64,000 nucleotides of DNA from Rhodovulum strictum (lineage in GTDB: Bacteria > Pseudomonadota > Alphaproteobacteria > Rhodobacterales > Rhodobacteraceae): positions 1-64,000 of the forward strand of contig NZ_WJPO01000008.1 in NCBI RefSeq assembly GCF_009649175.1, read 5' to 3'. Below are positions 1 through 64,000 of the stretch, piece after piece. The notes below the pieces were generated by a model. That model was not told the DNA's origin, made no database searches, and was given only the letters and a program-made list of their open reading frames with translations. Numbering within the stretch: position 1 is the first letter of the stretch; the number at the start of each line of letters is the position of its first letter. Made by a program: the position numbers and the translations under genes.

Positions 1-1
1 G

Positions 2-67
2 GGCCCTCAGGACGCCCTCGACCCGCCCGAAAGCAGCACCTTGGCTCCAATGTCAGCCGGCCGGTGA
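2..67 (+). CDS. possible C-terminal tail of an unidentified gene (cut by left edge)
   Basis: A reading frame open from base 2 ends at TGA 65-67. About three quarters of its codons end in G or C, as in the genes of this genome, whereas the other frame I compared here has poorer third-position bias. Only some 21 residues are visible, ending in Ser-Ala-Gly-Arg, so no function can be given. It could equally be non-coding sequence. Confidence 0.2.
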   Translation, partial: GPQDALDPPESSTLAPMSAGR

Positions 68-322
68 ATATCGCGGGATTACCATTCCGCCCCTCTTTTC
101 GGCACAGCCTTGATTTGTTCGGCACAGTATAGCCGACCGAATTGGCTGCACAAAACTTCACTTGATTTCGAATCGATTCGTCCCTCATCCTCCGTACTCG
201 TGACGGCAGACGACCTGGACGACCGCTCCTCTCCAAGGGGCAGCCGGAAGACTGGAAGACCTGGCTGTGACCCGCCGCACCGCAATCCCGCGGGCGCGGA
301 ACCGAAGACGGAGAGGTTGACG
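68..322 (+). other. upstream region of the cold-shock gene
   Basis: No gene is seen here. It is AT-richer than its surroundings. It holds a 10-bp direct repeat TTCGGCACAG at 98-107 and 118-127, exactly 20 bp apart, and a perfect 12-bp palindrome CGAATCGATTCG at 169-180. Cold-shock genes often have long 5' untranslated leaders that control translation, so promoter and leader probably lie here. A TATAGC hexamer at 128-133 is the only -10-like element noted, and no well-spaced -35 accompanies it. Confidence 0.35.
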
Positions 323-529
323 ATGCCCACCGGCACCGTGAAATGGTTCAATACGACAAAAGGCTACGGCTTCATTGCGCCGGATGACGGCGGCAAGGAT
401 ATTTTCGTGCATATCTCGGCGGTCGAACGCGCCGGGTTGACCGGGCTGGCCGACAACCAGAAGGTCGCCTTTGAAATGATCGAGGGGCGCGACGGGCGCA
501 AATCGGCGGGCGATCTCAGGATCATCTGA
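323..529 (+). CDS. cold-shock domain protein (CspA family)
   Basis: Encodes 68 residues, a single cold-shock OB-fold that binds single-stranded RNA/DNA and acts as an RNA chaperone in the cytoplasm. It opens with the family signature Gly-Thr-Val-Lys-Trp-Phe-Asn. RNP1-like KGYGFI and RNP2-like DIFVHI are present, in that order. The ATG at 323 was chosen because the domain begins immediately after it and GAGAGG lies about 7 bases upstream. The same frame stays open further 5', but that extension has no domain character. The gene stands alone, with cryB convergent downstream. Family assignment is secure; which Csp paralogue it is, and whether it is cold-induced, cannot be told. Confidence 0.93.
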   Translation: MPTGTVKWFNTTKGYGFIAPDDGGKDIFVHISAVERAGLTGLADNQKVAFEMIEGRDGRKSAGDLRII

Positions 530-572
530 GCCCAGGCAACCGAATACCCGACAGTGCCTTTGGGCGGCGCGC

Positions 573-2099
573 TCAGACCGTGCCGCCAGCATCCAGCCTG
601 TCCAGAACGGCCTGCGCCCCGGAAAGGATCTCGGCCCGGCGCGCGGGCGACATCCGGTCCCATGTGCGGTAGATCGGCCCCATGCGCGGGTTCGCGGCAA
701 AGCGGTCGCGGTGGCGATCCAGGAAATGCCAGTAAAGCAGGTTGAACGGGCAGGCCCCCTGCCCCGTCTTCTGGCGGACATCATAGGCGCAGGACCGGCA
801 GTAATCCGACATCCGGTCGATATAGGCCCCGGACGAGACATAGGGCTTGGACGCGACGATGCCGCCATCGGCGAACTGGCTCATGCCGATGGTATTGGGC
901 GCCTCGACCCATTCGCAGGCATCGGCATAAACCGCCAGATACCATTCATGCAGCGCGCCCGGGTCGATGCCTGCCAGCAGCGCGAAATTGCCGGTCAGCA
1001 TCAGCCGCTGGATATGGTGGGCATAGGCGTCTTCCCGGATCTGGGCGATGGCCTGGGCGATGCAATTCATCTGCGTCCCGGCGCCCCAGTAGAGCGCGGG
1101 CAGCGGGCGGGTGTGGGTCAGGGCGTTGCGGGTGGGATAGTCGGGGCCTTCGCGGAAATAGATGCCGCGGACGAATTCGCGCCAGCCGAGGATCTGGCGG
1201 ATGAACCCCTCGACTGCGTTGAGCGGCGCCCGGCCCGCGCGGTATTCGGCCTCGGCCCGGCGGCAGATGTCCAGCGGGTCCAGCAGCCCGGCATTCAGAT
1301 AGGGCGAGAGGAAAGCGTGGTTGAGGAACCGGTCGCCCGTCAGCATCGCGTCCTGCGTGTCGCCGAAGCCCGGCAGGGCATTTGTCAGGAAATGCGCAAG
1401 GGCGGCTTCGGCCTGGTCGGCATCGGTGGCGAACCAGAACGGGCGCAATTGGCCGAAATTGTCGGCAAAGCGGGTTTCGACGAGGGTCAGCACCTCCTGC
1501 ACGATGTCGTCGGGGTCGAAGCGCAGGGGGCCGTGGCGGAACAGGTCGGGGGCGGCGGGCTTGCGGTTCTCGGCATCGTAGTTCCACTTTCCGCCCGCGG
1601 GGGCGCCGCCCTCCATCAGGAGGCCGGTCTTGCGGCGCATCTCGCGGTAGAAATATTCCATGCGCAGGGATTTGCGCCCCGCGGCCCAGGCATCGAATTC
1701 GGCATGGCTGGCGATGAAGCGGTCGTCGGGCAGTTGGTGCAGCGTCAGCGGCAGATCGGCCAGCGCCGCGATCAGCCGCCATTCGCCGGGCTCGGTGGCC
1801 AGCACCTCGCGGGCGCCTTCGGCGGCGGCGTGGCGCAAAAGCTCGCCCGGGATCGACTGGGTGTTGTCGGGATCGTCCAGCCGCGTATAGGCGACGCGCC
1901 AGCCTGCGGCACTCAGCCGGGCGGCGAATTTGCGCATGGCGGCGAAGAAGAAGGCGATCTTTTTCGGGTGGTGGCGGACATAGGACGCCTCGGCCATGAC
2001 TTCGGCCATCACGACAAGATCGCGCGCCTTGTCGGCCGCCCGCAGCGCCGATAGGCCGGGCGAAAGCTGGTCGCCGAGCACCAGGACAAGGCGGGTCAC
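573..2099 (-). CDS. cryB: FeS-BCP/CryB-type cryptochrome-photolyase
   Basis: Encodes 508 residues of the prokaryotic (6-4) photolyase/CryB family: flavoproteins with FAD, a ribityllumazine antenna and a [4Fe-4S] cluster, for light-driven DNA repair or light signalling. The N-terminus carries the LVLGDQL antenna-domain signature. Four cysteines fit the cluster ligands of characterised members: one in the MNC segment, then CRSC, then a cysteine 13 residues on before PFN. The start is GTG at 2099, overlapping the SDR stop in a GTGA motif, which implies translational coupling. A longer upstream extension in the same frame only shadows the SDR gene. CryB of Rhodobacter sphaeroides is the closest characterised relative I know. 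Confidence 0.9.
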   Translation of the reverse strand: MTRLVLVLGDQLSPGLSALRAADKARDLVVMAEVMAEASYVRHHPKKIAFFFAAMRKFAARLSAAGWRVAYTRLDDPDNTQSIPGELLRHAAAEGAREVLATEPGEWRLIAALADLPLTLHQLPDDRFIASHAEFDAWAAGRKSLRMEYFYREMRRKTGLLMEGGAPAGGKWNYDAENRKPAAPDLFRHGPLRFDPDDIVQEVLTLVETRFADNFGQLRPFWFATDADQAEAALAHFLTNALPGFGDTQDAMLTGDRFLNHAFLSPYLNAGLLDPLDICRRAEAEYRAGRAPLNAVEGFIRQILGWREFVRGIYFREGPDYPTRNALTHTRPLPALYWGAGTQMNCIAQAIAQIREDAYAHHIQRLMLTGNFALLAGIDPGALHEWYLAVYADACEWVEAPNTIGMSQFADGGIVASKPYVSSGAYIDRMSDYCRSCAYDVRQKTGQGACPFNLLYWHFLDRHRDRFAANPRMGPIYRTWDRMSPARRAEILSGAQAVLDRLDAGGTV

Positions 2100-2761
2100 C
2101 ACGGCACGCGGGCGCCGGACCAGTCGAAGAACCCGCCCGTGGCGCGGGCGTCGAGCCGGGCGATCACGGCCAGCAGGTTGGCCGCGGCCTGATCGGGCGG
2201 CACGGTCGGGTGGCGGGCGGCATGCGCGGCGGTGAAGGGTGTGGCGACGGTGCCGGGATGAAGGGCTGCGCAGATCGCACGGGGATGGGTGCGGGAAAGT
2301 TCGATGGCCGCGGTGCGCAACCCCTGGTTCAGCGCGGCCTTGGCCATGCGATAGGAATACCACCCCCCCAGCCGGTTGTCGCCGATGGAACCGACCCGGG
2401 CCGACAGCGCGGCAAAGACCGCGCGCCGGTCACGCGGCATCAGGCGCAGGCCATGTTTCAGCACCAGAAGCGGGCCCGCGGCATTGACGGCAAACTGGTG
2501 GGCCAGCGCATTGGGGGTCAGCGACTTCAGCGCCTTTTCGGGCGGCTGGCCTGCGCCGTTCAGCACGCCGGTTGCGACAAGGATCAGGTCGAACGGACCG
2601 GTCAGCGCGCCAAGGCAGCGGGCGATGCTGGCCTCGTCGGTGACGTCCAGCCCATGGTCGCGCCGCGACAGGGCCGTGACCGATACGCCCCGGCCGGCAA
2701 GTGTCGCGCAAAGGGCGGCGCCGATCCCGCCCGACGCGCCTATGACCAGGGCCCGTTCCAT
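2096..2761 (-). CDS. short-chain dehydrogenase/reductase (SDR)
   Basis: Encodes 221 residues with a classical Rossmann fold. The dinucleotide motif GASGGIG lies at residues 8-14, an Asn in VNAAG near 93, and the catalytic Tyr137-x3-Lys141 pair in YSYRMAK, with Ser120 or Ser125 as the likely third residue. It should be a cytoplasmic NAD(P)H-dependent oxidoreductase; the substrate is unknown. The stop overlaps the cryB start by 4 bases, so the two are probably one operon. It diverges from the leuA leader across about 85 bp. Pairing with a photolyase hints at a shared stress or light response, but this is inference. Confidence 0.85.
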   Translation of the reverse strand: MERALVIGASGGIGAALCATLAGRGVSVTALSRRDHGLDVTDEASIARCLGALTGPFDLILVATGVLNGAGQPPEKALKSLTPNALAHQFAVNAAGPLLVLKHGLRLMPRDRRAVFAALSARVGSIGDNRLGGWYSYRMAKAALNQGLRTAAIELSRTHPRAICAALHPGTVATPFTAAHAARHPTVPPDQAAANLLAVIARLDARATGGFFDWSGARVPW

Positions 2762-2834
2762 CGCGGCGAAGCTAGGGCAGCGGCGGGCGGGCGCAAGGCC
2801 CGGCGATTCCGCTTTCCTTTGGCGTTTGCATGCC

Positions 2835-2840
2835 TATACT
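2835..2840 (+). promoter_or_regulatory. putative -10 box of the leu leader/leuA transcript
   Basis: TATACT matches the sigma-70 -10 consensus at five of six positions. It ends 7 bases before the ATG of the leader peptide, so transcription would begin at or next to that ATG. No convincing -35 was found 16-18 bp upstream. The inference of a leaderless leader mRNA rests on this spacing. Confidence 0.5.
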
Positions 2841-2847
2841 GCGCTTC

Positions 2848-2934
2848 ATGGAACATCAGGCCCATATCCTTGCCGCCGCCCGCGCCCCGCGCGCGCTGCC
2901 GCTTGGCCTGCTGCTGCTTCTTAGCCGCCTCTGA
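2848..2934 (+). CDS. leuL: leucine-rich leader peptide upstream of leuA
   Basis: A 28-codon reading frame starts at ATG 2848 and stops at TGA 2932. It contains five consecutive leucine codons (residues 21-25: CTG CTG CTG CTT CTT) and four others. It lies 84 bp upstream of leuA in the same direction. This is the layout of leader peptides that control leucine biosynthesis by ribosome-mediated attenuation. No ribosome-binding site precedes the ATG and a -10 box lies just upstream, so it may be translated from a leaderless transcript, as reported for trpL in Sinorhizobium. The stop codon lies inside the 5' arm of a strong hairpin. Function is inferred from codon content and position. Confidence 0.75.
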   Translation: MEHQAHILAAARAPRALPLGLLLLLSRL

Positions 2935-2964
2935 GCGTGCCGTCCCGGCGCGACCGCTCAGAGG
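2928..2964 (+). promoter_or_regulatory. hairpin of the leuA attenuator region
   Basis: A perfect 10-bp inverted repeat pairs CCTCTGAGCG (2928-2937) with CGCTCAGAGG (2955-2964). A smaller GCCG/CGGC stem is nested at 2939-2949. The leader-peptide stop codon is within the left arm, so a ribosome reaching the stop would melt it, while one stalled at the Leu codons would leave it free. No T-run follows, so it is not an ordinary intrinsic terminator by itself. It could be an antiterminator, pause hairpin or Rho-controlled element. Confidence 0.6.
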
Positions 2965-3018
2965 ATCCCGTTCCGCGCCACGACCCTTTCGGCTAAGACC
3001 AACACGAGAGTTCACACC

Positions 3019-4578
3019 ATGACCTACCAGACCGAACAGGACCGCGTCCTGATATTCGACACGACCTTGCGCGATGGCGAACAAAGCCCCGGCGCGACCA
3101 TGACCCATGACGAGAAGCTGGAAATCGCCGCGATGCTTGACGAGATGGGCGTCGACATCATCGAGGCGGGCTTTCCCATCGCGTCCGAGGGCGATTTCGA
3201 GGCGGTGCGCGACATCGCCAAACAATCGCGCAACGCGGTGATCTGCGGGCTGGCGCGCGCCAATTTCGCCGATATCGACCGCGCCTGGGAAGCGGTGAGC
3301 CATGCGAAACGGCCGCGCATCCATACCTTTATCGGCACCTCGCCCCTGCATCGCGACATCACCAAGCTGACGCAGGACGAGATGGTGGAGAAGATCGCCG
3401 CGACCGTGACCCATGCCCGCAACCTGTGCGACAACGTGCAATGGTCGCCGATGGACGCGACGCGGACCGAACGCGATTATCTGTGCCGGGTGGTCGAGAC
3501 CGCGATCAAATGCGGGGCCACGACGATCAACATCCCCGATACCGTGGGCTATACCGCGCCGCGCGAAAGTGCGGACCTGATCGCGATGCTGCTGGAGCGT
3601 GTGCCCGGCGCGGATCAGGTGATCTTTGCCACGCATTGCCACAACGATCTGGGCATGGCGACGGCGAATGCGCTGGCCGCGGTCGCGGCGGGCGCGCGGC
3701 AGATCGAATGCACGATCAACGGGCTGGGCGAACGCGCGGGCAATACCGCGCTGGAAGAAGTCGTGATGGCGCTGAAGGTCCGCAATGACATCATGCCGTT
3801 CCGCACCGGCATCGACACGCGGCGGATCATGGCGATCTCGCGCAAGGTCGCGACCGTGTCGGGTTTCCCGGTGCAGTACAACAAGGCCATCGTCGGCAAG
3901 AACGCCTTTGCCCATGAATCGGGCATCCATCAGGATGGCGTGCTGAAGAATGCCGAGACCTTCGAGATCATGCGCCCCGAGGATATCGGGCTGAACGCCA
4001 CCAATCTGGTGATGGGCAAGCATTCGGGCCGGGCGGCGCTGCGCGCGAAGCTGAAGGAGTTGGGCTTCGATCTGGGCGACAACCAGTTGAACGACGTCTT
4101 CGTGCGGTTCAAGGCGCTCGCCGACCGCAAGAAGGAGGTCTATGACGACGACCTGATCGCGCTGATGCGCGACAGCGAGGCCGATCTGGACCATGACCGC
4201 ATCCAGGTGAAATTCCTGCGGGTGATCTGCGGCACCGAGGCGCCGCAATCGGCCGACCTGATCCTGTCGATCGACGGGGTGGAACAGCGGGTGACGGCGC
4301 AGGGCGACGGGCCGGTGGATGCCACCTTTGCCGCCGTCAAGGCGCTGGTGCCGCATCACGCGCATCTTGAGCTGTTCCAGGTCCATGCGGTCACCGGCGG
4401 CACCGATGCGCAGGCCACCGTCAGCGTGCGCCTGCAGGAGGATGGCCATATCGCGACCGGGCAGGCCTCGGATACCGATACGGTGGTGGCCAGCGCCAAG
4501 GCCTATGTGAACGCCCTGAATCGCCTGGCGGTGCGGCGCGAAAAGACCCGGCCGGACGAGGCGAAGGCGGCGGTCTGA
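3019..4578 (+). CDS. leuA: 2-isopropylmalate synthase
   Basis: Encodes 519 residues. It catalyses the first committed step of leucine synthesis: acetyl-CoA plus 2-ketoisovalerate to 2-isopropylmalate, in the cytoplasm. The DRE-TIM catalytic barrel starts with TTLRDGEQSPG, including the metal-binding Asp and Arg. THCHNDLG supplies the metal-binding histidines, and HESGIHQDG follows the barrel. The last 120 or so residues form the LeuA allosteric domain that senses leucine. Length is usual for the long bacterial form. The start follows a weak GAGAG site. Expression is probably under leader-peptide attenuation, and a strong hairpin follows the stop. Confidence 0.96.
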   Translation: MTYQTEQDRVLIFDTTLRDGEQSPGATMTHDEKLEIAAMLDEMGVDIIEAGFPIASEGDFEAVRDIAKQSRNAVICGLARANFADIDRAWEAVSHAKRPRIHTFIGTSPLHRDITKLTQDEMVEKIAATVTHARNLCDNVQWSPMDATRTERDYLCRVVETAIKCGATTINIPDTVGYTAPRESADLIAMLLERVPGADQVIFATHCHNDLGMATANALAAVAAGARQIECTINGLGERAGNTALEEVVMALKVRNDIMPFRTGIDTRRIMAISRKVATVSGFPVQYNKAIVGKNAFAHESGIHQDGVLKNAETFEIMRPEDIGLNATNLVMGKHSGRAALRAKLKELGFDLGDNQLNDVFVRFKALADRKKEVYDDDLIALMRDSEADLDHDRIQVKFLRVICGTEAPQSADLILSIDGVEQRVTAQGDGPVDATFAAVKALVPHHAHLELFQVHAVTGGTDAQATVSVRLQEDGHIATGQASDTDTVVASAKAYVNALNRLAVRREKTRPDEAKAAV

Positions 4579-4593
4579 GTCGGATCCCGTTGC

Positions 4594-4624
4594 CCCGGGG
4601 CGGGGTGCTGCACCCTGCCCCGGG
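4594..4624 (+). terminator. hairpin downstream of leuA
   Basis: Arms 4594-4608 and 4610-4624 pair over 15 bp with one G-U wobble; the innermost pairs must open to form a loop. It begins 15 bp after the leuA stop. No T-run follows, so termination may be Rho-assisted or the hairpin may protect the mRNA 3' end. Confidence 0.6.
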
Positions 4625-4635
4625 ATAGCGGATAT

Positions 4636-4668
4636 CGGAAAACTGCAAGTCCCGACCGGGGTTTTCCG
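4636..4668. repeat. 8-bp inverted repeat between leuA and mreB
   Basis: CGGAAAAC at 4636-4643 is matched by GTTTTCCG at 4661-4668, separated by 17 bases. As RNA on the plus strand it ends in GUUUUCC, so it might contribute to leuA termination. As DNA it could be an operator. Confidence 0.35.
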
Positions 4669-4697
4669 TGACCTGACCGGGGCAAATGTTCGAATGA

Positions 4698-5867
<1,170 letters not shown>

Positions 5868-5917
5868 GACACCGCTGAGCCCCGGGGCGGGCCGCGCGCG
5901 CCGCAAGCGAGGCAGAC

Positions 5918-6832
5918 TTGGCCGCAGACCGCAATTCGCAGCTTGATTATGCCCGCCCGATCCGGCGCATCCTGATCGGCGGCACCGTTTTCCTGCTGAT
6001 GGCGCTGTTCGTGCTGTGGCGGATCGACAGCCCGCGGGTCGAGCGGTTTCGCGCCGCGCTGGTCGATGCGGTCGTGCCCGGTTTCGAATGGGCGCTGGTG
6101 CCGGTGACCAAGACCGCACGGCTGATCGAGGGGTTCCAGTCCTATGCGCGGCTGGCCGAGCAGAACCAGGAATTGCGCCGCGAACTGCGCCAGATGATGG
6201 CCTGGAAAGAGGCCGCGCTTCAGCTTGAGCAGGAGAACGCCAAGCTTCTGGACCTGAACAAGGTGCGTCTGGACCCGCGGCTGACCCATGTCACCGGCGT
6301 CGTTCTGGCGGATTCGGGCTCGCCCTTCCGGCAGTCGGTGCTGTTGAACGTGGGGGCGCGCGACGGCATCGTGGATGGCTGGGCGACGACCGACGGGCTG
6401 GGGCTGGTGGGCCGGATCTCGGGGCTGGGCAAGACCACATCGCGGGTGATCCTGTTGACGGATTCGAACAGCCGCATCCCGGTGACGATCCAGCCATCGG
6501 GGCAGCGCGCGATGCTGACCGGCGACAATTCGGCCGCGCCGCTTCTGGAGTTCGTCGAGGATCCGGCGCAGGTGCGGCCCGGCGACCGGGTGGTGTCGTC
6601 GGGCGATGGCGGCCTGTTCCCCGCCGGGCTTCTGGTCGGGCATGTGGCGCTGGGGCGCGACCAGCGTCTGCGGACGCGGATGGCGGCGGAATATGACCGG
6701 CTGGAATTCCTGCGCGTGCTGCGCAGCCATGCGGGCGAGGTGATCCGCGACCCCGGCGGGCTGGTGGCGCCCGCCCCGTTCGGCCCGGCGCCAGACGCGA
6801 CGACCGCAGCAGAGGATCAGGGCAATGATTGA
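5918..6832 (+). CDS. mreC: rod shape-determining protein MreC
   Basis: Encodes 304 residues. A single membrane segment lies near residues 19-36, followed by a coiled coil around residues 75-110 and a periplasmic beta domain, the standard MreC plan. MreC links MreB/MreD to PBP2 in the periplasm. The start appears to be TTG at 5918, because the first in-frame ATG (codon 28) would remove the membrane anchor; GAGGC lies about 8 bases upstream. It overlaps mreD by 8 bases. The last 20 residues are Pro/Ala/Asp-rich and probably disordered. Confidence 0.92.
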   Translation: MAADRNSQLDYARPIRRILIGGTVFLLMALFVLWRIDSPRVERFRAALVDAVVPGFEWALVPVTKTARLIEGFQSYARLAEQNQELRRELRQMMAWKEAALQLEQENAKLLDLNKVRLDPRLTHVTGVVLADSGSPFRQSVLLNVGARDGIVDGWATTDGLGLVGRISGLGKTTSRVILLTDSNSRIPVTIQPSGQRAMLTGDNSAAPLLEFVEDPAQVRPGDRVVSSGDGGLFPAGLLVGHVALGRDQRLRTRMAAEYDRLEFLRVLRSHAGEVIRDPGGLVAPAPFGPAPDATTAAEDQGND

Positions 6833-7364
6833 TCCGCTGACGCTGGATCGCGGGGTCTATCGGCTGATCTATGTCGCGGCGGCGGTCGCGATCGTCTTTG
6901 TCCAGATCCTGCCGCTAGAGACACGGGCCGACATCCTGCCCGGCCCGGAATGGATGTTGTGCCTGACCTTTGCCTGGCTTCAGCGGCGGCCCGATTACCT
7001 GCCGCCCTGGCTGATCGCGCTGGTCTTCCTGATGCTGGACATGCTGCTGATGCGCCCGCCGGGGCTGATGACGGCCTTGGCGCTGATGGGGGCCGAGTTC
7101 CTGCGCGCCCGCCAGCAGGTTTCGGTCGAGACGCCGTTCGGGCCGGAATGGCTGCTGACCGGCGGCACCATCGGCGGCATCTTTCTGGGCTATTGGGCGA
7201 TGCTGGCGCTGTTCGGCGTGCCCGAGGTGCGGTTCGGGCTACTGGCGGTGCAGGCGGTGCTGACGGTGCTGGCCTATCCGCTGGTGGCGCTGGCCTCGCG
7301 CTATCTGTTCGGGGTGCGCCGGGTGACGCCGGGCGAACTGGATCCGCGGGGGCTGGCGCGATGA
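6825..7364 (+). CDS. mreD: rod shape-determining protein MreD
   Basis: Encodes 179 residues, an inner-membrane protein with about five hydrophobic segments, partner of MreC in the elongation machinery. Family sequence conservation is low, so the assignment rests on size, hydrophobicity and its place between mreC and mrdA. It overlaps mreC by 8 bases, and its stop overlaps the mrdA start in ATGA, indicating coupled translation. Confidence 0.88.
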   Translation: MIDPLTLDRGVYRLIYVAAAVAIVFVQILPLETRADILPGPEWMLCLTFAWLQRRPDYLPPWLIALVFLMLDMLLMRPPGLMTALALMGAEFLRARQQVSVETPFGPEWLLTGGTIGGIFLGYWAMLALFGVPEVRFGLLAVQAVLTVLAYPLVALASRYLFGVRRVTPGELDPRGLAR

Positions 7365-9307
7365 AACGTTCGTCCAGGGACAATGACGAAAGCGGCCGGC
7401 GGATCAGCCGGCGCATGATGGTTCTGGGCGGGGCGCAGGCGGTGATGGCGGTCGCGCTGGCGCTGCGGATGCGGCATCTTCAGGTCACCGAGGCCGACAC
7501 CTACCGGATGCTGGCCGAGGAAAACCGCATCAATATCCGCCTGATCCCGCCGATCCGCGGGATGGTCTATGACCGCGCGGGCCATGTCGTGGCCGAGAAC
7601 GAACAGAATTACCGCATCGTCGTGGTGCGCGAGGATGCCGGCGATGTCGAGGAGACGCTGGCGCGGCTGACCCGGCTGGTGCCGCTGGACGAGGAAACGA
7701 TCGAACGCGCGATGCGCGAGATCAACCGCCACAGCCCCTTTGTGCCGGTCACGGTGGCCGACCGGCTGCATTGGGACGACGTGGCGCGCGTGGCGGTCAA
7801 CGCGCCCGCGCTGCCGGGGATCAGCCCCGAGGTGGGCCTGTCGCGGCATTACCCGCTGGGCCCGGATTTCGCCCATCTGGTGGGCTATGTCGGGCCGGTC
7901 TCGGAATCCGACCTGGCGCAGATCGAGACGCCCGACCCGCTGTTGCGGATCCCGCGCTTCCAGATCGGCAAGACCGGCGTCGAGGCGAAATACGAGGACC
8001 GGCTGCGCGGCAAGGCGGGCACGCGGCGGATCGAGGTGAACGCGGCGGGCCGGGTGATCCGCGAACTGGACCGGATCGAGGGCCAGCCCGGCAGCGATCT
8101 GCAACTGACCGTCGATGCGGGCTTGCAGAATTTCGTCCAGGCGCGTCTGGGCGAGGAAAGTGCGGCCGTCGTGGTCATGGATGTCGAGCGCGGCGACCTG
8201 CTGGCGCTGGCCTCGTCGCCGAGCTTCGATCCGAACCTGTTCGTGCGCGGCATTTCGGTCGCCGATTACCGCGTGCTGACCGACACGCCCTACCGGCCGC
8301 TGTCGAACAAGACGGTGCAGGGCGCCTATCCGCCGGGCTCGACCTTCAAGATGATCACGGCGCTGGCCGCGCTGGAGGATGGCGTCATCACGCCCGAGGA
8401 AACCGTCTGGTGCCCCGGCCACCTGACGCTGGGCACGCGCCGGTTCCATTGCTGGAAGCGCGGCGGGCATGGCCATGTGAACCTGATCGCCAGCGTCGAG
8501 CAATCCTGCGACGTGTACTATTACGACATCGGCCAGCGCGTGGGCATCGACAAGATCGCCGAGATGGCGCGCAAGTTCGGTCTGGGCGAAGTCTTTGACC
8601 TGCCGCTGTCGGCGGTCGGCGCAGGGCTGGTGCCCGACCGGGCCTGGAAACGCGCGCGCCGGGGCGAGGAATGGCGGGTGGGCGACACGCTGAACGCCTC
8701 GATCGGGCAGGGCTATGTGCTGTCCACGCCGCTGCAACTGGCGGTGATGAGCGCGCGTCTGGCGACCGGGCGCGCGGTGGTGCCGCGGCTGGTCAAGTCG
8801 ATCGACGGAGTCGAGCAACCCTCGGGCGCGGGCGAGCCGCTGGACGTGAACCCCGCCAACCTGGCCCGGATCCGCCGCTCGATGGATGCGGTGGTCAATT
8901 CCCGGCGCGGCACCGCCTATGGCAGCCGCGTGGTCGCCGCCGAGATGGCGATGGCGGGCAAGACCGGCACCAGCCAGGTGCGCAACATCACCGCGGCCGA
9001 GCGGGCGGCGGGTGTCTTTCGCAACGAGGATCTGCCCTGGGAGCGGCGCGACCACGCGCTGTTCGTGGCCTATGCGCCGGTCGAGACTCCGAAGATCGCG
9101 GTCTCGGTCGTGGTCGAGCATGGCGGCGGGGGCTCGGCCGCGGCCGCGCCCATCGCGCGCGACGTGACGCTGCGCGCGCTGCATGGCGATGTGCCGCCGC
9201 TATCGGCCTATCCCGACCGGCAACGCTGGGAGATCGAGGAGCGGCTGCGCAAGCTGCGCCTGCGCGACCCCGGAACGGCACCTTCGAGCGGGCGCAGCCG
9301 GGCATGA
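7361..9307 (+). CDS. mrdA: penicillin-binding protein 2 (elongasome transpeptidase)
   Basis: Encodes 648 residues, the class B transpeptidase that cross-links peptidoglycan with RodA during elongation. An N-terminal membrane anchor lies near residues 19-37 and the pedestal domain at about 60-240. The catalytic motifs are S327-TFK, S382-C-D and K534-TG. The start ATG 7361 overlaps the mreD stop (ATGA), and the stop overlaps the rodA start in the same way. All active-site residues expected of a working enzyme are present. A C-terminal tail of about 15 basic/polar residues looks disordered. Confidence 0.96.
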   Translation: MKRSSRDNDESGRRISRRMMVLGGAQAVMAVALALRMRHLQVTEADTYRMLAEENRINIRLIPPIRGMVYDRAGHVVAENEQNYRIVVVREDAGDVEETLARLTRLVPLDEETIERAMREINRHSPFVPVTVADRLHWDDVARVAVNAPALPGISPEVGLSRHYPLGPDFAHLVGYVGPVSESDLAQIETPDPLLRIPRFQIGKTGVEAKYEDRLRGKAGTRRIEVNAAGRVIRELDRIEGQPGSDLQLTVDAGLQNFVQARLGEESAAVVVMDVERGDLLALASSPSFDPNLFVRGISVADYRVLTDTPYRPLSNKTVQGAYPPGSTFKMITALAALEDGVITPEETVWCPGHLTLGTRRFHCWKRGGHGHVNLIASVEQSCDVYYYDIGQRVGIDKIAEMARKFGLGEVFDLPLSAVGAGLVPDRAWKRARRGEEWRVGDTLNASIGQGYVLSTPLQLAVMSARLATGRAVVPRLVKSIDGVEQPSGAGEPLDVNPANLARIRRSMDAVVNSRRGTAYGSRVVAAEMAMAGKTGTSQVRNITAAERAAGVFRNEDLPWERRDHALFVAYAPVETPKIAVSVVVEHGGGGSAAAAPIARDVTLRALHGDVPPLSAYPDRQRWEIEERLRKLRLRDPGTAPSSGRSRA

Positions 9308-10449
9308 GCTATCTTGAATATACCGTCACGCGGGTTCCGACCGGGCCATCCAAGGTCCTGTACGTCAACTGGGCGCTGGTGCTGCTGCTCTGCGCGGTCG
9401 CCTCGGTCGGGTTCCTGATGCTCTACTCGGTCGCGGGCGGCAATCTGGAACGCTGGGCCGAGCCGCAGATGAAACGCTTCGCGCTGGGGCTGTTCGTCAT
9501 GTTCGTGGTGGCCTTCGTGCCGATCTGGTTCTGGCGCAACATGGCGGCGCTGGCCTATGGGCTGTCGGTGCTGTTGCTGGTGGCGGTCGAACTGTTCGGC
9601 GAGGTCGGCATGGGCGCCCAGCGCTGGATCGACCTGGGCGTGATCCGGCTGCAACCGTCGGAACTGATGAAGATCGCGCTGGTGATGATGCTGGCGGCCT
9701 ATTACGACTGGCTCGACATCAACAAGGTCTCGCGCCCGCTTTACGTGCTGATGCCTGCGGTGCTGATCCTGATCCCCACCGCGCTGGTGCTGAAGCAGCC
9801 CGATCTGGGCACCGCGATCCTGCTGCTGGCAGGCGGCGGGATCGTGATGTTTCTGGCGGGGGTGCATTGGCTTTACTTCGCGGTGATCCTGGGCGCAGGC
9901 GTGGGCGCGGTCAGCGCGGTGCTGTCGAGCCGCGGGACCGAGTGGCAATTGCTCAAGGATTACCAGTTCCGCCGGATCGACACCTTTCTTGACCCCGACA
10001 CCGACCCGCTGGGGGCGGGCTATCACATCACCCAGTCGAAGATCGCGCTGGGCTCGGGCGGCTGGTCGGGGCGCGGCTTCATGCAGGGCACCCAGTCGCG
10101 GCTGAACTTCCTGCCGGAAAAGCACACCGATTTCATCTTTACCACGCTGGCCGAGGAATTCGGCTTTCTGGGCGCCGTGTCGCTTCTGGCGCTTTACGTG
10201 CTGATCGTGGTGTTCTGTGTCAGCGCGGCGCTGAAGAACAAGGACCGGTTCTCGTCGCTGCTGACGCTGGGGGTGGCGGCGACGTTCTTCCTGTATTTCG
10301 TGGTCAACATGTCGATGGTGATGGGCCTGATGCCGGTGGTGGGCGTGCCGCTGCCGCTGGTGTCCTATGGCGGCTCGGCGATGCTGGTGCTGATGGTGGG
10401 CTTTGGGCTGGTGCAGAGCGCGCATATCCATCGCCCGCGGGGGCGCTGA
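9304..10449 (+). CDS. rodA: rod shape-determining protein RodA (SEDS glycosyltransferase)
   Basis: Encodes 381 residues of the SEDS family, the polytopic inner-membrane peptidoglycan polymerase that works with PBP2. About ten hydrophobic segments are visible. Conserved SEDS features include GAQRWIDLG, the KQPDLGTA loop, FLPEKHTDFIF and the late VGVPLPLVSYGGS motif. The start ATG overlaps the mrdA stop. The stop TGA shares its last base with the ATG of the next gene, so ghrA may be translated from the same mRNA. Confidence 0.96.
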   Translation: MSYLEYTVTRVPTGPSKVLYVNWALVLLLCAVASVGFLMLYSVAGGNLERWAEPQMKRFALGLFVMFVVAFVPIWFWRNMAALAYGLSVLLLVAVELFGEVGMGAQRWIDLGVIRLQPSELMKIALVMMLAAYYDWLDINKVSRPLYVLMPAVLILIPTALVLKQPDLGTAILLLAGGGIVMFLAGVHWLYFAVILGAGVGAVSAVLSSRGTEWQLLKDYQFRRIDTFLDPDTDPLGAGYHITQSKIALGSGGWSGRGFMQGTQSRLNFLPEKHTDFIFTTLAEEFGFLGAVSLLALYVLIVVFCVSAALKNKDRFSSLLTLGVAATFFLYFVVNMSMVMGLMPVVGVPLPLVSYGGSAMLVLMVGFGLVQSAHIHRPRGR

Positions 10450-11381
10450 TGCCGGAGATCCTGTTTTCCGCGCGCGAGGGGCTATGGGAAACCTATCGCG
10501 CGCCGCTGATGCGCGCGCTGGAGGAGGTGGGCATCGCCGCGCGGATCGTGACCGAAACCGATGCGCCCGGAACGGTCGATTACATCATCTATGCGCCGAA
10601 CGAGCAGTTGCGCGATTTCACGCCCTTCACCCGCTGCCGCGCGGTGCTGAGCCTGTGGGCCGGGGTCGAGCGGATCGTGACCGACCGGACGCTGACCCAG
10701 AATCTGTGCCGGATGGTCGATCCGGGGCTGGAGGAAGGGATGGTGGAATGGGTGACGGGCCATGTGCTGCGCCATCATCTGGGGATCGACCGCCATCTGC
10801 GGCGCCGGGCGCCGATCTGGGATCCGGTGGTGCCGCCGCTGGCGCGCGAGCGGCGTGTGGCGGTGCTGGGTCTGGGCGCGCTGGGGCGGGCCTGTGCGCT
10901 GGCGCTGGCGGGGTTGCGGTTTCGCGTGGCGGGCTGGGCGCGGACGGAGCGCCGGATCGCGGGGATCGACTGTCATCATGGGGCGGACGGTCTGCGCGCG
11001 GTGCTGGAGACGGCCGAGATCGTGGTGCTGCTGCTGCCGCTGACGGCGGAGACCGAGAACCTGATGGATGCCGAGCGGTTGGGCTGGCTACCCGAGGGTG
11101 CGGTGCTGATAAATCCGGGCCGGGGCGCGCTGCTGGACGAGGCTGCGCTGATCGCGGCACTGGATGCGGGGCGGCTGGCGCATGCGACGCTGGATGTGTT
11201 CCGCACCGAACCCTTGCCGCAGGGGCATCCGTTCTGGACCCATCCCGGCGTGACGGTGACGCCGCATATCGCGGCCGAGACACGGCCCGGGACGGCGGCG
11301 CGCGTGATCGCCGAGAACATCCGGCGCGGCGAGGCGGGCGAGCCGTTCCTGCATCTGGTCGACCGCGCGCGGGGCTATTGA
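10449..11381 (+). CDS. ghrA: glyoxylate/hydroxypyruvate reductase A-like 2-hydroxyacid dehydrogenase
   Basis: Encodes 310 residues of the D-2-hydroxyacid dehydrogenase family, close in length and motifs to E. coli GhrA, which reduces glyoxylate and hydroxypyruvate with NADPH. The nucleotide-binding GLGALG lies around residues 140-145. NPGRGALLDE, DVFRTEPLP and TPHIAAETRP carry the catalytic Arg/Glu/His region. The gene overlaps rodA by one base. The metabolic reason for following the elongation genes is not evident. A GC-rich repeat lies immediately downstream. Substrate preference is inferred from family similarity. Confidence 0.85.
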   Translation: MPEILFSAREGLWETYRAPLMRALEEVGIAARIVTETDAPGTVDYIIYAPNEQLRDFTPFTRCRAVLSLWAGVERIVTDRTLTQNLCRMVDPGLEEGMVEWVTGHVLRHHLGIDRHLRRRAPIWDPVVPPLARERRVAVLGLGALGRACALALAGLRFRVAGWARTERRIAGIDCHHGADGLRAVLETAEIVVLLLPLTAETENLMDAERLGWLPEGAVLINPGRGALLDEAALIAALDAGRLAHATLDVFRTEPLPQGHPFWTHPGVTVTPHIAAETRPGTAARVIAENIRRGEAGEPFLHLVDRARGY

Positions 11382-11382
11382 C

Positions 11383-11500
11383 GGGGCTCTCCCGCCCCCG
11401 GGCCGCACGGGGCGCAGGCGCCCCGCTTGTCCGGGGTTGGGGGTGGCCGCGCGCGGGCGCGCGCGGTGCCTCCGGCGGGGGTATTTGGGCCAAGAAGAAG
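11383..11500. repeat. 118-bp GC-rich hairpin repeat, copy A
   Basis: This element fills the gap between the convergent ends of ghrA and the sseB-like gene. A second copy lies at 60288-60404, again between convergent genes. The two share long identical blocks, including CCCGCTTGTCCGG and CTCCGGCGGGGGTATTTG, and end in AGAAGAAG. Copy A has hairpins GGGGCG/CGCCCC (about 11409-11424) and CCGCGCGC/GCGCGCGG (about 11447-11466). The paired arms are kept while loops differ between copies, which suggests a structured element used as a bidirectional terminator or mRNA end. Confidence 0.8.
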
Positions 11501-11501
11501 A

Positions 11502-12275
11502 TCAGCGCAGGCGCGGGGGGGCGTCGGGATCGGGTTGCGGCGGGGCCGGGGCTGCGGGGGGCGTGAGGTCGATCCGGAAGCCGAGACGGGCAAGGCGGGC
11601 GGCGTCGGGGTGGCCGGCGGCAAGGAAGGCGATGTCGAGGCTGGCCTGATCGAGGCCGCTGAAGCGCAGCGCCTCGGCGGCGGCGCGGGCGAGGGCCGGC
11701 TGGGCATCGGGGACGGGGTCGAGGAAGGCGAGCAGGAGGCCATCGCTGCCGTCGTCGCGGCGCAGCCCGGCAAGGCAGGCGCAGGCGGCAAGGCCCGCGG
11801 CCGTGGCAAGGCAGCGGCCGAGCGCGGCGATGAGGGGTGCGGGCAGATCGGGCGGGGGCGTGATGGCCCCGCGGGCAAGGGCGCCCGGTTCGGGTGCGGG
11901 GGCGAGCATGTCCGCCCACCAGTCGATGGCGGAGGCGGGCAGCAATTCGCCGTCCGGGGTGCCGAGATTGATGCCAAGGCCCAGCCCCTGGCCAGCCAGC
12001 ATCGCCGCCAGCGCCCGGCCGGGCAGCGCGGCATAGGGGGCGGGGGCGCCGGTGAAATCGGTCAGCCGGGCCGCATCGTCGAAGGCAAGGACGACCGGAC
12101 CGGTTTCGAGCTGGAAGACATGGGGGGCGAGGCTGTCCCCTGTCGGTTCCCGGTCGAGCAGCACAAGGAGTTCGCTGGCCGCGAGCGCGCCGTACCAGCG
12201 CAGGCGCGGCGCGGGATCGTCGGGCGCGGCGGTCATGGCGCGATGCGCCAGATCGAGGGAGGTGGCGGCGGTCAT
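11502..12275 (-). CDS. SseB-family protein
   Basis: Encodes 257 residues resembling the SseB N-terminal domain found in proteins of poorly known function, with segments such as ELLVLLDREP and PVVLAFDDAARLTDF. No signal peptide or membrane segment is seen, so it should be cytoplasmic. The ATG at 12275 was chosen because the domain begins shortly after it; the frame continues 40 codons further without domain character. The C-terminal 20 residues are Pro/Ala-rich. It lies 100 bp downstream of the UDG-like gene on the same strand. Function is unknown. Confidence 0.7.
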   Translation of the reverse strand: MTAATSLDLAHRAMTAAPDDPAPRLRWYGALAASELLVLLDREPTGDSLAPHVFQLETGPVVLAFDDAARLTDFTGAPAPYAALPGRALAAMLAGQGLGLGINLGTPDGELLPASAIDWWADMLAPAPEPGALARGAITPPPDLPAPLIAALGRCLATAAGLAACACLAGLRRDDGSDGLLLAFLDPVPDAQPALARAAAEALRFSGLDQASLDIAFLAAGHPDAARLARLGFRIDLTPPAAPAPPQPDPDAPPRLR

Positions 12276-12375
12276 GCGGGACTGTCCGGGGCGATGGCAG
12301 GGGCCGGGCCTTGGCGGGATTTCTGGATTGGGGTCAATATCTTGCCTGCCCTGTTGCGGGTTTGCCCCAGCGCTT

Positions 12376-12993
12376 CTACGCCGCGCCGGGGCCAAGGTCC
12401 AGCGCCGCGGCGATGCGGCGGCGCAGGTCGGGCAGCAGGTCGGTCTCGAACCAGGGATTGCGGCGGAGCCAGGCGGTGTTGCGCCAGGACGGATGCGGCA
12501 GCGGCACGATGCCGGGGGCCTGGTCGCGCCAGCCTGCGACGACCTGGGTCACCGGGCGGGCATCGCCCAGATGGCGGCGGATGGCGTAGCCGCCGACGAT
12601 CAGGCGCAGCCGGACCGGACCGATCTGGTCCAGCGCCTGGCGGTGCCAGCTGTCCCAGCAGATCGGCGGCGGCGGCAGGTCGGCGCCGCGCGCATCATAG
12701 CCGGGCCAGCAGAATGCGGTGGGCAGGATCGCGATGCGGTCGAGGTCGTAGAAGATGTCGGCGTCGATCCCCATCCAGTCGCGCAGCCGGTCGCCCGAGC
12801 GGTCGAGAAAAGGCCGGCCGGAGCGGTGGACGCGCAATCCCGGGGCCTGGCCCGCGACGAGGATGCGCGCGCCGGGGCGGAACCAGACAACCGGGCGGGG
12901 CGCATGCGCGGTCACGGTCGCGGCAAAGCGGTCGCGGCAAAGCGTGCAGGCGCGGATTTGCGCGACAAGGGGCGTGGACGGATCGGGCGGCAT
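12376..12993 (-). CDS. uracil-DNA glycosylase-family protein, probable [4Fe-4S]
   Basis: Encodes 205 residues of the UDG superfamily, in the group near families 4 and 5. GQAPG at residues 48-52 corresponds to the GEAPG-type motif 1, and HPSWRN near the C-terminus matches the substrate-binding HPS motif. Cysteines C16 and C19 (CTLC), C95 and C112 have the spacing of the [4Fe-4S] ligands in Fe-S UDGs. Gln replaces the usual Glu in motif 1, so the excision activity or substrate may differ from classical enzymes. It would act in base-excision repair. The start gives a full-length family member. Confidence 0.8.
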   Translation of the reverse strand: MPPDPSTPLVAQIRACTLCRDRFAATVTAHAPRPVVWFRPGARILVAGQAPGLRVHRSGRPFLDRSGDRLRDWMGIDADIFYDLDRIAILPTAFCWPGYDARGADLPPPPICWDSWHRQALDQIGPVRLRLIVGGYAIRRHLGDARPVTQVVAGWRDQAPGIVPLPHPSWRNTAWLRRNPWFETDLLPDLRRRIAAALDLGPGAA

Positions 12994-13067
12994 GGCGCAA
13001 GGCTACCCGCGGCCGGGCCGCCCTGGAACGGGAATATGCGGCGTGCCCGGGACCGGCGCGGCCGGGG

Positions 13068-14513
13068 TCAGAACCGGTAGCCCATGCGCAGGCCGCCCCA
13101 GTGGCGGCCGTCGACATGGATCGGGGCCGAGAGATCCTTCATCAGCACGAATTCGCCGCCGCCCATGTCGCGGCGGTAGACCTGGATCAGGAAGGGCGCG
13201 GTGGAGCGGCCCGCGGTCAGGCCCACCCGGTCGTTGAAGATGCGCCGGTTCCGGCAATTCGCGGCGTTCCAGACCGGATCCCGGCCCTGCGGCTGGGAAT
13301 ATTTGCGATTGTGCGTCGGCAGATAGCCGTTGCGGTCGACCGCGGCGCAGAACACGATCCGCGGATCGAGGTCGAGCGCGGGTTCCTGCACCGGGGGCAG
13401 CAGGGCATCGGTCAGCCTTGTATAGGGGGCCATGACCTGCGCCGGGTCGGTGCCGGGGATGGGGGCATAGCGCTGGTCGAACAGCTCGCCCAGCGAGATG
13501 CGCCCCGAGAGGACGGCCTGTTCGAACATCCCGCCGATCCGCGTGGCGGTCTCGCGCATGAAGTCGATCAGCGGGCGGTCGGCATGGGCACCGCCCGCGA
13601 GGACCGAGTTCTGCACGACCGATTCGCCCAGCGAGACCAGCCTTTCGACCCGTTCGCGCGCCTCGTGCACACCGGCGGCGGTCTGGCCGGTGGTGTCGAT
13701 CAGGGCCGCGAAGGCAGGGGCGAAGCGGTCATTGGCGCTGCCGACTTCGGCCGCGCGATCGGAAATCTCGGCAGCCGCCGCGCGCGTGGCCTGGACCGAA
13801 GTGGTCATGCGGCCGAGCACCTGATCGGTTTCCAGCGCGGCCTTGAGCACCTCGGCCGCATCGCCCGATGCCTTGCCCGCCTCGGTGCGCAACTCGCCGA
13901 TGCGCTGGCGCAGGCCGGTCACGGAGTCGGTGATCGTGGCTGCGGCGCGGGCGGTCTGGCGGGACAATTCGTTGATCGCCTCGGCGACGACGGCAAAGCC
14001 GCGGCCCGCGTCGCCCGCCCGCACCGCCTCGATCTTGGCGTTGATGGCCAGGATGTTGACCTGCGCGGCGATGGAGGCAATCTCGGCATTCGAGCCGTCC
14101 ACCTTCTTGAGCATGCCGGCGACATCGGCCATCCGCGAATCGACCGACTGCACCCAGCCGGCGACGTTCTGGCTGTGACGGCAACTGTCGCGCAACAGGC
14201 CGGCCGAGCCGGTCACCGCAGCCAGCGTATCTTCGGCCGCCTGTGCGACCTGATCGGCCGCGCCCTGCACCGCCTCGTTGCCTGCGGAAACGGAAAGTGC
14301 CGCCTCGCGCGCGCCGTGGATTTGCGCCAGTTGCGCATGCGCCGCCGCGTCAAGCGCATCGAGGAAGGCCGCAACCTCGACGATGTCGCGGCCCAGCGTC
14401 TCGCCGCCGCGCACGATCGCGTCGAGATGGGAATCGGGCGAGGTCTGGGCCTGTCCTGGGTCAAGGGGCATCGGGCGGTCCAATATTGCGAGGTTGGCCC
14501 ACCATGGCGGCAT
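13068..14513 (-). CDS. soluble methyl-accepting chemotaxis-like protein with C-terminal sensor region
   Basis: Encodes 481 residues with no membrane segment. The MCP signalling helices lie in the N-terminal half. Their hairpin tip around residues 140-185 reads [24 protein letters not shown] in two overlapping stretches, and a helical linker follows. The last 130 residues form a compact region with NGYLPTHN, NCRNRRIFNDR and MGGGEFVLMKDL, probably a Cache/PAS-like sensor. Sensor-after-signalling order and lack of membrane anchors suggest an intracellular signal. An alternative start is ATG 14471. It diverges from the nucleobase-transporter operon. Ligand unknown. Confidence 0.8.
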   Translation of the reverse strand: MPPWWANLAILDRPMPLDPGQAQTSPDSHLDAIVRGGETLGRDIVEVAAFLDALDAAAHAQLAQIHGAREAALSVSAGNEAVQGAADQVAQAAEDTLAAVTGSAGLLRDSCRHSQNVAGWVQSVDSRMADVAGMLKKVDGSNAEIASIAAQVNILAINAKIEAVRAGDAGRGFAVVAEAINELSRQTARAAATITDSVTGLRQRIGELRTEAGKASGDAAEVLKAALETDQVLGRMTTSVQATRAAAAEISDRAAEVGSANDRFAPAFAALIDTTGQTAAGVHEARERVERLVSLGESVVQNSVLAGGAHADRPLIDFMRETATRIGGMFEQAVLSGRISLGELFDQRYAPIPGTDPAQVMAPYTRLTDALLPPVQEPALDLDPRIVFCAAVDRNGYLPTHNRKYSQPQGRDPVWNAANCRNRRIFNDRVGLTAGRSTAPFLIQVYRRDMGGGEFVLMKDLSAPIHVDGRHWGGLRMGYRF

Positions 14514-14728
14514 CGCCTTGCGCTTCGGTTAACGGCGCCCGGCGGTCTGCGACATCGGTCCGCAGGCGCGGAACTTGCCCAAGGCGCGGGCAATCCCCCG
14601 AAAGCCGCCCGGCAAACGCACGATCTTCCCTTCCGGATGCGGCCGTGCCACTCTCTCGGGATGCCGAACACAGCCGGATGGGCCTTTCAATGGGCGCCGG
14701 GGAAATGAAAACACGGGGGTAATTCACC

Positions 14729-15760
14729 ATGGCTGCCAGCAAGACCCACAGGATCGACATCGCGCGGCGCAGGTTGCTGCTGGGCGCGGGGGGGGCTGCC
14801 GCCGCCGCGGGGCTGGGGCTGGCGCCGGGGCGGCTGTTCGCGCAGGAGCCGATCAGCATCGCGGGCATCTATACGGTGCCGGTGGAACAGCAATGGGTCA
14901 GCCGCATCCATGTCGCGGCCGAGGCGGCAAAGGCGGCGGGCCAGATCGGCTATGTCTTCAGCGAGAACACCTCGAACACCGATTACCCGCGCGTGATGCG
15001 CGAATATGCCGAGCGCGGGGTCAAGCTGATCATCGGCGAGATCTTTGGCGTCGAGCAGGAAGCGCGCGAGGTGGTGCAGGACTATCCCGAAACCGCGTTC
15101 CTGCTGGGCTCGTCCTTCCTGGACGATCCGGCCTTTCCGAACCTCGCGGTGTTCGACAACTACATTCAGGATGCGTCCTATCTGTCGGGCATCATCGCGG
15201 GGGCGATGACGCAGACCGGCAATATCGGCATGGTCGGCGGTTTTCCGATCCCCGAGGTCAACCGGCTGATGCATGCCTTCATGGCGGGCGTGCGCGAGAC
15301 GCGTCCGGATGCGCGGTTCCAGGTCAGCTTCATCGGGTCGTGGTTCGATCCGCCCAAGGCCAAGGAAACCGCATTCGCGATGATCGAGGCGGGGGCGGAT
15401 CTGCTCTATGCCGAACGCTTCGGGGTGTCGGATGCCGCAAAGGAACGCGGCGTTCTGGCCATCGGCAACGTGATCGACACGCAGGCGGATTATCCCGAAA
15501 CGGTTGTCGCCTCGGCGCTGTGGCATTTCGAGCCGACATTGCAGGCCGCGCTGGCGCGGGTGGCGGACGGCACGTTCGAGGCGGCGAATTACGGGCTCTA
15601 TTCCTTCATGAAGGAAGGCGGCTGTTCGCTGGCGCCCCTGGGCACGTTCGAGGGCAAGGTGCCGCAAGCCGCACTCGATCTGGTGGCCGAACGCGAGGCG
15701 GCGATCCGGGCGGGCAGTTTCGAGGTCGCGATCAACGATGACGAGCCCAAGTCGTCCTGA
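14729..15760 (+). CDS. BMP-family ABC transporter substrate-binding protein
   Basis: Encodes 343 residues of the BMP (basic membrane protein) family, periplasmic receptors for purine/pyrimidine nucleosides and related compounds. The N-terminus ARRRLLLGAGG followed by an Ala-rich stretch and cleavage near FAQE looks like a Tat signal. The binding domain starts at ISIAGIYTVP; GNIGMVGGFPIPEV and FIGSWFDPPKAKE are typical of the family. It is the first gene of an operon with an ATPase, two permeases and a CodA-like deaminase, which points to import of a nucleobase or nucleoside. Its stop overlaps the ATPase start by one base. Confidence 0.9.
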   Translation: MAASKTHRIDIARRRLLLGAGGAAAAAGLGLAPGRLFAQEPISIAGIYTVPVEQQWVSRIHVAAEAAKAAGQIGYVFSENTSNTDYPRVMREYAERGVKLIIGEIFGVEQEAREVVQDYPETAFLLGSSFLDDPAFPNLAVFDNYIQDASYLSGIIAGAMTQTGNIGMVGGFPIPEVNRLMHAFMAGVRETRPDARFQVSFIGSWFDPPKAKETAFAMIEAGADLLYAERFGVSDAAKERGVLAIGNVIDTQADYPETVVASALWHFEPTLQAALARVADGTFEAANYGLYSFMKEGGCSLAPLGTFEGKVPQAALDLVAEREAAIRAGSFEVAINDDEPKSS

Positions 15761-17286
15761 TGACCGGGCGCGAGGTCGTCCTGCGCCTTGAGGGGATCAC
15801 CAAGAGGTTCGGCAAGCTTACCGCGAACGATGCCATCGGCTTCGCCCTGCACAGGGGCGAAGTCCTTGCGCTGCTGGGGGAAAACGGCGCGGGCAAGACC
15901 ACGCTGATGAACATCCTGTTCGGCCATTACACCGCCGATTCCGGAACGGTCGAGGTTTTCGGCAAGATGTTGCCCCCCGGTGCGCCCGGCGCGGCGCTGG
16001 CGGCGGGCGTGGGCATGGTGCATCAGCATTTCACGCTGGCGGGCAATCTGACTGTGCTGGAAAACATCCTGCTGGGCACGCGGCCACTGTTCGGGCCGGG
16101 GCTTGGCCGGGCCGAGGCGCGGGCGCGGGTCGAGCGATTGTCGCGCGATTTCGGGCTGGCGGTGCATGCGGATGCCAAGGTCAAGACGCTGTCGGTGGGC
16201 GAACGCCAGCGGGTCGAGATCCTGAAGGCGCTTTATCGCGAGGCGCGGATCCTGATCCTGGACGAACCGACCGCCGTCCTGACCCCGCAGGAAAGCGAGG
16301 CGCTGTTTGCGACGCTGAAACGGGCGGTGGCGCAGGGGCTGTCGATCATCTTCATCTCGCACAAGCTGCATGAGGTGATGGCGGTGTCCGACCGGGTGGT
16401 GGTGCTGCGCCATGGCAAGGTGGCGGGCGAGGTGGCGACGGCGCAGACCGACCGGCATCTTCTGGCCGAACTGATGGTGGGCGCAGAGGTCGCCCTGCCC
16501 CATCCCGCGCCGGGCATCGCGGGTGCGACGCTGATGGAACTGCGCGATGTCTCGACCCCGGCCGAGGGCAACCGCAGCGGGCTTTGCCGGGTTTCGCTTG
16601 CGCTGCGGGCGGGCCAGATCACGGGGCTTGCAGGCGTTTCGGGCAATGGGCAGGGGGCGCTGGCCGATCTGGTCTCGGGGTTGATCGCGCCCGAAAGCGG
16701 GGCGCTGCTGGTCGGCGGGGCGGAGGTCAGCGGCTGGAGCCCGCGCGCGGCGCTGGCCGCCGGTGTCGGCCGCATCCCCGAGGATCGCCATGCGACCGGG
16801 TCCATTGCCGATTTCACCCTGACCGAAAACGCGGTGCTTGAGGGCTATGCGCAGGCCCCGTTCAGCCGGCGGGGCTGGATCGACTGGCGCCGCGCGCGTG
16901 CCCATGCCGAGGCGATCATCGCGAAATACGATGTGCGCTGCCCCGGCCCCGAGGCGCGCATCCGGCTGCTATCCGGGGGCAACATGCAGAAGCTGATCCT
17001 GGGCCGCGCGCTGGAGGCCACCCCGCGGATCATCCTGGCGAACCAGCCGGTGCGGGGGCTTGATATCGGGGCGCTGACCTATGTGCAGGAACGGCTGATC
17101 GCGGCGCGGGATGCGGGCGCGGCAGTGTTGCTGATTTCCGAGGATCTGGACGAGATCCGGGTTCTGTCGGACGTGATCCATGTGATTTCTGCGGGCCGCC
17201 TGTCGCCGCCCTTTGCGCGGGGGTCGAAGACGCCTGCGGAACTGGGCGTCTGGATGGCCGGACAGGGGTTTGCCGATGCGGCTTGA
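15760..17286 (+). CDS. nucleoside/nucleobase-type ABC transporter ATPase (double domain)
   Basis: Encodes 508 residues with two fused ABC domains, as in sugar and nucleoside (YufO/NupO-type) importers. Domain 1 has Walker A GENGAGKTT, signature LSVGERQR and Walker B ILILDEPTAVL. Domain 2 has the degenerate P-loop GVSGNGQGA, signature LSGGNMQK and a weak Walker B with NQPVRGLD, so only the first site is fully canonical, which is normal in this class. It overlaps the preceding gene by one base and the next permease by 11. It powers uptake at the inner membrane. Confidence 0.93.
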   Translation: MTGREVVLRLEGITKRFGKLTANDAIGFALHRGEVLALLGENGAGKTTLMNILFGHYTADSGTVEVFGKMLPPGAPGAALAAGVGMVHQHFTLAGNLTVLENILLGTRPLFGPGLGRAEARARVERLSRDFGLAVHADAKVKTLSVGERQRVEILKALYREARILILDEPTAVLTPQESEALFATLKRAVAQGLSIIFISHKLHEVMAVSDRVVVLRHGKVAGEVATAQTDRHLLAELMVGAEVALPHPAPGIAGATLMELRDVSTPAEGNRSGLCRVSLALRAGQITGLAGVSGNGQGALADLVSGLIAPESGALLVGGAEVSGWSPRAALAAGVGRIPEDRHATGSIADFTLTENAVLEGYAQAPFSRRGWIDWRRARAHAEAIIAKYDVRCPGPEARIRLLSGGNMQKLILGRALEATPRIILANQPVRGLDIGALTYVQERLIAARDAGAAVLLISEDLDEIRVLSDVIHVISAGRLSPPFARGSKTPAELGVWMAGQGFADAA

Positions 17287-18322
17287 ACCTGTGGCCGATC
17301 CCGGCCTTGTGCGGCTGATCGGCCTGCCTGTACTGGCGCTGGCGGCGACGGTCGGGGTTGCCTCGGTGCTGGCGATGCTGGCGGGGGCCAATCCGCTTGC
17401 GGTGCTGGGGCTGATCGTTCAGGGCGCGGCGGGGTCGAAATTCGCAGCCCTTGAAACGCTGAACCGGGCGACGCCGCTGATCTTTACCGGGCTGGCCGTG
17501 GCCGTCGCGTTCCGCGCGAAGCTGTGGAATATCGGCGCCGAGGCGCAGCTTTATGCGGGCGCGCTGATGACTGTGGTGATCGGCACGCAACTGGGCCTGC
17601 CGGGCATGCTGGCGCTGCCGCTGATGGCGGGGGCGGCGATCCTGACCGGCGGGCTGGTGCTGCTGGGGCCGGTCCTGTTGAAGGTGCGGCTGGGCGTGGA
17701 CGAGGTGGTGACCACGCTTCTGTTCAATTTCATCATGCTTCTGTTCGTGTCGATGCTGCTGGAAGGGGTGCTGAAGGATCCGATGGGCATGGGCTGGCCG
17801 AAATCCCCTGCCCTGCCGCGCGATGCCCGCCTGCCGCGCATCGTCGAGGGGCTTCGGCTGCATTGGGGGTTCGGGCTGGCGCTGATCTCGGCGGTGCTGG
17901 TCTGGGTGATCCAGGTCAAGACGACGCTGGGCTATGAAATCCGCGCCGTGGGCCAGAACCCGCAGGCGGCGCGGTTCGCCGGGATCCCGGTGGGCCGGGT
18001 GATGGTCAAGACGGCGCTGTTGTCGGGGGGGCTGGCGGCGATGGCCGGGTTTTCCGAGGTGGCGGGGCTGAAGGGGAGCCTGACGCTCGATCTGTCGCCG
18101 GGCTTTGGCTATACGGGCATCGTGGTCGCGATGCTGGCGCTGCTGCATCCCTTGGGCGTTGTCCTCTCGGCGATCTTCGTGGCGGGGGTCTTTGTCGGGG
18201 CGAACTCGATGAGCCGGGCGGCCGAGGTGCCGACCTATATCGCCGATATATCGGTCGCGACGGCGCTGTTGTTCATGGTGCTGGCGATCCTCTTGACCCG
18301 GTTTCGCGTGGTGAGGGGCTGA
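17276..18322 (+). CDS. ABC transporter permease (nucleoside/nucleobase type), subunit 1
   Basis: Encodes 348 residues, a BPD_transp_2-type inner-membrane permease with about eight to ten hydrophobic segments. The cytoplasmic EAQLYAG and GQNPQAARFAGI segments are characteristic of the family. The ATG at 17276 lies inside the end of the ATPase gene (11-base overlap) and begins just before the first membrane helix. The stop overlaps the next permease start (TGATG). It pairs with that permease to form the translocation channel. Confidence 0.92.
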   Translation: MRLEPVADPGLVRLIGLPVLALAATVGVASVLAMLAGANPLAVLGLIVQGAAGSKFAALETLNRATPLIFTGLAVAVAFRAKLWNIGAEAQLYAGALMTVVIGTQLGLPGMLALPLMAGAAILTGGLVLLGPVLLKVRLGVDEVVTTLLFNFIMLLFVSMLLEGVLKDPMGMGWPKSPALPRDARLPRIVEGLRLHWGFGLALISAVLVWVIQVKTTLGYEIRAVGQNPQAARFAGIPVGRVMVKTALLSGGLAAMAGFSEVAGLKGSLTLDLSPGFGYTGIVVAMLALLHPLGVVLSAIFVAGVFVGANSMSRAAEVPTYIADISVATALLFMVLAILLTRFRVVRG

Positions 18323-19266
18323 TGGAGATTTTCGAGATCCTTCTGTCCGCCAGCTTCTGGGCCGCGGTGCTGCGCATCGCCTCGCCGCTGATCCTTGCCA
18401 CGATGGGGGAATTGATCTGCGAGCGCGCAGGCGTGCTGAACCTCGGGATCGAGGGGATCATGGTCTTTGGCGCCTTTGCGGGCTGGATCGCGGTCTATGC
18501 GGGGCTCGGGCTCTGGCCCGGGGTGCTGGTGGCCTTTGCCAGCGGGGCGATGTTCGGGCTGGTCCATGCCACGCTGACCGTGCCTTTCGGGCTGTCGCAG
18601 CATGTGGTGGGGCTGGGGATCACGCTGCTGGCGACATCGTCCGCCTATTACGCCTATCGGCTGGCGCTGCCGCAGGTGACAAGCCCGCCGCGGATCACGC
18701 CGTTCCAGCCGCTGAACATCCCGGTTCTGTCGGATATCCCGTTTCTGGGCCCGGCGCTGTTTTCCCAGACCGCGCTGACCTATCTGGCCTTTGCCAGTGT
18801 CGCGGTCGTGGCGCTGGTGCTGTTCCGCACGCCGCTGGGGCTGGCGCTGCGGGCGGCGGGCGAGAACCCCGCGGCGGTCGAGGCGCAGGGGCTGTCGGTG
18901 ACGGCGCTGCGGATGGGGGCGGTGATGGTCGGCTCGGGGCTGATGGCGGTGGGCGGCGCATTCCTGACCATGTCGGCCTTCGATTCCTTCTTTTTCGAGA
19001 TGGTGAACGGGCGGGGCTGGATCTGCATCGCGCTGGTGGTGTTCGGGGCCTGGATGCCGGGCAAGGCGCTGCTGGGCGCGCTTCTGTTCGCCGGGTTCGA
19101 TGCGTTGCAGATCCGGATGCAGCAGACGCCGATGGGCGCGCATGTGCCCTATCAGGTGTTCCTGATGGTGCCCTATGTGCTGTCGATCCTGGCGCTGGTG
19201 CTGATGTCGCGCCGGGTCGAGGTGCCCGCGGCGCTGATGGTGCCCTATAATCGCGGAGAGCGCTGA
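18322..19266 (+). CDS. ABC transporter permease (nucleoside/nucleobase type), subunit 2
   Basis: Encodes 314 residues, the second BPD_transp_2-type permease, with about eight hydrophobic segments and the family motifs GELICERAGVLNLGIEG and AGENPAAVEAQG. The start overlaps the previous stop (TGATG). Its TGA is followed directly by the ATG of the deaminase, so all five genes of the operon are tightly packed. Confidence 0.92.
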   Translation: MEIFEILLSASFWAAVLRIASPLILATMGELICERAGVLNLGIEGIMVFGAFAGWIAVYAGLGLWPGVLVAFASGAMFGLVHATLTVPFGLSQHVVGLGITLLATSSAYYAYRLALPQVTSPPRITPFQPLNIPVLSDIPFLGPALFSQTALTYLAFASVAVVALVLFRTPLGLALRAAGENPAAVEAQGLSVTALRMGAVMVGSGLMAVGGAFLTMSAFDSFFFEMVNGRGWICIALVVFGAWMPGKALLGALLFAGFDALQIRMQQTPMGAHVPYQVFLMVPYVLSILALVLMSRRVEVPAALMVPYNRGER

Positions 19267-20559
19267 ATGGCCGAGTTCGATATCCTTGTGCGGGGCGGCA
19301 CCCTGCCCGACGGGCGTGTGGCCGATATCGGCACGCGGGGGGCGCGCATCGCAGCGGTGGGCGATCTGGCGGGGTCAAGCGCGGGGCGCGTGATCGAGGC
19401 CGCGGGCGATCTGGTCAGCCCGCCCTTCGTGGACCCGCATTTCCATCTGGACGCGACGCTGAGCTATGGCACGCCGCGGATCAATGCCTCGGGCACGCTG
19501 CTGGAGGGGATCGCGCTGTGGGGGGAGTTGAAGGCACAGGCCACGGTCGAGGAGATGGTCGAGCGGGCGCTTTGCTATTGCGACTGGGCGGCAAGCATGG
19601 GCCTGCTGGCGATCCGCAGCCATGTCGATACCTGCGATGACGACCTGAAGGGCGTGCAGGCGCTGCTGCATGTGCGGGACGTGGTGAAGCCCTGGCTCGA
19701 CCTGCAACTGGTGGCCTTTCCGCAGGACGGGTTCTTTCGCGACCCCAATGCGCAGGCCAACACGCTGCGCGCGCTGGACATGGGCGTGGATGTGGTGGGC
19801 GGCATCCCGCATTTCGAACGCACCATGGAGGAGGGCCGCGCGTCGGTCCGGGCGCTGTGCGAGATCGCGGCGGAGCGCGGGCTGCTGGTCGACATGCATT
19901 GCGACGAGACCGACGATCCGCTGTCACGCCATGTCGAGACGCTGGCCCATGAGGCGCAGCGGCTGGGGCTACAGGGGCGGGTGGCGGGCAGTCACCTGAC
20001 CTCGATGCATTCGATGGACAATTACTATGTGTCCAAGCTGCTGCCGCTGATGGCCGAGGCCGGGATTGCCGCCATCCCCAATCCGCTGATCAACATCGTG
20101 CTTCAGGGCCGCCATGACAGCTATCCCAAGCGGCGCGGGCTGACCCGGGTCAAGGAAATGCAGGCGCATGGCATCCTTGTCGGCTGGGGGCAGGATTGCG
20201 TGCGCGATCCGTGGTACAGCCTTGGCACGGCGGACATGCTGGATGTGGCCTTCATGGGGCTGCATGTGGCGCAGATGACGTCACCGGCCGAGATGCGGCG
20301 CTGTTTCGACATGGTGACGGTCGAGAATGCGCGGATCATGGGGCTGGAGGGCTACGGGCTGCACGAGGGCGCGGTTGCCTCGCTGGTGGTGCTGGATGCG
20401 GGCGATCCGGTCGAGGCGATCCGGCTGCGCCCAGACCGGCTGGCGGTGATCGCCAAGGGCAGGCTGGTGGCGGAAAAGGCGCGCAACGACACGCTTCTGG
20501 CGCTGGACGGGCGGCCCGCGACGGTGCGGCGGCGGCATCGGCCCGGGACGCTGGGCTGA
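19267..20559 (+). CDS. codA: cytosine deaminase-like amidohydrolase
   Basis: Encodes 430 residues of the amidohydrolase superfamily, close to E. coli CodA (cytosine to uracil plus ammonia). DPHFHLD near residue 57 gives the first metal-binding HxH. MHCDETDDP holds the third metal histidine and the substrate-side Glu/Asp. SHLTSMHSMD and NPLINIVLQGRHDSYPKRRG match CodA-specific segments, with the catalytic Asp in GWGQDCVRDPW. It sits directly after the importer genes with no gap, so the imported compound is probably cytosine, a cytosine analogue or another cyclic amide. Actual substrate unproven. Confidence 0.85.
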   Translation: MAEFDILVRGGTLPDGRVADIGTRGARIAAVGDLAGSSAGRVIEAAGDLVSPPFVDPHFHLDATLSYGTPRINASGTLLEGIALWGELKAQATVEEMVERALCYCDWAASMGLLAIRSHVDTCDDDLKGVQALLHVRDVVKPWLDLQLVAFPQDGFFRDPNAQANTLRALDMGVDVVGGIPHFERTMEEGRASVRALCEIAAERGLLVDMHCDETDDPLSRHVETLAHEAQRLGLQGRVAGSHLTSMHSMDNYYVSKLLPLMAEAGIAAIPNPLINIVLQGRHDSYPKRRGLTRVKEMQAHGILVGWGQDCVRDPWYSLGTADMLDVAFMGLHVAQMTSPAEMRRCFDMVTVENARIMGLEGYGLHEGAVASLVVLDAGDPVEAIRLRPDRLAVIAKGRLVAEKARNDTLLALDGRPATVRRRHRPGTLG

Positions 20560-20575
20560 GCGCACCAGAACGGAA

Positions 20576-20599
20576 AAGGCCCCGCCGGGGCGGGGCCTT
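20576..20599. terminator. bidirectional terminator between codA and atpC
   Basis: AAGGCCCCGCC (20576-20586) pairs with GGCGGGGCCTT (20589-20599). The stem is flanked by AAAA on the left and CTTGTC on the right, so it can serve both convergent transcripts; on the minus strand it is followed by TTTT-like sequence. Confidence 0.8.
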
Positions 20600-20626
20600 G
20601 TCGCGCAGACGATTGCCTGCGAAGGA

Positions 20627-21037
20627 TCAGTTCTTCGGCTCGAACCCCATGCGGGTGCCCATCGCCACCATGTCGGCCAGCATCTTGGCCGAGGCGTCGA
20701 CGATCTCGGCCTTGGCTTCGCGATGCGCAGCGCGGGCGGCGGCGATCATTTCCTCGATCATCTCCTGCGTGACCTCCTCGATCGCGTGGGACCGCTCGGC
20801 CAGAACGGTCGCGCGGTCGGACGTGATCTCGGCGAAGCCGCCGGTCACCAGATATTTCTGGCTGCCCTTCTCGGTGAACACCTCGAGCACGCCGGGACGC
20901 AGCGTGGTGATCATCGGGGCGTGCTTGGGCAGCGCGGTCAGATCGCCCTCGAAGCCCGGAATGACGACCTGAATGGCCCGTTCCGAGGCGACGCGGCGCT
21001 CGGGCGCGACGAGGTCGAATTGCAGCGTGTCGGCCAT
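20627..21037 (-). CDS. atpC: ATP synthase F1 subunit epsilon
   Basis: Encodes 136 residues. The beta-sandwich domain begins LQFDLVAPER and contains GDLTALPKHAPMI; two C-terminal helices follow. It is part of the central stalk and inhibits ATP hydrolysis in the complex at the inner membrane. It is the last gene of atpHAGDC, 55 bp after atpD. The ATG is preceded by an AAGGAGG site (minus strand). Confidence 0.94.
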   Translation of the reverse strand: MADTLQFDLVAPERRVASERAIQVVIPGFEGDLTALPKHAPMITTLRPGVLEVFTEKGSQKYLVTGGFAEITSDRATVLAERSHAIEEVTQEMIEEMIAAARAAHREAKAEIVDASAKMLADMVAMGTRMGFEPKN

Positions 21038-21092
21038 GATGCCTCCTTGGAAAACGCGCGCCGGGCGGGATCACCCGGCGCCATGTGCCCGA

Positions 21093-22535
<1,443 letters not shown>

Positions 22536-23405
22536 CTAGAGCGCCTCGGCGCCCGAAATGATTTCGATGAGTTCCTTGGTGATCGCAGCCTGGCGCGAGC
22601 GGTTATACTCGATGGTCAGCCGGTCGATCATGTCGCCCGCGTTGCGGGTGGCGCTGTCCATGGCCGACATCCGCGCGCCCTGTTCCGAGGCGCCGTTTTC
22701 CAGCAGGGCGGCAAAGATCTGGGTGGCCACACCGCGGGGCAGCAGGTCGGCCATGATCTCGCCCTCGGTCGGCTCGAAGCTGTAGATGGTCGAGAAGGCG
22801 GTCGGCGCCTCGAACACCGCCGGGATGATCTGCTGGACCGTCGGCTCCTGGCTGATGACCGAGCGGAAGCGGCTGAAGAAGATCGTCGCGACGTCGAATT
22901 CGCCGGCCTTGAACCGCTCGATCAGGTCGTCGGTGATCTGGCGGGCGGTGTCATAGCCCACGCGCTTGACCTCGGACAGGTCGATATGGCCCACCATCAG
23001 GTCGTTGAAGTCGCGTTTCAGCTGTTCGCGGCCCTTGCGGCCCACGGTGAGGATCTTGACCGTCTTACCCTGGCGGATCAGGTCGTTGATCCGGCCCCGC
23101 GCCTGCCGCACGATGGACGAGTTGAACGCCCCGCACAGGCCGCGCTCGGCGGTCATCACCACCAGCATGTGGACCTTGTCCGACCCGGTGCCGACCAGCA
23201 GCCGGGGCGCGTTGGCGGCCCCGGTGGAGGACGCGGCAAGGCCGGACATCACCTTCTGCATCTGCTCGGCATAGGGGCGCGCGGCTTCGGCGGCCTCCTG
23301 GGCGCGGCGGAGCTTGGCCGCCGCGACCATCTGCATGGCCTTGGTGATCTTCCGCGTGTTCTTCACGCTTCCGATCCGGTTCTTCAGATCCTTGAGGCTG
23401 GGCAT
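22536..23405 (-). CDS. atpG: ATP synthase F1 subunit gamma
   Basis: Encodes 289 residues, the rotating central stalk. The N-terminal coiled coil starts [20 protein letters not shown] and the conserved C-terminal [13 protein letters not shown] helix ends the protein. The middle has the family ERGLCGAFN motif. It lies between atpA (22 bp) and atpD (18 bp). Confidence 0.96.
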
Positions 23406-23427
23406 CTATCCGATCCTGACCCGCGGC

Positions 23428-24966
23428 TTAGGCGAACGTCTTGGCGAATTCGTCGAGCGCGGCCTTGACCTTGTCTTCCAGCTCGCCCTTCACCTTGCGG
23501 TCGTTGTTGGTGATGTCGTCCAGAAGCGCCTGATGCTTGGAGCGCAGGAAGTTCAGCAGCGCCGTTTCGTACCGGCCGACATCCTTGACCGCCACCTTGT
23601 CGAGATAGCCGTTGGTGCCCGCAAAGATCACGCAGACGATTTCGGCGTTGGTCAGCGGCGAGTATTGCGGCTGCTTCATCAGTTCGGTCAGACGCGCGCC
23701 GCGGTTCAGCAGGCGCTGGGTCGAGGCGTCGAGATCGGAGCCGAACTGCGCGAAGGCCGCCATCTCGCGGTACTGCGCGAGCGACAGTTTCACCGGGCCG
23801 GCGACCGAGGACATCGCCTTGGTCTGGGCCGAGGAGCCCACGCGGCTGACCGACAGACCGGTGTTCACTGCCGGGCGGATGCCCTGGTAGAACAGGTCGG
23901 TTTCGAGGAAGATCTGGCCGTCGGTGATCGAGATCACGTTGGTCGGGATATAGGCCGACACGTCACCCGCCTGGGTTTCGATGATCGGCAGCGCGGTCAG
24001 CGAACCTGCGCCGTGATCCTCGTTCAGCTTGGCCGAACGCTCCAGCAGGCGGGAGTGCAGGTAGAACACGTCGCCCGGATAGGCTTCGCGCCCCGGGGGA
24101 CGGCGCAGCAGCAGCGACATCTGGCGATAGGCGACGGCCTGTTTCGACAGGTCGTCATAGATCATCAGCGCGTGGCGGCCGTTGTCGCGGAAATATTCGC
24201 CCATCGCGGTCGCCGAATAGGGCGCGAGGAACTGCATCGGCGCGGGGTCGGAGGCGGTCGCGGCAACGACGATCGAATAGGCCATGGCGCCGGTTTCTTC
24301 CAGCTTCTTCACCAGCTGGGCAACGGTCGAGCGCTTCTGGCCCACGGCGACATAGACGCAGTAGAGCTTCTTGCTCTCGTCGTCGCCGGCGGCCTCGTTA
24401 TAGGATTTCTGGTTCAGGATCGCATCGAGCGCCACCGCGGTCTTGCCGGTCTGGCGGTCGCCGATGATCAGTTCGCGTTGGCCGCGGCCGATCGGGATCA
24501 TGGCGTCGACCGATTTCAGGCCGGTGGCCATCGGTTCATGCACCGACTTGCGCGGGATGATGCCCGGCGCCTTGACATCGGCGACGCGGCGTTCGGTCGT
24601 CGCGATCGGACCCTTGCCGTCGATCGGGTTGCCCAGCGCGTCGACCACGCGGCCCAGAAGCGCGTCGCCCACCGGCACGTCCACGATCGAATTGGTGCGC
24701 TTGACGGTGTCGCCTTCCTTGATCTCGCGGTCCGAGCCGAAGATCACGATGCCGACATTGTCCACTTCGAGGTTTAGCGCCATGCCGCGGATGCCGCCGG
24801 GGAATTCCACCATCTCGCCGGCCTGCACGTTGTCGAGGCCATGGACACGGGCAATCCCGTCGCCGACCGACAGAACGCGGCCCACCTCTGCGACTTCGGC
24901 CTGCTGACCGAAGTTCTTGATCTGCTCCTTGAGGATCGCAGAGATCTCAGCTGCTTGGATACCCAT
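23428..24966 (-). CDS. atpA: ATP synthase F1 subunit alpha
   Basis: Encodes 512 residues, the non-catalytic nucleotide-binding subunit. Walker A is GDRQTGKT and the family signature [14 protein letters not shown] is present. Its ATG follows the TAA stop of atpH with no gap, which makes coupled translation likely. Confidence 0.97.
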
Positions 24967-25527
24967 TTATCCGACCTCTTTCATGGTGTTCTGGAGAGCA
25001 CTGAGCCGCGCGCGGATCGAGGTGTCGATCATCTTCGAGCCCAGCTTGACGACGAGGCCACCGATGAGACGTTCATCGACGGTGGCGTTGATCTTTACAT
25101 CCTTGCCGGCATTGGCCTTGAGCGCGGCGGCAAGCTTGGCCTTCTGCGCGTCCGACAGCGGCCGGGCCGAGACGACATCGGCGCTGATCTCGCCCTTGTA
25201 GTCGGCGATCAGCGCACGCAGTTGCGCGATCAGCTGGGGCAGCGCGAAAAGCCGGCGCTTGGTCGCCATCAGGCGCATGGTGTTCGAGGTCATCAGACCG
25301 ATGCCGATGCGCGGCGCGATGGCGGCAATGGCGTAGGACTGCTCGTCGCGGGAATAGATCGGCGAAGCGACCAGATCGCGGAAATCGGCGCTGTCCTTCA
25401 GCACCGCGTCGATCTTGTCCACATCGCCCTCAAGCGCGGCGACGGCATTGGCATCCTTCGCGATCTCGAACAGAGCGGTGGCGTATCGCGCGGCGATGCC
25501 GGACGAAATCGAGGCTGGTTCGGACAC
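24967..25527 (-). CDS. atpH: ATP synthase F1 subunit delta
   Basis: Encodes 186 residues, the peripheral-stalk subunit that joins F1 to F0. The N-terminus [17 protein letters not shown] and the C-terminal [21 protein letters not shown] segments are diagnostic. The start is taken as GTG 25527 with GGAAGGG about 8 bases upstream, giving the usual length; a longer frame to 25650 has no homology. It heads an F1-only operon. F0 genes must lie elsewhere, as is usual in alphaproteobacteria. Confidence 0.93.
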
Positions 25528-25770
25528 GTCAACCCTTCCGATGTCTATGGCCCCTGTCAAAGCCGTGGAGGACGGAGAGGGGCAGATCAAGCGGCGCACC
25601 CTTGCGGGCACGCTCCGAAATCGGCGTGGGTGTAGCAGAGGCAGCGGCACCTCGCAACCGCCTATGAGCCCCCATTCGCACGCTTGTCACGGTCGCGCCG
25701 CACGCCGTCTTTGGCAAGCGGAATCATGGCCCGGGAACGCGGCGCGCAGGCGCATGCCGCAGAGCAGCGA

Positions 25771-25791
25771 AACCCCATGATTGGCGGGGTT
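25771..25791 (-). terminator. small hairpin at the end of the methyltransferase gene
   Basis: AACCCC (25771-25776) pairs with GGGGTT (25786-25791), with a 9-base loop; on the minus strand TTCGCTGCTC follows. The right arm touches the stop codon. The remaining 240 bp to atpH contain no gene and should hold the atp promoter, which I could not place confidently. Confidence 0.4.
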
Positions 25792-26537
25792 CAGGCCGGT
25801 TCCGGGCCGGGTGTCGGCAGCCCTTCGAGGATGCGCAGCGGACGCGGCAACCCGTTCTTCACGGCCAGCCCGGTCGGGCGGTAGACGCGCTTGGTCGCCT
25901 CCACGATCAGCACACCGCCCGCGTAATAGGCAGAGATGCGACGGCCCGCATTTTCCCACATCCCCGCGGTTCTGAGCCAGAATCGTCGCGCGGTGGGCGG
26001 TGCGAACAGGGCCGCGCGATGGCTTTCGGGCTCGAAGCCGTGATGGCGCAGTTGCGATTCGAGCTGGCCGTTGGAATAGGGCCGCCCGAAGCCGAAGGGC
26101 GTGCCGTCGCGCCGCGCCCACAGCCCCGAGCGGTTCGGCACGACAAAGAGCGCCCGCCCCCCGGGGCCAAGCACGCGCGATGCCTCCTCCAGAACAGCGG
26201 CGGGGTTCTCCGAGGTTTCCAGCCCGTGCAGCACGATCAGCTTGTCCACGAACCCGTCCGGCAGGGGCCAGGCGGTTTCCTCGCACAGGACCGAGACATT
26301 GTCCTGCCCGCCGGGCCAGGGCATCACCCCCTGCTGGCCGGGCATCAGCGCGATCACCCGGCGCGCGTCATGGGTGAAGGGGCGCATCAGCGGCACGGCA
26401 AAGCCGAAGCCCGCCACGGTCTGGCCCTTGGCCTCGGGCCAGATACCGACCACCTGATCGCGGATTGCCCGCTGGGCCACGCGCCCCAGATTGGTGCGGT
26501 AGTAGAAATTCCTCAGGTCCAGGACGTCCAGATGCAT
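25791..26537 (-). CDS. class I SAM-dependent methyltransferase-like protein
   Basis: Encodes 248 residues. The fold resembles methyltransferase type 11: a segment around [21 protein letters not shown] fits the acidic-loop/strand-4 region, and [20 protein letters not shown] is the typical post-motif helix and strand. The SAM-binding glycine loop is poorly conserved (VAGFGFAVP in its place), so SAM binding is uncertain. The ATG at 26537 was chosen because the domain starts there. It diverges from gloB by 64 bp. Substrate unknown. Confidence 0.7.
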
Positions 26538-26601
26538 TGCGGCGCGTGCTGCCTTCGGGCCAGGGTTCAGGACCAAGATAGCCAAGCCGAGAAAGAATGC
26601 C

Positions 26602-27369
26602 ATGCCCCTGGAGATCGTGACCGTCCCCTGCCTGAGCGACAATTACGCCTATCTGGCACATGACCCGGCGACCGGCGCGACGGCGGTGATCGACGCGCCC
26701 GAGGCCGCGCCCATCGAGGCCGCGCTGGCCGAACGCGGCTGGCGGCTGAGCGATATCCTGATCACCCATCACCACCACGACCATGTGGGCGGCGTCGAGG
26801 CGCTGCGCACGGCCCATGGCGCGCGGGTCACGGGGGCGGCGGCCGATGCCCACCGCCTGCCCAAGCTGGATACCCCCGTGGCAGAGGGGGACAGGGTCCG
26901 GATCGGGGACGAAACCGGCGAGGTGCTGGAGGTTCCGGGCCACACGGTCGGCCATGTCGCCTATCACTTCGCCGGATCGGGCGCGGTCTTTACCGCCGAC
27001 AGCCTGATGGCGCTGGGCTGCGGGCGGCTGTTCGAGGGCACGCCCGAGATGATGTGGACGAGCCTGTGCAGGCTGGCCGCCCTGCCCCCCGAAACGCTGG
27101 TCTTTTCGGGCCATGAATACACCGCCGCGAACGGGCGTTTCGCGCGGACGATCGAGCCCGACAACGCGGCGCTGGCGGCCCGGCTGGACAAGGTCGCGGC
27201 GCTGCGCGCGGCAGGCCAGCCCACCGTTCCCGTGCCCCTGTCCGAGGAACTGGCGACGAATCCGTTCCTGCGCGCGGGGCTCGCCGGTGTGAAGCGGGCA
27301 CTGGGGATGACGGACGCCCCGGACGCGGCGGTGTTTGCCGAGATCCGCAGCCGCAAGGACCGTTTCTAG
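26602..27369 (+). CDS. gloB: hydroxyacylglutathione hydrolase (glyoxalase II)
   Basis: Encodes 255 residues of the metallo-beta-lactamase fold. The binuclear metal motif THHHHDH spans residues 55-61 (H56, H58, D60, H61); further ligands are in [15 protein letters not shown] and SGHEYT. The C-terminal NPFLR segment is the glutathione-binding signature. It hydrolyses S-lactoylglutathione, completing methylglyoxal detoxification in the cytoplasm. It diverges from the methyltransferase and precedes clpA by 161 bp. Confidence 0.94.
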
Positions 27370-27530
27370 CCCCGGCCGAAGTGCCGAAAAACACGGCGTT
27401 TCCGGAATGGCGGCCAAGAATTGAACAGAAAAAACTTGAAGCCCGCCAACAAACACCAAAACTTAACCTTGAGAGACCAAGGTCGGAGCAGGTGTTGCCC
27501 CCCGGCCGCAGGAAAAAAGGAGCGCGTCTC

Positions 27531-29861
27531 GTGCCTTCGTTTTCGAACACACTCGAGCAAGCCATCCACGCCGCGCTCGCCCTCGCCAATGCCCGACGTC
27601 ACGAACTGGCCACGCTGGAGCATCTGCTTCTGGCGCTGATCGACGAACCGGATGCCGCCAAGGTGATGCGGGCCTGTTCGGTCGACATGGACGAGCTGCG
27701 CAAGACGCTGACAGATTTCATCGAGGACGAGCTGTCGACGCTGGTCACCGATATCGAAGGATCGGAGGCGGTGCCGACCGCCGCCTTCCAGCGCGTGATC
27801 CAGCGCGCCGCGATCCATGTCCAGAGTTCGGGCCGGACCGAGGTTACCGGCGCCAATGTGCTGGTCGCGATCTTTGCCGAACGGGAATCGAACGCGGCCT
27901 ATTTCCTTCAGGAACAGGACATGACGCGCTATGACGCGGTTAATTTCATCGCCCATGGCGTCGCCAAGGATCCGTCCTTTGGCGAGCATCGCCCGGTCAC
28001 CGGCGCCAACGAGTTCGAGGAAGAGGTCCAGCCCTCGGGCCAGTCCGAAAGCACCGACTCCCGCGAGTCCGCGCTGGGCAAGTATTGCGTCGACCTGAAC
28101 GCCAAGGCGCGCAAGGGCGATGTCGACCCGCTGATCGGCCGCGAACAGGAGGTGGAACGCTGCATCCAGGTGCTGTGCCGCCGCCGCAAGAACAACCCGC
28201 TGCTGGTCGGCGATCCGGGCGTGGGCAAGACCGCCATCGCCGAGGGGCTGGCGCGCAAGATCGTCACCGGCGAAACGCCCGAGGTTCTGGCGAAATCGAC
28301 GATCTATTCGCTGGACATGGGCGCGCTGCTGGCCGGAACCCGCTATCGCGGCGATTTCGAGGAACGGCTGAAATCCGTGGTCAACGAGCTTGAGGACCAC
28401 CCCGACGCGATCCTGTTCATCGACGAGATCCATACCGTGATCGGCGCGGGGGCCACCTCGGGCGGCGCGATGGATGCCTCGAACCTGCTGAAGCCCGCGC
28501 TTCAGGGCGGCAAGCTGCGCTGCATGGGAAGCACGACCTACAAGGAGTTCCGCCAGCACTTCGAGAAGGACCGCGCGCTGTCGCGGCGGTTCCAGAAGAT
28601 CGACGTGAACGAGCCCACGGTCGAGGACGCGGTCAAGATCCTCAAGGGCCTGAAGCCCTATTTCGAGGAACACCACGACGTGAAGTACACCTCGGACGCG
28701 ATCCGCACCGCGGTGGAACTGTCGGCGCGCTACATCCACGACCGCAAGCTGCCCGACAAGGCGATCGACGTGATCGACGAGGCGGGCGCGGCCCAGCACC
28801 TGCTGGCGGAAAGCAAGCGGCGCAAGACCATCGGTACCAAGGAAATCGAGGCCGTGGTGGCCAAGATCGCCCGGATCCCGCCGAAGAATGTCAGCAAGGA
28901 CGACGCCAAGGTTCTGAAGGATCTGGAGGTGACGCTCAAGCGCGTGGTCTTTGGCCAGGACAAGGCGATCGAGGCGCTGGCCTCGGCGATCAAGCTGGCC
29001 CGGGCCGGTCTGCGCGAACCCGAGAAACCCATCGGCAACTACCTGTTCGCCGGGCCGACCGGGGTGGGCAAGACCGAGGTCGCCAAGCAACTTGCCACCA
29101 CGCTGGGGGTGGAACTGCTGCGCTTCGACATGTCGGAATACATGGAGAAGCACGCGGTCAGCCGGCTGATCGGTGCCCCGCCCGGCTATGTCGGCTTCGA
29201 CCAGGGCGGGCTGCTGACGGACGGGGTCGATCAGAACCCGCATTGCGTGCTGCTGCTGGACGAGATCGAAAAGGCGCATCCGGATGTGTTCAACATCCTG
29301 TTGCAGGTGATGGACCATGGCAAGCTGACCGACCATAACGGCCGCCAGGTCGATTTCCGCAACGTGGTGCTGATCATGACCTCGAATGCGGGGGCTGCGG
29401 AACAGGCCAAGGCCGCCATCGGCTTTGGCCGCGAGCGGCGCGAGGGCGAGGATACGGCGGCCATCGAACGCACCTTCACGCCCGAATTCCGCAACCGTCT
29501 GGACGCGGTCATCAGCTTCCAGCCGCTGCCGCGGGAAACCATCCTTCAGGTGGTCGAGAAGTTCGTCCTGCAACTGGAAGCGCAGCTTCTGGATCGCAAC
29601 GTCACCATCGAACTGACCCGGCCCGCGGCCGAATGGCTGGCCGAAAAGGGCTATGACGACAAGATGGGCGCGCGCCCCCTGGCGCGCGTGATCCAGGAGA
29701 CGATCAAGAAACCGCTGGCCGAGGAATTGCTGTTCGGCTCGCTCGCCAAGGGCGGAGTCGTCAAGGTGGGCGTCAAGGATGGCGAGATCGACCTGAAGAT
29801 CGAGGAACCGGAAAAACGCCGGATCGACTCGAAGAAGCCGCCCTTGCTGACGGCTGAATAG
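27531..29861 (+). CDS. clpA: ATP-dependent Clp protease ATP-binding subunit ClpA
   Basis: Encodes 776 residues, the AAA+ unfoldase that feeds ClpP. The N-domain (about 1-145) has the double Clp repeat. Domain D1 has Walker A GDPGVGKT near 227-234 and Walker [10 protein letters not shown]. Domain D2 has GPTGVGKTE and [13 protein letters not shown]. The start is taken as GTG 27531 because an AAGGAG site lies 8 bases upstream and it gives the family length. No clpS fits in the 161-bp gap upstream, where clpS often lies. CTTGAA at 27435 resembles a heat-shock -35 but no matching -10 was found. Confidence 0.95.
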
Positions 29862-29888
29862 ACCCGCGCCCTTGCGGACCTGATCCTG

Positions 29889-29917
29889 TCCCCCGCGGCC
29901 TGACCGGCGGCGGGGGA
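29889..29917. terminator. terminator after clpA
   Basis: TCCCCCGC (29889-29896) pairs with GCGGGGGA (29910-29917), followed on the plus strand by TTTCGCTT. It separates clpA from the convergent stator-like operon. Confidence 0.8.
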
Positions 29918-29939
29918 TTTCGCTTGGGAAAGCGCGTAC

Positions 29940-31475
29940 CTAGCGTTCGGTCAGTTTCAGTTCGATCCGCCGGTTCTGGGCGCGCCCGGCCTCGGACCCG
30001 GCCTCGGCGACCGGGTGGAACTCGCCGAACCCGGCGGCGGCCAGCCGGTCGGGCGGAAAGCCCAGATCGTCGATCATGAAGCGCACGACCGACAGCGCGC
30101 GGGCCTGGCTCAGCGCCCAATTGTCGGCGAACTCGGCCCCCGGCGCGAGCGGCACATCGTCGGTATGGCCGTCGACGCGCAGGATCCAGTCGATCTCGGC
30201 CGGGATGTCGTCGGCCACGTCGCGCAGGATGGCGACCACATTGGCGATCTGCGCCGCGCCATCGGGCGAAAGCTGCGCACGCGCAGGCTGGAACAGCACC
30301 TCGGACGAAAATGCAAAGCGGTCGCCCACGATCCGCACCCCCTCGCGCCCCGCGAGCAGGCGGCGCAATTCGCCAAAGAATTCCGAGCGATAGGTTTCCA
30401 GATCGCGCTTTTCCTCGGCCAGCCGCCGCGCTTCTTCCTCAAGCCGCCTGCGCTCGGCCTCTTCCAGATCGGCGCGGGCGCGTTGCTCGGCGGCGGCGCG
30501 GGCAAGGGCTGCGTTCAGCCGGTTGCCCAGCGTTTCGATCTGCACCTGCGCCGCCGCGTCGCGCGCGGTCGCCTCGTCCAGAAGCCCCTGGAGATCGCCC
30601 AGTTCGGCGCGCAGGGCCGCGATCTGGCGGTTCAGCAGGGTCAGGCGGCGCTGGCTTTCGGCTGACAGCGCCTCTTCCTCGGCCAGCGCGCGATTGGCCT
30701 GGGCCAGAAGGGCGGCGCGGCGGTCGGCCTCGGTCAGCGTTTCGGCGGCCTGCGTCTCGGCCGCGGCGCGGGCGGCATCGGCGGCGGCCAGCAGGGTCAG
30801 CGTCTCTTCGGCACGGGCGCGTTCGGCCTCCAGCGCCAGCGTGGTCGCGGTCAGGGCGTCCTCGGCCCCGGCAAGCCGGTCGCGCAGCACCGCGGCCGCC
30901 GCCGCCTCGGCCAGCCGCGCGGCCTCTTCTTCGGACAGGTCGGCCTGAAGCGAGGCAACCTCGTCCGCCAGTGCGGCGCGTGCGGCTTCGGTCCCGGCCT
31001 GCTCGGCCCGCAGATCGGCGATCAGCGCCTCAAGCGCCTCGCGCCGGGCCGCGGCCAGCCGGGCGGCCTCGGCCTGGGCATCGACTTCGGCGCGGGTCGC
31101 GGCCAGCGTGCGGGCAAGGCGTTCCTGTTCGGACAGCAACCCCGCGCGTTCGGTTTCCAGCTCTGCCACCCGGGCCGCCCGCGCCTCGGCCTCGGCCCGC
31201 GCCGTCCCCAGCGCGCCGGTCAGGCTGCCGATCTGCTGTTCCAGTTCGGCCCCGCGGCGGCGTTCCATCCCCAGCGCATCGGACAGCGCGGCAATCTCGC
31301 TGCCCAGTTGGGACAGTTCGCTTTCCTGATCCGAAATCGTGTCGCGCAGCACTTCCTGCACGATCATGAAGATCGACAGCACGAACATCAGCACCAGCAG
31401 AAGCGCGGTCATGGCATCGACGAAGCCGGGCCAGATCGAGGCCTGAAACCGGTTGCTGCGCCGCGTCAGCGCCAT
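29940..31475 (-). CDS. MotB/OmpA-like stator protein with long coiled coil
   Basis: Encodes 511 residues. A MotB-plug-like N-terminus has one membrane helix (about 18-40) that starts FVDAMTALLL; Asp20 is at the position of the ion-carrying Asp of MotB. Residues about 45-390 are one long Ala/Glu/Arg heptad-rich coiled coil. The C-terminal 115 residues form an OmpA-like peptidoglycan-binding domain with VDGHTDDVPL and AQNRRIELKL. The start is ATG 31475, 4 bp after the MotA/ExbB-like gene; the two are surely one operon. It should be a cell-wall-anchored, ion-driven complex whose target is unknown. No flagellar, Tol or Zorya genes are nearby. Confidence 0.85.
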   Translation of the reverse strand: MALTRRSNRFQASIWPGFVDAMTALLLVLMFVLSIFMIVQEVLRDTISDQESELSQLGSEIAALSDALGMERRRGAELEQQIGSLTGALGTARAEAEARAARVAELETERAGLLSEQERLARTLAATRAEVDAQAEAARLAAARREALEALIADLRAEQAGTEAARAALADEVASLQADLSEEEAARLAEAAAAAVLRDRLAGAEDALTATTLALEAERARAEETLTLLAAADAARAAAETQAAETLTEADRRAALLAQANRALAEEEALSAESQRRLTLLNRQIAALRAELGDLQGLLDEATARDAAAQVQIETLGNRLNAALARAAAEQRARADLEEAERRRLEEEARRLAEEKRDLETYRSEFFGELRRLLAGREGVRIVGDRFAFSSEVLFQPARAQLSPDGAAQIANVVAILRDVADDIPAEIDWILRVDGHTDDVPLAPGAEFADNWALSQARALSVVRFMIDDLGFPPDRLAAAGFGEFHPVAEAGSEAGRAQNRRIELKLTER

Positions 31476-31479
31476 GGGA

Positions 31480-32682
31480 TCAGCTCCACCGCTCGTCCCC
31501 GGGGGCAAGCCGCGACAGCACCCGGCCCAGTGCCGCCAGATCGCCGCGCAGGTCGGTCACGGATTCCTGCCGCCCCGAGGACATTTCTTCGAGGATGCGC
31601 AAAAGCTGCATGTCGATCGAACGCAGGCGCATCCGCGCCTCGGCATCGGCCATCGCGCCCTCTTCGCCCATCCGCGCCTCGATCGCCGCGGCGGCGCGTT
31701 CCTGGCCCTGCGCAACGCGCGCCAGCGCGGCGGTCACGTCCTGACTGTAGCCCAACTGCGCCTCGAGGGCGACGCCCAGCGTTTCCACCGCATCGGCCAG
31801 CGCTCCGACCCTGGTTTCCAGTGCCTGACGGGCATCGTCGGCCCGGGCAAAGAGCGCGTGCATCCCCTCCATCTGCTCGGCAAGCTGGTCGAGCGTGGCG
31901 GCCAGCAGGCCGGTTTCGGTGCCGCTTTCGCCCTCGCCCTCGCCCGCGGACAGGCCGATCCGGGTGATGGTGGACAGCCATTCCTCAAGCTCGCGGTAGA
32001 ACCGGTTCTGGCCGTGGCCCGCGAACAGTTCCAGAAGCCCCACCACCAGCGAGCCCGCCAGCCCCAGAAGCGACGAGGAAAACGCCACGCCCATGCCGCC
32101 AAGCTGCGCTTCGAGCCCGGTCATCAGCCGCCCGAACACCGCGACGCCGCCTTCGCCTTCCTCTGGCGCAAGCGAGCGGATCGTCTCGACCACCGCGGGA
32201 ACGGTGGTCGCAAGCCCGTAGAAGGTGCCCAGAAGACCAAGGAAGATCAGAAGGTTGACGATGTAGCGCGTGATGTCGCGCGCTTCCTCGATGCGGGTGG
32301 CGACCGAGTCGAGGATCGAGCGGGCCGAGGCCGCGCCGATCTGCATGCGCCGCCCCCGCCGCTTGCGCAACAAGGCCGCCAGCGGGGCCAGAAGCCGCGG
32401 CGCGCGGGTCAGTTCATGGCCCGGCCGTCCGGCGGCGAAATCCTCGATCCAGCGCACCGAGGCGATCAGCTGGATCACCTGAAGGAAACAGGCCACCACG
32501 CCGACCAGAAACACCAGAAAGATCGCGCCGTTCAGATAAAGATTGGCCAGAAAGACCGGCGCGACCTGCGGATAGGCCAGATAGGCGCCCGCCGCGAACA
32601 GCCAGACCGAGACCAGCATCAGCAGGATCTGGCGCCGCGGCCGGGAGAATTGCGGATCGGCCTCGCGCTCGGTCATGGCCAT
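31480..32682 (-). CDS. MotA/TolQ/ExbB-like proton-channel protein
   Basis: Encodes 400 residues with four membrane segments, near 18-38, 48-74, 138-158 and 195-220. The third and fourth are separated by a short loop, and they contain the polar residues typical of MotA/TolQ/ExbB (LGLLGTFYGL, GVAFSSSLLGLAGS). The C-terminal 150 residues are a helical cytoplasmic tail with coiled-coil character. It is followed after 4 bp by the MotB/OmpA-like gene. Together they should form an ion-powered inner-membrane motor. An alternative start is the ATG two codons later. Role unknown. Confidence 0.85.
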   Translation of the reverse strand: MAMTEREADPQFSRPRRQILLMLVSVWLFAAGAYLAYPQVAPVFLANLYLNGAIFLVFLVGVVACFLQVIQLIASVRWIEDFAAGRPGHELTRAPRLLAPLAALLRKRRGRRMQIGAASARSILDSVATRIEEARDITRYIVNLLIFLGLLGTFYGLATTVPAVVETIRSLAPEEGEGGVAVFGRLMTGLEAQLGGMGVAFSSSLLGLAGSLVVGLLELFAGHGQNRFYRELEEWLSTITRIGLSAGEGEGESGTETGLLAATLDQLAEQMEGMHALFARADDARQALETRVGALADAVETLGVALEAQLGYSQDVTAALARVAQGQERAAAAIEARMGEEGAMADAEARMRLRSIDMQLLRILEEMSSGRQESVTDLRGDLAALGRVLSRLAPGDERWS

Positions 32683-32750
32683 GGGGGCGCCCCGTCCCGA
32701 TTGATGTCGCCGCTAATTCTAGGGTATCGGACCCGACCGAACAACTATCA

Positions 32751-33290
32751 TTAGGTCTTGAGCGCCCGGACCCGCGCGGCAAGCCAGGCCAGATCCGCAT
32801 CCTCGATGCCCAGTTCGGCCAGGTGATCGACGGTGTTGAACAGGTATTCGTCGTTCGGCCCCATGCCCCCTGCCGCCCGCGCGATGATCTGCGCCTGGTC
32901 TTCCAGCGGCAGCCCGCCGCAATATTGCACATGGTCGGGGTCGATCACATAGGCCAGGCTGGTCAGCCCGTCGGAGCCGTCATCGAACAGCACATCCAGT
33001 TCGGTCTCGAAATAGGCCGAGGAAATCAGTTCGCGCTCACGCAGATAGGCCAGCGTCGCGGTTTCGGTGCCGGGCTCGGCGCGCAGGACGACGCCGTGGC
33101 ATGTGGCACCGGGGGCCGCGTCAAGCGCCAGCACCAGCCCCGGATCGGTCTCGGTCCCGCGATGATGGATCGAGCGCATGCAAAAGCTGCGATGCCAGCC
33201 GTCCAGCCGGGCCAGCCGCCGCTCGGCCACCGGAAAACCCGGCTTCCACAGAAGCGAGCCATAGCCGAACACCCACAGCCCGTCGCGCAT
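32751..33290 (-). CDS. chaC: gamma-glutamylcyclotransferase (ChaC-like)
   Basis: Encodes 179 residues. The family signature VFGYGSLLWKPGF starts at residue 7 and binds the gamma-glutamyl substrate; RSIHHRGTETDPGLVLAL and DEYLFNT are typical of ChaC. ChaC enzymes cleave glutathione to 5-oxoproline and Cys-Gly in the cytoplasm. The ATG at 33290 gives the normal length; longer frames upstream are antisense to the DUF2125 gene. It lies upstream of the stator-like pair on the same strand, 68 bp away, with no obvious functional tie. Confidence 0.88.
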   Translation of the reverse strand: MRDGLWVFGYGSLLWKPGFPVAERRLARLDGWHRSFCMRSIHHRGTETDPGLVLALDAAPGATCHGVVLRAEPGTETATLAYLRERELISSAYFETELDVLFDDGSDGLTSLAYVIDPDHVQYCGGLPLEDQAQIIARAAGGMGPNDEYLFNTVDHLAELGIEDADLAWLAARVRALKT

Positions 33291-33356
33291 CGTTCTGGTC
33301 CTTGTTGCCTGGCCCCTGTAAACCGCAAAGCGAGGGCGGGCGAAAGGGGGCGCGCG

Positions 33357-34358
33357 ATGCGTCGGATCCTGACAGTGACGGTTCTGGCCGCGATGCTGTG
33401 GTCGGGCTATTGGGCGATCACAGCGCGCGGGCTGCAAACCGGCATCGCGGCCTGGGTCGAGACGCGCCGGGCCGAGGGCTGGGCGGCGGATTACGCCGAC
33501 ATGCAGGTGACGGGATTTCCGCTGCGTTTTCAGACCATGCTGCGCGACCTGATGCTGGCCGATCCCGAAACCGGGCTGGCCTGGAGCGCGCCCGTCTTCC
33601 GGATCGAGGCCGAGGCGTATCGCCCGAACCGCGTGCGGGCGATCTGGCCCGAGGTGCAGCAGCTTGCCACGCCCGACGAGACCATCGCCATCGGCGCGGA
33701 ACGCATGGAAGCGCAGATCGCCCTGCGCCCCGGTCCGGCGCTGGAGGCGCAGGACGCCGCCTTTGCGCTGGATCAGGTGTCGCTGGCCTCGTCGCTGGGC
33801 TGGGAGGCCTCGCTGGCGCGCGGCGCGTTGACCGCCACGGCCGTCGACGGGCGCGAGAACGCGCATCGGATCGGCTTTGCGGCCGAGGAGGTGCGGCTGC
33901 CCGCGCGGCTGGTGGCGCTGGTCGACCGGGCGGGCATCCTGCCGGGGCTGTTCGAGCATCTGCGCATCGACGCGGTACTGGGATTCGACGCGCCCTGGGA
34001 CCGGCGCGCGATCGAGGAGCGGCGACCGCAGATCACCCGGATCGAACTGACGCGGCTGGACGCGAAATGGGGCGATCTGGAGCTGAGCGCGGCGGGGGTG
34101 CTGGATGTCGATGCGGCGGGCCTGCCCACGGGCATGCTGACGGTGCGGGCGACGAACTGGCGCGACATGGTGGCGATTGCGCGCGCATCTGGCCGGTTGC
34201 CGGGCGGGCTGGCCGATCGGCTGGAAGAGGCGCTGGGCCTGATCGCCGGGCTGTCGGGGCGGCCCGAAACGCTGGACGTGCCGCTGCGGCTGGCGGCGGG
34301 TCAGACCTGGCTGGGCCCGGTGCCGCTGGGGCCGGTGCCGGATTTCACGATCCGCTAG
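33357..34358 (+). CDS. DUF2125 protein
   Basis: Encodes 333 residues. An N-terminal signal or anchor helix (residues 3-20) is followed by a mainly beta periplasmic-type region. Segments such as GFPLRFQTMLRDL and TLDVPLRLAAGQTWLGP resemble DUF2125, a family of unknown function common in alphaproteobacteria. The ATG at 33357 has GAAAGGGGG about 9 bases upstream. Its TAG stop overlaps the stop of the convergent extensin-like gene at the palindrome CTAG. Confidence 0.75.
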   Translation: MRRILTVTVLAAMLWSGYWAITARGLQTGIAAWVETRRAEGWAADYADMQVTGFPLRFQTMLRDLMLADPETGLAWSAPVFRIEAEAYRPNRVRAIWPEVQQLATPDETIAIGAERMEAQIALRPGPALEAQDAAFALDQVSLASSLGWEASLARGALTATAVDGRENAHRIGFAAEEVRLPARLVALVDRAGILPGLFEHLRIDAVLGFDAPWDRRAIEERRPQITRIELTRLDAKWGDLELSAAGVLDVDAAGLPTGMLTVRATNWRDMVAIARASGRLPGGLADRLEEALGLIAGLSGRPETLDVPLRLAAGQTWLGPVPLGPVPDFTIR

Positions 34359-35203
34359 CGGCAATAGGCGCCGTTGCGATGCCGCGCGGTGTCGAAATGC
34401 AGGTGGTCCTGATGAAAGCGGTCGGCTTCGGGACCCAGAACGGTGCCGAAGGGGCCGCAGGCGGCCTTGTGCACCTGGCGCAGGATCTTGCTCTGGGCGG
34501 GGTCGCGCCAGCCGCCCTGCACGGTGATCTGGCTGCCATTGGCCAGCGTCAGCGCCGAGACATCCACCGCGCGCCCGCGGCCATGTTCCGAGATCTTGGC
34601 CCCGGCCTGCCGGTTACGCGGCCGGCAGATGTAATGCGCGGCAATCTCGAGCTGGACCAGCCCGCCGCCCTTCTGGCCGACCGCGGGTTTCGCGCCCTCG
34701 GACACCCAGCGGCGCAGCGCGCGGGCGGTGTCGCACTCCATCGTTGCGGCCTGGCTCAGCCGCACGCCATCGACCGAGGTCACCCGCACCGGCCGCTCGA
34801 CGCCGCAGCCCTGGACCTGGCTGAGGATCGGCGCGATTTCCTCGCCCCGGATCCGGTCATCGCCGCAGATCGCCCCGCGCCGGGCCGTCAGCACGTTCGA
34901 GGGCTGGCTGCGCACCCCCGAAGCCGACAGCGCCGCGGTCTGGAAGGGCCGCTCGGGCCGCGGGAGGGGACGCAGCGACAGGGCCAGCGCGGCGGCGGGG
35001 ATGGGCATCGCCACGGCCTCGCGCGGGGGGGCGGGGCGCAGCGCGGGGGGCATCTGGGCGGGGCGGGTGGCGGGTTCGGCGCGGGCCACCTGCACCGGGT
35101 CGGGCAGCGGGCGCGGTTCGGGACGCGGCGAGGTGTCGAGCCCCGCCAGCGCCGGCACCGCGGCCAGAGCCAGAACCAGCGCGCCGCCCCATCGGCGGAT
35201 CAT
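34355..35203 (-). CDS. extensin-like C-terminal domain protein
   Basis: Encodes 282 residues. A signal peptide (residues 1-20) precedes a Pro/Arg-rich linker to about residue 95. The remainder is an extensin-like C-terminal domain (DUF882/peptidase M15-like class) with CGVERPVRVTSVDGV, SEHGRGRAVDVSALTL and DRFHQDHLHFD. The HGRGRAxD and HxH elements are like the zinc site of D,D-carboxypeptidases, so it may act on peptidoglycan in the periplasm. Its start overlaps the tyrA-type gene stop by 4 bases (ATGA). Confidence 0.82.
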   Translation of the reverse strand: MIRRWGGALVLALAAVPALAGLDTSPRPEPRPLPDPVQVARAEPATRPAQMPPALRPAPPREAVAMPIPAAALALSLRPLPRPERPFQTAALSASGVRSQPSNVLTARRGAICGDDRIRGEEIAPILSQVQGCGVERPVRVTSVDGVRLSQAATMECDTARALRRWVSEGAKPAVGQKGGGLVQLEIAAHYICRPRNRQAGAKISEHGRGRAVDVSALTLANGSQITVQGGWRDPAQSKILRQVHKAACGPFGTVLGPEADRFHQDHLHFDTARHRNGAYCR

Positions 35204-36120
35204 TGCTGCTTCCTAACGCGGCCGAAATCGGGCGCATCGGTGTCCTGCCCGGCCTCGATGATGCCGCGGCGGATGGCGCGGGTATGCGTGAAATAGTCGA
35301 ACAGCATCTCGCCCTGCCCTGTCCTGATCGCGCGCTGAAGCGCAAAGAGTTCCTCGGTGAACCGGCCCAGGATATCCAGCGTCGCGTCCTTGTTGGTCAG
35401 GAACACGTCGCGCCACATCGTCGGGTCGGACGCTGCAATACGGGTGAAATCGCGAAAGCCCGCGGCCGAATACTTGATCACCTCGCTGTCGGTGACGCGG
35501 CGCAGGCCATCGGCCACGCCGACCATCGTATAGGCGATCAGGTGCGGCACGTGGCTTGTCACCGCCAGCACCAGGTCGTGATGGTCGGCATCCATTTCCT
35601 CCACATTGGCGCCCATCTTTTGCCACAATTCGCGCAGCCGGTCTACTGCCACGCGATCTGTAGCGTCCACGGGGACCAGGAGACACCAGCGGTTGTCGAA
35701 AAGTTCGGCAAAGCCCGAGCGGGGGCCGGAATGTTCGGTGCCTGCCAGCGGGTGGGCCGGGATGAAATGCACGCCTTCGGGAATATGGGGGCCGACCGCG
35801 TCGATCACCGCGCGCTTCACCGAACCCACATCGGTCACGGTGGCGCCGGGTGCGAGATGCGGCGCGATTTCCGCGGCCACAGCGCCCATCGCGCCCACGG
35901 GCACGGCCAGAACCACCAGATCGGCCCCGGCGACCGCCTCGGCCGCGGTGTCGGTCACCCGATCGACCAGACCGATCTCGGCCGCGATGGCGCGGGTTTC
36001 GGCCGAGCGCGCGGTGCCCACGATTTCACCGGCAAGGCCCGCCCGGCGCATGGCCAGCGCCATGGAGCCCGCGATCAGGCCCAGCCCGATCAGCGCCACG
36101 CGGTCGTAGAGCACGCTCAT
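35200..36120 (-). CDS. tyrC: prephenate/arogenate dehydrogenase (TyrA/TyrC family)
   Basis: Encodes 306 residues. The NAD-binding motif [15 protein letters not shown] starts at residue 12, and [20 protein letters not shown] and [10 protein letters not shown] are the catalytic family motifs. It oxidatively decarboxylates prephenate and/or arogenate in tyrosine synthesis, in the cytoplasm. ATG 36120 overlaps the hisC stop by 4 bases, and the stop overlaps the extensin-like start by 4. A separate chorismate mutase domain is absent. Confidence 0.92.
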
Positions 36121-37202
36121 CGCGCGCCCTCGCGGAAGCGGGCGATGGCATGGGCGGCGCGGCGGCAGGCCGGTTCGTCGCCGACCGTGATGCGCAGCGC
36201 CTCGGGCAGCTTGTAGCCCACGACCATGCGCACGATCAGCCCTTGCGTTTTCAGGAAGGCATCGCAGGCGCGCGCCTCGTCGGGATCGGCGAAACGGGCG
36301 AGGACGAAATTCGCATGGCTCTGGTCGGTCGGCACGCCGATGCCGTTCAGCGCCTCGGTCAGCCAGGTGCGCATGCGCGCATTCTCGGCCTGGCAATGGC
36401 GCGTGTAGTCGATGTCGCGCAGTGCGGCCTCGGCGGTTTCAAGCTGGGTGGTCGACAGGTTGAACGGCCCGCGGATGCGGTCAAGCACGCCGATCACCTC
36501 GGCCGGGCCATAGCCCCAGCCGATGCGCAAGCCCCCCAGACCGTAGATCTTGGAGAAGGTGCGCGTCATCACCACGTTCTGCCGCGCCTCGACCAGCGCC
36601 GCGCCGCCATCGAAGCCGTCGACGAATTCGGCATAGGCACCGTCGAGCACCAGGATCGCCTGCGGCGGCAGACCATTGGCCAGCCGCGCGGCATCCTCGG
36701 CCGGGATCATCGTGCCGGTGGGGTTGGCCGGGTTGGCGATGAAGACCAGCCGCGTGCGGTCGGTGCAGGCGGCAAGGATCGCGTCGACATCGACCACGCG
36801 CGCACGTTCGGGCACCTCGACCGGCGTGGCCCCGGCGGCAAGCGCCGAAATGCGGTACATGGCAAAGCCATGCTCGGTATGGATCACTTCATCCCCCGGC
36901 CCGGCATAGGCCTGGCAGAGGAAGGTGATGATCTCGTCCGAGCCCACGCCGCAGATCACGCGGGCGGGATCGACCCCATGGATCTCGCCGATGGCGGCGC
37001 GCAACTCGGCATGGTCGGTCGAGGGGTAGCGGTGCAGGCTGTGGACGGTCCGCGCAAAGGCCACCCGCGCCTTTTCCGAGGGGCCAAAGGGGTTTTCGTT
37101 CGACGATAGCTTGATCACGTCGGACATCCCCGCGATCTTCGACTGCCCGCCCACATAGGGGGCAATATCGAGGATCCCGGGCTGGGGCATGATGAGGGTC
37201 AT
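36117..37202 (-). CDS. hisC: histidinol-phosphate aminotransferase
   Basis: Encodes 361 residues of PLP fold type [11 protein letters not shown] near the N-terminus binds substrate, [10 protein letters not shown] and DGAYAEF hold PLP contacts, and the PLP lysine lies in [20 protein letters not shown]. It transaminates histidinol phosphate; enzymes encoded beside tyrA often also transaminate prephenate, phenylpyruvate or 4-hydroxyphenylpyruvate. Overlap with the dehydrogenase gene supports such a dual role, but this is inference. No His-rich leader peptide was found upstream. Confidence 0.92.
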
Positions 37203-37275
37203 CGGCGTCTCTCCTTGCGGGGCATCCCTAGCCGACAGGCCGGGACGAGGCCAGCGGGAAAAACGGGTGGTGCGG

Positions 37276-37812
37276 CTAGCCTTTTTTGGCCCGCGCCGAC
37301 AGCCAGTCCATCGCCGCCATCAGCACGCCCGACAGCACGAAGACCATGTGGATCACCACCAGCCAGAACAGTTCCTCGCTGCCAAAGACCGCATCGGCGG
37401 CCTGCTGGCCGATCTCCATGAAGCGTTTGAGCAGGTGGATCGCCGAGATGGCCACGATCGAGGCGATGAGCTTCATCTTGAGGCCCGAGAAATCCACCGC
37501 GCCCATCCAGTCGGGCCGGTCGACATGTTCGCCGATATCGAGTTTCGAGACGAAATTCTCGTAGCCCGAGAACAGCACGATCAGCAGAAGATTGGCCGCC
37601 AGCGTCAGGTCGATCAGCGTCAGGATCGCCAGGATCGCCTTGTCGCTGGACATGGTCAGAACCTGCGGCGCGTAATAGGCCAGTTCGCGCAGGAAGACGA
37701 TTGCCAGCATCCCCAGCGACACGACAAGCCCCAGATACATCGGCGCCATCAGCCAGCGCGAGGCGAACAGGCTGCGTTCGAAATTGCTTTCAAGAGCCGG
37801 TTTTTCGGCCAT
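37276..37812 (-). CDS. YqhA/UPF0114-family membrane protein
   Basis: Encodes 178 residues with three or four membrane segments (about 20-45, 60-82, 105-130 and 148-168). The sequence matches the YqhA family (TIGR00645): [39 protein letters not shown] and [20 protein letters not shown]. It should be an inner-membrane protein of unknown function. The ATG at 37812 was chosen because the conserved region starts there. It lies 73 bp upstream of nothing on its own strand except a gap before hisC's promoter region end. Confidence 0.85.
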
Positions 37813-37891
37813 TCCGCGAGTCCCTTTTGTCGGCGCGCCCGGACCGAGCGTTACTGCCCGCAAGGCGGGCTGGCAAGCGGCACGCAACGAA

Positions 37892-37922
37892 GACGGCCCG
37901 CCCCTGTCCGGGGCGGGCCGTC
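37892..37922 (-). terminator. terminator after rpsD
   Basis: A perfect 13-bp stem pairs 37892-37904 with 37910-37922 across a 5-base loop. On the minus strand it is followed by TTCGTTGCG. It lies 26 bp after the rpsD stop. Confidence 0.85.
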
Positions 37923-37947
37923 GATGCCGTTTCGCTGCGCGGAAGGA

Positions 37948-38568
37948 TCAGTTCTGCGCGTAGAATTCGATGACGAGGTTCGGTTCCATCATGACCGGGT
38001 AGGGCACATCCGACAGGCCGGGCGTGCGCACGAATTTCGCGGTCATCCTGGAATGGTCCACCTCGATGTAATCGGGCACGTCACGCTCGGCCAGTTGCAC
38101 GGCTTCGAGCAGGGCGGCCATCTGCTTGGAGCGGTCGCGCACCTCGACCACGTCGCCTTCCTTGACGCGGTAGGACGGGATGTTGACCCGTTGCCCGTTC
38201 ACAAGGACATGGCCGTGGTTCACGAATTGCCGGGCGGCAAAGATCGTGGGCACGAACTTGGCGCGGTAGACGACCGCATCCAGACGGCGTTCCAGCAGGC
38301 CGATCAGCAGCTCGCCGGTGTCGCCGCGCTGACGCTCGGCCTCGGCATAGATGCGGCGGAACTGTTTCTCGGTCAGGTCGCCGTAATAGCCCTTGAGCTT
38401 CTGCTTGGCGCGAAGCTGCATGCCGAAATCGGACAGCTTGCCCTTGCGGCGCTGGCCGTGCTGGCCGGGGCCGTATTCGCGGCGGTTGACGGGGGATTTC
38501 GGACGGCCCCAGATGTTTTCGCCCATCCGGCGGTCGATCTTGTACTTGGCAGCGGTGCGTTTGGTCAC
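37948..38568 (-). CDS. rpsD: 30S ribosomal protein S4
   Basis: Encodes 206 residues, a primary 16S rRNA-binding protein that nucleates the small subunit body. The S4 RNA-binding domain begins [12 protein letters not shown] around residue 93 and contains [14 protein letters not shown]. The start is GTG 38568 with AAGGAG 8 bases upstream. It is a single-gene transcription unit with its own strong promoter, structured leader and terminator. Confidence 0.97.
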
Positions 38569-38711
38569 GGCTGATCTCCTTCAATCGGGCGCCGCGCGGG
38601 GGCGGCAATGAAGGGCGTTGTCCTTTGCCCCGGGTCTGGTCCGGGGCCGACAGGCATCCCCTTGCGGGGGCCACCAACACCAATGAAAGACCCGGCCACG
38701 GGGGCCGGGAT
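38569..38711 (-). promoter_or_regulatory. structured 5' leader of rpsD
   Basis: The deduced rpsD leader is about 140 bases and contains three hairpins: 38691-38697/38703-38709 (7 bp, followed on the minus strand by TCTTTCATT), a CCCC/GGGG stem near 38657-38670, and 38627-38633/38641-38647 (7 bp). S4 represses its own synthesis in several bacteria by binding mRNA leaders, so this may be an autoregulatory region. That role is inference. No gene is present in the 337-bp gap 38569-38905 beyond this leader, its promoter, and the start region of the divergent gene. Confidence 0.45.
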
Positions 38712-38717
38712 GGCGCG

Positions 38718-38745
38718 CTTATACAGATGCCGCCCGCGCTGTCAA
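38718..38745 (-). promoter_or_regulatory. sigma-70 promoter of rpsD
   Basis: On the minus strand TTGACA (38745-38740) and TATAAG (38723-38718) are separated by 16 bp. This is the best sigma-70-type match noticed in the window. Transcription would begin near 38711. Confidence 0.75.
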
Positions 38746-38905
38746 TGCCTGCCGCCGGGGTTGCACGCCCCCCCGCCCCGGGCGCGCTGCCTGTTCGGCA
38801 GGCGGCGCAGGCCATTGCGGCGGGCCGATCCGCAGGAAACCGGCCGAAGCGGTTTACAGCCCTGCGAAAACCGTCTTTGCTGCGGGCAAAACCGCGCGAG
38901 ACATC

Positions 38906-41900
38906 ATGGCGATCACCGCTTCCATCCGTCACCTGACCCATTACCGCTATGACCGCCCGGTCAGCCTTGGCCCGCAGGTGATCCGCCTGCGGCCGGCGCC
39001 GCACAGCCGGACGCGGGTGATCTCGCACAGCCTGAAGGTTCTGCCCGAGGGCCATTTCGTGAACCACCAGCAGGATCCCTATGGCAACTGGCTGGCGCGC
39101 TTCGTCTTTCCCGAGCCGGTGCGCGAGTTCCGGATCGAGGTCGATCTGGTCGCCGACATGACGGTTTACAACCCGTTCGACTTCTTCGTGGACGAAACGG
39201 CCGAGGAATGGCCCTTCGACTACCCTGCCGATCTGGTGGAGGATCTGTCGATCTATCGCGCGCCCGAGCCTGCGGGGCCGCTGCTGACCGCCTTTCTTGC
39301 CACGATCCCGCGCGAGGTGACGCGCACCGTCGATTTCGTGGTCGCGCTGAATGCAAGGCTGGAACGCGAGATCGATTATGTGATCCGGATGGAACCCGGC
39401 GTGCAGACGCCCGAGGATACGCTGGGGCGGAAATCGGGCTCGTGCCGGGACAGTTCCTGGCTGATGGTGCAGGTGCTGCGGCATCTGGGCTTTGCCGCGC
39501 GCTTCGTGTCGGGCTACCTGATCCAGTTGAAGCCCGATCTGGTGGCGCTCGACGGGCCGCCCGGCACCGATCACGACTTCACCGACCTGCATGCCTGGTG
39601 CGAGGTCTATCTGCCCGGCGCGGGCTGGATCGGGCTGGACCCGACCAGCGGGCTGCTGACCGGCGAAAGCCATATCCCGCTGGCTGCAACGCCGCATTAC
39701 CGCAATGCCGCCCCGATCACCGGCATGGCCAGCTATGCCGAGGTCGATTTCAACTTTCACATGGAGGTGCATCGCACCGCCGAGCATCCGCGCATCACCA
39801 AACCCTTTTCCGACGAGGCATGGCAGGCGCTGGACGCGCTGGGCCATCGGGTCGACGCGGCGATTGCGGCAGCCGACATGCGGCTGACGATGGGGGGCGA
39901 GCCCACTTTCGTCTCGATCGACGATTTCGAGTCGGATGAGTGGAACATCGCCGCCGTGGGGCCGATGAAGCGCGGGCTGGCCGACCGGCTGATCCGGCGG
40001 CTGCGCGAGCGCTTCGCGCCGGGCGGATTCCTGCATTACGGGCAGGGCAAGTGGTATCCGGGCGAGACGCTGCCGCGCTGGACCTTTTCGCTCTACTGGC
40101 GCCGCGACGGCAAGCCGATCTGGAAGAACCCGGACCTGATCGCCGAGGAAGCGGCGCAGACCGGCGCGGGGCCGGATGAGGCCGCGGCGCTGCTACATGG
40201 CATGGCCGAGCGGCTGGGGGTAGACCCCGATTTGGTGGTGCCCGCCTATGAGGATCCGGCGGAATGGATCGTCAAGGAAGGCAACCTGCCCGAGAACGTG
40301 ACGCCCGAGAATTCCAAGTTGAAGGATGCAGAGGAACGCGCCCGCATCGCCCGCGTCTTTGCCCGTGGACTGACCGAACCTGCGGGCCATATCCTGCCGA
40401 TCCAGCGCTGGCAGTCAAAGGCGAGCGGTCCGCGCTGGCGTTCCGAACGCTGGAAGATGCGCCGGGGCAAGCTGTTTCTGGTGCCCGGTGACAGCCCGGT
40501 GGGGTATCGTCTGCCGCTGGGCAGCCTGCCCCATATCCCGCCCGCGCAATTCCCCTATACCTATGTCACCGACCCGACCATCGAGCGCGGCCCCCTGCCC
40601 GAGTTCGACGCCGCCGACCGCGCCGCGCGGGCCGCGCTGCCGGAAACCACGCCGGGCCATGCCCAGCCCGTCGCCCGGTTTACCGAGGGCACCGCCGGGC
40701 AGGATGTGCGCGAGCAGGAGCTTGGCACCGATGCAGTGCGCACCGCGCTGTCGGTCGAACCGCGCGACGGGCGGCTTTGCGTCTTCATGCCGCCGGTCGA
40801 GGATGCCGAGGATTATCTGGAACTTGTCGCCGTAGCCGAGGCGACCGCCGCCGAAATGGGCCTGCCCGTGCATATCGAGGGCTATGCGCCGCCGCATGAT
40901 CCGCGGCTGAACGTGATCCGCGTTGCCCCCGATCCCGGCGTGATCGAGGTCAATGTCCATCCCGCCACCAGTTGGGACGAGTGCAAGGCGATCACCCTTG
41001 GCGTCTATGAGGAGGCGCGGCTGGCCCGTCTTGGCGCCGACAAGTTCATGATCGACGGCAAGCATTGCGGCACGGGGGGCGGCAATCATGTGGTGGTCGG
41101 CGGCGCCACGCCGAACGATTCCCCCTTCCTGCGGCGGCCGGATCTGCTGCGCTCGCTGATCCTGTACTGGCAGCGGCACCCCAGCCTGTCCTATCTGTTC
41201 TCGGGGCTGTTCATCGGCCCGACCAGCCAGGCGCCGCGGATCGACGAGGCGCGGCATGACAGCCTTTACGAGCTGGAAATCGCGCTGAGCCAGTTTCCCG
41301 ATCCCGGCGAAGGCGCGGCGCCGCCGCCCTGGCTGGTCGACCGGCTGTTGCGCAACATCCTGATCGACGTCACCGGCAACACCCATCGCGCCGAGCTGTG
41401 CATCGACAAGCTTTATTCGCCCGACGGGCCGACTGGGCGGCTGGGGCTGGTCGAGTTCCGCGGCTTCGAGATGCCGCCCGATGCGCGGATGAGCCTTGCC
41501 CAGCAGGTGCTGATCCGGGCGATTCTTGCGCGGCTGTGGCAGAACCCCGTCAAGGGCAAGCCGGTGCGCTGGGGCACCGAACTGCATGACCGTTTCATGC
41601 TGCCGCATTTCGTCTGGGCCGATTTCCTGGGCGTGCTGCGCGACCTGTCGGAGCATGGCTTTGCCTTCCGGTCGGAATGGTACGAGGCGCAAGCCGAGTT
41701 CCGTTTCCCGTTCTGCGGCGAGGTGGAATACGAGGGCGTGCATCTGGAGCTGCGTCAGGCGCTGGAGCCCTGGCATGTGCTGGGCGAGCGCGGCGCCATC
41801 GGCGGCACCGTGCGCTATACCGACAGTTCGGTGGAACGGATGCAGGTGAAGCTGACCGCCTCGAACCCGGGGCGCTACATCGTCGCCTGCAACCGCCGCG

Positions 41901-42253
41901 CGGTGCCGCTGCATGCGACCGAAACCAGCGGCACTGCCATCGGCGGCGTGCGGTTCAAGGCGTGGCAACCGGCCGAGGCGCTGCACCCCGTCCTGCCGGT
42001 GAATGCGCCCCTGACCTTCGACATCTTCGATACCTGGTCGGGCCGCGCGCTGGGCGGCTGCACCTATCATGTCGCCCATCCCGGCGGGCGCAGCTACGAC
42101 ACCTTCCCGGTCAATGCCAACGAGGCCGAGGCGCGGCGTCTGGCGCGGTTCGAGAAGATGGGCCACACGCCCGACAGCTACTGGCCCGCCCCCGACACCC
42201 CGCATCCCGAGTTTCCGATGACGCTCGACCTGCGCCGGGCGGCCGGGATCTGA
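38906..42253 (+). CDS. transglutaminase-like / DUF2126 putative amidoligase fusion
   Basis: Encodes 1115 residues. Residues 1-260 form a bacterial transglutaminase-like module with N-terminal beta domain and catalytic triad Cys180 (SGSCRDSS), His229 (DLHAW) and Asp245 (GLDPTSG). From about residue 330 the protein is DUF2126, annotated as a putative amidoligase; [38 protein letters not shown] and [15 protein letters not shown] are prominent. No signal peptide is seen. It starts a three-gene operon with an ATP-grasp/alpha-E fusion and a second transglutaminase. The set is predicted from comparative genomics to make or modify peptides through amide bonds. The product is unknown. Confidence 0.88.
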
Positions 42254-42254
42254 G

Positions 42255-44657
42255 ATGGGCTCGACCGACCATAAGGCCGAGGATCCCGCGGCCGCGCTGT
42301 TGCAGGGCTATCGCCCGCCGCCGGGCGTTGCCGACGAGATGCTGCGGCCCGATGGCGGGATCAGGCCGGTCTGGCAGCCGCTGATCGAGTTGCTGGCCGG
42401 ACAGACCCCGGAAGAACTGGTCCAGCGCTTTTCCCGGGGCGACCAGCACCTGCACGATACGGGCGTCTATTACCGCCAGCACAGTTCGGGCGGCTCGACC
42501 CTGCGCGACTGGCCGCTGAGCCATATCCCCGTGATGATCGCCGACGAGGAATGGCAGCGGCTTTCCGAGGGGCTGATCCAGCGGGCGGACCTGCTGGAAC
42601 GGGTCATGGCCGATCTTTACGGGCCGGGCGATCTGGTGGCGGACGGGCTGTTGCCCGCGGATCTGGTGGCGCGCAATCCCGAATGGCTGCGCCCCGTCGT
42701 GGGCATCCGGCCGCGCTCGGGCCATTTCCTGCATTTCCTGGCCTTCGAGGTGGGCCGCTCACCGGACGGGTCGTGGCTGGTGCTGGGCGACCGGACACAG
42801 GCGCCGTCGGGCTCGGGCTTTGCGCTGGAAAACCGGATGGCGACGTCGCGGGTCTTTCCGGACCTGTTCCCGAATGCCAATGTCCGGCGGCTGGCGGGCT
42901 TTTTCCGCGCCTTTCGCGACACGATGAACGAACATCGCGGCGAAAGCGCGACCCGGGTCGCGATCCTGAGCCCGGGCCAGCATACCGACACCTATTTCGA
43001 GCATGCCTATATCGCCCGCTATCTGGGGTTCCTGCTGCTGGAATGCGAGGATCTGAAGGTCGAGCATGGCAGGCTTGCGGTGCGCACGATCGACGGGCCG
43101 CAACCTGTCAGCGTGCTGTGGCGGCGGCTTGACTCGCGCTTTGCCGATCCGCTGGAGCTTGACGAAAGCTCGGCGCTGGGCACGCCGGGCATGGTCGCGG
43201 CGCTGCGGGCGCAGGAACTGACCATGCTCAACTGCCTGGGCTCGGGCGTGCTGGAGGCGCGCGCGATGATGGCGTTCCTGCCGCGGATCTGCGAGCGGCT
43301 GACCGGCGCGGCGCTGAAGATCCCCAATATCGCGACCTGGTGGTGCGGCCAGCCCGCCGAACGCGCCTATGTCACCGACAACCTGCACCGCATGATGATC
43401 GGGCGGGCGCTGTCGACCGACCTGCCCTTCGAGGTCGATGCCCTGACCGCGCTGGGCGGCGATTTCCGGGGCAGCGCGCAGAAACCCATCAGCGCCTGGA
43501 TCGCGGCCGATGGCGCCCAGCTTGTCGGGCAGGAGGCGGTCACGCTGTCCACCACCCCCGCGATGATCGAGGGCGAACTGGTGCCCCGGCCCATGCTGAT
43601 CCGGGTCTTCCTGGCGCGCACGCCGCGCGGCTGGGCGGTGATGCCCGGCGGCTATGCCCGCATCGGGCGCACCGAGGATCCCACCGCGCTGGCGATGAAG
43701 AATGGCGGCTCGGTCGCCGATGTCTGGGTGGTCAGCGATGCCCCGGTCACGCCCGAAAGCCTTGCCCTGCAGCATAACGGGCCCTTCGTGCGCCGCCTGC
43801 CCGGCGTCCTGCCCAGCCGCGCGGCGGACAATCTTTACTGGCTGGGTCGCTATGTCGAACGGGCCGAGGCGCGGGTGCGCGAGCTGCGCGCCTATCACCT
43901 GCGGCTTGAGGAGGTCGGCCATCGCGAGATGCCGCTGATCGACTATCTCGAACGCTATCTCGAAGGCTACGACCTTGACCCGGACGAGCCCCTGCCCGCG
44001 GGTGTACTGCATCTGTTCGACGCGGCGCAGGGCTGCGCGGGCAAGGTGCGCGACCGGTTCTCGACGGATGGCTGGCACGCGCTGACCGATCTGGCCTTTA
44101 CCGCGCATGGCATGTTCAACCGGGTGCGGCCTGGCGATCAGGCGGCGCGGCGGATGACGGAACTGTTGCGCAAGCTGGCGGGCTTTGCCGGGCTGGTGCA
44201 TGACAACATGTTCCGCTTTGCCGGCTGGCGCTTCTTGACCATGGGGCGCGCGCTGGAACGGGCCGACCAGATGCTGTCGGCGCTGGCGACCTTTACCGCC
44301 CCGGACGCGCCGCCGGGCAGTCTGGATGTCGCGGTCGAGGTGGGCGACAGCGTGATGACCCATCGCCGCCGCTATCCGATGGCCACCGGCTGCAACACCG
44401 TCGTCGACCTGCTGGCGCTGGACGTCGACAACCCGCGTTCGGTGCTGTTCCAGCTCGACGTGCTGCGCGAGCAGGAGGCGATGCTGACCCGTGCGCGCGA
44501 GGGCGGGACGATGACCGATCTGGCCCGGCGCATCCTGCTGGTTCACACCGATCTGTCGGTGGCCGCGCCCGACGACATGACCCCCGAGCGGCTTCTGGAG
44601 ACCCGCAAGGCGATCCGCGACATCTCTGACGCGCTGACCGCGCGCTATCTGAGCTAG
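42255..44657 (+). CDS. circularly permuted ATP-grasp / alpha-E domain fusion
   Basis: Encodes 800 residues. Residues about 60-480 are a circularly permuted type 2 ATP-grasp domain (DUF404/407 class), including SGSGFALENRMATSRVFP and NLHRMMIGRAL. From about residue 510 it is an alpha-E domain (DUF403), all helical, starting SRAADNLYWLGRYVERAE. In many bacteria these domains are separate genes; here they are fused. The ATP-grasp would activate a carboxylate for amide-bond formation. The start follows the previous stop by one base, and the next gene starts 4 bp after the stop. Confidence 0.88.
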   Translation: MGSTDHKAEDPAAALLQGYRPPPGVADEMLRPDGGIRPVWQPLIELLAGQTPEELVQRFSRGDQHLHDTGVYYRQHSSGGSTLRDWPLSHIPVMIADEEWQRLSEGLIQRADLLERVMADLYGPGDLVADGLLPADLVARNPEWLRPVVGIRPRSGHFLHFLAFEVGRSPDGSWLVLGDRTQAPSGSGFALENRMATSRVFPDLFPNANVRRLAGFFRAFRDTMNEHRGESATRVAILSPGQHTDTYFEHAYIARYLGFLLLECEDLKVEHGRLAVRTIDGPQPVSVLWRRLDSRFADPLELDESSALGTPGMVAALRAQELTMLNCLGSGVLEARAMMAFLPRICERLTGAALKIPNIATWWCGQPAERAYVTDNLHRMMIGRALSTDLPFEVDALTALGGDFRGSAQKPISAWIAADGAQLVGQEAVTLSTTPAMIEGELVPRPMLIRVFLARTPRGWAVMPGGYARIGRTEDPTALAMKNGGSVADVWVVSDAPVTPESLALQHNGPFVRRLPGVLPSRAADNLYWLGRYVERAEARVRELRAYHLRLEEVGHREMPLIDYLERYLEGYDLDPDEPLPAGVLHLFDAAQGCAGKVRDRFSTDGWHALTDLAFTAHGMFNRVRPGDQAARRMTELLRKLAGFAGLVHDNMFRFAGWRFLTMGRALERADQMLSALATFTAPDAPPGSLDVAVEVGDSVMTHRRRYPMATGCNTVVDLLALDVDNPRSVLFQLDVLREQEAMLTRAREGGTMTDLARRILLVHTDLSVAAPDDMTPERLLETRKAIRDISDALTARYLS

Positions 44658-44661
44658 ACCC

Positions 44662-45555
44662 ATGGCGATCGACTACGACATCCGGCTCGAGATCACCTAT
44701 GCCTACGCCGCGCCCGCGGGGTCGAGCCGCACGATCCTGCGCATGCTGCCCCTGACCGGGGCAGACCAGCATCTGGTCTCGGGCCGCGTCTCGACCGATC
44801 CCGAACCCGATTTCCGCCGCGACGGGGCCGATTTCTTCGGCAATGCCACGACCGAGATCGCCCATGACCGGCCGCTGACCGAGATCGCCTTTCGCTTTGC
44901 CGGCCGGGTGCGACGGCTGGGCGGCGGCCCCGAACTGGACCTGTCGACCGATCTGGGCCGGCTGGGCGAGGAAATCGCCGCGATCCGGGGCATCGGCCCC
45001 ACGGTGCCGCATCATTTCCTGGGCAATTCCGAACGCATCCACCACGAGCCCCGGATCGCGGCCTTCGCCGATGCGCTGGTCAAGCCGGGCATGTCGGCGC
45101 TGGCCGCAACCCGCGCCATTTCGCATGCGCTGCACCAGCGATTCGAGTTCGACCCCGAAGCCACAGAGGTCACGACGCCGCCCATCGTGGCCTTCGAGGC
45201 CCGGCGCGGCGTCTGTCAGGACATCAGCCATGTGACGATCGCGGCGCTGCGCGCGGTCGGCATCCCGGCGGGCTATGTCAGCGGCTTTCTGCGGACCAGG
45301 CCGCCGCCGGGCCAGCCCCGGCTGGAAGGCGCGGATGCGATGCATGCCTGGGTGCGCGCCTGGTGCGGCGCCGAAACCGGCTGGATCGAGATCGACCCGA
45401 CCAATGACCTGCTGGTGGGAACCGACCACGTTTCGGTAGCCATCGGGCGCGATTACGCCGATGTCGCCCCCGTGCGCGGCTCGCTCAGGACAGAGGGCAC
45501 GCACACGACCGCGCACAAGGTCGACGTCATCCCCTGCGAGGGCCGCAGCGGATAA
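44662..45555 (+). CDS. transglutaminase-like protein
   Basis: Encodes 297 residues: an N-terminal beta domain and a transglutaminase-like core with Cys185 (RRGVCQDISH), His228 (DAMHAWV) and Asp245 (IDPTNDL), the full catalytic triad. Bacterial members are usually peptidases or peptide-modifying enzymes rather than cross-linkers. No signal peptide is visible. It is the third gene of the amidoligase operon. The proteasome-like Anbu gene that accompanies such clusters in other bacteria is not in the window. Confidence 0.88.
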   Translation: MAIDYDIRLEITYAYAAPAGSSRTILRMLPLTGADQHLVSGRVSTDPEPDFRRDGADFFGNATTEIAHDRPLTEIAFRFAGRVRRLGGGPELDLSTDLGRLGEEIAAIRGIGPTVPHHFLGNSERIHHEPRIAAFADALVKPGMSALAATRAISHALHQRFEFDPEATEVTTPPIVAFEARRGVCQDISHVTIAALRAVGIPAGYVSGFLRTRPPPGQPRLEGADAMHAWVRAWCGAETGWIEIDPTNDLLVGTDHVSVAIGRDYADVAPVRGSLRTEGTHTTAHKVDVIPCEGRSG

Positions 45556-45720
45556 GCCGCCGCCGCAGGGCGACGCGCCCCCATGCCCCCGGTCGCGCAG
45601 ATGCCGCGTCAATGCCGCCGCCCTGCCGCGCGCGCGGCGAATTCCGGCCGGGGTTTCACGGCATGTTAGCTTTTCCGGGTCATCACAGAATCTGCGGCTT
45701 CATCAAGGAAAAGAACGAAC

Positions 45721-47598
45721 GTGAAGGGTCTGTCACTGAAAGCGCTGCTCGCGCTGGGCACGGGGTTGCTGTTTCTGGCGCTTTGCGTCGCCCAGGCGGC
45801 TGTCCTGCACCATCAATCCGCCAAGGCGATGCAGGATGCAGCGCTCAGCCGACAGGCGGTGTCGCTGCGAATCGTGATCGACCGGTTCCGATCCGCCTTC
45901 GAGGGGATCGAGGTTGCAGCCGCGGCCGATGGCACGGTGCAGCGGGTCACGTGGGACCGGCTGCCCGAGATCGGCGATCATGACGTCATCGACCGGGCCG
46001 GCGCGATCTCGGGCGAGACCGCGACGCTTTTTGCGTGGGAGGCCGCCCGGGGCGAATTCGTGCGGATCACGACCAATATCCGCAAGGACGATGGCACGCG
46101 CGCCGTCGGCACGGTGCTGGGGCGCGACAATCCGGTTCATGCCGCGATGCTGCGCGGCGAACGCTATACGGGCCAGGCGCAGATCCTCGGCAAGCCCTAC
46201 CTGACCCTTTACCAGCCCATCCTTGCACCGACGGGCGAGGTTCTGGGGATCTTCTATGTCGGCATCGACCGCAGCCGGATCGACAGCGCCATCGCCGCCC
46301 AGCGATGGGCCAGCCTGCTCGTGTCGGGGCTGCTGATTGTGCTTGGCGTGGCGCTGCTTCTGGCCATGCTGAACGTCCTTTTCCGCCCCCTTCCCGCCCT
46401 CGGCCGCGCCTTCGAACGGATGGCCGGCGACGATCTGGACACCGAAGTTCCCCATACCGGCCGCCGGGACGAGATCGGCGCGATTGCCCGCAGCGCCGAT
46501 GCCTTCCGCGCAAAGCTGGCCTCTGCCCGGGTTCTTGACGCGCAAGCCCGGCAACGCCAGCAGGAGACCGTCGAGATCGTCGAGATCCTGCGCACCGGGC
46601 TTGAACGGCTGGCCGCGGGCGATCTGACCCATGCGCTGGAAACGCCGTTTCCTGACGAATACGAAGGGCTGCGGGCCGATTTCAACAGCACCATCGAGAC
46701 CCTGAACGAGCTGATCGCGTCGCTGGTCGAGAACGCGACCGAGATTCGCACCCGCGCGGGCGAGATCGGCTCTGCCTCCGGCGAACTGTCGCAGCGCACC
46801 GAGAACCAGGCCGCGACGCTGGAGGAAACCGCCGCCGCGCTGGACGAGCTGACCTCGAGCGTGCGGGCCGCCGCCGATGGCGCGGCCGAGGTCGAGCGGG
46901 TCGTGTCAGCCGCGCGCGGCGATGCCGAAGCCTCGGGCCGGGTGGTGAGCGATGCGATCGGCGCGATGTCCGAGATCAAGCGGTCATCCGACGAGATCGG
47001 CCAGATCATCGGCGTGATCGACGACATCGCGTTCCAGACCAACCTGCTGGCGCTGAACGCGGGCGTCGAGGCCGCGCGGGCGGGCGAGGCCGGGCGCGGC
47101 TTTGCGGTCGTCGCATCGGAAGTGCGGGCACTGGCGCAGCGCAGTTCCGACGCCGCCAAGGAAATCAAGACCCTGATCGGCACCAGTTCGGATCAGGTCG
47201 AATCCGGCGTGGCGCTGGTCAACCGCGCGGGCGAGGCGCTGAGCGACATCGTGGGCCGCGTGGCGAACATCGCCGACCTGGTCTCGGGCATCGCCACAGG
47301 CGCGCAGGAACAATCGGTGGGCCTGGGCGAGATCAATGTGGGCGTGACGCAGCTTGACCAGGTGACGCAGCAGAACGCCGCCATGGTCGAGGAAGCCACC
47401 GCCGCCAGCGCCACCCTGCGCCACGAGGCCGAGACGCTGGAACAGATGGTGTCGCGCTTCCGCGTCCGGCGCAGCACCGGAACCGCCATGCGCGCGGTGC
47501 CCGACAGGTCCGGCCCGCCGGGAGCCGCCCGGGTTTCGGGCACGCGCGACGAACCGGCCTTTGCCCGGCATGGCGGGCGGGCGGTTCGCTACCTCTAG
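45721..47598 (+). CDS. transmembrane methyl-accepting chemotaxis protein with Cache sensor
   Basis: Encodes 625 residues. Two membrane segments (about 7-29 and 196-221) enclose a periplasmic single-Cache-like domain. Then come a HAMP domain (about 220-275), a second HAMP-like linker (about 285-335) and the MCP signalling domain. The hairpin tip contains [20 protein letters not shown] in conserved form. The start is GTG 45721 with AAGGAAA upstream. A basic, flexible tail of about 45 residues ends the protein. It should sense a small extracellular ligand; ligand unknown. No other chemotaxis genes are nearby. Confidence 0.92.
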
Positions 47599-47816
47599 AC
47601 GTCTTCCCACCCGGGATGCCGGGGCGCGGGCGCGAAGACCTGCGCGCCCCAGCCCCCGGGCGGCAACCGGAATGCGATGGGAATAATGTCACGCGACCGC
47701 CTCCGGTATGACATGCGTTGCAGCGCTGACACATGCCTGTCACGCGGCCGGGTTAGCTGAAGGCGCAGAAGCGGTCGCCCGGTGGCGGCCCGACCAGCAA
47801 GGGATGCGCCCTGCCC
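47599..47816. other. intergenic region before agt
   Basis: No gene is seen. A GC hairpin (47628-47634 with 47643-47649) lies just after the chemoreceptor gene and may help end its transcript. A PHO box is near the agt end. ATGTCAC at 47686 and TATGACAT at 47707 form a looser inverted pair of similar half-sites. Confidence 0.5.
47726..47743 (+). promoter_or_regulatory. PHO box (PhoB-binding site)
   Basis: CTGACAC (47726-47732), a 4-base spacer and CTGTCAC (47737-47743) form an 11-bp-period direct repeat. It matches the consensus CTGTCAT-N4-CTGTCAT at 11 of 14 half-site positions. It lies 73 bp upstream of the agt start. A weak -10 (TTAGCT, 47753) is about 9 bp downstream, near the spacing seen in PhoB-activated promoters. 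Confidence 0.7.
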
Positions 47817-48938
47817 GTGACGCTCGATGTGACGCTCGATCTCGCCCCAGCCGATCCCCGCGCCCGACCGGCCGCGCCGCCCGCCCGAACCCGTCCGGCC
47901 GGGCCTCTCCGGATCCTGATCGTCAGCGATGCCTGGCAGCCCCAGGTCAATGGCGTCGTGCGGACCTACGAGAACCTGACCGCACGCCTGAGCGGCGCGG
48001 GCCATGCGGTGCAGGTGATCGGCCCGGCGGCCTTTCCCGGCCTGGCGCTGCCCTCCTATCCCGAGATACCGCTGGCGCTGCCCTTCTACCGGCGGCTTGC
48101 CGACATGATCGAGGCGTTCGGCCCCGATGCGATCCACATTCCGGTCGAAGGCCCGCTGGGCTGGATGGCGCGGCGCTGGTGCCTGGCCCGCGGCGTGCCG
48201 TTCTCGACCGCGTTTCACACCGATTTTCCCGCCTATGTCGCCCTGCGCGCGCCGGGCGCCCTGCGCGGCGCCACGGGCGCAATGACCATCGCCGCCCTGC
48301 GCCGGTTCCATGCGCGGGCGCATCATGTCTATGTCGCGACCGCCGCGCTTGAGGAAAAGCTGCGCGGCTGGGGCTTTGCGAACCGATTCGTGCGGCTGTC
48401 GCGCGGGGTGGACCTGGACCTGTTCCATCCCGGGCCCGCGCGGCCCGAGACGGCCGATCCGCCGGTGCTGCTCTATGTCGGGCGGGTCGCGCCCGAAAAG
48501 AATATCGAGGCCTTCCTTGCCCTGCCCGGCGCGGCGCGAAAGGTCGTGGTGGGTGACGGCCCGCTGCTGGCCGCGCTGCGCCAGCGCCATCCGCAGGTCG
48601 ATTTTCGCGGCACCCTGACCGGCACGCCGCTTGCCGATGCCTATCGCGCGGCCGATGCCTTTGTCTTTCCCTCGCGCACGGACACGTTCGGGATCGTCGT
48701 GATCGAGGCGCTGGCCTGCGGCATTCCGGTGGCCGCCTTTCCCGCGCTGGGGCCGCGCGACATCGTCGGCGGCGATCCGCGGCTGGGCGCGATCGACGAG
48801 GATCTGGCCGCGGCGGTTGCCCGCGCACTGGCGGCGCCGGGCAGCCGGGCCGACCGGCACGACCATGTCCGCGCCCAGTACAGCTGGGACGAGGCGGCCC
48901 GCATCTTTGCCCGAAACTGCGCGGACATGGCCGGATGA
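47817..48938 (+). CDS. agt: GT4 glycosyltransferase, probable glycolipid synthase of lipid remodelling
   Basis: Encodes 373 residues of the GT-B fold. The N-terminal Rossmann domain starts RILIVSDAWQPQVNGVVRTY. The donor-binding C-terminal domain has YVGRVAPEKNIE and the EX7E-type region FPSRTDTFGIVVIEALACG. Such enzymes glycosylate diacylglycerol to form non-phosphorus membrane lipids. Start taken as GTG 47817. The stop overlaps the metallophosphoesterase start (ATGA). The plcP-agt pair is known in marine roseobacters, where phosphate starvation induces it; the PHO box upstream supports the same role here. Substrate is inferred from context. Confidence 0.72.
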   Translation: MTLDVTLDLAPADPRARPAAPPARTRPAGPLRILIVSDAWQPQVNGVVRTYENLTARLSGAGHAVQVIGPAAFPGLALPSYPEIPLALPFYRRLADMIEAFGPDAIHIPVEGPLGWMARRWCLARGVPFSTAFHTDFPAYVALRAPGALRGATGAMTIAALRRFHARAHHVYVATAALEEKLRGWGFANRFVRLSRGVDLDLFHPGPARPETADPPVLLYVGRVAPEKNIEAFLALPGAARKVVVGDGPLLAALRQRHPQVDFRGTLTGTPLADAYRAADAFVFPSRTDTFGIVVIEALACGIPVAAFPALGPRDIVGGDPRLGAIDEDLAAAVARALAAPGSRADRHDHVRAQYSWDEAARIFARNCADMAG

Positions 48939-49891
48939 GCCCCGCCGCTGCCCCGCGCCGGGTGCGCTCCGTCTTCGTGTCGGACCTGCATCTGGGCTAC
49001 AAGGGCAGCGATATCCGCGGGCTGAACGCCTTTTTGCAGGCGCATGAATTCGAGCATCTCTATCTGGTGGGCGATGTGCTGGACGGCTGGAAACTGGAAA
49101 GCCGCTGGCACTGGACGCAGGATTACAGCACGCTGGTCGATCTGCTGCTGGACCGGCGGCGGCGGCGCGTGCGGGTGACGCTGCTGACCGGAAACCATGA
49201 CGAGAAGCTGCGGGATATCCTGGCGGTGCTGTTCCGCCCGCTGGTACTGCGCCGCTATGGCATACGGGTGGACGAGCGGATCGTGCATCGGGCGGGCGAC
49301 GGGCGGCGCTATCTGGTGATGCATGGCGACCAGTTCGACGGCGCGCTGATCCGCGGCACGTCCAAGCTGGCCGACCGGGCGTGGTCCTGGCTGGGGGAAA
49401 AGGCGCTGGTGCGGCCGCGCGGGCAGACGGTGCTGGTCAGGGGGCGGCGCATGCGCTGGTCGCTGGGCAAGGCGATTGCGACCAACGCGCTGACGCTTCT
49501 GGGCCGCTATACCGACAGCGCGCTGCGCCGGGCGGCCGAGGACGGGATGGACGGGATCATCTGCGGGCACAGCCATGTTGCCGGGCTGGTCGAGCGCGGC
49601 GGGCTGCTTTTTGCCAATTGCGGCTCATGGACCGGCGCGCGGCGTCCGGGCGAGAGCCATAGCGCGGTGATCGAGACGCTGGACGGCAAGTTCGAGATGG
49701 TCACATGGCCCGCGATGCGCGTTGCGCCCGGTGAACCCTCGACCCGCTGCCTGCCGCCCGAGAAGCCGGGCATCTGTAGCGCCGATGCCGCCCGGCTGGT
49801 GCGGCTGATCCACCGGCTCTGGGCGCCGCTGGGCAGCGGGTTGCCCTCGGCCATGACCGGGCGGGGCGAGGCGCCGGTCCGTCAGCTTTGA
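48935..49891 (+). CDS. plcP: PlcP/LpxH-like metallophosphoesterase
   Basis: Encodes 318 residues of the calcineurin-like family (COG2908, similar to UDP-diacylglucosamine pyrophosphatase LpxH). All metal-site blocks are present: SDLHLG, GDVLDGW, GNHDEK, HGDQFDG and GHSHVAG. PlcP proteins are phospholipase C enzymes that cut phosphatidylcholine and related lipids to diacylglycerol under phosphate limitation, supplying the neighbouring glycosyltransferase. The ATGA overlap with that gene and the upstream PHO box favour PlcP over LpxH. No signal peptide is seen, so it probably works at the inner face of the membrane. Confidence 0.75.
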   Translation: MSPAAAPRRVRSVFVSDLHLGYKGSDIRGLNAFLQAHEFEHLYLVGDVLDGWKLESRWHWTQDYSTLVDLLLDRRRRRVRVTLLTGNHDEKLRDILAVLFRPLVLRRYGIRVDERIVHRAGDGRRYLVMHGDQFDGALIRGTSKLADRAWSWLGEKALVRPRGQTVLVRGRRMRWSLGKAIATNALTLLGRYTDSALRRAAEDGMDGIICGHSHVAGLVERGGLLFANCGSWTGARRPGESHSAVIETLDGKFEMVTWPAMRVAPGEPSTRCLPPEKPGICSADAARLVRLIHRLWAPLGSGLPSAMTGRGEAPVRQL

Positions 49892-49915
49892 GCAGGCGAT
49901 CCGCGGCGGGGCCGG

Positions 49916-50803
49916 TCAGGCGGCGCGCCACGCCTTCCACAGGTGTTTCCAGCGGCGCGACATCTTTCTGGCCGGGCTTGCGAACAGCCGCGCCGCCAGC
50001 GCCTGCGCCTCGGCCTCGAGCGCGGCCTGACGCGCCGCGATCAGGTCGCGCAGCCGGTCGCGCTCTGCCGCACCGCCGGTCAAGGCGTCGGCCCCGGCGA
50101 TCCAGCCATCCAGCACGGCAAGATCGTGGTGATCGCCCAGGAGTTCGGACAGCGTGCGCACCTGGCCTGCGCGACGGCCCATCCGCGCGGGGTCGATCGG
50201 CTGCAACAGCCTTGTGTGATACCAGTGGTATTTCACGGCCTTGCGCCAGTCATGGATCACCGCCGTCTCGGGCGTCTCGGCGGCAAGGCGGCGGTCCTGC
50301 CGGGCGCGGTCGAAGATCTTGTCGATACCCGGCCGCAGCGCCTTGAACCCGTTGGCGGTCAGGGTCCAGTCCGCCACGCGGGCGCGAAGCGCCATCATCT
50401 CGGCGCGGAAGACGGCCAGATCGGCGGCCACATCGCCACCCGCCACCGCGGCGTTGCGGGTTGCAACCAGATGGGCGCGCAGCGGGCCGAGCCCCGCATC
50501 GCCGGTTGCGGCGGCCAGCTTGTCGACGGTTTCGATCATGCCCTCGAAATCGCGCAGCCCCGACAGCCGCCGCGCCGCGTCGCGGATCGCCGCATTCTCG
50601 GCGGCATAGGCGGGAAAGGATGGCCGGACCAGCCGGATCAACCCGCGCAACCGCTTGGCGCGCTTGCGCAATTCATGGATCTTGTCGTGCAGATCCATCC
50701 CGGCATCGTCGATTTCGGCAAGCGCGGCGTCGATCTCCTCGGTGGCGATGCGCCGCAGCGCCGCCTCGCAGGTCTCGTCCGTGCGTTTCAACCGATAGGC
50801 CAT
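49916..50803 (-). CDS. CHAD domain protein
   Basis: Encodes 295 residues, nearly all helical, with the CHAD pattern of conserved His and basic residues: DLHDKIHELRKRAKRLRGLIRL near 55 (two overlapping segments), VIHDWRKAVKYHWYH around 200, and LGDHHDLAVLD. CHAD domains bind inorganic polyphosphate. It lies convergent to the putative phosphate-starvation operon, so a link to phosphate storage is attractive but unproven. The ATG at 50803 was chosen because homology starts there. No CYTH domain is fused. Confidence 0.88.
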   Translation of the reverse strand: MAYRLKRTDETCEAALRRIATEEIDAALAEIDDAGMDLHDKIHELRKRAKRLRGLIRLVRPSFPAYAAENAAIRDAARRLSGLRDFEGMIETVDKLAAATGDAGLGPLRAHLVATRNAAVAGGDVAADLAVFRAEMMALRARVADWTLTANGFKALRPGIDKIFDRARQDRRLAAETPETAVIHDWRKAVKYHWYHTRLLQPIDPARMGRRAGQVRTLSELLGDHHDLAVLDGWIAGADALTGGAAERDRLRDLIAARQAALEAEAQALAARLFASPARKMSRRWKHLWKAWRAA

Positions 50804-50890
50804 GAATTCGTCCCGTGCTTCGCGCGCTGATGCGCATCGCAGCGGTAGCCGGATCATATGACATTTAGTTAACGACCGGCGATCGCCAAG

Positions 50891-50918
50891 GTGCCCGGCC
50901 GCAGACCGGGCCGGGCAC
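50891..50918 (-). terminator. terminator after hpf
   Basis: GTGCCCGGCC (50891-50900) pairs perfectly with GGCCGGGCAC (50909-50918) over an 8-base loop, 11 bp after the hpf stop on the minus strand. CTTGGCG follows. Confidence 0.75.
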
Positions 50919-50929
50919 TGGCACCGGGA

Positions 50930-51247
50930 TCAGCGCCGCTCGGCGCGCTTGCCGAATTCGCTGTCCAGATGCGCACGCATCTTGCGGGCCGCGCCGCGCA
51001 GGGCGGCCTCGACATTGGCATCGTTATGGGTGACGGTGTGCGGCTTCAGACCCTCGGGCCGCGCCTCGAGCTTGCAATGGATGTCATCGGACCCGCCCTT
51101 GGCGGCATTCGCATCGGTCAGATAGACCTCGACCCGCGACAGCCGGGAGGTCAGATGGCCAAGCCCCGCGGTCACGATCTCGCTGGCGATATCGGCCAGA
51201 CGCTCGTCGCCATGGATGTGGGAATCGGTATTCAACTGAAACTGCAT
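50930..51247 (-). CDS. short HPF/RaiA-family ribosome-associated protein
   Basis: Encodes 105 residues of the HPF/RaiA family, which bind the 30S decoding region and silence or protect ribosomes in stationary phase or stress. VEVYLTD, CKLEARPEGL and VEAALRGAARKM are family-like. It lacks the C-terminal dimerisation domain of long HPF, so it cannot form 100S dimers alone. The ATG at 51247 has AGGAGG 9 bases upstream. A longer HPF may exist elsewhere in the genome. Confidence 0.8.
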   Translation of the reverse strand: MQFQLNTDSHIHGDERLADIASEIVTAGLGHLTSRLSRVEVYLTDANAAKGGSDDIHCKLEARPEGLKPHTVTHNDANVEAALRGAARKMRAHLDSEFGKRAERR

Positions 51248-51325
51248 GTCGCGGTGCCTCCTGTGCCTGACATTCCCCTTCACCTAGGCATTGCCCCCGC
51301 CGAACGCCACCCCCTGAGGCCCGTG

Positions 51326-52105
51326 TCAAAGCCCCCGCGCGTCAAGGACGTGGGTCATCGCGATGGTCCAGCCCAGCGGGCCGGGCGCGTCGATGCGCAG
51401 GATCCGGCCCTCGGCCTCGCCCGCCAGCGGCGGCAGGGGCGGGCGATGCGGATTGGCGATGACAAGGCCCAGATCGGCGGCTTCGAGCATATCGGCATCG
51501 TCGGGCGCATCACCCAGCGCGACGGTGAAGGGGGTTCCGTAACGTGCGGCAACCTCGGCCATGCGGCTGGCCCTTGTGCCGCCGAAGGACAGCTTGAGAA
51601 ACCGCCCGCCCTCGCGCGCCTGCACCCCCATCGCGGCCAGCGCGTCCAGGAATGCCGCCTTTTGCGCATCCGATCCGCGCCAGAGCCCCGGTTCGGAAAA
51701 CCGCCGCTTTGCAGCCAGTTCAGCCTCGGCCATCGGCAGGTTGCTGCGCCGGGCGATCATCGGCAGATCCCAGTCGCCGAAGCCGTGAAACCCCGCCCTG
51801 AGCGAGGCGGGCAGCCGGCCCAGCGCGGCGCGCAATTCGTCATATCGGCCACGGTCCTCGGGCGCCGCGGCGCCGGGTTCCAGCAGGCCCGCACCGTTCT
51901 CGATGATGGCGGGATGGTCCGCCAGCCCCAGATCGGCACGCAGCGGTGCAATCTCGGCGGCCGTTCGGGACGAGACCAGGATCACCGGCACCCCCGCCGC
52001 GCGCAGCCGCGCCAGCGCGGGTTCGGCGGCATCGTGGGAATAATCCTCGTGATCCAGAAGCGTGCCGCAAAGATCGGTGAAGACGACAAGGGGAGGGCTT
52101 GGCAT
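51326..52105 (-). CDS. mannosyl-3-phosphoglycerate phosphatase-like HAD protein with altered motif
   Basis: Encodes 259 residues of the HAD superfamily, MPGP subfamily, which dephosphorylates mannosyl-3-phosphoglycerate in compatible-solute synthesis. Motif I reads FTDLCGTLLD: the nucleophile Asp11 is present, but the second Asp (general acid/base) is Cys13. Motif II VSSRT, a motif III lysine and motif IV GDAPDD are intact. The start is ATG 52105. No mannosylglycerate synthase gene is near. The substitution could lower phosphatase activity or mark a changed reaction, and the DNA codon is TGC. Confidence 0.8.
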   Translation of the reverse strand: MPSPPLVVFTDLCGTLLDHEDYSHDAAEPALARLRAAGVPVILVSSRTAAEIAPLRADLGLADHPAIIENGAGLLEPGAAAPEDRGRYDELRAALGRLPASLRAGFHGFGDWDLPMIARRSNLPMAEAELAAKRRFSEPGLWRGSDAQKAAFLDALAAMGVQAREGGRFLKLSFGGTRASRMAEVAARYGTPFTVALGDAPDDADMLEAADLGLVIANPHRPPLPPLAGEAEGRILRIDAPGPLGWTIAMTHVLDARGL

Positions 52106-52228
52106 CGGGGGGATCCGGGGTTGTTCGCGCTGGCAGCATCCTAGCCCGGCCATGGGGCACAAGGCCACCCCGCCGCCCCCTTGAAACATATGCCAAGGGC
52201 TGCCTTATTGACCGGCAAGGGGGCGATC

Positions 52229-52936
52229 ATGGACCGTCCGATCTTTCGCACCGAGGCCCTGAGCAAGGTCTACGACACCGGCGACGTCAGGGTGCATGCG
52301 CTGGCCGGTGTCGATCTGAAGCTCTTTGCCGGAGAGCTTGCGGTTCTGCTTGGCCCGTCGGGCAGCGGGAAATCAACGCTTGTGAACATTCTGGGCGGGC
52401 TGGACCGGGCAAGTTCGGGCAAGGTCTGGTTCAAGGACATCGACCTGACCGCGCTGCCGGAACGGGGGCTGACGCGCTATCGGCGCGACCATGTGGGCTT
52501 TGTGTTCCAGTTCTACAATCTCGTGCCCTCGCTCAGCGCGCGCGAGAATGTCCAGCTTGTGACCGATGTCGCCCGCGACCCGATGGATCCGGCCGAAGCG
52601 CTGGGGCTGGTGGGTCTGTCGGACCGGCTGGACCATTTCCCGGCCGAGATGTCGGGCGGCGAACAGCAGCGCGTGGCCATCGCGCGCGCCATCGCCAAGC
52701 GGCCCGAGGTGCTGTTATGCGACGAGCCCACCGGCGCGCTGGACAGCAGGACCGGGGTTCAGGTGCTTGAGGTGCTGAAGGACATCAACGAACGCTTCGG
52801 GACCACGATTGTCGTGATTACCCATAACGCCGCGATCCGGCAGATGGCGCACCGGATCGTGCGGTTCCAGGACGGGCGCATCGTCTCGGTCGAGACGAAC
52901 GAAACCCGCCTTGCCCCCCACGATATCGACTGGTGA
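52229..52936 (+). CDS. MacB/LolD-type ABC transporter ATPase
   Basis: Encodes 235 residues, a single ABC domain with Walker [10 protein letters not shown], signature [14 protein letters not shown], Walker [13 protein letters not shown] and the H-loop VITHN. It belongs to the MacB/LolD group that drives mechanotransmission by FtsX-type permeases. The ATG at 52229 follows AAGGGGG. The stop overlaps the permease start in GTGA. It is the first gene of an ATPase-permease-adaptor operon. Confidence 0.93.
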
Positions 52937-55305
52937 GGGCCATGCAGGCGCTGGACATCAAGCTTTTGCGCGACTTCCGGCGACTTTGGGCGCAGGCGCT
53001 GGCGATTGCGCTGGTGCTGGGCTGCGGCGTCGCGATCTTCCTGACCTCGTTCGGGATGTATAACGCGCTGGAGGACACCCGCGCCGCCTATTACGAGCGC
53101 AACCGCTTTGCCGATGTCTTTGCCGAAACCCGCCGCGCCCCCGCCACGCTGGAGGCCGAGATCGCGGCGATCCCGGGCGTGGCCAGCGTCGAGACCCGCG
53201 TCGTCGGCTCGGTGATCCTGGACATTCCCGGCCGGACCCAGACCGCGGTGGGCCGGGTGATCTCGTTGCCGAACGGGGGGCTGCCGCAGCTCAACATCCC
53301 GCTTCTGCGCGCGGGCCGCCTGCCCGGCCCCGACGCCACCGACGAGGTTGCCGTGAACGAGCCCTTTGCGCGGGCCAACGGCTTTGTGCCCGGCGACAGT
53401 TTCGAGGCCAACCTGAACGGGCAGAAACGGCGGCTGACGATCACCGGCACGATGCTGTCGCCGGAATTCATCTACACGATCGGGCCGGGCCAGATGATGC
53501 CCGACAATGCCGCCTTCGGCATCCTGTGGATGCCCGAACGCGCCGCGGCCGCGGCATTCGACATGACCGGCGCGTTCAACTCGGTCGCGCTGAGCCTGAC
53601 GCGCGATGCGCAGACGGCCGAGGTGATCGACCGGCTGGACGACCTGCTGGACCGCTATGGCGGATTCGGCGCCTATGGGCAGGAAACGCAACTGTCCAAC
53701 AGCTTCATCGACGCCGAGATCATGCAGCTCAAGACGCTGGCGATGGTGCTGCCGCCCGTCTTCTTCGGCATCTCGGCCTTTCTTGTGAACATGGTGCTGG
53801 CCCGCATCATCGCGCTGGAACGCAGCGAGATCGGGCTGCTCAAGGCGGTGGGCTATTCGGATGCCGAGGTGTGCCAGCATTACCTGATGCTGGCCGGGCT
53901 GGTGGCGATTGCGGGCATCGTGCTGGGCTTTGGCGCGGGCAGTTGGCTGGCGCATGCGCTGGCCCGGCTTTACGCCGATTTCTTCGATTTTCCCTATCTG
54001 ATCTTCCGCGTCTCCTATGACGCCTATGCGATTTCGGCGGCCATTGCACTGGCCGCGGCGGGGCTGGGGGCCGGGCGTTCGGCACTGGCCGCGGCACGGC
54101 TGTCGCCCGCCATCGCGATGCAGCCGCCCGCCCCGCCGCGCTACAGCCGCAGCCTGTTCGACCGGGCGCTTGGGGCGCTGCGGCTGTCGCAACCGGCGAT
54201 GATGGTCTTTCGCTCGATCCTGCGCTGGCCGGTGCGGGCGGGGCTGACCACGCTGGGCCTGGCGCTGGCGGTTGCCGTCATGGTCGCCGCCACCTTTACC
54301 GATGACGCGCTGGACGAGATACTTGACGTCGCCTTTTCCCAGTCGAACCGGCAGGACACGATGCTGCTGTTCACCGAGGACATGCCGGTTTCCGTGCTGG
54401 AGGACATCCGCCGCCTGCCCGGCGTTCTGGTGGTCGAGGGCCAGCTTTACCTTGCCGCGGAACTGCGCCACGGCCATCTGACCAAGCAGGTTGCCATCGA
54501 GGCCCGCCCGCCCGAAAGCGATCTGTCGCGCGTGATCGACGGGGCGGGCCGGGTGGTCGCGCCCCCGCCCGGAACGATCCTGCTGGCCGACCGGCTGGCC
54601 GCGCAACTGGACGCCCAGCCCGGCGATCTGATCGAGGTGGAATTCCTGGGCGCCCGGCGCGAGACATTCCTGCTGCCGGTCGCGGGTCACGTCACCCAGT
54701 ATTTCGGCCTTGGCGCCTATATGGATTTCGACACGGTGAACGCGCTGTTCCGGCAGGCGCCGCGGGTTACGACCGCGAATCTGCTGATCGACGAGGAGCA
54801 CGAGGACGCGCTGCATGCGCGGCTGAAGGAGATGCCCGGCCTTGCCGGAACGATCATGCTGACCGAAAGCCGCCGCTCGTTCGAGGACACCATTGCCGAG
54901 AACGTGGTCATCATGACGACGATCTATGCCACCATCGCCATCCTGATCACCGTGGGCGTGGCCTATAACGGGGCGCGGGTACAATTGTCGGAACGCGCGC
55001 GCGAACTGGCCAGTCTGCGCATCCTCGGCTTCAGCCGGGGCGAGGTTTCGGCGATCCTGATGGGGGAAACGCTGGTGCTGGCGCTGGCGGCGCAGCCGCT
55101 GGGATGGGTGCTGGGCTGGGCCATCGCCTGGTCGATGACCGGGGGCTTCACCTCGGATCTCTATGCGATTCCTCTGGTGCTGAAACCGGCGACATTCGCG
55201 CAGGCCAGCCTGGTGGTGCTGGCCGCCTGCGTCGTTGCGGTGCTGGTGGTGCGGCGGCGGCTGGACAATCTGGATCTTGTGGCGGTGATGAAGACGCGGG
55301 AGTGA
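52933..55305 (+). CDS. double FtsX-domain ABC transporter permease
   Basis: Encodes 790 residues. An N-terminal membrane helix, a large periplasmic MacB-like core domain (about 50-250), a cluster of membrane helices (about 270-400), another helix near 435-455, a second periplasmic domain and three C-terminal helices make two fused FtsX halves in one chain. Such proteins extrude lipids, peptides or drugs across the envelope with a periplasmic adaptor. The start is GTG 52933, overlapping the ATPase stop, or ATG 52942. Cargo is unknown. Confidence 0.9.
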
Positions 55306-55308
55306 GGC

Positions 55309-56529
55309 ATGAAGGTTCCGGCACGAAACATCATCCTGATCGGGCTGGGCGCGGCGCTTGCGGGGGGGCTGATCTATACCGCCTTCCGCACCGAAGCCGT
55401 GCCGGTCGATCTGCATGTCGTCGCAAGCGGGCCGATGCAGGTCACCGTGAATGCCGATGGCAAGACGCGCATCCGCGACATCTATGAGGTTGCAGCGCCC
55501 CTGACCGGCACTGCCCTGCGCTCGCCCGTCGAGGTGGGCGAGCGGGTGATCCGCGGCGAAACCGTGGTCGCCATCGTCGAGCCGACCGCCCCCAGCCTGC
55601 TGGACAGCCGAAGCCGTGTTCAGGCCGAAGCCGCCGTACGCGAGGCGCAGGCCGCCCGCGCGCAGGCCGAAAGCGGGCTGAGAAAGGCCGACGAGGATCT
55701 GAGCTATGCCGAAACCCAGTTCGAGCGCGCGCAGACGCTGGTCGAACGCGGGGTTGCCACCTTTACCCGGCTGGAGGATGCGACCCAGCAGCTTGCCATC
55801 GCCCGGGCGGCCCGTGATGCCGCGAATTCGGGGCTGGCCATGGCCGATGGCGCGCTGGAACGCGCCCGCGCCGCGCTGATCGCGCCTGCGGTCGATGGTC
55901 TGGGCGGGCCGGCGGGGGAATGCTGCGTGCAGATCCATGCGCCCATCGACGGTATGGTGCTGGAAATCGACGTGATTTCGGAACGTCCCGTCACCATCGG
56001 CACGCGGCTTCTGTCCATCGGGCGGCCCGACGATCTGGAGATCGTTGCGGATCTGCTGTCCTCGGACGCGGTGCGGCTGCAACCCGGCGCGCGGGCGATG
56101 GTCGAGCGCTGGGGCGGCGGCGCGACGCTGGAGGCCCGGCTGCGCAAGATCGAGCCCGTGGCCCGCACCAAGGTCTCGGCGCTGGGGATCGAGGAACAGC
56201 GGGTCGATGCCCGCTTCGACATCCTGACCCCGCCCGAGGACCGCGCGGGGCTGGGCGAAGGCTTCGCCGTGTTCCTGCGCATCGTCGAATGGCAGGCCGA
56301 GGATGCGGTGCAGGTGCCGCTTTCGGCGCTGTTCCGGCGCGATGGCGGCTGGGCGGTCTTTGCCGTCGAGAACGCCATCGCGCGGCTGACCCCGGTCGAG
56401 ATCGGCCGCCGGGGCGAGAGCATGGCCGAGGTTCTGGACGGGCTTGAACCGGGGCTTGCGGTCGTGACCCACCCCTCGGACCGGATCGGCGACGGAACGG
56501 CGGTCGTGGATCGCGCCACGCTGGAATGA
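55309..56529 (+). CDS. HlyD-type periplasmic adaptor (efflux)
   Basis: Encodes 406 residues: an N-terminal membrane anchor (about 7-26), a split biotinyl-lipoyl domain around a coiled-coil hairpin (about 100-190) and a beta-barrel domain, the membrane-fusion plan. APIDGMVLEIDVISERPV is the second lipoyl half. A Cys-Cys pair precedes it (GECCVQIHAP). It starts 3 bp after the permease stop and completes a tripartite-type exporter; no outer-membrane channel gene is present. Confidence 0.9.
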   Translation: MKVPARNIILIGLGAALAGGLIYTAFRTEAVPVDLHVVASGPMQVTVNADGKTRIRDIYEVAAPLTGTALRSPVEVGERVIRGETVVAIVEPTAPSLLDSRSRVQAEAAVREAQAARAQAESGLRKADEDLSYAETQFERAQTLVERGVATFTRLEDATQQLAIARAARDAANSGLAMADGALERARAALIAPAVDGLGGPAGECCVQIHAPIDGMVLEIDVISERPVTIGTRLLSIGRPDDLEIVADLLSSDAVRLQPGARAMVERWGGGATLEARLRKIEPVARTKVSALGIEEQRVDARFDILTPPEDRAGLGEGFAVFLRIVEWQAEDAVQVPLSALFRRDGGWAVFAVENAIARLTPVEIGRRGESMAEVLDGLEPGLAVVTHPSDRIGDGTAVVDRATLE

Positions 56530-56689
56530 CCTCCAAGGCAGGCTTCGATGACAGCGCCATGACAACGACCAGCGGGCGATTGCCGCGCGGCTTTCGGCCC
56601 CGGATCGCGCCTGTTCCGGGCCTCAAGGCGCTCTGCTATAGGGCGTGCCGGGGGCGCGGCATGCGCCCGGACCGGCGAGGTGTCGCGCG

Positions 56690-57433
56690 ATGATGAACTG
56701 GCCCGCGGGCGGGTCCGATCCGCTGCTTGAATCGTTGCAATCCGACCATCTGCCCGATCTGGGCCATGTGGACATGGCGGGTTTGCTGCGCGATCCGCGG
56801 CTTGGGCGGATGGCGCTGGTCTCGTCCTTCGGGGCGGAAAGCGCGGTGCTGCTGCATGTGGTCACGCAGATCTTTCCCGACATGCCGGTGCTGTTCATCG
56901 ACACCGGCTGCCATTTCCCCGAAACGCTGGCCTATCGCGACCTGCTGGCCGAGCGGCTGCGGCTGAACCTGGTGACCGTCCGGCCCGATCCCGCGACGCT
57001 GGCCGACGAGGATGCGGACGGGCGGCTGCACGCCCGCGATCCGAACATGTGCTGCACCCTGCGCAAGACCTTTCCGCTGGCCGATGCGCTGGAGGGGGTC
57101 GCCACCTGGATCTCGGGGCGCAAGCGCTATCAGGGCGCGACAAGGGCCGCCCTGCCTGCCATCGAGCGCGACGGCAGCCACCTGAAGGTGAACCCGCTGG
57201 CCTTCTGGACCGAGGCCGATCTGGCGGCCTATTTCGCGGCCCATGACCTGCCCCGCCATCCGCTGGTCGACCTCGGCTATGCCTCGATCGGCTGCGCGCC
57301 CTGCACGCGGCCCGTGTGCAACGGCGAGGCGCTGCGCGCCGGGCGATGGGCGGACAATCCCGACAAGACCGAATGCGGCATCCATCTGGGCCCCGATGGC
57401 CGTTTCGCGCGCGCCCGGCCCGGCCGGGAGTGA
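56690..57433 (+). CDS. cysH: assimilatory adenylylsulfate (APS) reductase
   Basis: Encodes 247 residues of the CysH family. SSFGAESAVLLH is the PP-loop region, ISGRKRYQ binds substrate, and the catalytic cysteine is C229 in ECGIHLG. Cysteine pairs C121-C122 and C202/C205 (CAPC) are the [4Fe-4S] ligands that mark APS-reducing enzymes as opposed to PAPS reductases. It makes sulfite for cysteine synthesis in the cytoplasm. The start is ATG 56690 with GAGG about 10 bases upstream (56693 is also possible). It is followed by the sulfide-oxidation genes but has its own upstream gap, so co-transcription is uncertain. Confidence 0.9.
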   Translation: MMNWPAGGSDPLLESLQSDHLPDLGHVDMAGLLRDPRLGRMALVSSFGAESAVLLHVVTQIFPDMPVLFIDTGCHFPETLAYRDLLAERLRLNLVTVRPDPATLADEDADGRLHARDPNMCCTLRKTFPLADALEGVATWISGRKRYQGATRAALPAIERDGSHLKVNPLAFWTEADLAAYFAAHDLPRHPLVDLGYASIGCAPCTRPVCNGEALRAGRWADNPDKTECGIHLGPDGRFARARPGRE

Positions 57434-57503
57434 CGCGCCCCGGCAGGCGCCCGCGCGGCGCCGGATTGCGGCCAGAACTTTCGGTCTGCGCAAATATGAA
57501 TCT

Positions 57504-57533
57504 TTGACATAGCTCCGCATTGGTGCGTATACA
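57504..57533 (+). promoter_or_regulatory. promoter of sqr
   Basis: TTGACA (57504-57509) is a perfect -35. GTATAC (57527) with 17-bp spacing or TATACA (57528) with 18-bp spacing is the -10. Transcription would start near 57540, about 38 bases before the sqr ATG. The region is markedly AT-richer than its surroundings. Confidence 0.65.
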
Positions 57534-57542
57534 TGCGCATAC
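57527..57542. promoter_or_regulatory. imperfect inverted repeat over the sqr -10/start region
   Basis: GTATAC (57527-57532) and GCATAC (57537-57542) form an inverted repeat with five of six matching positions around ATGC. It overlaps the -10 and probable transcription start, a good place for a repressor. A sulfide-responsive ArsR-type repressor such as SqrR is a candidate binder, but the known motif was not matched. Confidence 0.35.
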
Positions 57543-57577
57543 ACATGCAAGAATGCGAATGTCACAGGAGGAGACCG

Positions 57578-58897
57578 ATGGACCACCCGGATCGAATCGC
57601 CCTATCGCGGCGCGGGTTTCTCGGTATGGCGGCCGGGGGGATGGCACTGGCCGGAACGGGGGCACCTGCGCGCGCGCAGAAGGTGACCAGTTCGGCAAGG
57701 ATCGTGATCCTGGGCGCGGGCGCGGCGGGCACCGCCATCGCCAGCCGCCTTGTCCAGCGCCTTGACGGCGCGACGATCACCATCGTCGACGCGCGCAAGC
57801 GCCACCTTTACCAGCCCGGCTTCACGCTGATCGCGGCGGGGCTGAAACCGGCGGCATACTCGGTGTCCTCCACCGCCGAATGGCTGCCGCGCGGCGTCGA
57901 GTGGGTCGATGAAGCGGCGGCCGAGATCGACCCCGAGGCGAACCGGATCGTCACCACCGGCGGCAAGAGCATCGGCTATGACTTCCTGATCCTGGCCACG
58001 GGGCTGAAACTCGACTGGGACGCGGTCGAGGGCTTTGACATGAACCTGGTCGGCACCAATGGCATCGGCGCGGTCTATGCCGGCCCCGAACAGGCCGAAG
58101 CGACCTGGGGCGCGCTGAACCGCTTTACCGACGAGGGCGGCAAGGCGGTGCTGTTCCGCCCGGCCACCGAAATGAAATGCGCCGGGGCGCCGCTGAAATA
58201 CGCCTTTCTCACCGACGATTACGCACGGCGCAAGGGCAGCCGCGGCCGGGTCGAGGTTCACTATCACGCCCATGGCGGTGCGCTGTTCTCGGTGCCCATC
58301 GTGAACGAGAAGGTGCGGATGCTGTTCGACGACCGGGGCATCCGGGTGCAGTACAACCATGTGATGAAGGCCATCGACCCGGGCAAGAGGATCCTTACCT
58401 TCGCCACGCCCGATGGCGATATCGAGACCGATTACGACTTTACCAACGTGATCCCGCCGATGATCGCGCCCGACGTGATCCGCAATTCGCCCCTGCCCTG
58501 GCAGGAGGGTGCCTGGGGGGCGCAGGGCTGGGCCGAGGTCGACAAGGCGACCATGCGCCATGTGCGCTATCGCAACGTGTTCGCCATCGGCGACATCGCC
58601 GGGGTGCCCAAGGGCAAGACCGCGGCCTCGGTCAAGTGGCAGGTGCCGGTGGTCGAGGATCACCTGCTGGCCGATATCGAGGGCAGGCTGAGCCCGGCGG
58701 CCTTCAACGGCTATACCTCCTGCCCGATGATCACCCGGGTCGGCCGCGCGATGCTGATCGAATTCGACTACAAGGACAATCTGGTGCCCTCGTTCCCCGG
58801 CGTGATCGCGCCGCTGGAAGAGCTGTGGATTTCCTGGCTGATGAAGGAGGTGGCGCTGAAGGCCACCTATAACGCGATGCTGCGCGGCAAGGCCTGA
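57578..58897 (+). CDS. sqr: Tat-exported sulfide:quinone oxidoreductase
   Basis: Encodes 439 residues. A Tat signal (SRRGFLGMAAGG, residues 10-21) precedes two Rossmann domains: VILGAGAAGTA at 43-53 binds FAD and FAIGDIAGVPKGKT the flavin/ribityl region. Cys201 (KCAGAPLK) and Cys382 (YTSCP) are the redox pair carrying polysulfur in SQR; the third cysteine of type I enzymes is not evident, so type II-like is likely. A C-terminal amphipathic helix should bind the membrane. It oxidises sulfide to sulfane sulfur and reduces quinone on the periplasmic side. ATG 57578 follows AGGAGGAG. Flavocytochrome c sulfide dehydrogenase is a less likely alternative. Confidence 0.82.
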   Translation: MDHPDRIALSRRGFLGMAAGGMALAGTGAPARAQKVTSSARIVILGAGAAGTAIASRLVQRLDGATITIVDARKRHLYQPGFTLIAAGLKPAAYSVSSTAEWLPRGVEWVDEAAAEIDPEANRIVTTGGKSIGYDFLILATGLKLDWDAVEGFDMNLVGTNGIGAVYAGPEQAEATWGALNRFTDEGGKAVLFRPATEMKCAGAPLKYAFLTDDYARRKGSRGRVEVHYHAHGGALFSVPIVNEKVRMLFDDRGIRVQYNHVMKAIDPGKRILTFATPDGDIETDYDFTNVIPPMIAPDVIRNSPLPWQEGAWGAQGWAEVDKATMRHVRYRNVFAIGDIAGVPKGKTAASVKWQVPVVEDHLLADIEGRLSPAAFNGYTSCPMITRVGRAMLIEFDYKDNLVPSFPGVIAPLEELWISWLMKEVALKATYNAMLRGKA

Positions 58898-58909
58898 GGA
58901 GGACGGACC

Positions 58910-59269
58910 ATGAAGGAACTGACGCTTGAAACCCTGATCGCCGTGTTCGAGGAGATGTATGGCCCCTGGCTGTTCTGGGCCATGGTCGTGGTCGCGGCGC
59001 TGATCACGGTGGCCTTTCTGTATGTGCTGATCCGCGACCGCACGATCGAGGGCCGCTACCTGGCCCGCGCCGAACTGACCGCGCCGATCGGGGCGATCGC
59101 GGCGATCCTGTTCGTGCAATACATCACCAGTTCGGGCTTTTCCGATATCGGCGGGCCGATCGATGTGATCGTCGTTCTGATGATCGGGGTTGCGGGGGCG
59201 GGTGGCCTGACATTTCTGGTCTATGTGGCCCAGGCGTTCATGCGCCAGCCCGGCAAGAACCGAAACTGA
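58910..59269 (+). CDS. small three-helix membrane protein (possibly DUF5368)
   Basis: Encodes 119 residues with membrane segments near 20-41, 58-75 and 84-110 and a basic C-terminus. It starts 12 bp after sqr with GAGGA upstream, and the SLAC1-type channel gene follows 21 bp later, so all three are probably one operon. From memory it resembles DUF5368 proteins of Rhodobacterales; that name is tentative. It could be a membrane partner of SQR or of the channel. Function unknown. Confidence 0.75.
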   Translation: MKELTLETLIAVFEEMYGPWLFWAMVVVAALITVAFLYVLIRDRTIEGRYLARAELTAPIGAIAAILFVQYITSSGFSDIGGPIDVIVVLMIGVAGAGGLTFLVYVAQAFMRQPGKNRN

Positions 59270-59290
59270 TCACAGGGGATCGCGACCGCG

Positions 59291-60274
59291 ATGAACGCAT
59301 CCGTCGAAACCGGGGCGGGCCAGCCCGAAAGCCGACTGGCCCATTACCCGATCACCTTCTTTGCCACGGTCATGGGGATGCTGGGGCTGACGCTGGCGCT
59401 GCATGCCGGGGAACGGGCCTTCGGGCTGAGCGGGGCGCTGTCGGGCGCTGCGCTGATCGCCTCGGTGCTGCTGCTGGTGGCGGTGGCCACGGGCTATGGG
59501 CTGAAACTTGCGCTTCATTTCCGGAGCGCGGTGGCGGAATGGCACCATCCGGTCAGGCTGGCCTTCTTTCCGACGGTCTCGATCTCGCTGATCCTGCTGG
59601 CGACCGCGCTGCTGGCCGAACACCCGGCGCTGGCCGAACCGATCTGGATCGTCGGCACCGCGCTTCAGGGCGGGCTGGCGCTGCTGGTGATCGCGGACTG
59701 GATCGGGCATCGCGATTTCAAGCCGGGGCAGATGAACGCGGCCTGGTTCATTCCCGCGGTCGGCAACATCCTGGTGCCGATTGCGGGCGCGCCGCTGGGA
59801 TACCTGGAAATCTCGTGGCTGTTCTTTTCGGGCGGGCTGCTGTTCTGGGTGGTGCTGCTGACGCTGGTGATGAACCGGCTGACCTTTCACGAACCGCTGC
59901 CGAGCCGCCTGCAACCGACGCTGGTGATCCTGATCGCGCCGCCTGCGGTCGGCTTCATCGCCTGGATGCGGCTGAATGGCGAACTTGACCAGCTGGCGAT
60001 GTTCCTGATCCACGCGGCCTATGTCTTTGGGCTGATCGTGACGACGCAACTGCCCCGGATCCTGCGGCTGCCCTTTGCGCTGTCCTTCTGGGCGCTGTCC
60101 TTTCCGCTGGCGGCGCTGACCGTGGCGACCTTCGTCTATGCCGAGGCGATGGGTTCGGCATTCCACAAGGGGCTGGGCGGCGGGTTGCTGGTGCTGCTGG
60201 TGGCGGTGATCGCGGCTCTGGTCGGGCGCACCGGGCTGGCGATTGCGCGCGGCGAGATCTGCCGGCCGGAATAG
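59291..60274 (+). CDS. SLAC1/TDT-family anion channel or transporter
   Basis: Encodes 327 residues with about ten membrane helices. Sequence features such as WHHPVRLAFFPTVSISLILLA and NAAWFIPAVGNILVPIAG match the tellurite-resistance/dicarboxylate (TDT) group, related to plant SLAC1 channels, TehA and the yeast sulfite pump Ssu1. Position after sqr suggests export of an oxidised sulfur anion such as sulfite or thiosulfate. That is inference; other anions are possible. A GC-rich repeat follows. Confidence 0.85.
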   Translation: MNASVETGAGQPESRLAHYPITFFATVMGMLGLTLALHAGERAFGLSGALSGAALIASVLLLVAVATGYGLKLALHFRSAVAEWHHPVRLAFFPTVSISLILLATALLAEHPALAEPIWIVGTALQGGLALLVIADWIGHRDFKPGQMNAAWFIPAVGNILVPIAGAPLGYLEISWLFFSGGLLFWVVLLTLVMNRLTFHEPLPSRLQPTLVILIAPPAVGFIAWMRLNGELDQLAMFLIHAAYVFGLIVTTQLPRILRLPFALSFWALSFPLAALTVATFVYAEAMGSAFHKGLGGGLLVLLVAVIAALVGRTGLAIARGEICRPE

Positions 60275-60287
60275 GGGATGGCGGTTC

Positions 60288-60404
60288 GGGGCCTCTCCCG
60301 CCCCCGGCCTGCGCGGGGCTGACGCCCCGCTTGTCCGGCGTTGGGCGTGGCCGCGCGCTGACGCGCGCGGCGCCTCCGGCGGGGGTATTTGAGGCCAGAA
60401 GAAG
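60288..60404. repeat. 117-bp GC-rich hairpin repeat, copy B
   Basis: Second copy of the element at 11383-11500, in the same orientation and again between convergent genes (SLAC1-type gene and znuB). Hairpins here are GGGGC/GCCCC (about 60315-60328) and CCGCGCG/CGCGCGG (about 60351-60370). The conserved right end has CTCCGGCGGGGGTATTTG and AGAAGAAG. Differences from copy A fall mostly in loops or the joining segments. Confidence 0.8.
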
Positions 60405-60412
60405 GGCCCGGG

Positions 60413-61198
60413 TCAGGCGCGGCGGGGGGCGAGGCGGCTGAGCGCGAACAGCGCGGTCGCGGCGACCACGATGCTGGGGCCCGCGGGCGTGTCGAAGCGG
60501 AGCGAGCCCCAGAGCCCGCCCAGCGCGGCGAGCCCCGCGAAGAGCGTGGCGAGAATGGCCATCGTTTCGGGCGAGCGGGAGAGCGGGCGGGCGGCCGCGG
60601 CGGGGATGATCAGCATCGCCACGATCAGCAGCGCGCCGACGACCTGGAGCGCGACAGCGACGACAAGCGCAAGGGCAACGGTCAGCGCCAGCCGTTCGCG
60701 GCCGGGATCGAGCCCGGCGGCCTTGGCCAGTTCCTCGCTGACGGTGACGGTCAGCAGCGCGTTCCAGCGCCAGAGCAGAAGCGCCAGAACGCCGAGCGCG
60801 CCCGCCCAGATCACCGCAAGCTGGCTGCGTCCCACGGCGAGGATGTCACCGAAGAGATAGGCCGAGAGATCGACCCGCACCGCGGGCAGGAAGGAAACCG
60901 CCACAAGCCCGATGGCAAGCGCGCCATGGGCCAGCACGCCAAGCGCCGTGTCGATCGCAAGGCCGCGGCCCGCCAGCGCGGTCACGGTCAGCGCCATTGC
61001 CAGCGCCGTGGCCAGCGTGCCCGCGAAAAGCGAAATCTGGAAGGCCAGCGCCAGCGCCACGCCCAGGATCGCGGCATGGGCCGTCGCCTCGCCGAAATAG
61101 GCCATCCGGCGCCAGACCACGAAGCTGCCCAGGGGGCCGGCGGCGATGGCCACCGCCAGACCCGCAAGCCCGGCGCGGACCAGGAAATCATCCAGCAT
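60413..61198 (-). CDS. znuB: zinc ABC transporter permease
   Basis: Encodes 261 residues, an ABC-3 family permease with about eight membrane helices. GPLGSFVVWRRMAYFGEATAHAAILG is the conserved N-terminal region and LLIVAMLIIPAAAAR the conserved late helix. It forms the inner-membrane channel for Zn(II) with ZnuC and ZnuA. ATG 61198 overlaps the end of znuC by 11 bases. Confidence 0.94.
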   Translation of the reverse strand: MLDDFLVRAGLAGLAVAIAAGPLGSFVVWRRMAYFGEATAHAAILGVALALAFQISLFAGTLATALAMALTVTALAGRGLAIDTALGVLAHGALAIGLVAVSFLPAVRVDLSAYLFGDILAVGRSQLAVIWAGALGVLALLLWRWNALLTVTVSEELAKAAGLDPGRERLALTVALALVVAVALQVVGALLIVAMLIIPAAAARPLSRSPETMAILATLFAGLAALGGLWGSLRFDTPAGPSIVVAATALFALSRLAPRRA

Positions 61199-61964
61199 GG
61201 GCGGGCTCCTTTTCCGCGGCATGCGCGTGGGCGTCGCCATGGGTATGGTCGCAGGCGTCGTGGTCGTGATCATGCGCGTGCTGGTAAAGCGCCATGGTCC
61301 CCAGCGTGCCCAGCCCGAACAGCGCGCGGTATTCCGGCGCGGCGGTGACCACATGGGGCTGGCCCTGGCAGCAGATATGGCCGTTCAGGCATATCACCCG
61401 GTCAGAGGCCGCCATCACCACATGCAGGTCATGGCTGACCATCAGGATGCCCGCGCCGGTCTGGTGCCGGACATCCTCGACCAGTTGATAGAAGGATGCG
61501 GTGCCGGGCTGGTCGAGGCCCTGCGTCGCCTCGTCCAGGATCAGCAGTTCCGGCTCGGCCAGCAAGGCGCGCGCCAGCAGCACCCGCTGGAACTGCCCGC
61601 CCGAAAGCGCTGTCATCTGGCGGCCCTCGAGCCCCGGCACCCCGACATGGGCCAGCATCGCCGCGATCTCGGCCCGGCCGCGGCGGTCAGGCAGCGACAG
61701 GAAGCGCGCCACGCTCAGCGGCATGCGGTCGTCCACCGCCAGCCGCTGCGGCACATAGCCGATGCGCAGCCCGGCGCGGCGCGTCACCTGCCCCTCGGAC
61801 GGACGGACCACGCCGAGCAGCGCGCGCACCAGCGAGGATTTGCCCGATCCGTTCGGGCCGACCAATGTCACGATCTCTCCGGGCTCGATCGCGAAGGCGA
61901 CATCGCGCAGGGCCGTCACCCCGCCATAGCGCACCGCGAGCCCGCGCGCGGCGATCAGCGTCAT
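61188..61964 (-). CDS. znuC: zinc ABC transporter ATPase with His-rich tail
   Basis: Encodes 258 residues. Walker A GPNGSGKSS, signature LSGGQFQRVLLARA, Walker B LLILDEATQGLD and H-loop VSHDLH are all present. After the ABC domain, the last 30 residues hold about ten histidines with Asp and one Cys, a likely zinc-binding or sensing tail. It energises zinc import. Its start overlaps the zur stop by 4 bases, so zur-znuC-znuB is one operon. Confidence 0.95.
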   Translation of the reverse strand: MTLIAARGLAVRYGGVTALRDVAFAIEPGEIVTLVGPNGSGKSSLVRALLGVVRPSEGQVTRRAGLRIGYVPQRLAVDDRMPLSVARFLSLPDRRGRAEIAAMLAHVGVPGLEGRQMTALSGGQFQRVLLARALLAEPELLILDEATQGLDQPGTASFYQLVEDVRHQTGAGILMVSHDLHVVMAASDRVICLNGHICCQGQPHVVTAAPEYRALFGLGTLGTMALYQHAHDHDHDACDHTHGDAHAHAAEKEPAHAG

Positions 61965-62449
61965 TCGCTGGCCCCCTGGCAGGCGGGGCAGAGGCCGACC
62001 GCCTCGATGCTCATCCGCTCGACCCGGAAGCCGAGTGGGCCGGCGGCCTGCCGAAGGGACGCGGCCACCGCGGCCCCCGGCGCCTCGGCCAGACCGTTGC
62101 AGGCCGAGCAGATCAGAAAGACCGGCACATGCGCCTCGCCCGGGTGCATGCAGGCGGCAAAGGCGTTCAGCCGCCGGATGCGATGGGCGAAGCCATGCTC
62201 GACCAGGAATTCCAGCGCGCGATAGGCCACGGGCGGCTGGCGGCCGAACCCCTCTTCGGCCAGCCGGTCGAGCACATCATAGGCGCCCAGCGCCTGATGC
62301 GACTCGAGCAGGATTTCCAGCGCACGGCGGCGCACGGGGGTCAGGCGCAGGCCCTTTGCCTCGGCCACGGCTTCGGCATGGGCCATCGCCCCGTCGCGGC
62401 AGGCGGCGTGGTCATGGCTGGCAAAGGCCAGCGTGCCGTCGGGGTCCAT
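61961..62449 (-). CDS. zur: zinc uptake regulator Zur (Fur family)
   Basis: Encodes 162 residues. The winged-helix domain has LTPVRRRALEILLESHQALGAYDVL and PVAYRALEFL; the dimer domain has HVPVFLICSACNGLAE and a final CPAC, giving the two CxxC structural zinc pairs. It represses zinc-uptake genes when zinc is sufficient. As first gene of the znuCB operon, opposite znuA, it very likely binds the palindrome between them. Confidence 0.93.
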   Translation of the reverse strand: MDPDGTLAFASHDHAACRDGAMAHAEAVAEAKGLRLTPVRRRALEILLESHQALGAYDVLDRLAEEGFGRQPPVAYRALEFLVEHGFAHRIRRLNAFAACMHPGEAHVPVFLICSACNGLAEAPGAAVAASLRQAAGPLGFRVERMSIEAVGLCPACQGASE

Positions 62450-62466
62450 CCGATTCCCTCTTGACT

Positions 62467-62482
62467 AGTTATCTTATAACAT
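62467..62482. promoter_or_regulatory. Zur box between zur and znuA
   Basis: AGTTATCTTATAACAT contains the inverted repeat GTTAT-CTT-ATAAC (62468-62480). It resembles the AT-rich Zur palindromes of alphaproteobacteria (TGTTATA-centred) and is the only AT-rich block in the 79-bp divergent gap. It would control both zur-znuCB and znuA. Confidence 0.75.
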
Positions 62483-62528
62483 ATTCCTTGCCAACCAAGC
62501 CGCACAACCCGGAAATGACGGAGCCCCC

Positions 62529-63488
62529 ATGCGTTCGCTGACCGCCCTCGCCCTTGTCCTGACCGCCGCCCCGGCACTGGCCGCGCCGCCCAAGGTAATG
62601 ACAGACATCCCCGCCGTCCATGCACTGACCGCCGCGGTCATGGGGGAGCTTGGCACGCCCGACATCCTGCTCGACAAGGGGGCCGACCCGCATCACTTCC
62701 AGCTGCGCCCGTCCCAGGCCAGGGCCTTGTCCGAGGCCGATCTGGTGCTGTGGATCGGGCCGCGCATGACGCCCTGGCTGGAACGCGCCATCGCGGGCGT
62801 CGGGCTTTCGGGCGAAAGCGTTGCGCTCCTGGACCTGCCGGGCACGTTCCGGCGCGATTTCGGCGACACGGGCGGGCATGATCACGACCATGATCACGCT
62901 CACGATCACGGCCATGGCCATGACCACGCGCATGAGGCGGCCGACACACATGACCATACCGGGCTCGACCCCCATGCCTGGCTCGACCCCGAGAACGGGC
63001 GGGTCTGGACCCGGGCCATCGCCGCGCGTCTGGCCGCGCTCGACCCCGACAACGCTGCCGCCTATGCCGCCAATGCCGAGGCGACACTGGCGATGATCGA
63101 CGCGGCCGAGGCCGAGACGCGCAGCCTGCTGGCGCCGGTGGGCGATGCCCCGATCATGGTGTTTCACGATGCCTATGGCTATTTCGCTGATCATTTCGGC
63201 ATCACGGTCGCCGGTTCCATCGCGCTGGGCGATGCCGCCTCTCCGGGTGCCGGGCGGCTGGCGGACCTGCGCGGCCAGCTGCGTGAGGGCGGGATCGCCT
63301 GCATCTTCCCCGAGGCCCAGCACGATCCGGCCCATGTCACCGCCATCGTCGAGGGCACGGACACCCGCATCGGCGGGCTGCTGGACCCGTCGGGCAGCAC
63401 GATGGAATTCGGCCCCGACCTTTACCCCGCACTCCTGACCGGACTTGCCCGGACCATCGCCGATTGCGTCGCGGGCGCGGGGGGCTGA
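62529..63488 (+). CDS. znuA: zinc ABC transporter substrate-binding protein
   Basis: Encodes 319 residues of the cluster 9 (TroA-type) family. A signal peptide ends near ALAAPP. Metal ligands are expected in GADPHHFQL, LDPHAWLDP, the VFHDAYGYF segment and a late Glu/Asp. A loop of about 30 residues near 115-140 is packed with His and Asp, the mark of zinc-specific ZnuA. It captures Zn(II) in the periplasm. It is divergent from zur-znuCB across the Zur box. Confidence 0.95.
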   Translation: MRSLTALALVLTAAPALAAPPKVMTDIPAVHALTAAVMGELGTPDILLDKGADPHHFQLRPSQARALSEADLVLWIGPRMTPWLERAIAGVGLSGESVALLDLPGTFRRDFGDTGGHDHDHDHAHDHGHGHDHAHEAADTHDHTGLDPHAWLDPENGRVWTRAIAARLAALDPDNAAAYAANAEATLAMIDAAEAETRSLLAPVGDAPIMVFHDAYGYFADHFGITVAGSIALGDAASPGAGRLADLRGQLREGGIACIFPEAQHDPAHVTAIVEGTDTRIGGLLDPSGSTMEFGPDLYPALLTGLARTIADCVAGAGG

Positions 63489-63509
63489 GCCCCCCGCCAC
63501 CCGGCCCGA

Positions 63510-64000
63510 TCAGAAGTCGATCTCGACTGCGACGCCGCGCGCCCGCGCGATCTCGACCGCCCGGGCCGCGACCGCCAGATCCTGCAAGCCCACGCCGGTC
63601 CCGTCGAACAGCGTGATCTCGTCGGCCGATTGCCGCCCCGGCGCCAGCCCCGCGATCACCGCGCCGATCTGGGTGATGTCGCCCGCGCCGATCAGCCCCG
63701 CCGCCACCGCATGCTGCGCCTCGCCGATGCTGACCGATTGCGCGACCTCGTCGGTGAACACCCGCGCGCGCGCCAGAATCGCCGGATCGACCTCCTGCTT
63801 GCCCTTTGTGTCGGTCCCCATGCAGGCCAGATGCGTGCCGGGCCGGATATGGGCCTCCTTCAGTTGCGCCTCGAAACTCGACGTGATGGTGACGATCACA
63901 TCCGCCTGCGCGCCCAGTTCCTCCAGCGACACCGCCTCGAAGGGCAGGCCCAGTTCCTCGGCGGTCTCGGCCAGCCGGGGCAGCATCTCGGGGTGATAGT
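63510..64000 (-). CDS. ornithine cyclodeaminase/alanine dehydrogenase family protein (N-terminus cut off)
   Basis: Only the C-terminal 163 or so residues are visible; the frame runs off the right edge of the window, with an in-frame Met at 63986 that is probably internal. ADVIVTITSS, GTHLACMGTDTKGKQEVDP and VFTDEVAQS match the NAD-binding half of the ornithine cyclodeaminase/mu-crystallin family. Members convert amino acids to imino or cyclic acids; specificity cannot be read from this fragment. It is convergent with znuA. Confidence 0.85.
   Translation of the reverse strand, partial: YHPEMLPRLAETAEELGLPFEAVSLEELGAQADVIVTITSSFEAQLKEAHIRPGTHLACMGTDTKGKQEVDPAILARARVFTDEVAQSVSIGEAQHAVAAGLIGAGDITQIGAVIAGLAPGRQSADEITLFDGTGVGLQDLAVAARAVEIARARGVAVEIDF

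Follow-up and report, generated by a model that had tools for sequence, protein, structure and literature searches.

A three-gene operon of transglutaminase-like and ligase-type proteins

The window, a 64,000-nucleotide stretch of Rhodovulum strictum DNA, carries three genes at positions 38906–45555, all on the + strand and separated in the ORF list by intergenic gaps of 1 and 4 bases. Gene 1 (38906..42253, +, 1115 aa) encodes a transglutaminase-like thiol domain (residues 1 to about 270) fused to a putative DUF2126 amidoligase domain (residues 278–1110), with Pfam scores of 99 bits for Bact_transglu_N, 62 bits for Transglut_core and 1337 bits for DUF2126. Gene 2 (42255..44657, +, 800 aa) encodes a circularly permuted (CP) ATP-grasp that has lost its nucleotide and metal residues, fused to an alpha-E domain (CP_ATPgrasp_2, 421 bits; CP_ATPgrasp_1, 258 bits; Alpha-E, 186 bits). 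The product of gene 3 (44662..45555, +, 297 aa) is a stand-alone transglutaminase-like protein (Transglut_core, 70 bits; Bact_transglu_N, 61 bits). At an E-value of 0.1, none of the three proteins matched an NCBIfam model. A first-pass annotation of this DNA had described three tightly packed genes with these domains, including the joining of ATP-grasp and alpha-E in one protein, and both the ORF span, which is exact, and the Pfam matches bear it out.

The Cys-His-Asp triad was intact in both transglutaminases: in gene 3 (C185/H228/D245), for which a full triad had been claimed, and also in gene 1 (C180/H229/D245). In aligned relatives, the gene 1 triad was kept in 125/125 proteins, while for gene 3 the Cys and His were present in 125/125 and the Asp in 123/125. 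Gene 1 has the two hallmarks of the transglutaminase-DUF2126 family, an N-terminal Cys-His-Asp transglutaminase domain and DUF2126. The alpha-E domain of gene 2 (43809..44651, +) contains two conserved Glu-Arg motifs, E535-R536 and E668-R669, and Pfam, the alignment and the structure model all recovered the alpha-helical domain with a conserved Glu-Arg motif that defines the family.

Conservation of the locus and a second operon in the same genome

All three genes were found at 117 of 137 DUF2126 loci, and 114 of these loci had them on one strand with an identical gene order, which argues that the set is not due to chance; the neighbourhood is conserved rather than random, as the first-pass annotation had anticipated. 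The flanking genes were not common to the relatives, apart from scattered matches to the chemotaxis receptor and one match each to two other flanking proteins. Recent transfer was considered, and composition gave no sign of it (G+C of the three genes, 0.67–0.70; window, 0.68).

The same genome holds a complete operon of ATP-grasp, alpha-E, transglutaminase and Anbu genes on contig C44 (locus L005). We refer to ATP-grasp and alpha-E proteins of this Anbu-operon type as classic. No Anbu gene was present at the window operon. The first-pass annotation was thus right that none is adjacent, and the search it proposed elsewhere in the genome located Anbu on C44, but its picture of a compact, Anbu-less version does not stand, given the complete classic operon and the co-occurrence data. 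In a phylum sample, 74 of 75 DUF2126 genomes also had classic-type alpha-E (Fisher 1.1e-21, a test that, like the one below, ignores phylogeny), and in a class sample the figure was 23/23. DUF2126 and the fused protein occurred together in 19 of 144 genomes and each alone in 4 (Fisher 2.9e-16). Four of 23 genomes contained the fused protein and transglutaminase without DUF2126, and four others DUF2126 without the fused protein. Among 20 picks made in other classes of the phylum, 10 had classic ATP-grasp and alpha-E genes within the same 16 kb. In the Pseudooceanicola of L156, a single 21-kb locus holds both sets. Among the sampled genomes, DUF2126 was found almost only where classic-type alpha-E exists.

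The fused ATP-grasp keeps its fold and lacks the presumed ATP site residues

The structure model of gene 2 had a pLDDT of 88.7, and its best Foldseek match was 3n6x (E 6e-29), followed by glutathione synthetases and E. coli GspS (2io7/2io8). Pfam, the model and Foldseek agree on a CP ATP-grasp fold. The Methylobacillus flagellatus CP ATP-grasp structure 3n6x, whose deposited name is putative glutathionylspermidine synthase, shares its fold with gene 2 residues 27–495 and carries the classic VLEDN, ADDK and VVKEVQGSGGYG motifs, whereas gene 2 does not. A PDB profile search with the classic CP ATP-grasp alignment returned only 3n6x above noise, and hhalign of that family to E. coli GspS gave no match (probability 0.0 percent). 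Residue roles were presumed from GspS (D318, E330, N332, K498 and K533), whose residues were matched to those of the classic enzymes by motif order and by eye.

Four nucleotide/metal positions were scored, E159, N161, K319 and K366, numbered on the classic enzyme of the same genome. All four, and likewise six core positions, were kept in 27/27 classic enzymes. In the fused relatives, an uneven set in which 72/125 were best matches to the window protein, none of the four was kept in 109/125 and one in 16/125 (K366 in 11, K319 in 3 and E159 in 2); D146 was retained in 78/125. The corresponding residues of the window protein are G178, R180, R336 and G383. Specifically, G178-D179-R180 (42786..42794, +) stands at classic E159-D160-N161, of which the Glu and Asn are presumed Mg ligands, and E334-A335-R336 (43254..43262, +) stands at classic D317-D318-K319. 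Residues 383–397 (43401..43445, +) cover the region of classic K366 and the Ser-Gly-Gly-Tyr-Gly loop, and both the Lys and the Gly-rich loop are absent; model confidence drops just past this region (pLDDT < 50 for residues 407–409). One fused relative (L085) lacks most of the segment itself, with 16 residues compared to 76 in the window protein.

In the alignment, gene 2 therefore has none of the marks by which we recognised an active ligase, namely the metal Glu/Asn, the phosphate-binding lysines and the Gly-rich loop. Judged by these residues, the fused ATP-grasp probably does not act as a ligase, and the earlier count of two ligase-type modules is not supported. The first-pass annotation had set the absence of ATP-grasp catalytic residues as a refutation, and this absence was observed for the fused ATP-grasp. 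The DUF2126 domain has many invariant charged residues.

For the ATP-grasp part alone, dN/dS was 0.06–0.12 in five close pairs of fused relatives (Mesorhizobium, Rhizobium and Bradyrhizobium loci, which are not the nearest kin of the window, two pairs sharing sequence L221), and the domain is therefore still under selection. Four more distant gene 2 pairs, including the window and L156, had dN/dS of 0.44–0.72 and were left out of this reading because NG86 is unreliable at that divergence. In the tree, a single branch divided 65 fused from 27 classic sequences (SH-aLRT 100).

The replacements themselves were conserved, with Arg at the N161 position in 114/125 fused proteins, Glu at the D317 position in 122/125, Arg at the R428 position in 124/125, and the D281 and N309 positions conserved in 125/125. 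This pattern would fit a protein that is still an enzyme with altered chemistry, either one that transfers acyl groups independently of ATP or one that uses nucleotides in a rebuilt site (D179-R180, E334 and R450). However, the alignment revealed no substitute for the phosphate loop or the lysine, and the K366 position was highly variable among the fused proteins; we regard such an enzyme as unlikely.

The DUF2126 domain and comparison with known systems

The glutamine-synthetase-like fold of DUF2126 is putative and is taken from PMC2588565 and from the Pfam label. Compared by hhalign with alignments of 16 GCS2, 5 Amidoligase_2 and 30 GshA-type proteins, DUF2126 gave no significant match, at probabilities of 0.2, 0.1 and 0.1 percent, respectively. 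The sole Foldseek match was weak (9qur, E 0.27; query model pLDDT 74.7), and a PDB profile search returned only transglutaminases above noise. The best GCS2 piece set E850-x-R852 of DUF2126 on the GCS2 'LEMR' motif, a suggestive placement within a non-significant match.

No essential difference was seen between gene 1 and the family named after Rv2566, which we take to be a DUF2126 protein, and gene 1 appears to belong there as an ordinary member. Iyer, Burroughs and Aravind 2008 (PMC2588565) describes this family as a fusion of transglutaminase and carboxylate-amine ligase, and gene 1 has the same architecture, an N-terminal transglutaminase-like and a C-terminal ligase-superfamily domain (DUF2126, PF09899, at the 1337 bits given above). 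As portrayed in PMC5666114 and PMC6376114, the classic Anbu operon has the CP ATP-grasp, alpha-E and transglutaminase families in common with the window operon, whereas the latter lacks Anbu, includes DUF2126, has ATP-grasp and alpha-E fused, and has lost the ATP/Mg positions. The Anbu-operon proteins of Y. bercovieri formed no specific complex with Anbu, according to PMC6376114. RloABC of Pseudomonas aeruginosa (PMC12239564) is comparable only in how it works, pairing an ATP-grasp protein with a partner described as having an inactive enzyme fold; its families differ (a retropepsin-like protease and a membrane-bound inactive transglutaminase), and in RloABC the transglutaminase is inactive, whereas in the window operon it is the ATP-grasp that looks inactive.

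The relation to published amide-bond and peptide-modification systems that had been proposed is supported, and the window operon belongs to a widespread type of three-gene set with a putative role in making amide bonds. In the literature searched, the prediction for the Anbu/alpha-E/ATP-grasp/transglutaminase systems is that they form or modify amide bonds, and no substrate was reported. The same search found nothing on an inactive ATP-grasp or DUF2126 by name; Iyer et al. 2009 may note residue losses.

A plausible link to nitrogen supply

A scan of positions 38400–46000 found no sigma70-like promoter site, and terminators were at chance level. The sigma54 pattern was rarer than chance in both the window and L005, and no promoter matches above chance, sigma54 included, were found. 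Homologous clusters elsewhere are under NtrC/sigma54 or nitrogen-source control, so a role of the operon in nitrogen supply is plausible by analogy. A transglutaminase/DUF403/DUF404-407 cluster of B. cenocepacia depends on NtrC/sigma54 (PMC5491218), and the expression of Anbu-operon genes of P. putida varies with nitrogen source (PMC8050072), with further support for the link in PMC5666114.

These two expression studies, together with the presence of two intact thiol triads versus one probable ligase, could be read as a catabolic or recycling unit, in which two thiol amidases would break down amide-linked polymers or conjugates under nitrogen shortage to free amino acids or ammonia, and DUF2126 would be a salvage ligase. 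We consider this distinctly unlikely: the expression data come from other species, the P. putida genes concerned (proteasome beta and CP ATP-grasp; PMC8050072) belong to the classic operon, and no nitrogen promoter was found at the window operon or L005.

A possible accessory module of the amide-bond system

It is highly improbable that DUF2126 and the fused ATP-grasp are both active ligases of a stand-alone, compact peptide-modification operon dispensing with Anbu, as the ATP-grasp fold, the strong Pfam matches of gene 2 and the retained R168, R450 and D298 might suggest, but the E159, N161, K319 and K366 positions and the Gly-rich loop are lost and a classic operon with Anbu is present in the same genome.

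We tentatively favour, with somewhat less than even confidence, the reading that the operon serves the alpha-E/CP-ATP-grasp amide-bond system as an accessory module, in which DUF2126 alone would be an ATP-driven ligase and the fused protein would be its non-catalytic partner. Sequence comparison contributes to this reading the kept fold, the lost ATP/Mg positions, the kept alpha-E domain and triads, and the co-occurrence with classic-type alpha-E. In such a module, DUF2126 would use ATP to activate a carboxylate and join it to an amine, by the chemistry of the glutamine synthetase superfamily. Gene 2 would bind the same substrate class or the alpha-E partner without using ATP. Towards gene 1 and/or the classic ATP-grasp and alpha-E of C44, it may serve as a scaffold, as a regulator or as a subunit that presents the substrate. 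The two thiol enzymes of transglutaminase type would cut or transfer the amide, so that bonds could be both made and undone. The apparent loss of the ATP site by one presumed ligase, in the relatives compared, suggests a helper of the complete second set elsewhere in the genome.

A more far-reaching version, which we hold to be possible but rather doubtful, is that the fused ATP-grasp-alpha-E proteins are old, widespread pseudo-ligases that never work alone. They would recruit or gate the active classic pair, together with Anbu in genomes that have it, for the DUF2126 ligase, through a re-specified conserved pocket (D179-R180, E334 and R450) acting as a substrate sensor. If so, the module would amount to a dependent second layer within an amide-tagging system.

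For the accessory module, if one assumed ligase is dead yet selected and tied to a second set with a complete ATP site, the proteins to assay would become DUF2126 and the classic ATP-grasp, and the fused protein would count as a partner. The genetic design for finding the substrate would then be to delete each set separately and together.

A three-gene operon and a classic Anbu operon in the same genome

The Rhodovulum strictum operon (38906–45555) contains gene 1, a transglutaminase-DUF2126 protein (38906–42253), gene 2, a circularly permuted (CP) ATP-grasp fused to alpha-E (42255–44657), and gene 3, a transglutaminase (44662–45555), all on the forward strand and separated by 1 base and 4 bases, respectively. 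ORF spans and Pfam matches supported the three packed genes and the domain content described by the first-pass annotation, and NCBIfam models gave no match to genes 1–3 at E 0.1. Upstream, rpsD (37948–38568) lies on the opposite strand and is separated from gene 1 by a 337-base gap (38569–38905), in which simple scans found no recognisable promoter; alphaproteobacterial promoters may not fit such scans. Downstream, a chemotaxis receptor gene starts at 45721. The flanks were scanned against the stretch L005 from contig C44 of this genome, 34 class-sample loci, 34 phylum picks, 80 named loci, the plasmid loci L236 and L237, and the window. The window rpsD was matched in no scanned locus except the window itself (E 1e-20), and the other flanking proteins had few, scattered matches, so neither rpsD nor the chemotaxis receptor seems to be part of the operon set.

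A proteasome-fold search of the genome returned two places, of which the better-scoring one, on contig C22, was taken to be HslV. The other, on C44, encodes a 247 aa protein beginning MTYCVG, with Thr directly after Met, the start expected of Anbu. It belongs to a complete classic operon (L005:3459–7397) of ATP-grasp (473 aa), alpha-E (313 aa), transglutaminase (268 aa), and Anbu, in which neighbouring genes either share 4 bases or are separated by 5 to 23. Alpha-E occurs in two copies in the genome, one on C44 and one in the window. The window operon had been regarded as a compact version without Anbu. As the same genome carries an Anbu-bearing classic operon, it is instead a second set, and Anbu is not missing.

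Distribution and gene neighbourhoods

Of the 144 class-sample genomes, 23 carried DUF2126, the putative amidoligase domain of gene 1, as did 75 of the 249 in the phylum sample. It was patchily distributed within the window's own family, being found in three genomes (G000, G353, G371) and absent from 13 listed ones. We compared the neighbourhoods of all 23 class-sample matches (window included), 34 phylum-sample matches picked for diversity (a set of 20 from other classes and a set of 14 with one, G365, from another class), and named loci, which were the best 80 of at least 590 confirmed. All three genes occurred together in 117 of these 137 loci (class, 18/23; phylum sets, 15/20 and 13/14; best 80 named loci, 71/80). 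The order DUF2126, fused protein, transglutaminase on one strand was found in 114 of the 117, while two had the order fused protein, transglutaminase, DUF2126 and one had DUF2126 on the other strand. The neighbourhood is therefore conserved in relatives rather than random.

Among the incomplete named loci, L160, L192, L198, L203, and L231 lie on contigs that end at the DUF2126 or fused gene or just beyond it, and L161, L181, L201, and L228 had no partners inside the stretch examined. In genome G106 (L080), a different contig (L081) carried a fused remnant and the transglutaminase at its end, and for L122 and L124 the stretch examined stopped at or near the fused gene. L125, L129, and L152 were also incomplete, as was L141 (G346), in which gene 1 is split into adjacent genes, one for a 300 aa transglutaminase-like domain and the other for a short DUF2126 of 713 aa. 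The remaining incomplete loci, L062, L074, L078, and L079, had DUF2126 genes without the fused protein; DUF2126 lay next to classic ATP-grasp/alpha-E genes, convergent with them in L074 and divergent from them in L078, and Anbu was near DUF2126 in L062 and L078. Conversely, four of the 23 class genomes with the fused protein lack DUF2126; their loci, L082, L083, L084, and L085, carry the fused protein and transglutaminase.

Co-occurrence with the classic set

In 10 of the 20 other-class picks, one stretch held DUF2126, the fused gene, and classic ATP-grasp and alpha-E genes, in nine cases with the transglutaminase and in one without. Genome counts were made with alpha-E as the marker rather than the classic ATP-grasp itself, which accompanied every classic alpha-E in the stretches examined. 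In the class sample, where fused and classic alpha-E were told apart manually by score and frame length, a classic-type match (at least 248 bits) was found in 23/23 DUF2126 genomes and 23/23 fused-protein genomes, compared to any alpha-E in 58/144. DUF2126 and the fused protein occurred together in 19 genomes, each alone in 4, and neither in 117 of 144 (Fisher 2.9e-16, kinship ignored), with G106 entered as fused although its fused gene is cut. In the phylum sample, alpha-E matches reached 245 bits or more in 74 of 75 DUF2126 genomes versus 143 of 249 overall (Fisher 1.1e-21, kinship ignored), and the sole exception, G237, had a match of 237.8 bits with partial cover of the family model. Anbu was less strict than alpha-E, occurring in 17 of the 23 DUF2126 class genomes (14 strong matches). 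No printed account of this pairing was found in the part of the literature searched.

Loss of ATP-site residues in the fused ATP-grasp

We aligned the ATP-grasp domains of 125 fused proteins (alpha-E match within the same ORF) and 27 classic proteins (unfused, >350 bits to the C44 protein, a cut-off favouring C44-like proteins), leaving out four partial or ambiguous candidate ORFs and ORFs below 100 bits. The fused set was uneven, as 72 of the 125 came from the named loci, the 80 best matches to the window of at least 590. In the numbering of the C44 protein, D146, E159, N161, K319, K366, and G372-G373 were present in 27/27 classic proteins. Among the 125 fused proteins, D146 was retained in 78, E159 in 2, N161 in none, K319 in 3, and K366 in 11; window gene 2 has E165, G178, R180, R336, and G383 at the positions of D146, E159, N161, K319, and K366. 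D101, G167, R175, D281, G292, N309, and G312 were each invariant in fused proteins (125/125), R428 was kept in 124, and the D317 position was Glu in 122. This pattern indicates conservation of the fold and of part of the pocket, but not of the nucleotide/metal side. The earlier description of the fused ATP-grasp as a ligase-type module could not be upheld, since 109 of 125 fused proteins keep none of the four nucleotide/metal positions (E159, N161, K319, K366) and 16 keep one.

The motifs that hold the E. coli GspS residues D318, E330, N332, K498, and K533 correspond to those of the classic ATP-grasp and share their order, and we take the roles of the aligned positions to be the same; a profile alignment of the two did not recover the residue correspondence. 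The GspS ATP-grasp loop (residues 534–563; PMC3581523) directly follows K533, and the fused proteins lose a Gly-rich stretch at that place.

In L085, most of the ATP-grasp segment is deleted (16 residues versus 76 in the window). The same residue losses were found in a fused protein of Tsukamurella tyrosinosolvens (Actinomycetota), encoded next to a transglutaminase gene (L236:5836–9218) on a record labelled plasmid. Close to this set are aspS, alaS, and a recombination gene, with DUF2126 absent from the stretch; housekeeping genes of this kind are unusual on a plasmid-labelled record.

The dN/dS of the fused gene in five close pairs was 0.06–0.12, both over the whole protein and over the ATP-grasp part alone, indicating that the domain is maintained. 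All 27 classic proteins and 65 of the 125 fused ones (named loci thinned) were placed in a quick maximum-likelihood tree (92 rows), where a single branch split fused from classic rows (SH-aLRT 100, length 1.11). This is consistent with one origin of the fused proteins but falls short of proof, because the tree is arbitrarily rooted and contains some long fused rows. The gene 1-type transglutaminase triad was kept in 125/125, the gene 3-type Cys and His in 125/125 and Asp in 123/125, and the alpha-E Glu-Arg motifs in at least 122/125. Judged from these alignments, the fused ATP-grasp is very probably a pseudo-ligase. No printed account of the ATP-site loss was found in the part of the literature searched.

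Structure models

The gene 2 model (pLDDT 88.7, pTM 0.83) matched 3n6x (Foldseek E 6e-29), followed by eukaryotic glutathione synthetases and GspS (2io7/2io8). In the gene 1 model (pLDDT 74.7), the thiol domain matched 3isr (E 1e-13), and DUF2126 matched gamma-glutamylmethylamide synthetase 9qur only weakly (rank 49, E 0.27), so its ligase assignment rests on PMC2588565 and on Pfam. Invariant acidic and basic DUF2126 residues lend circumstantial support to this putative role.

Related clusters and possible function

The Burkholderia cenocepacia cluster I35_5080-83 is reported to be NtrC- and sigma54-dependent (PMC5491218); it encodes DUF404/407, DUF403, a transglutaminase, and a 'large protein containing transglutaminase-like domain'. 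Its gene order is that of L127, classic genes and then the gene 1 type, and we infer that I35_5083 is a DUF2126 protein. In P. putida, expression was higher with nitrate than with ammonium for PP_2685 (proteasome beta; log2 4.44) and PP_2688 (CP ATP-grasp; log2 3.99) (PMC8050072), and Anbu was reported to increase under nitrogen limitation (PMC5666114). For Y. bercovieri, PMC6376114 describes phosphate release from ATP by the ATP-grasp, and no peptidase activity or specific complex for Anbu.

As a gene set, the window operon fits the published family as an ordinary member. Our preferred, though tentative, reading is an accessory module in which DUF2126 would be the one ATP-driven ligase, working with a pseudo-ligase partner and two thiol amidase/transferase units.
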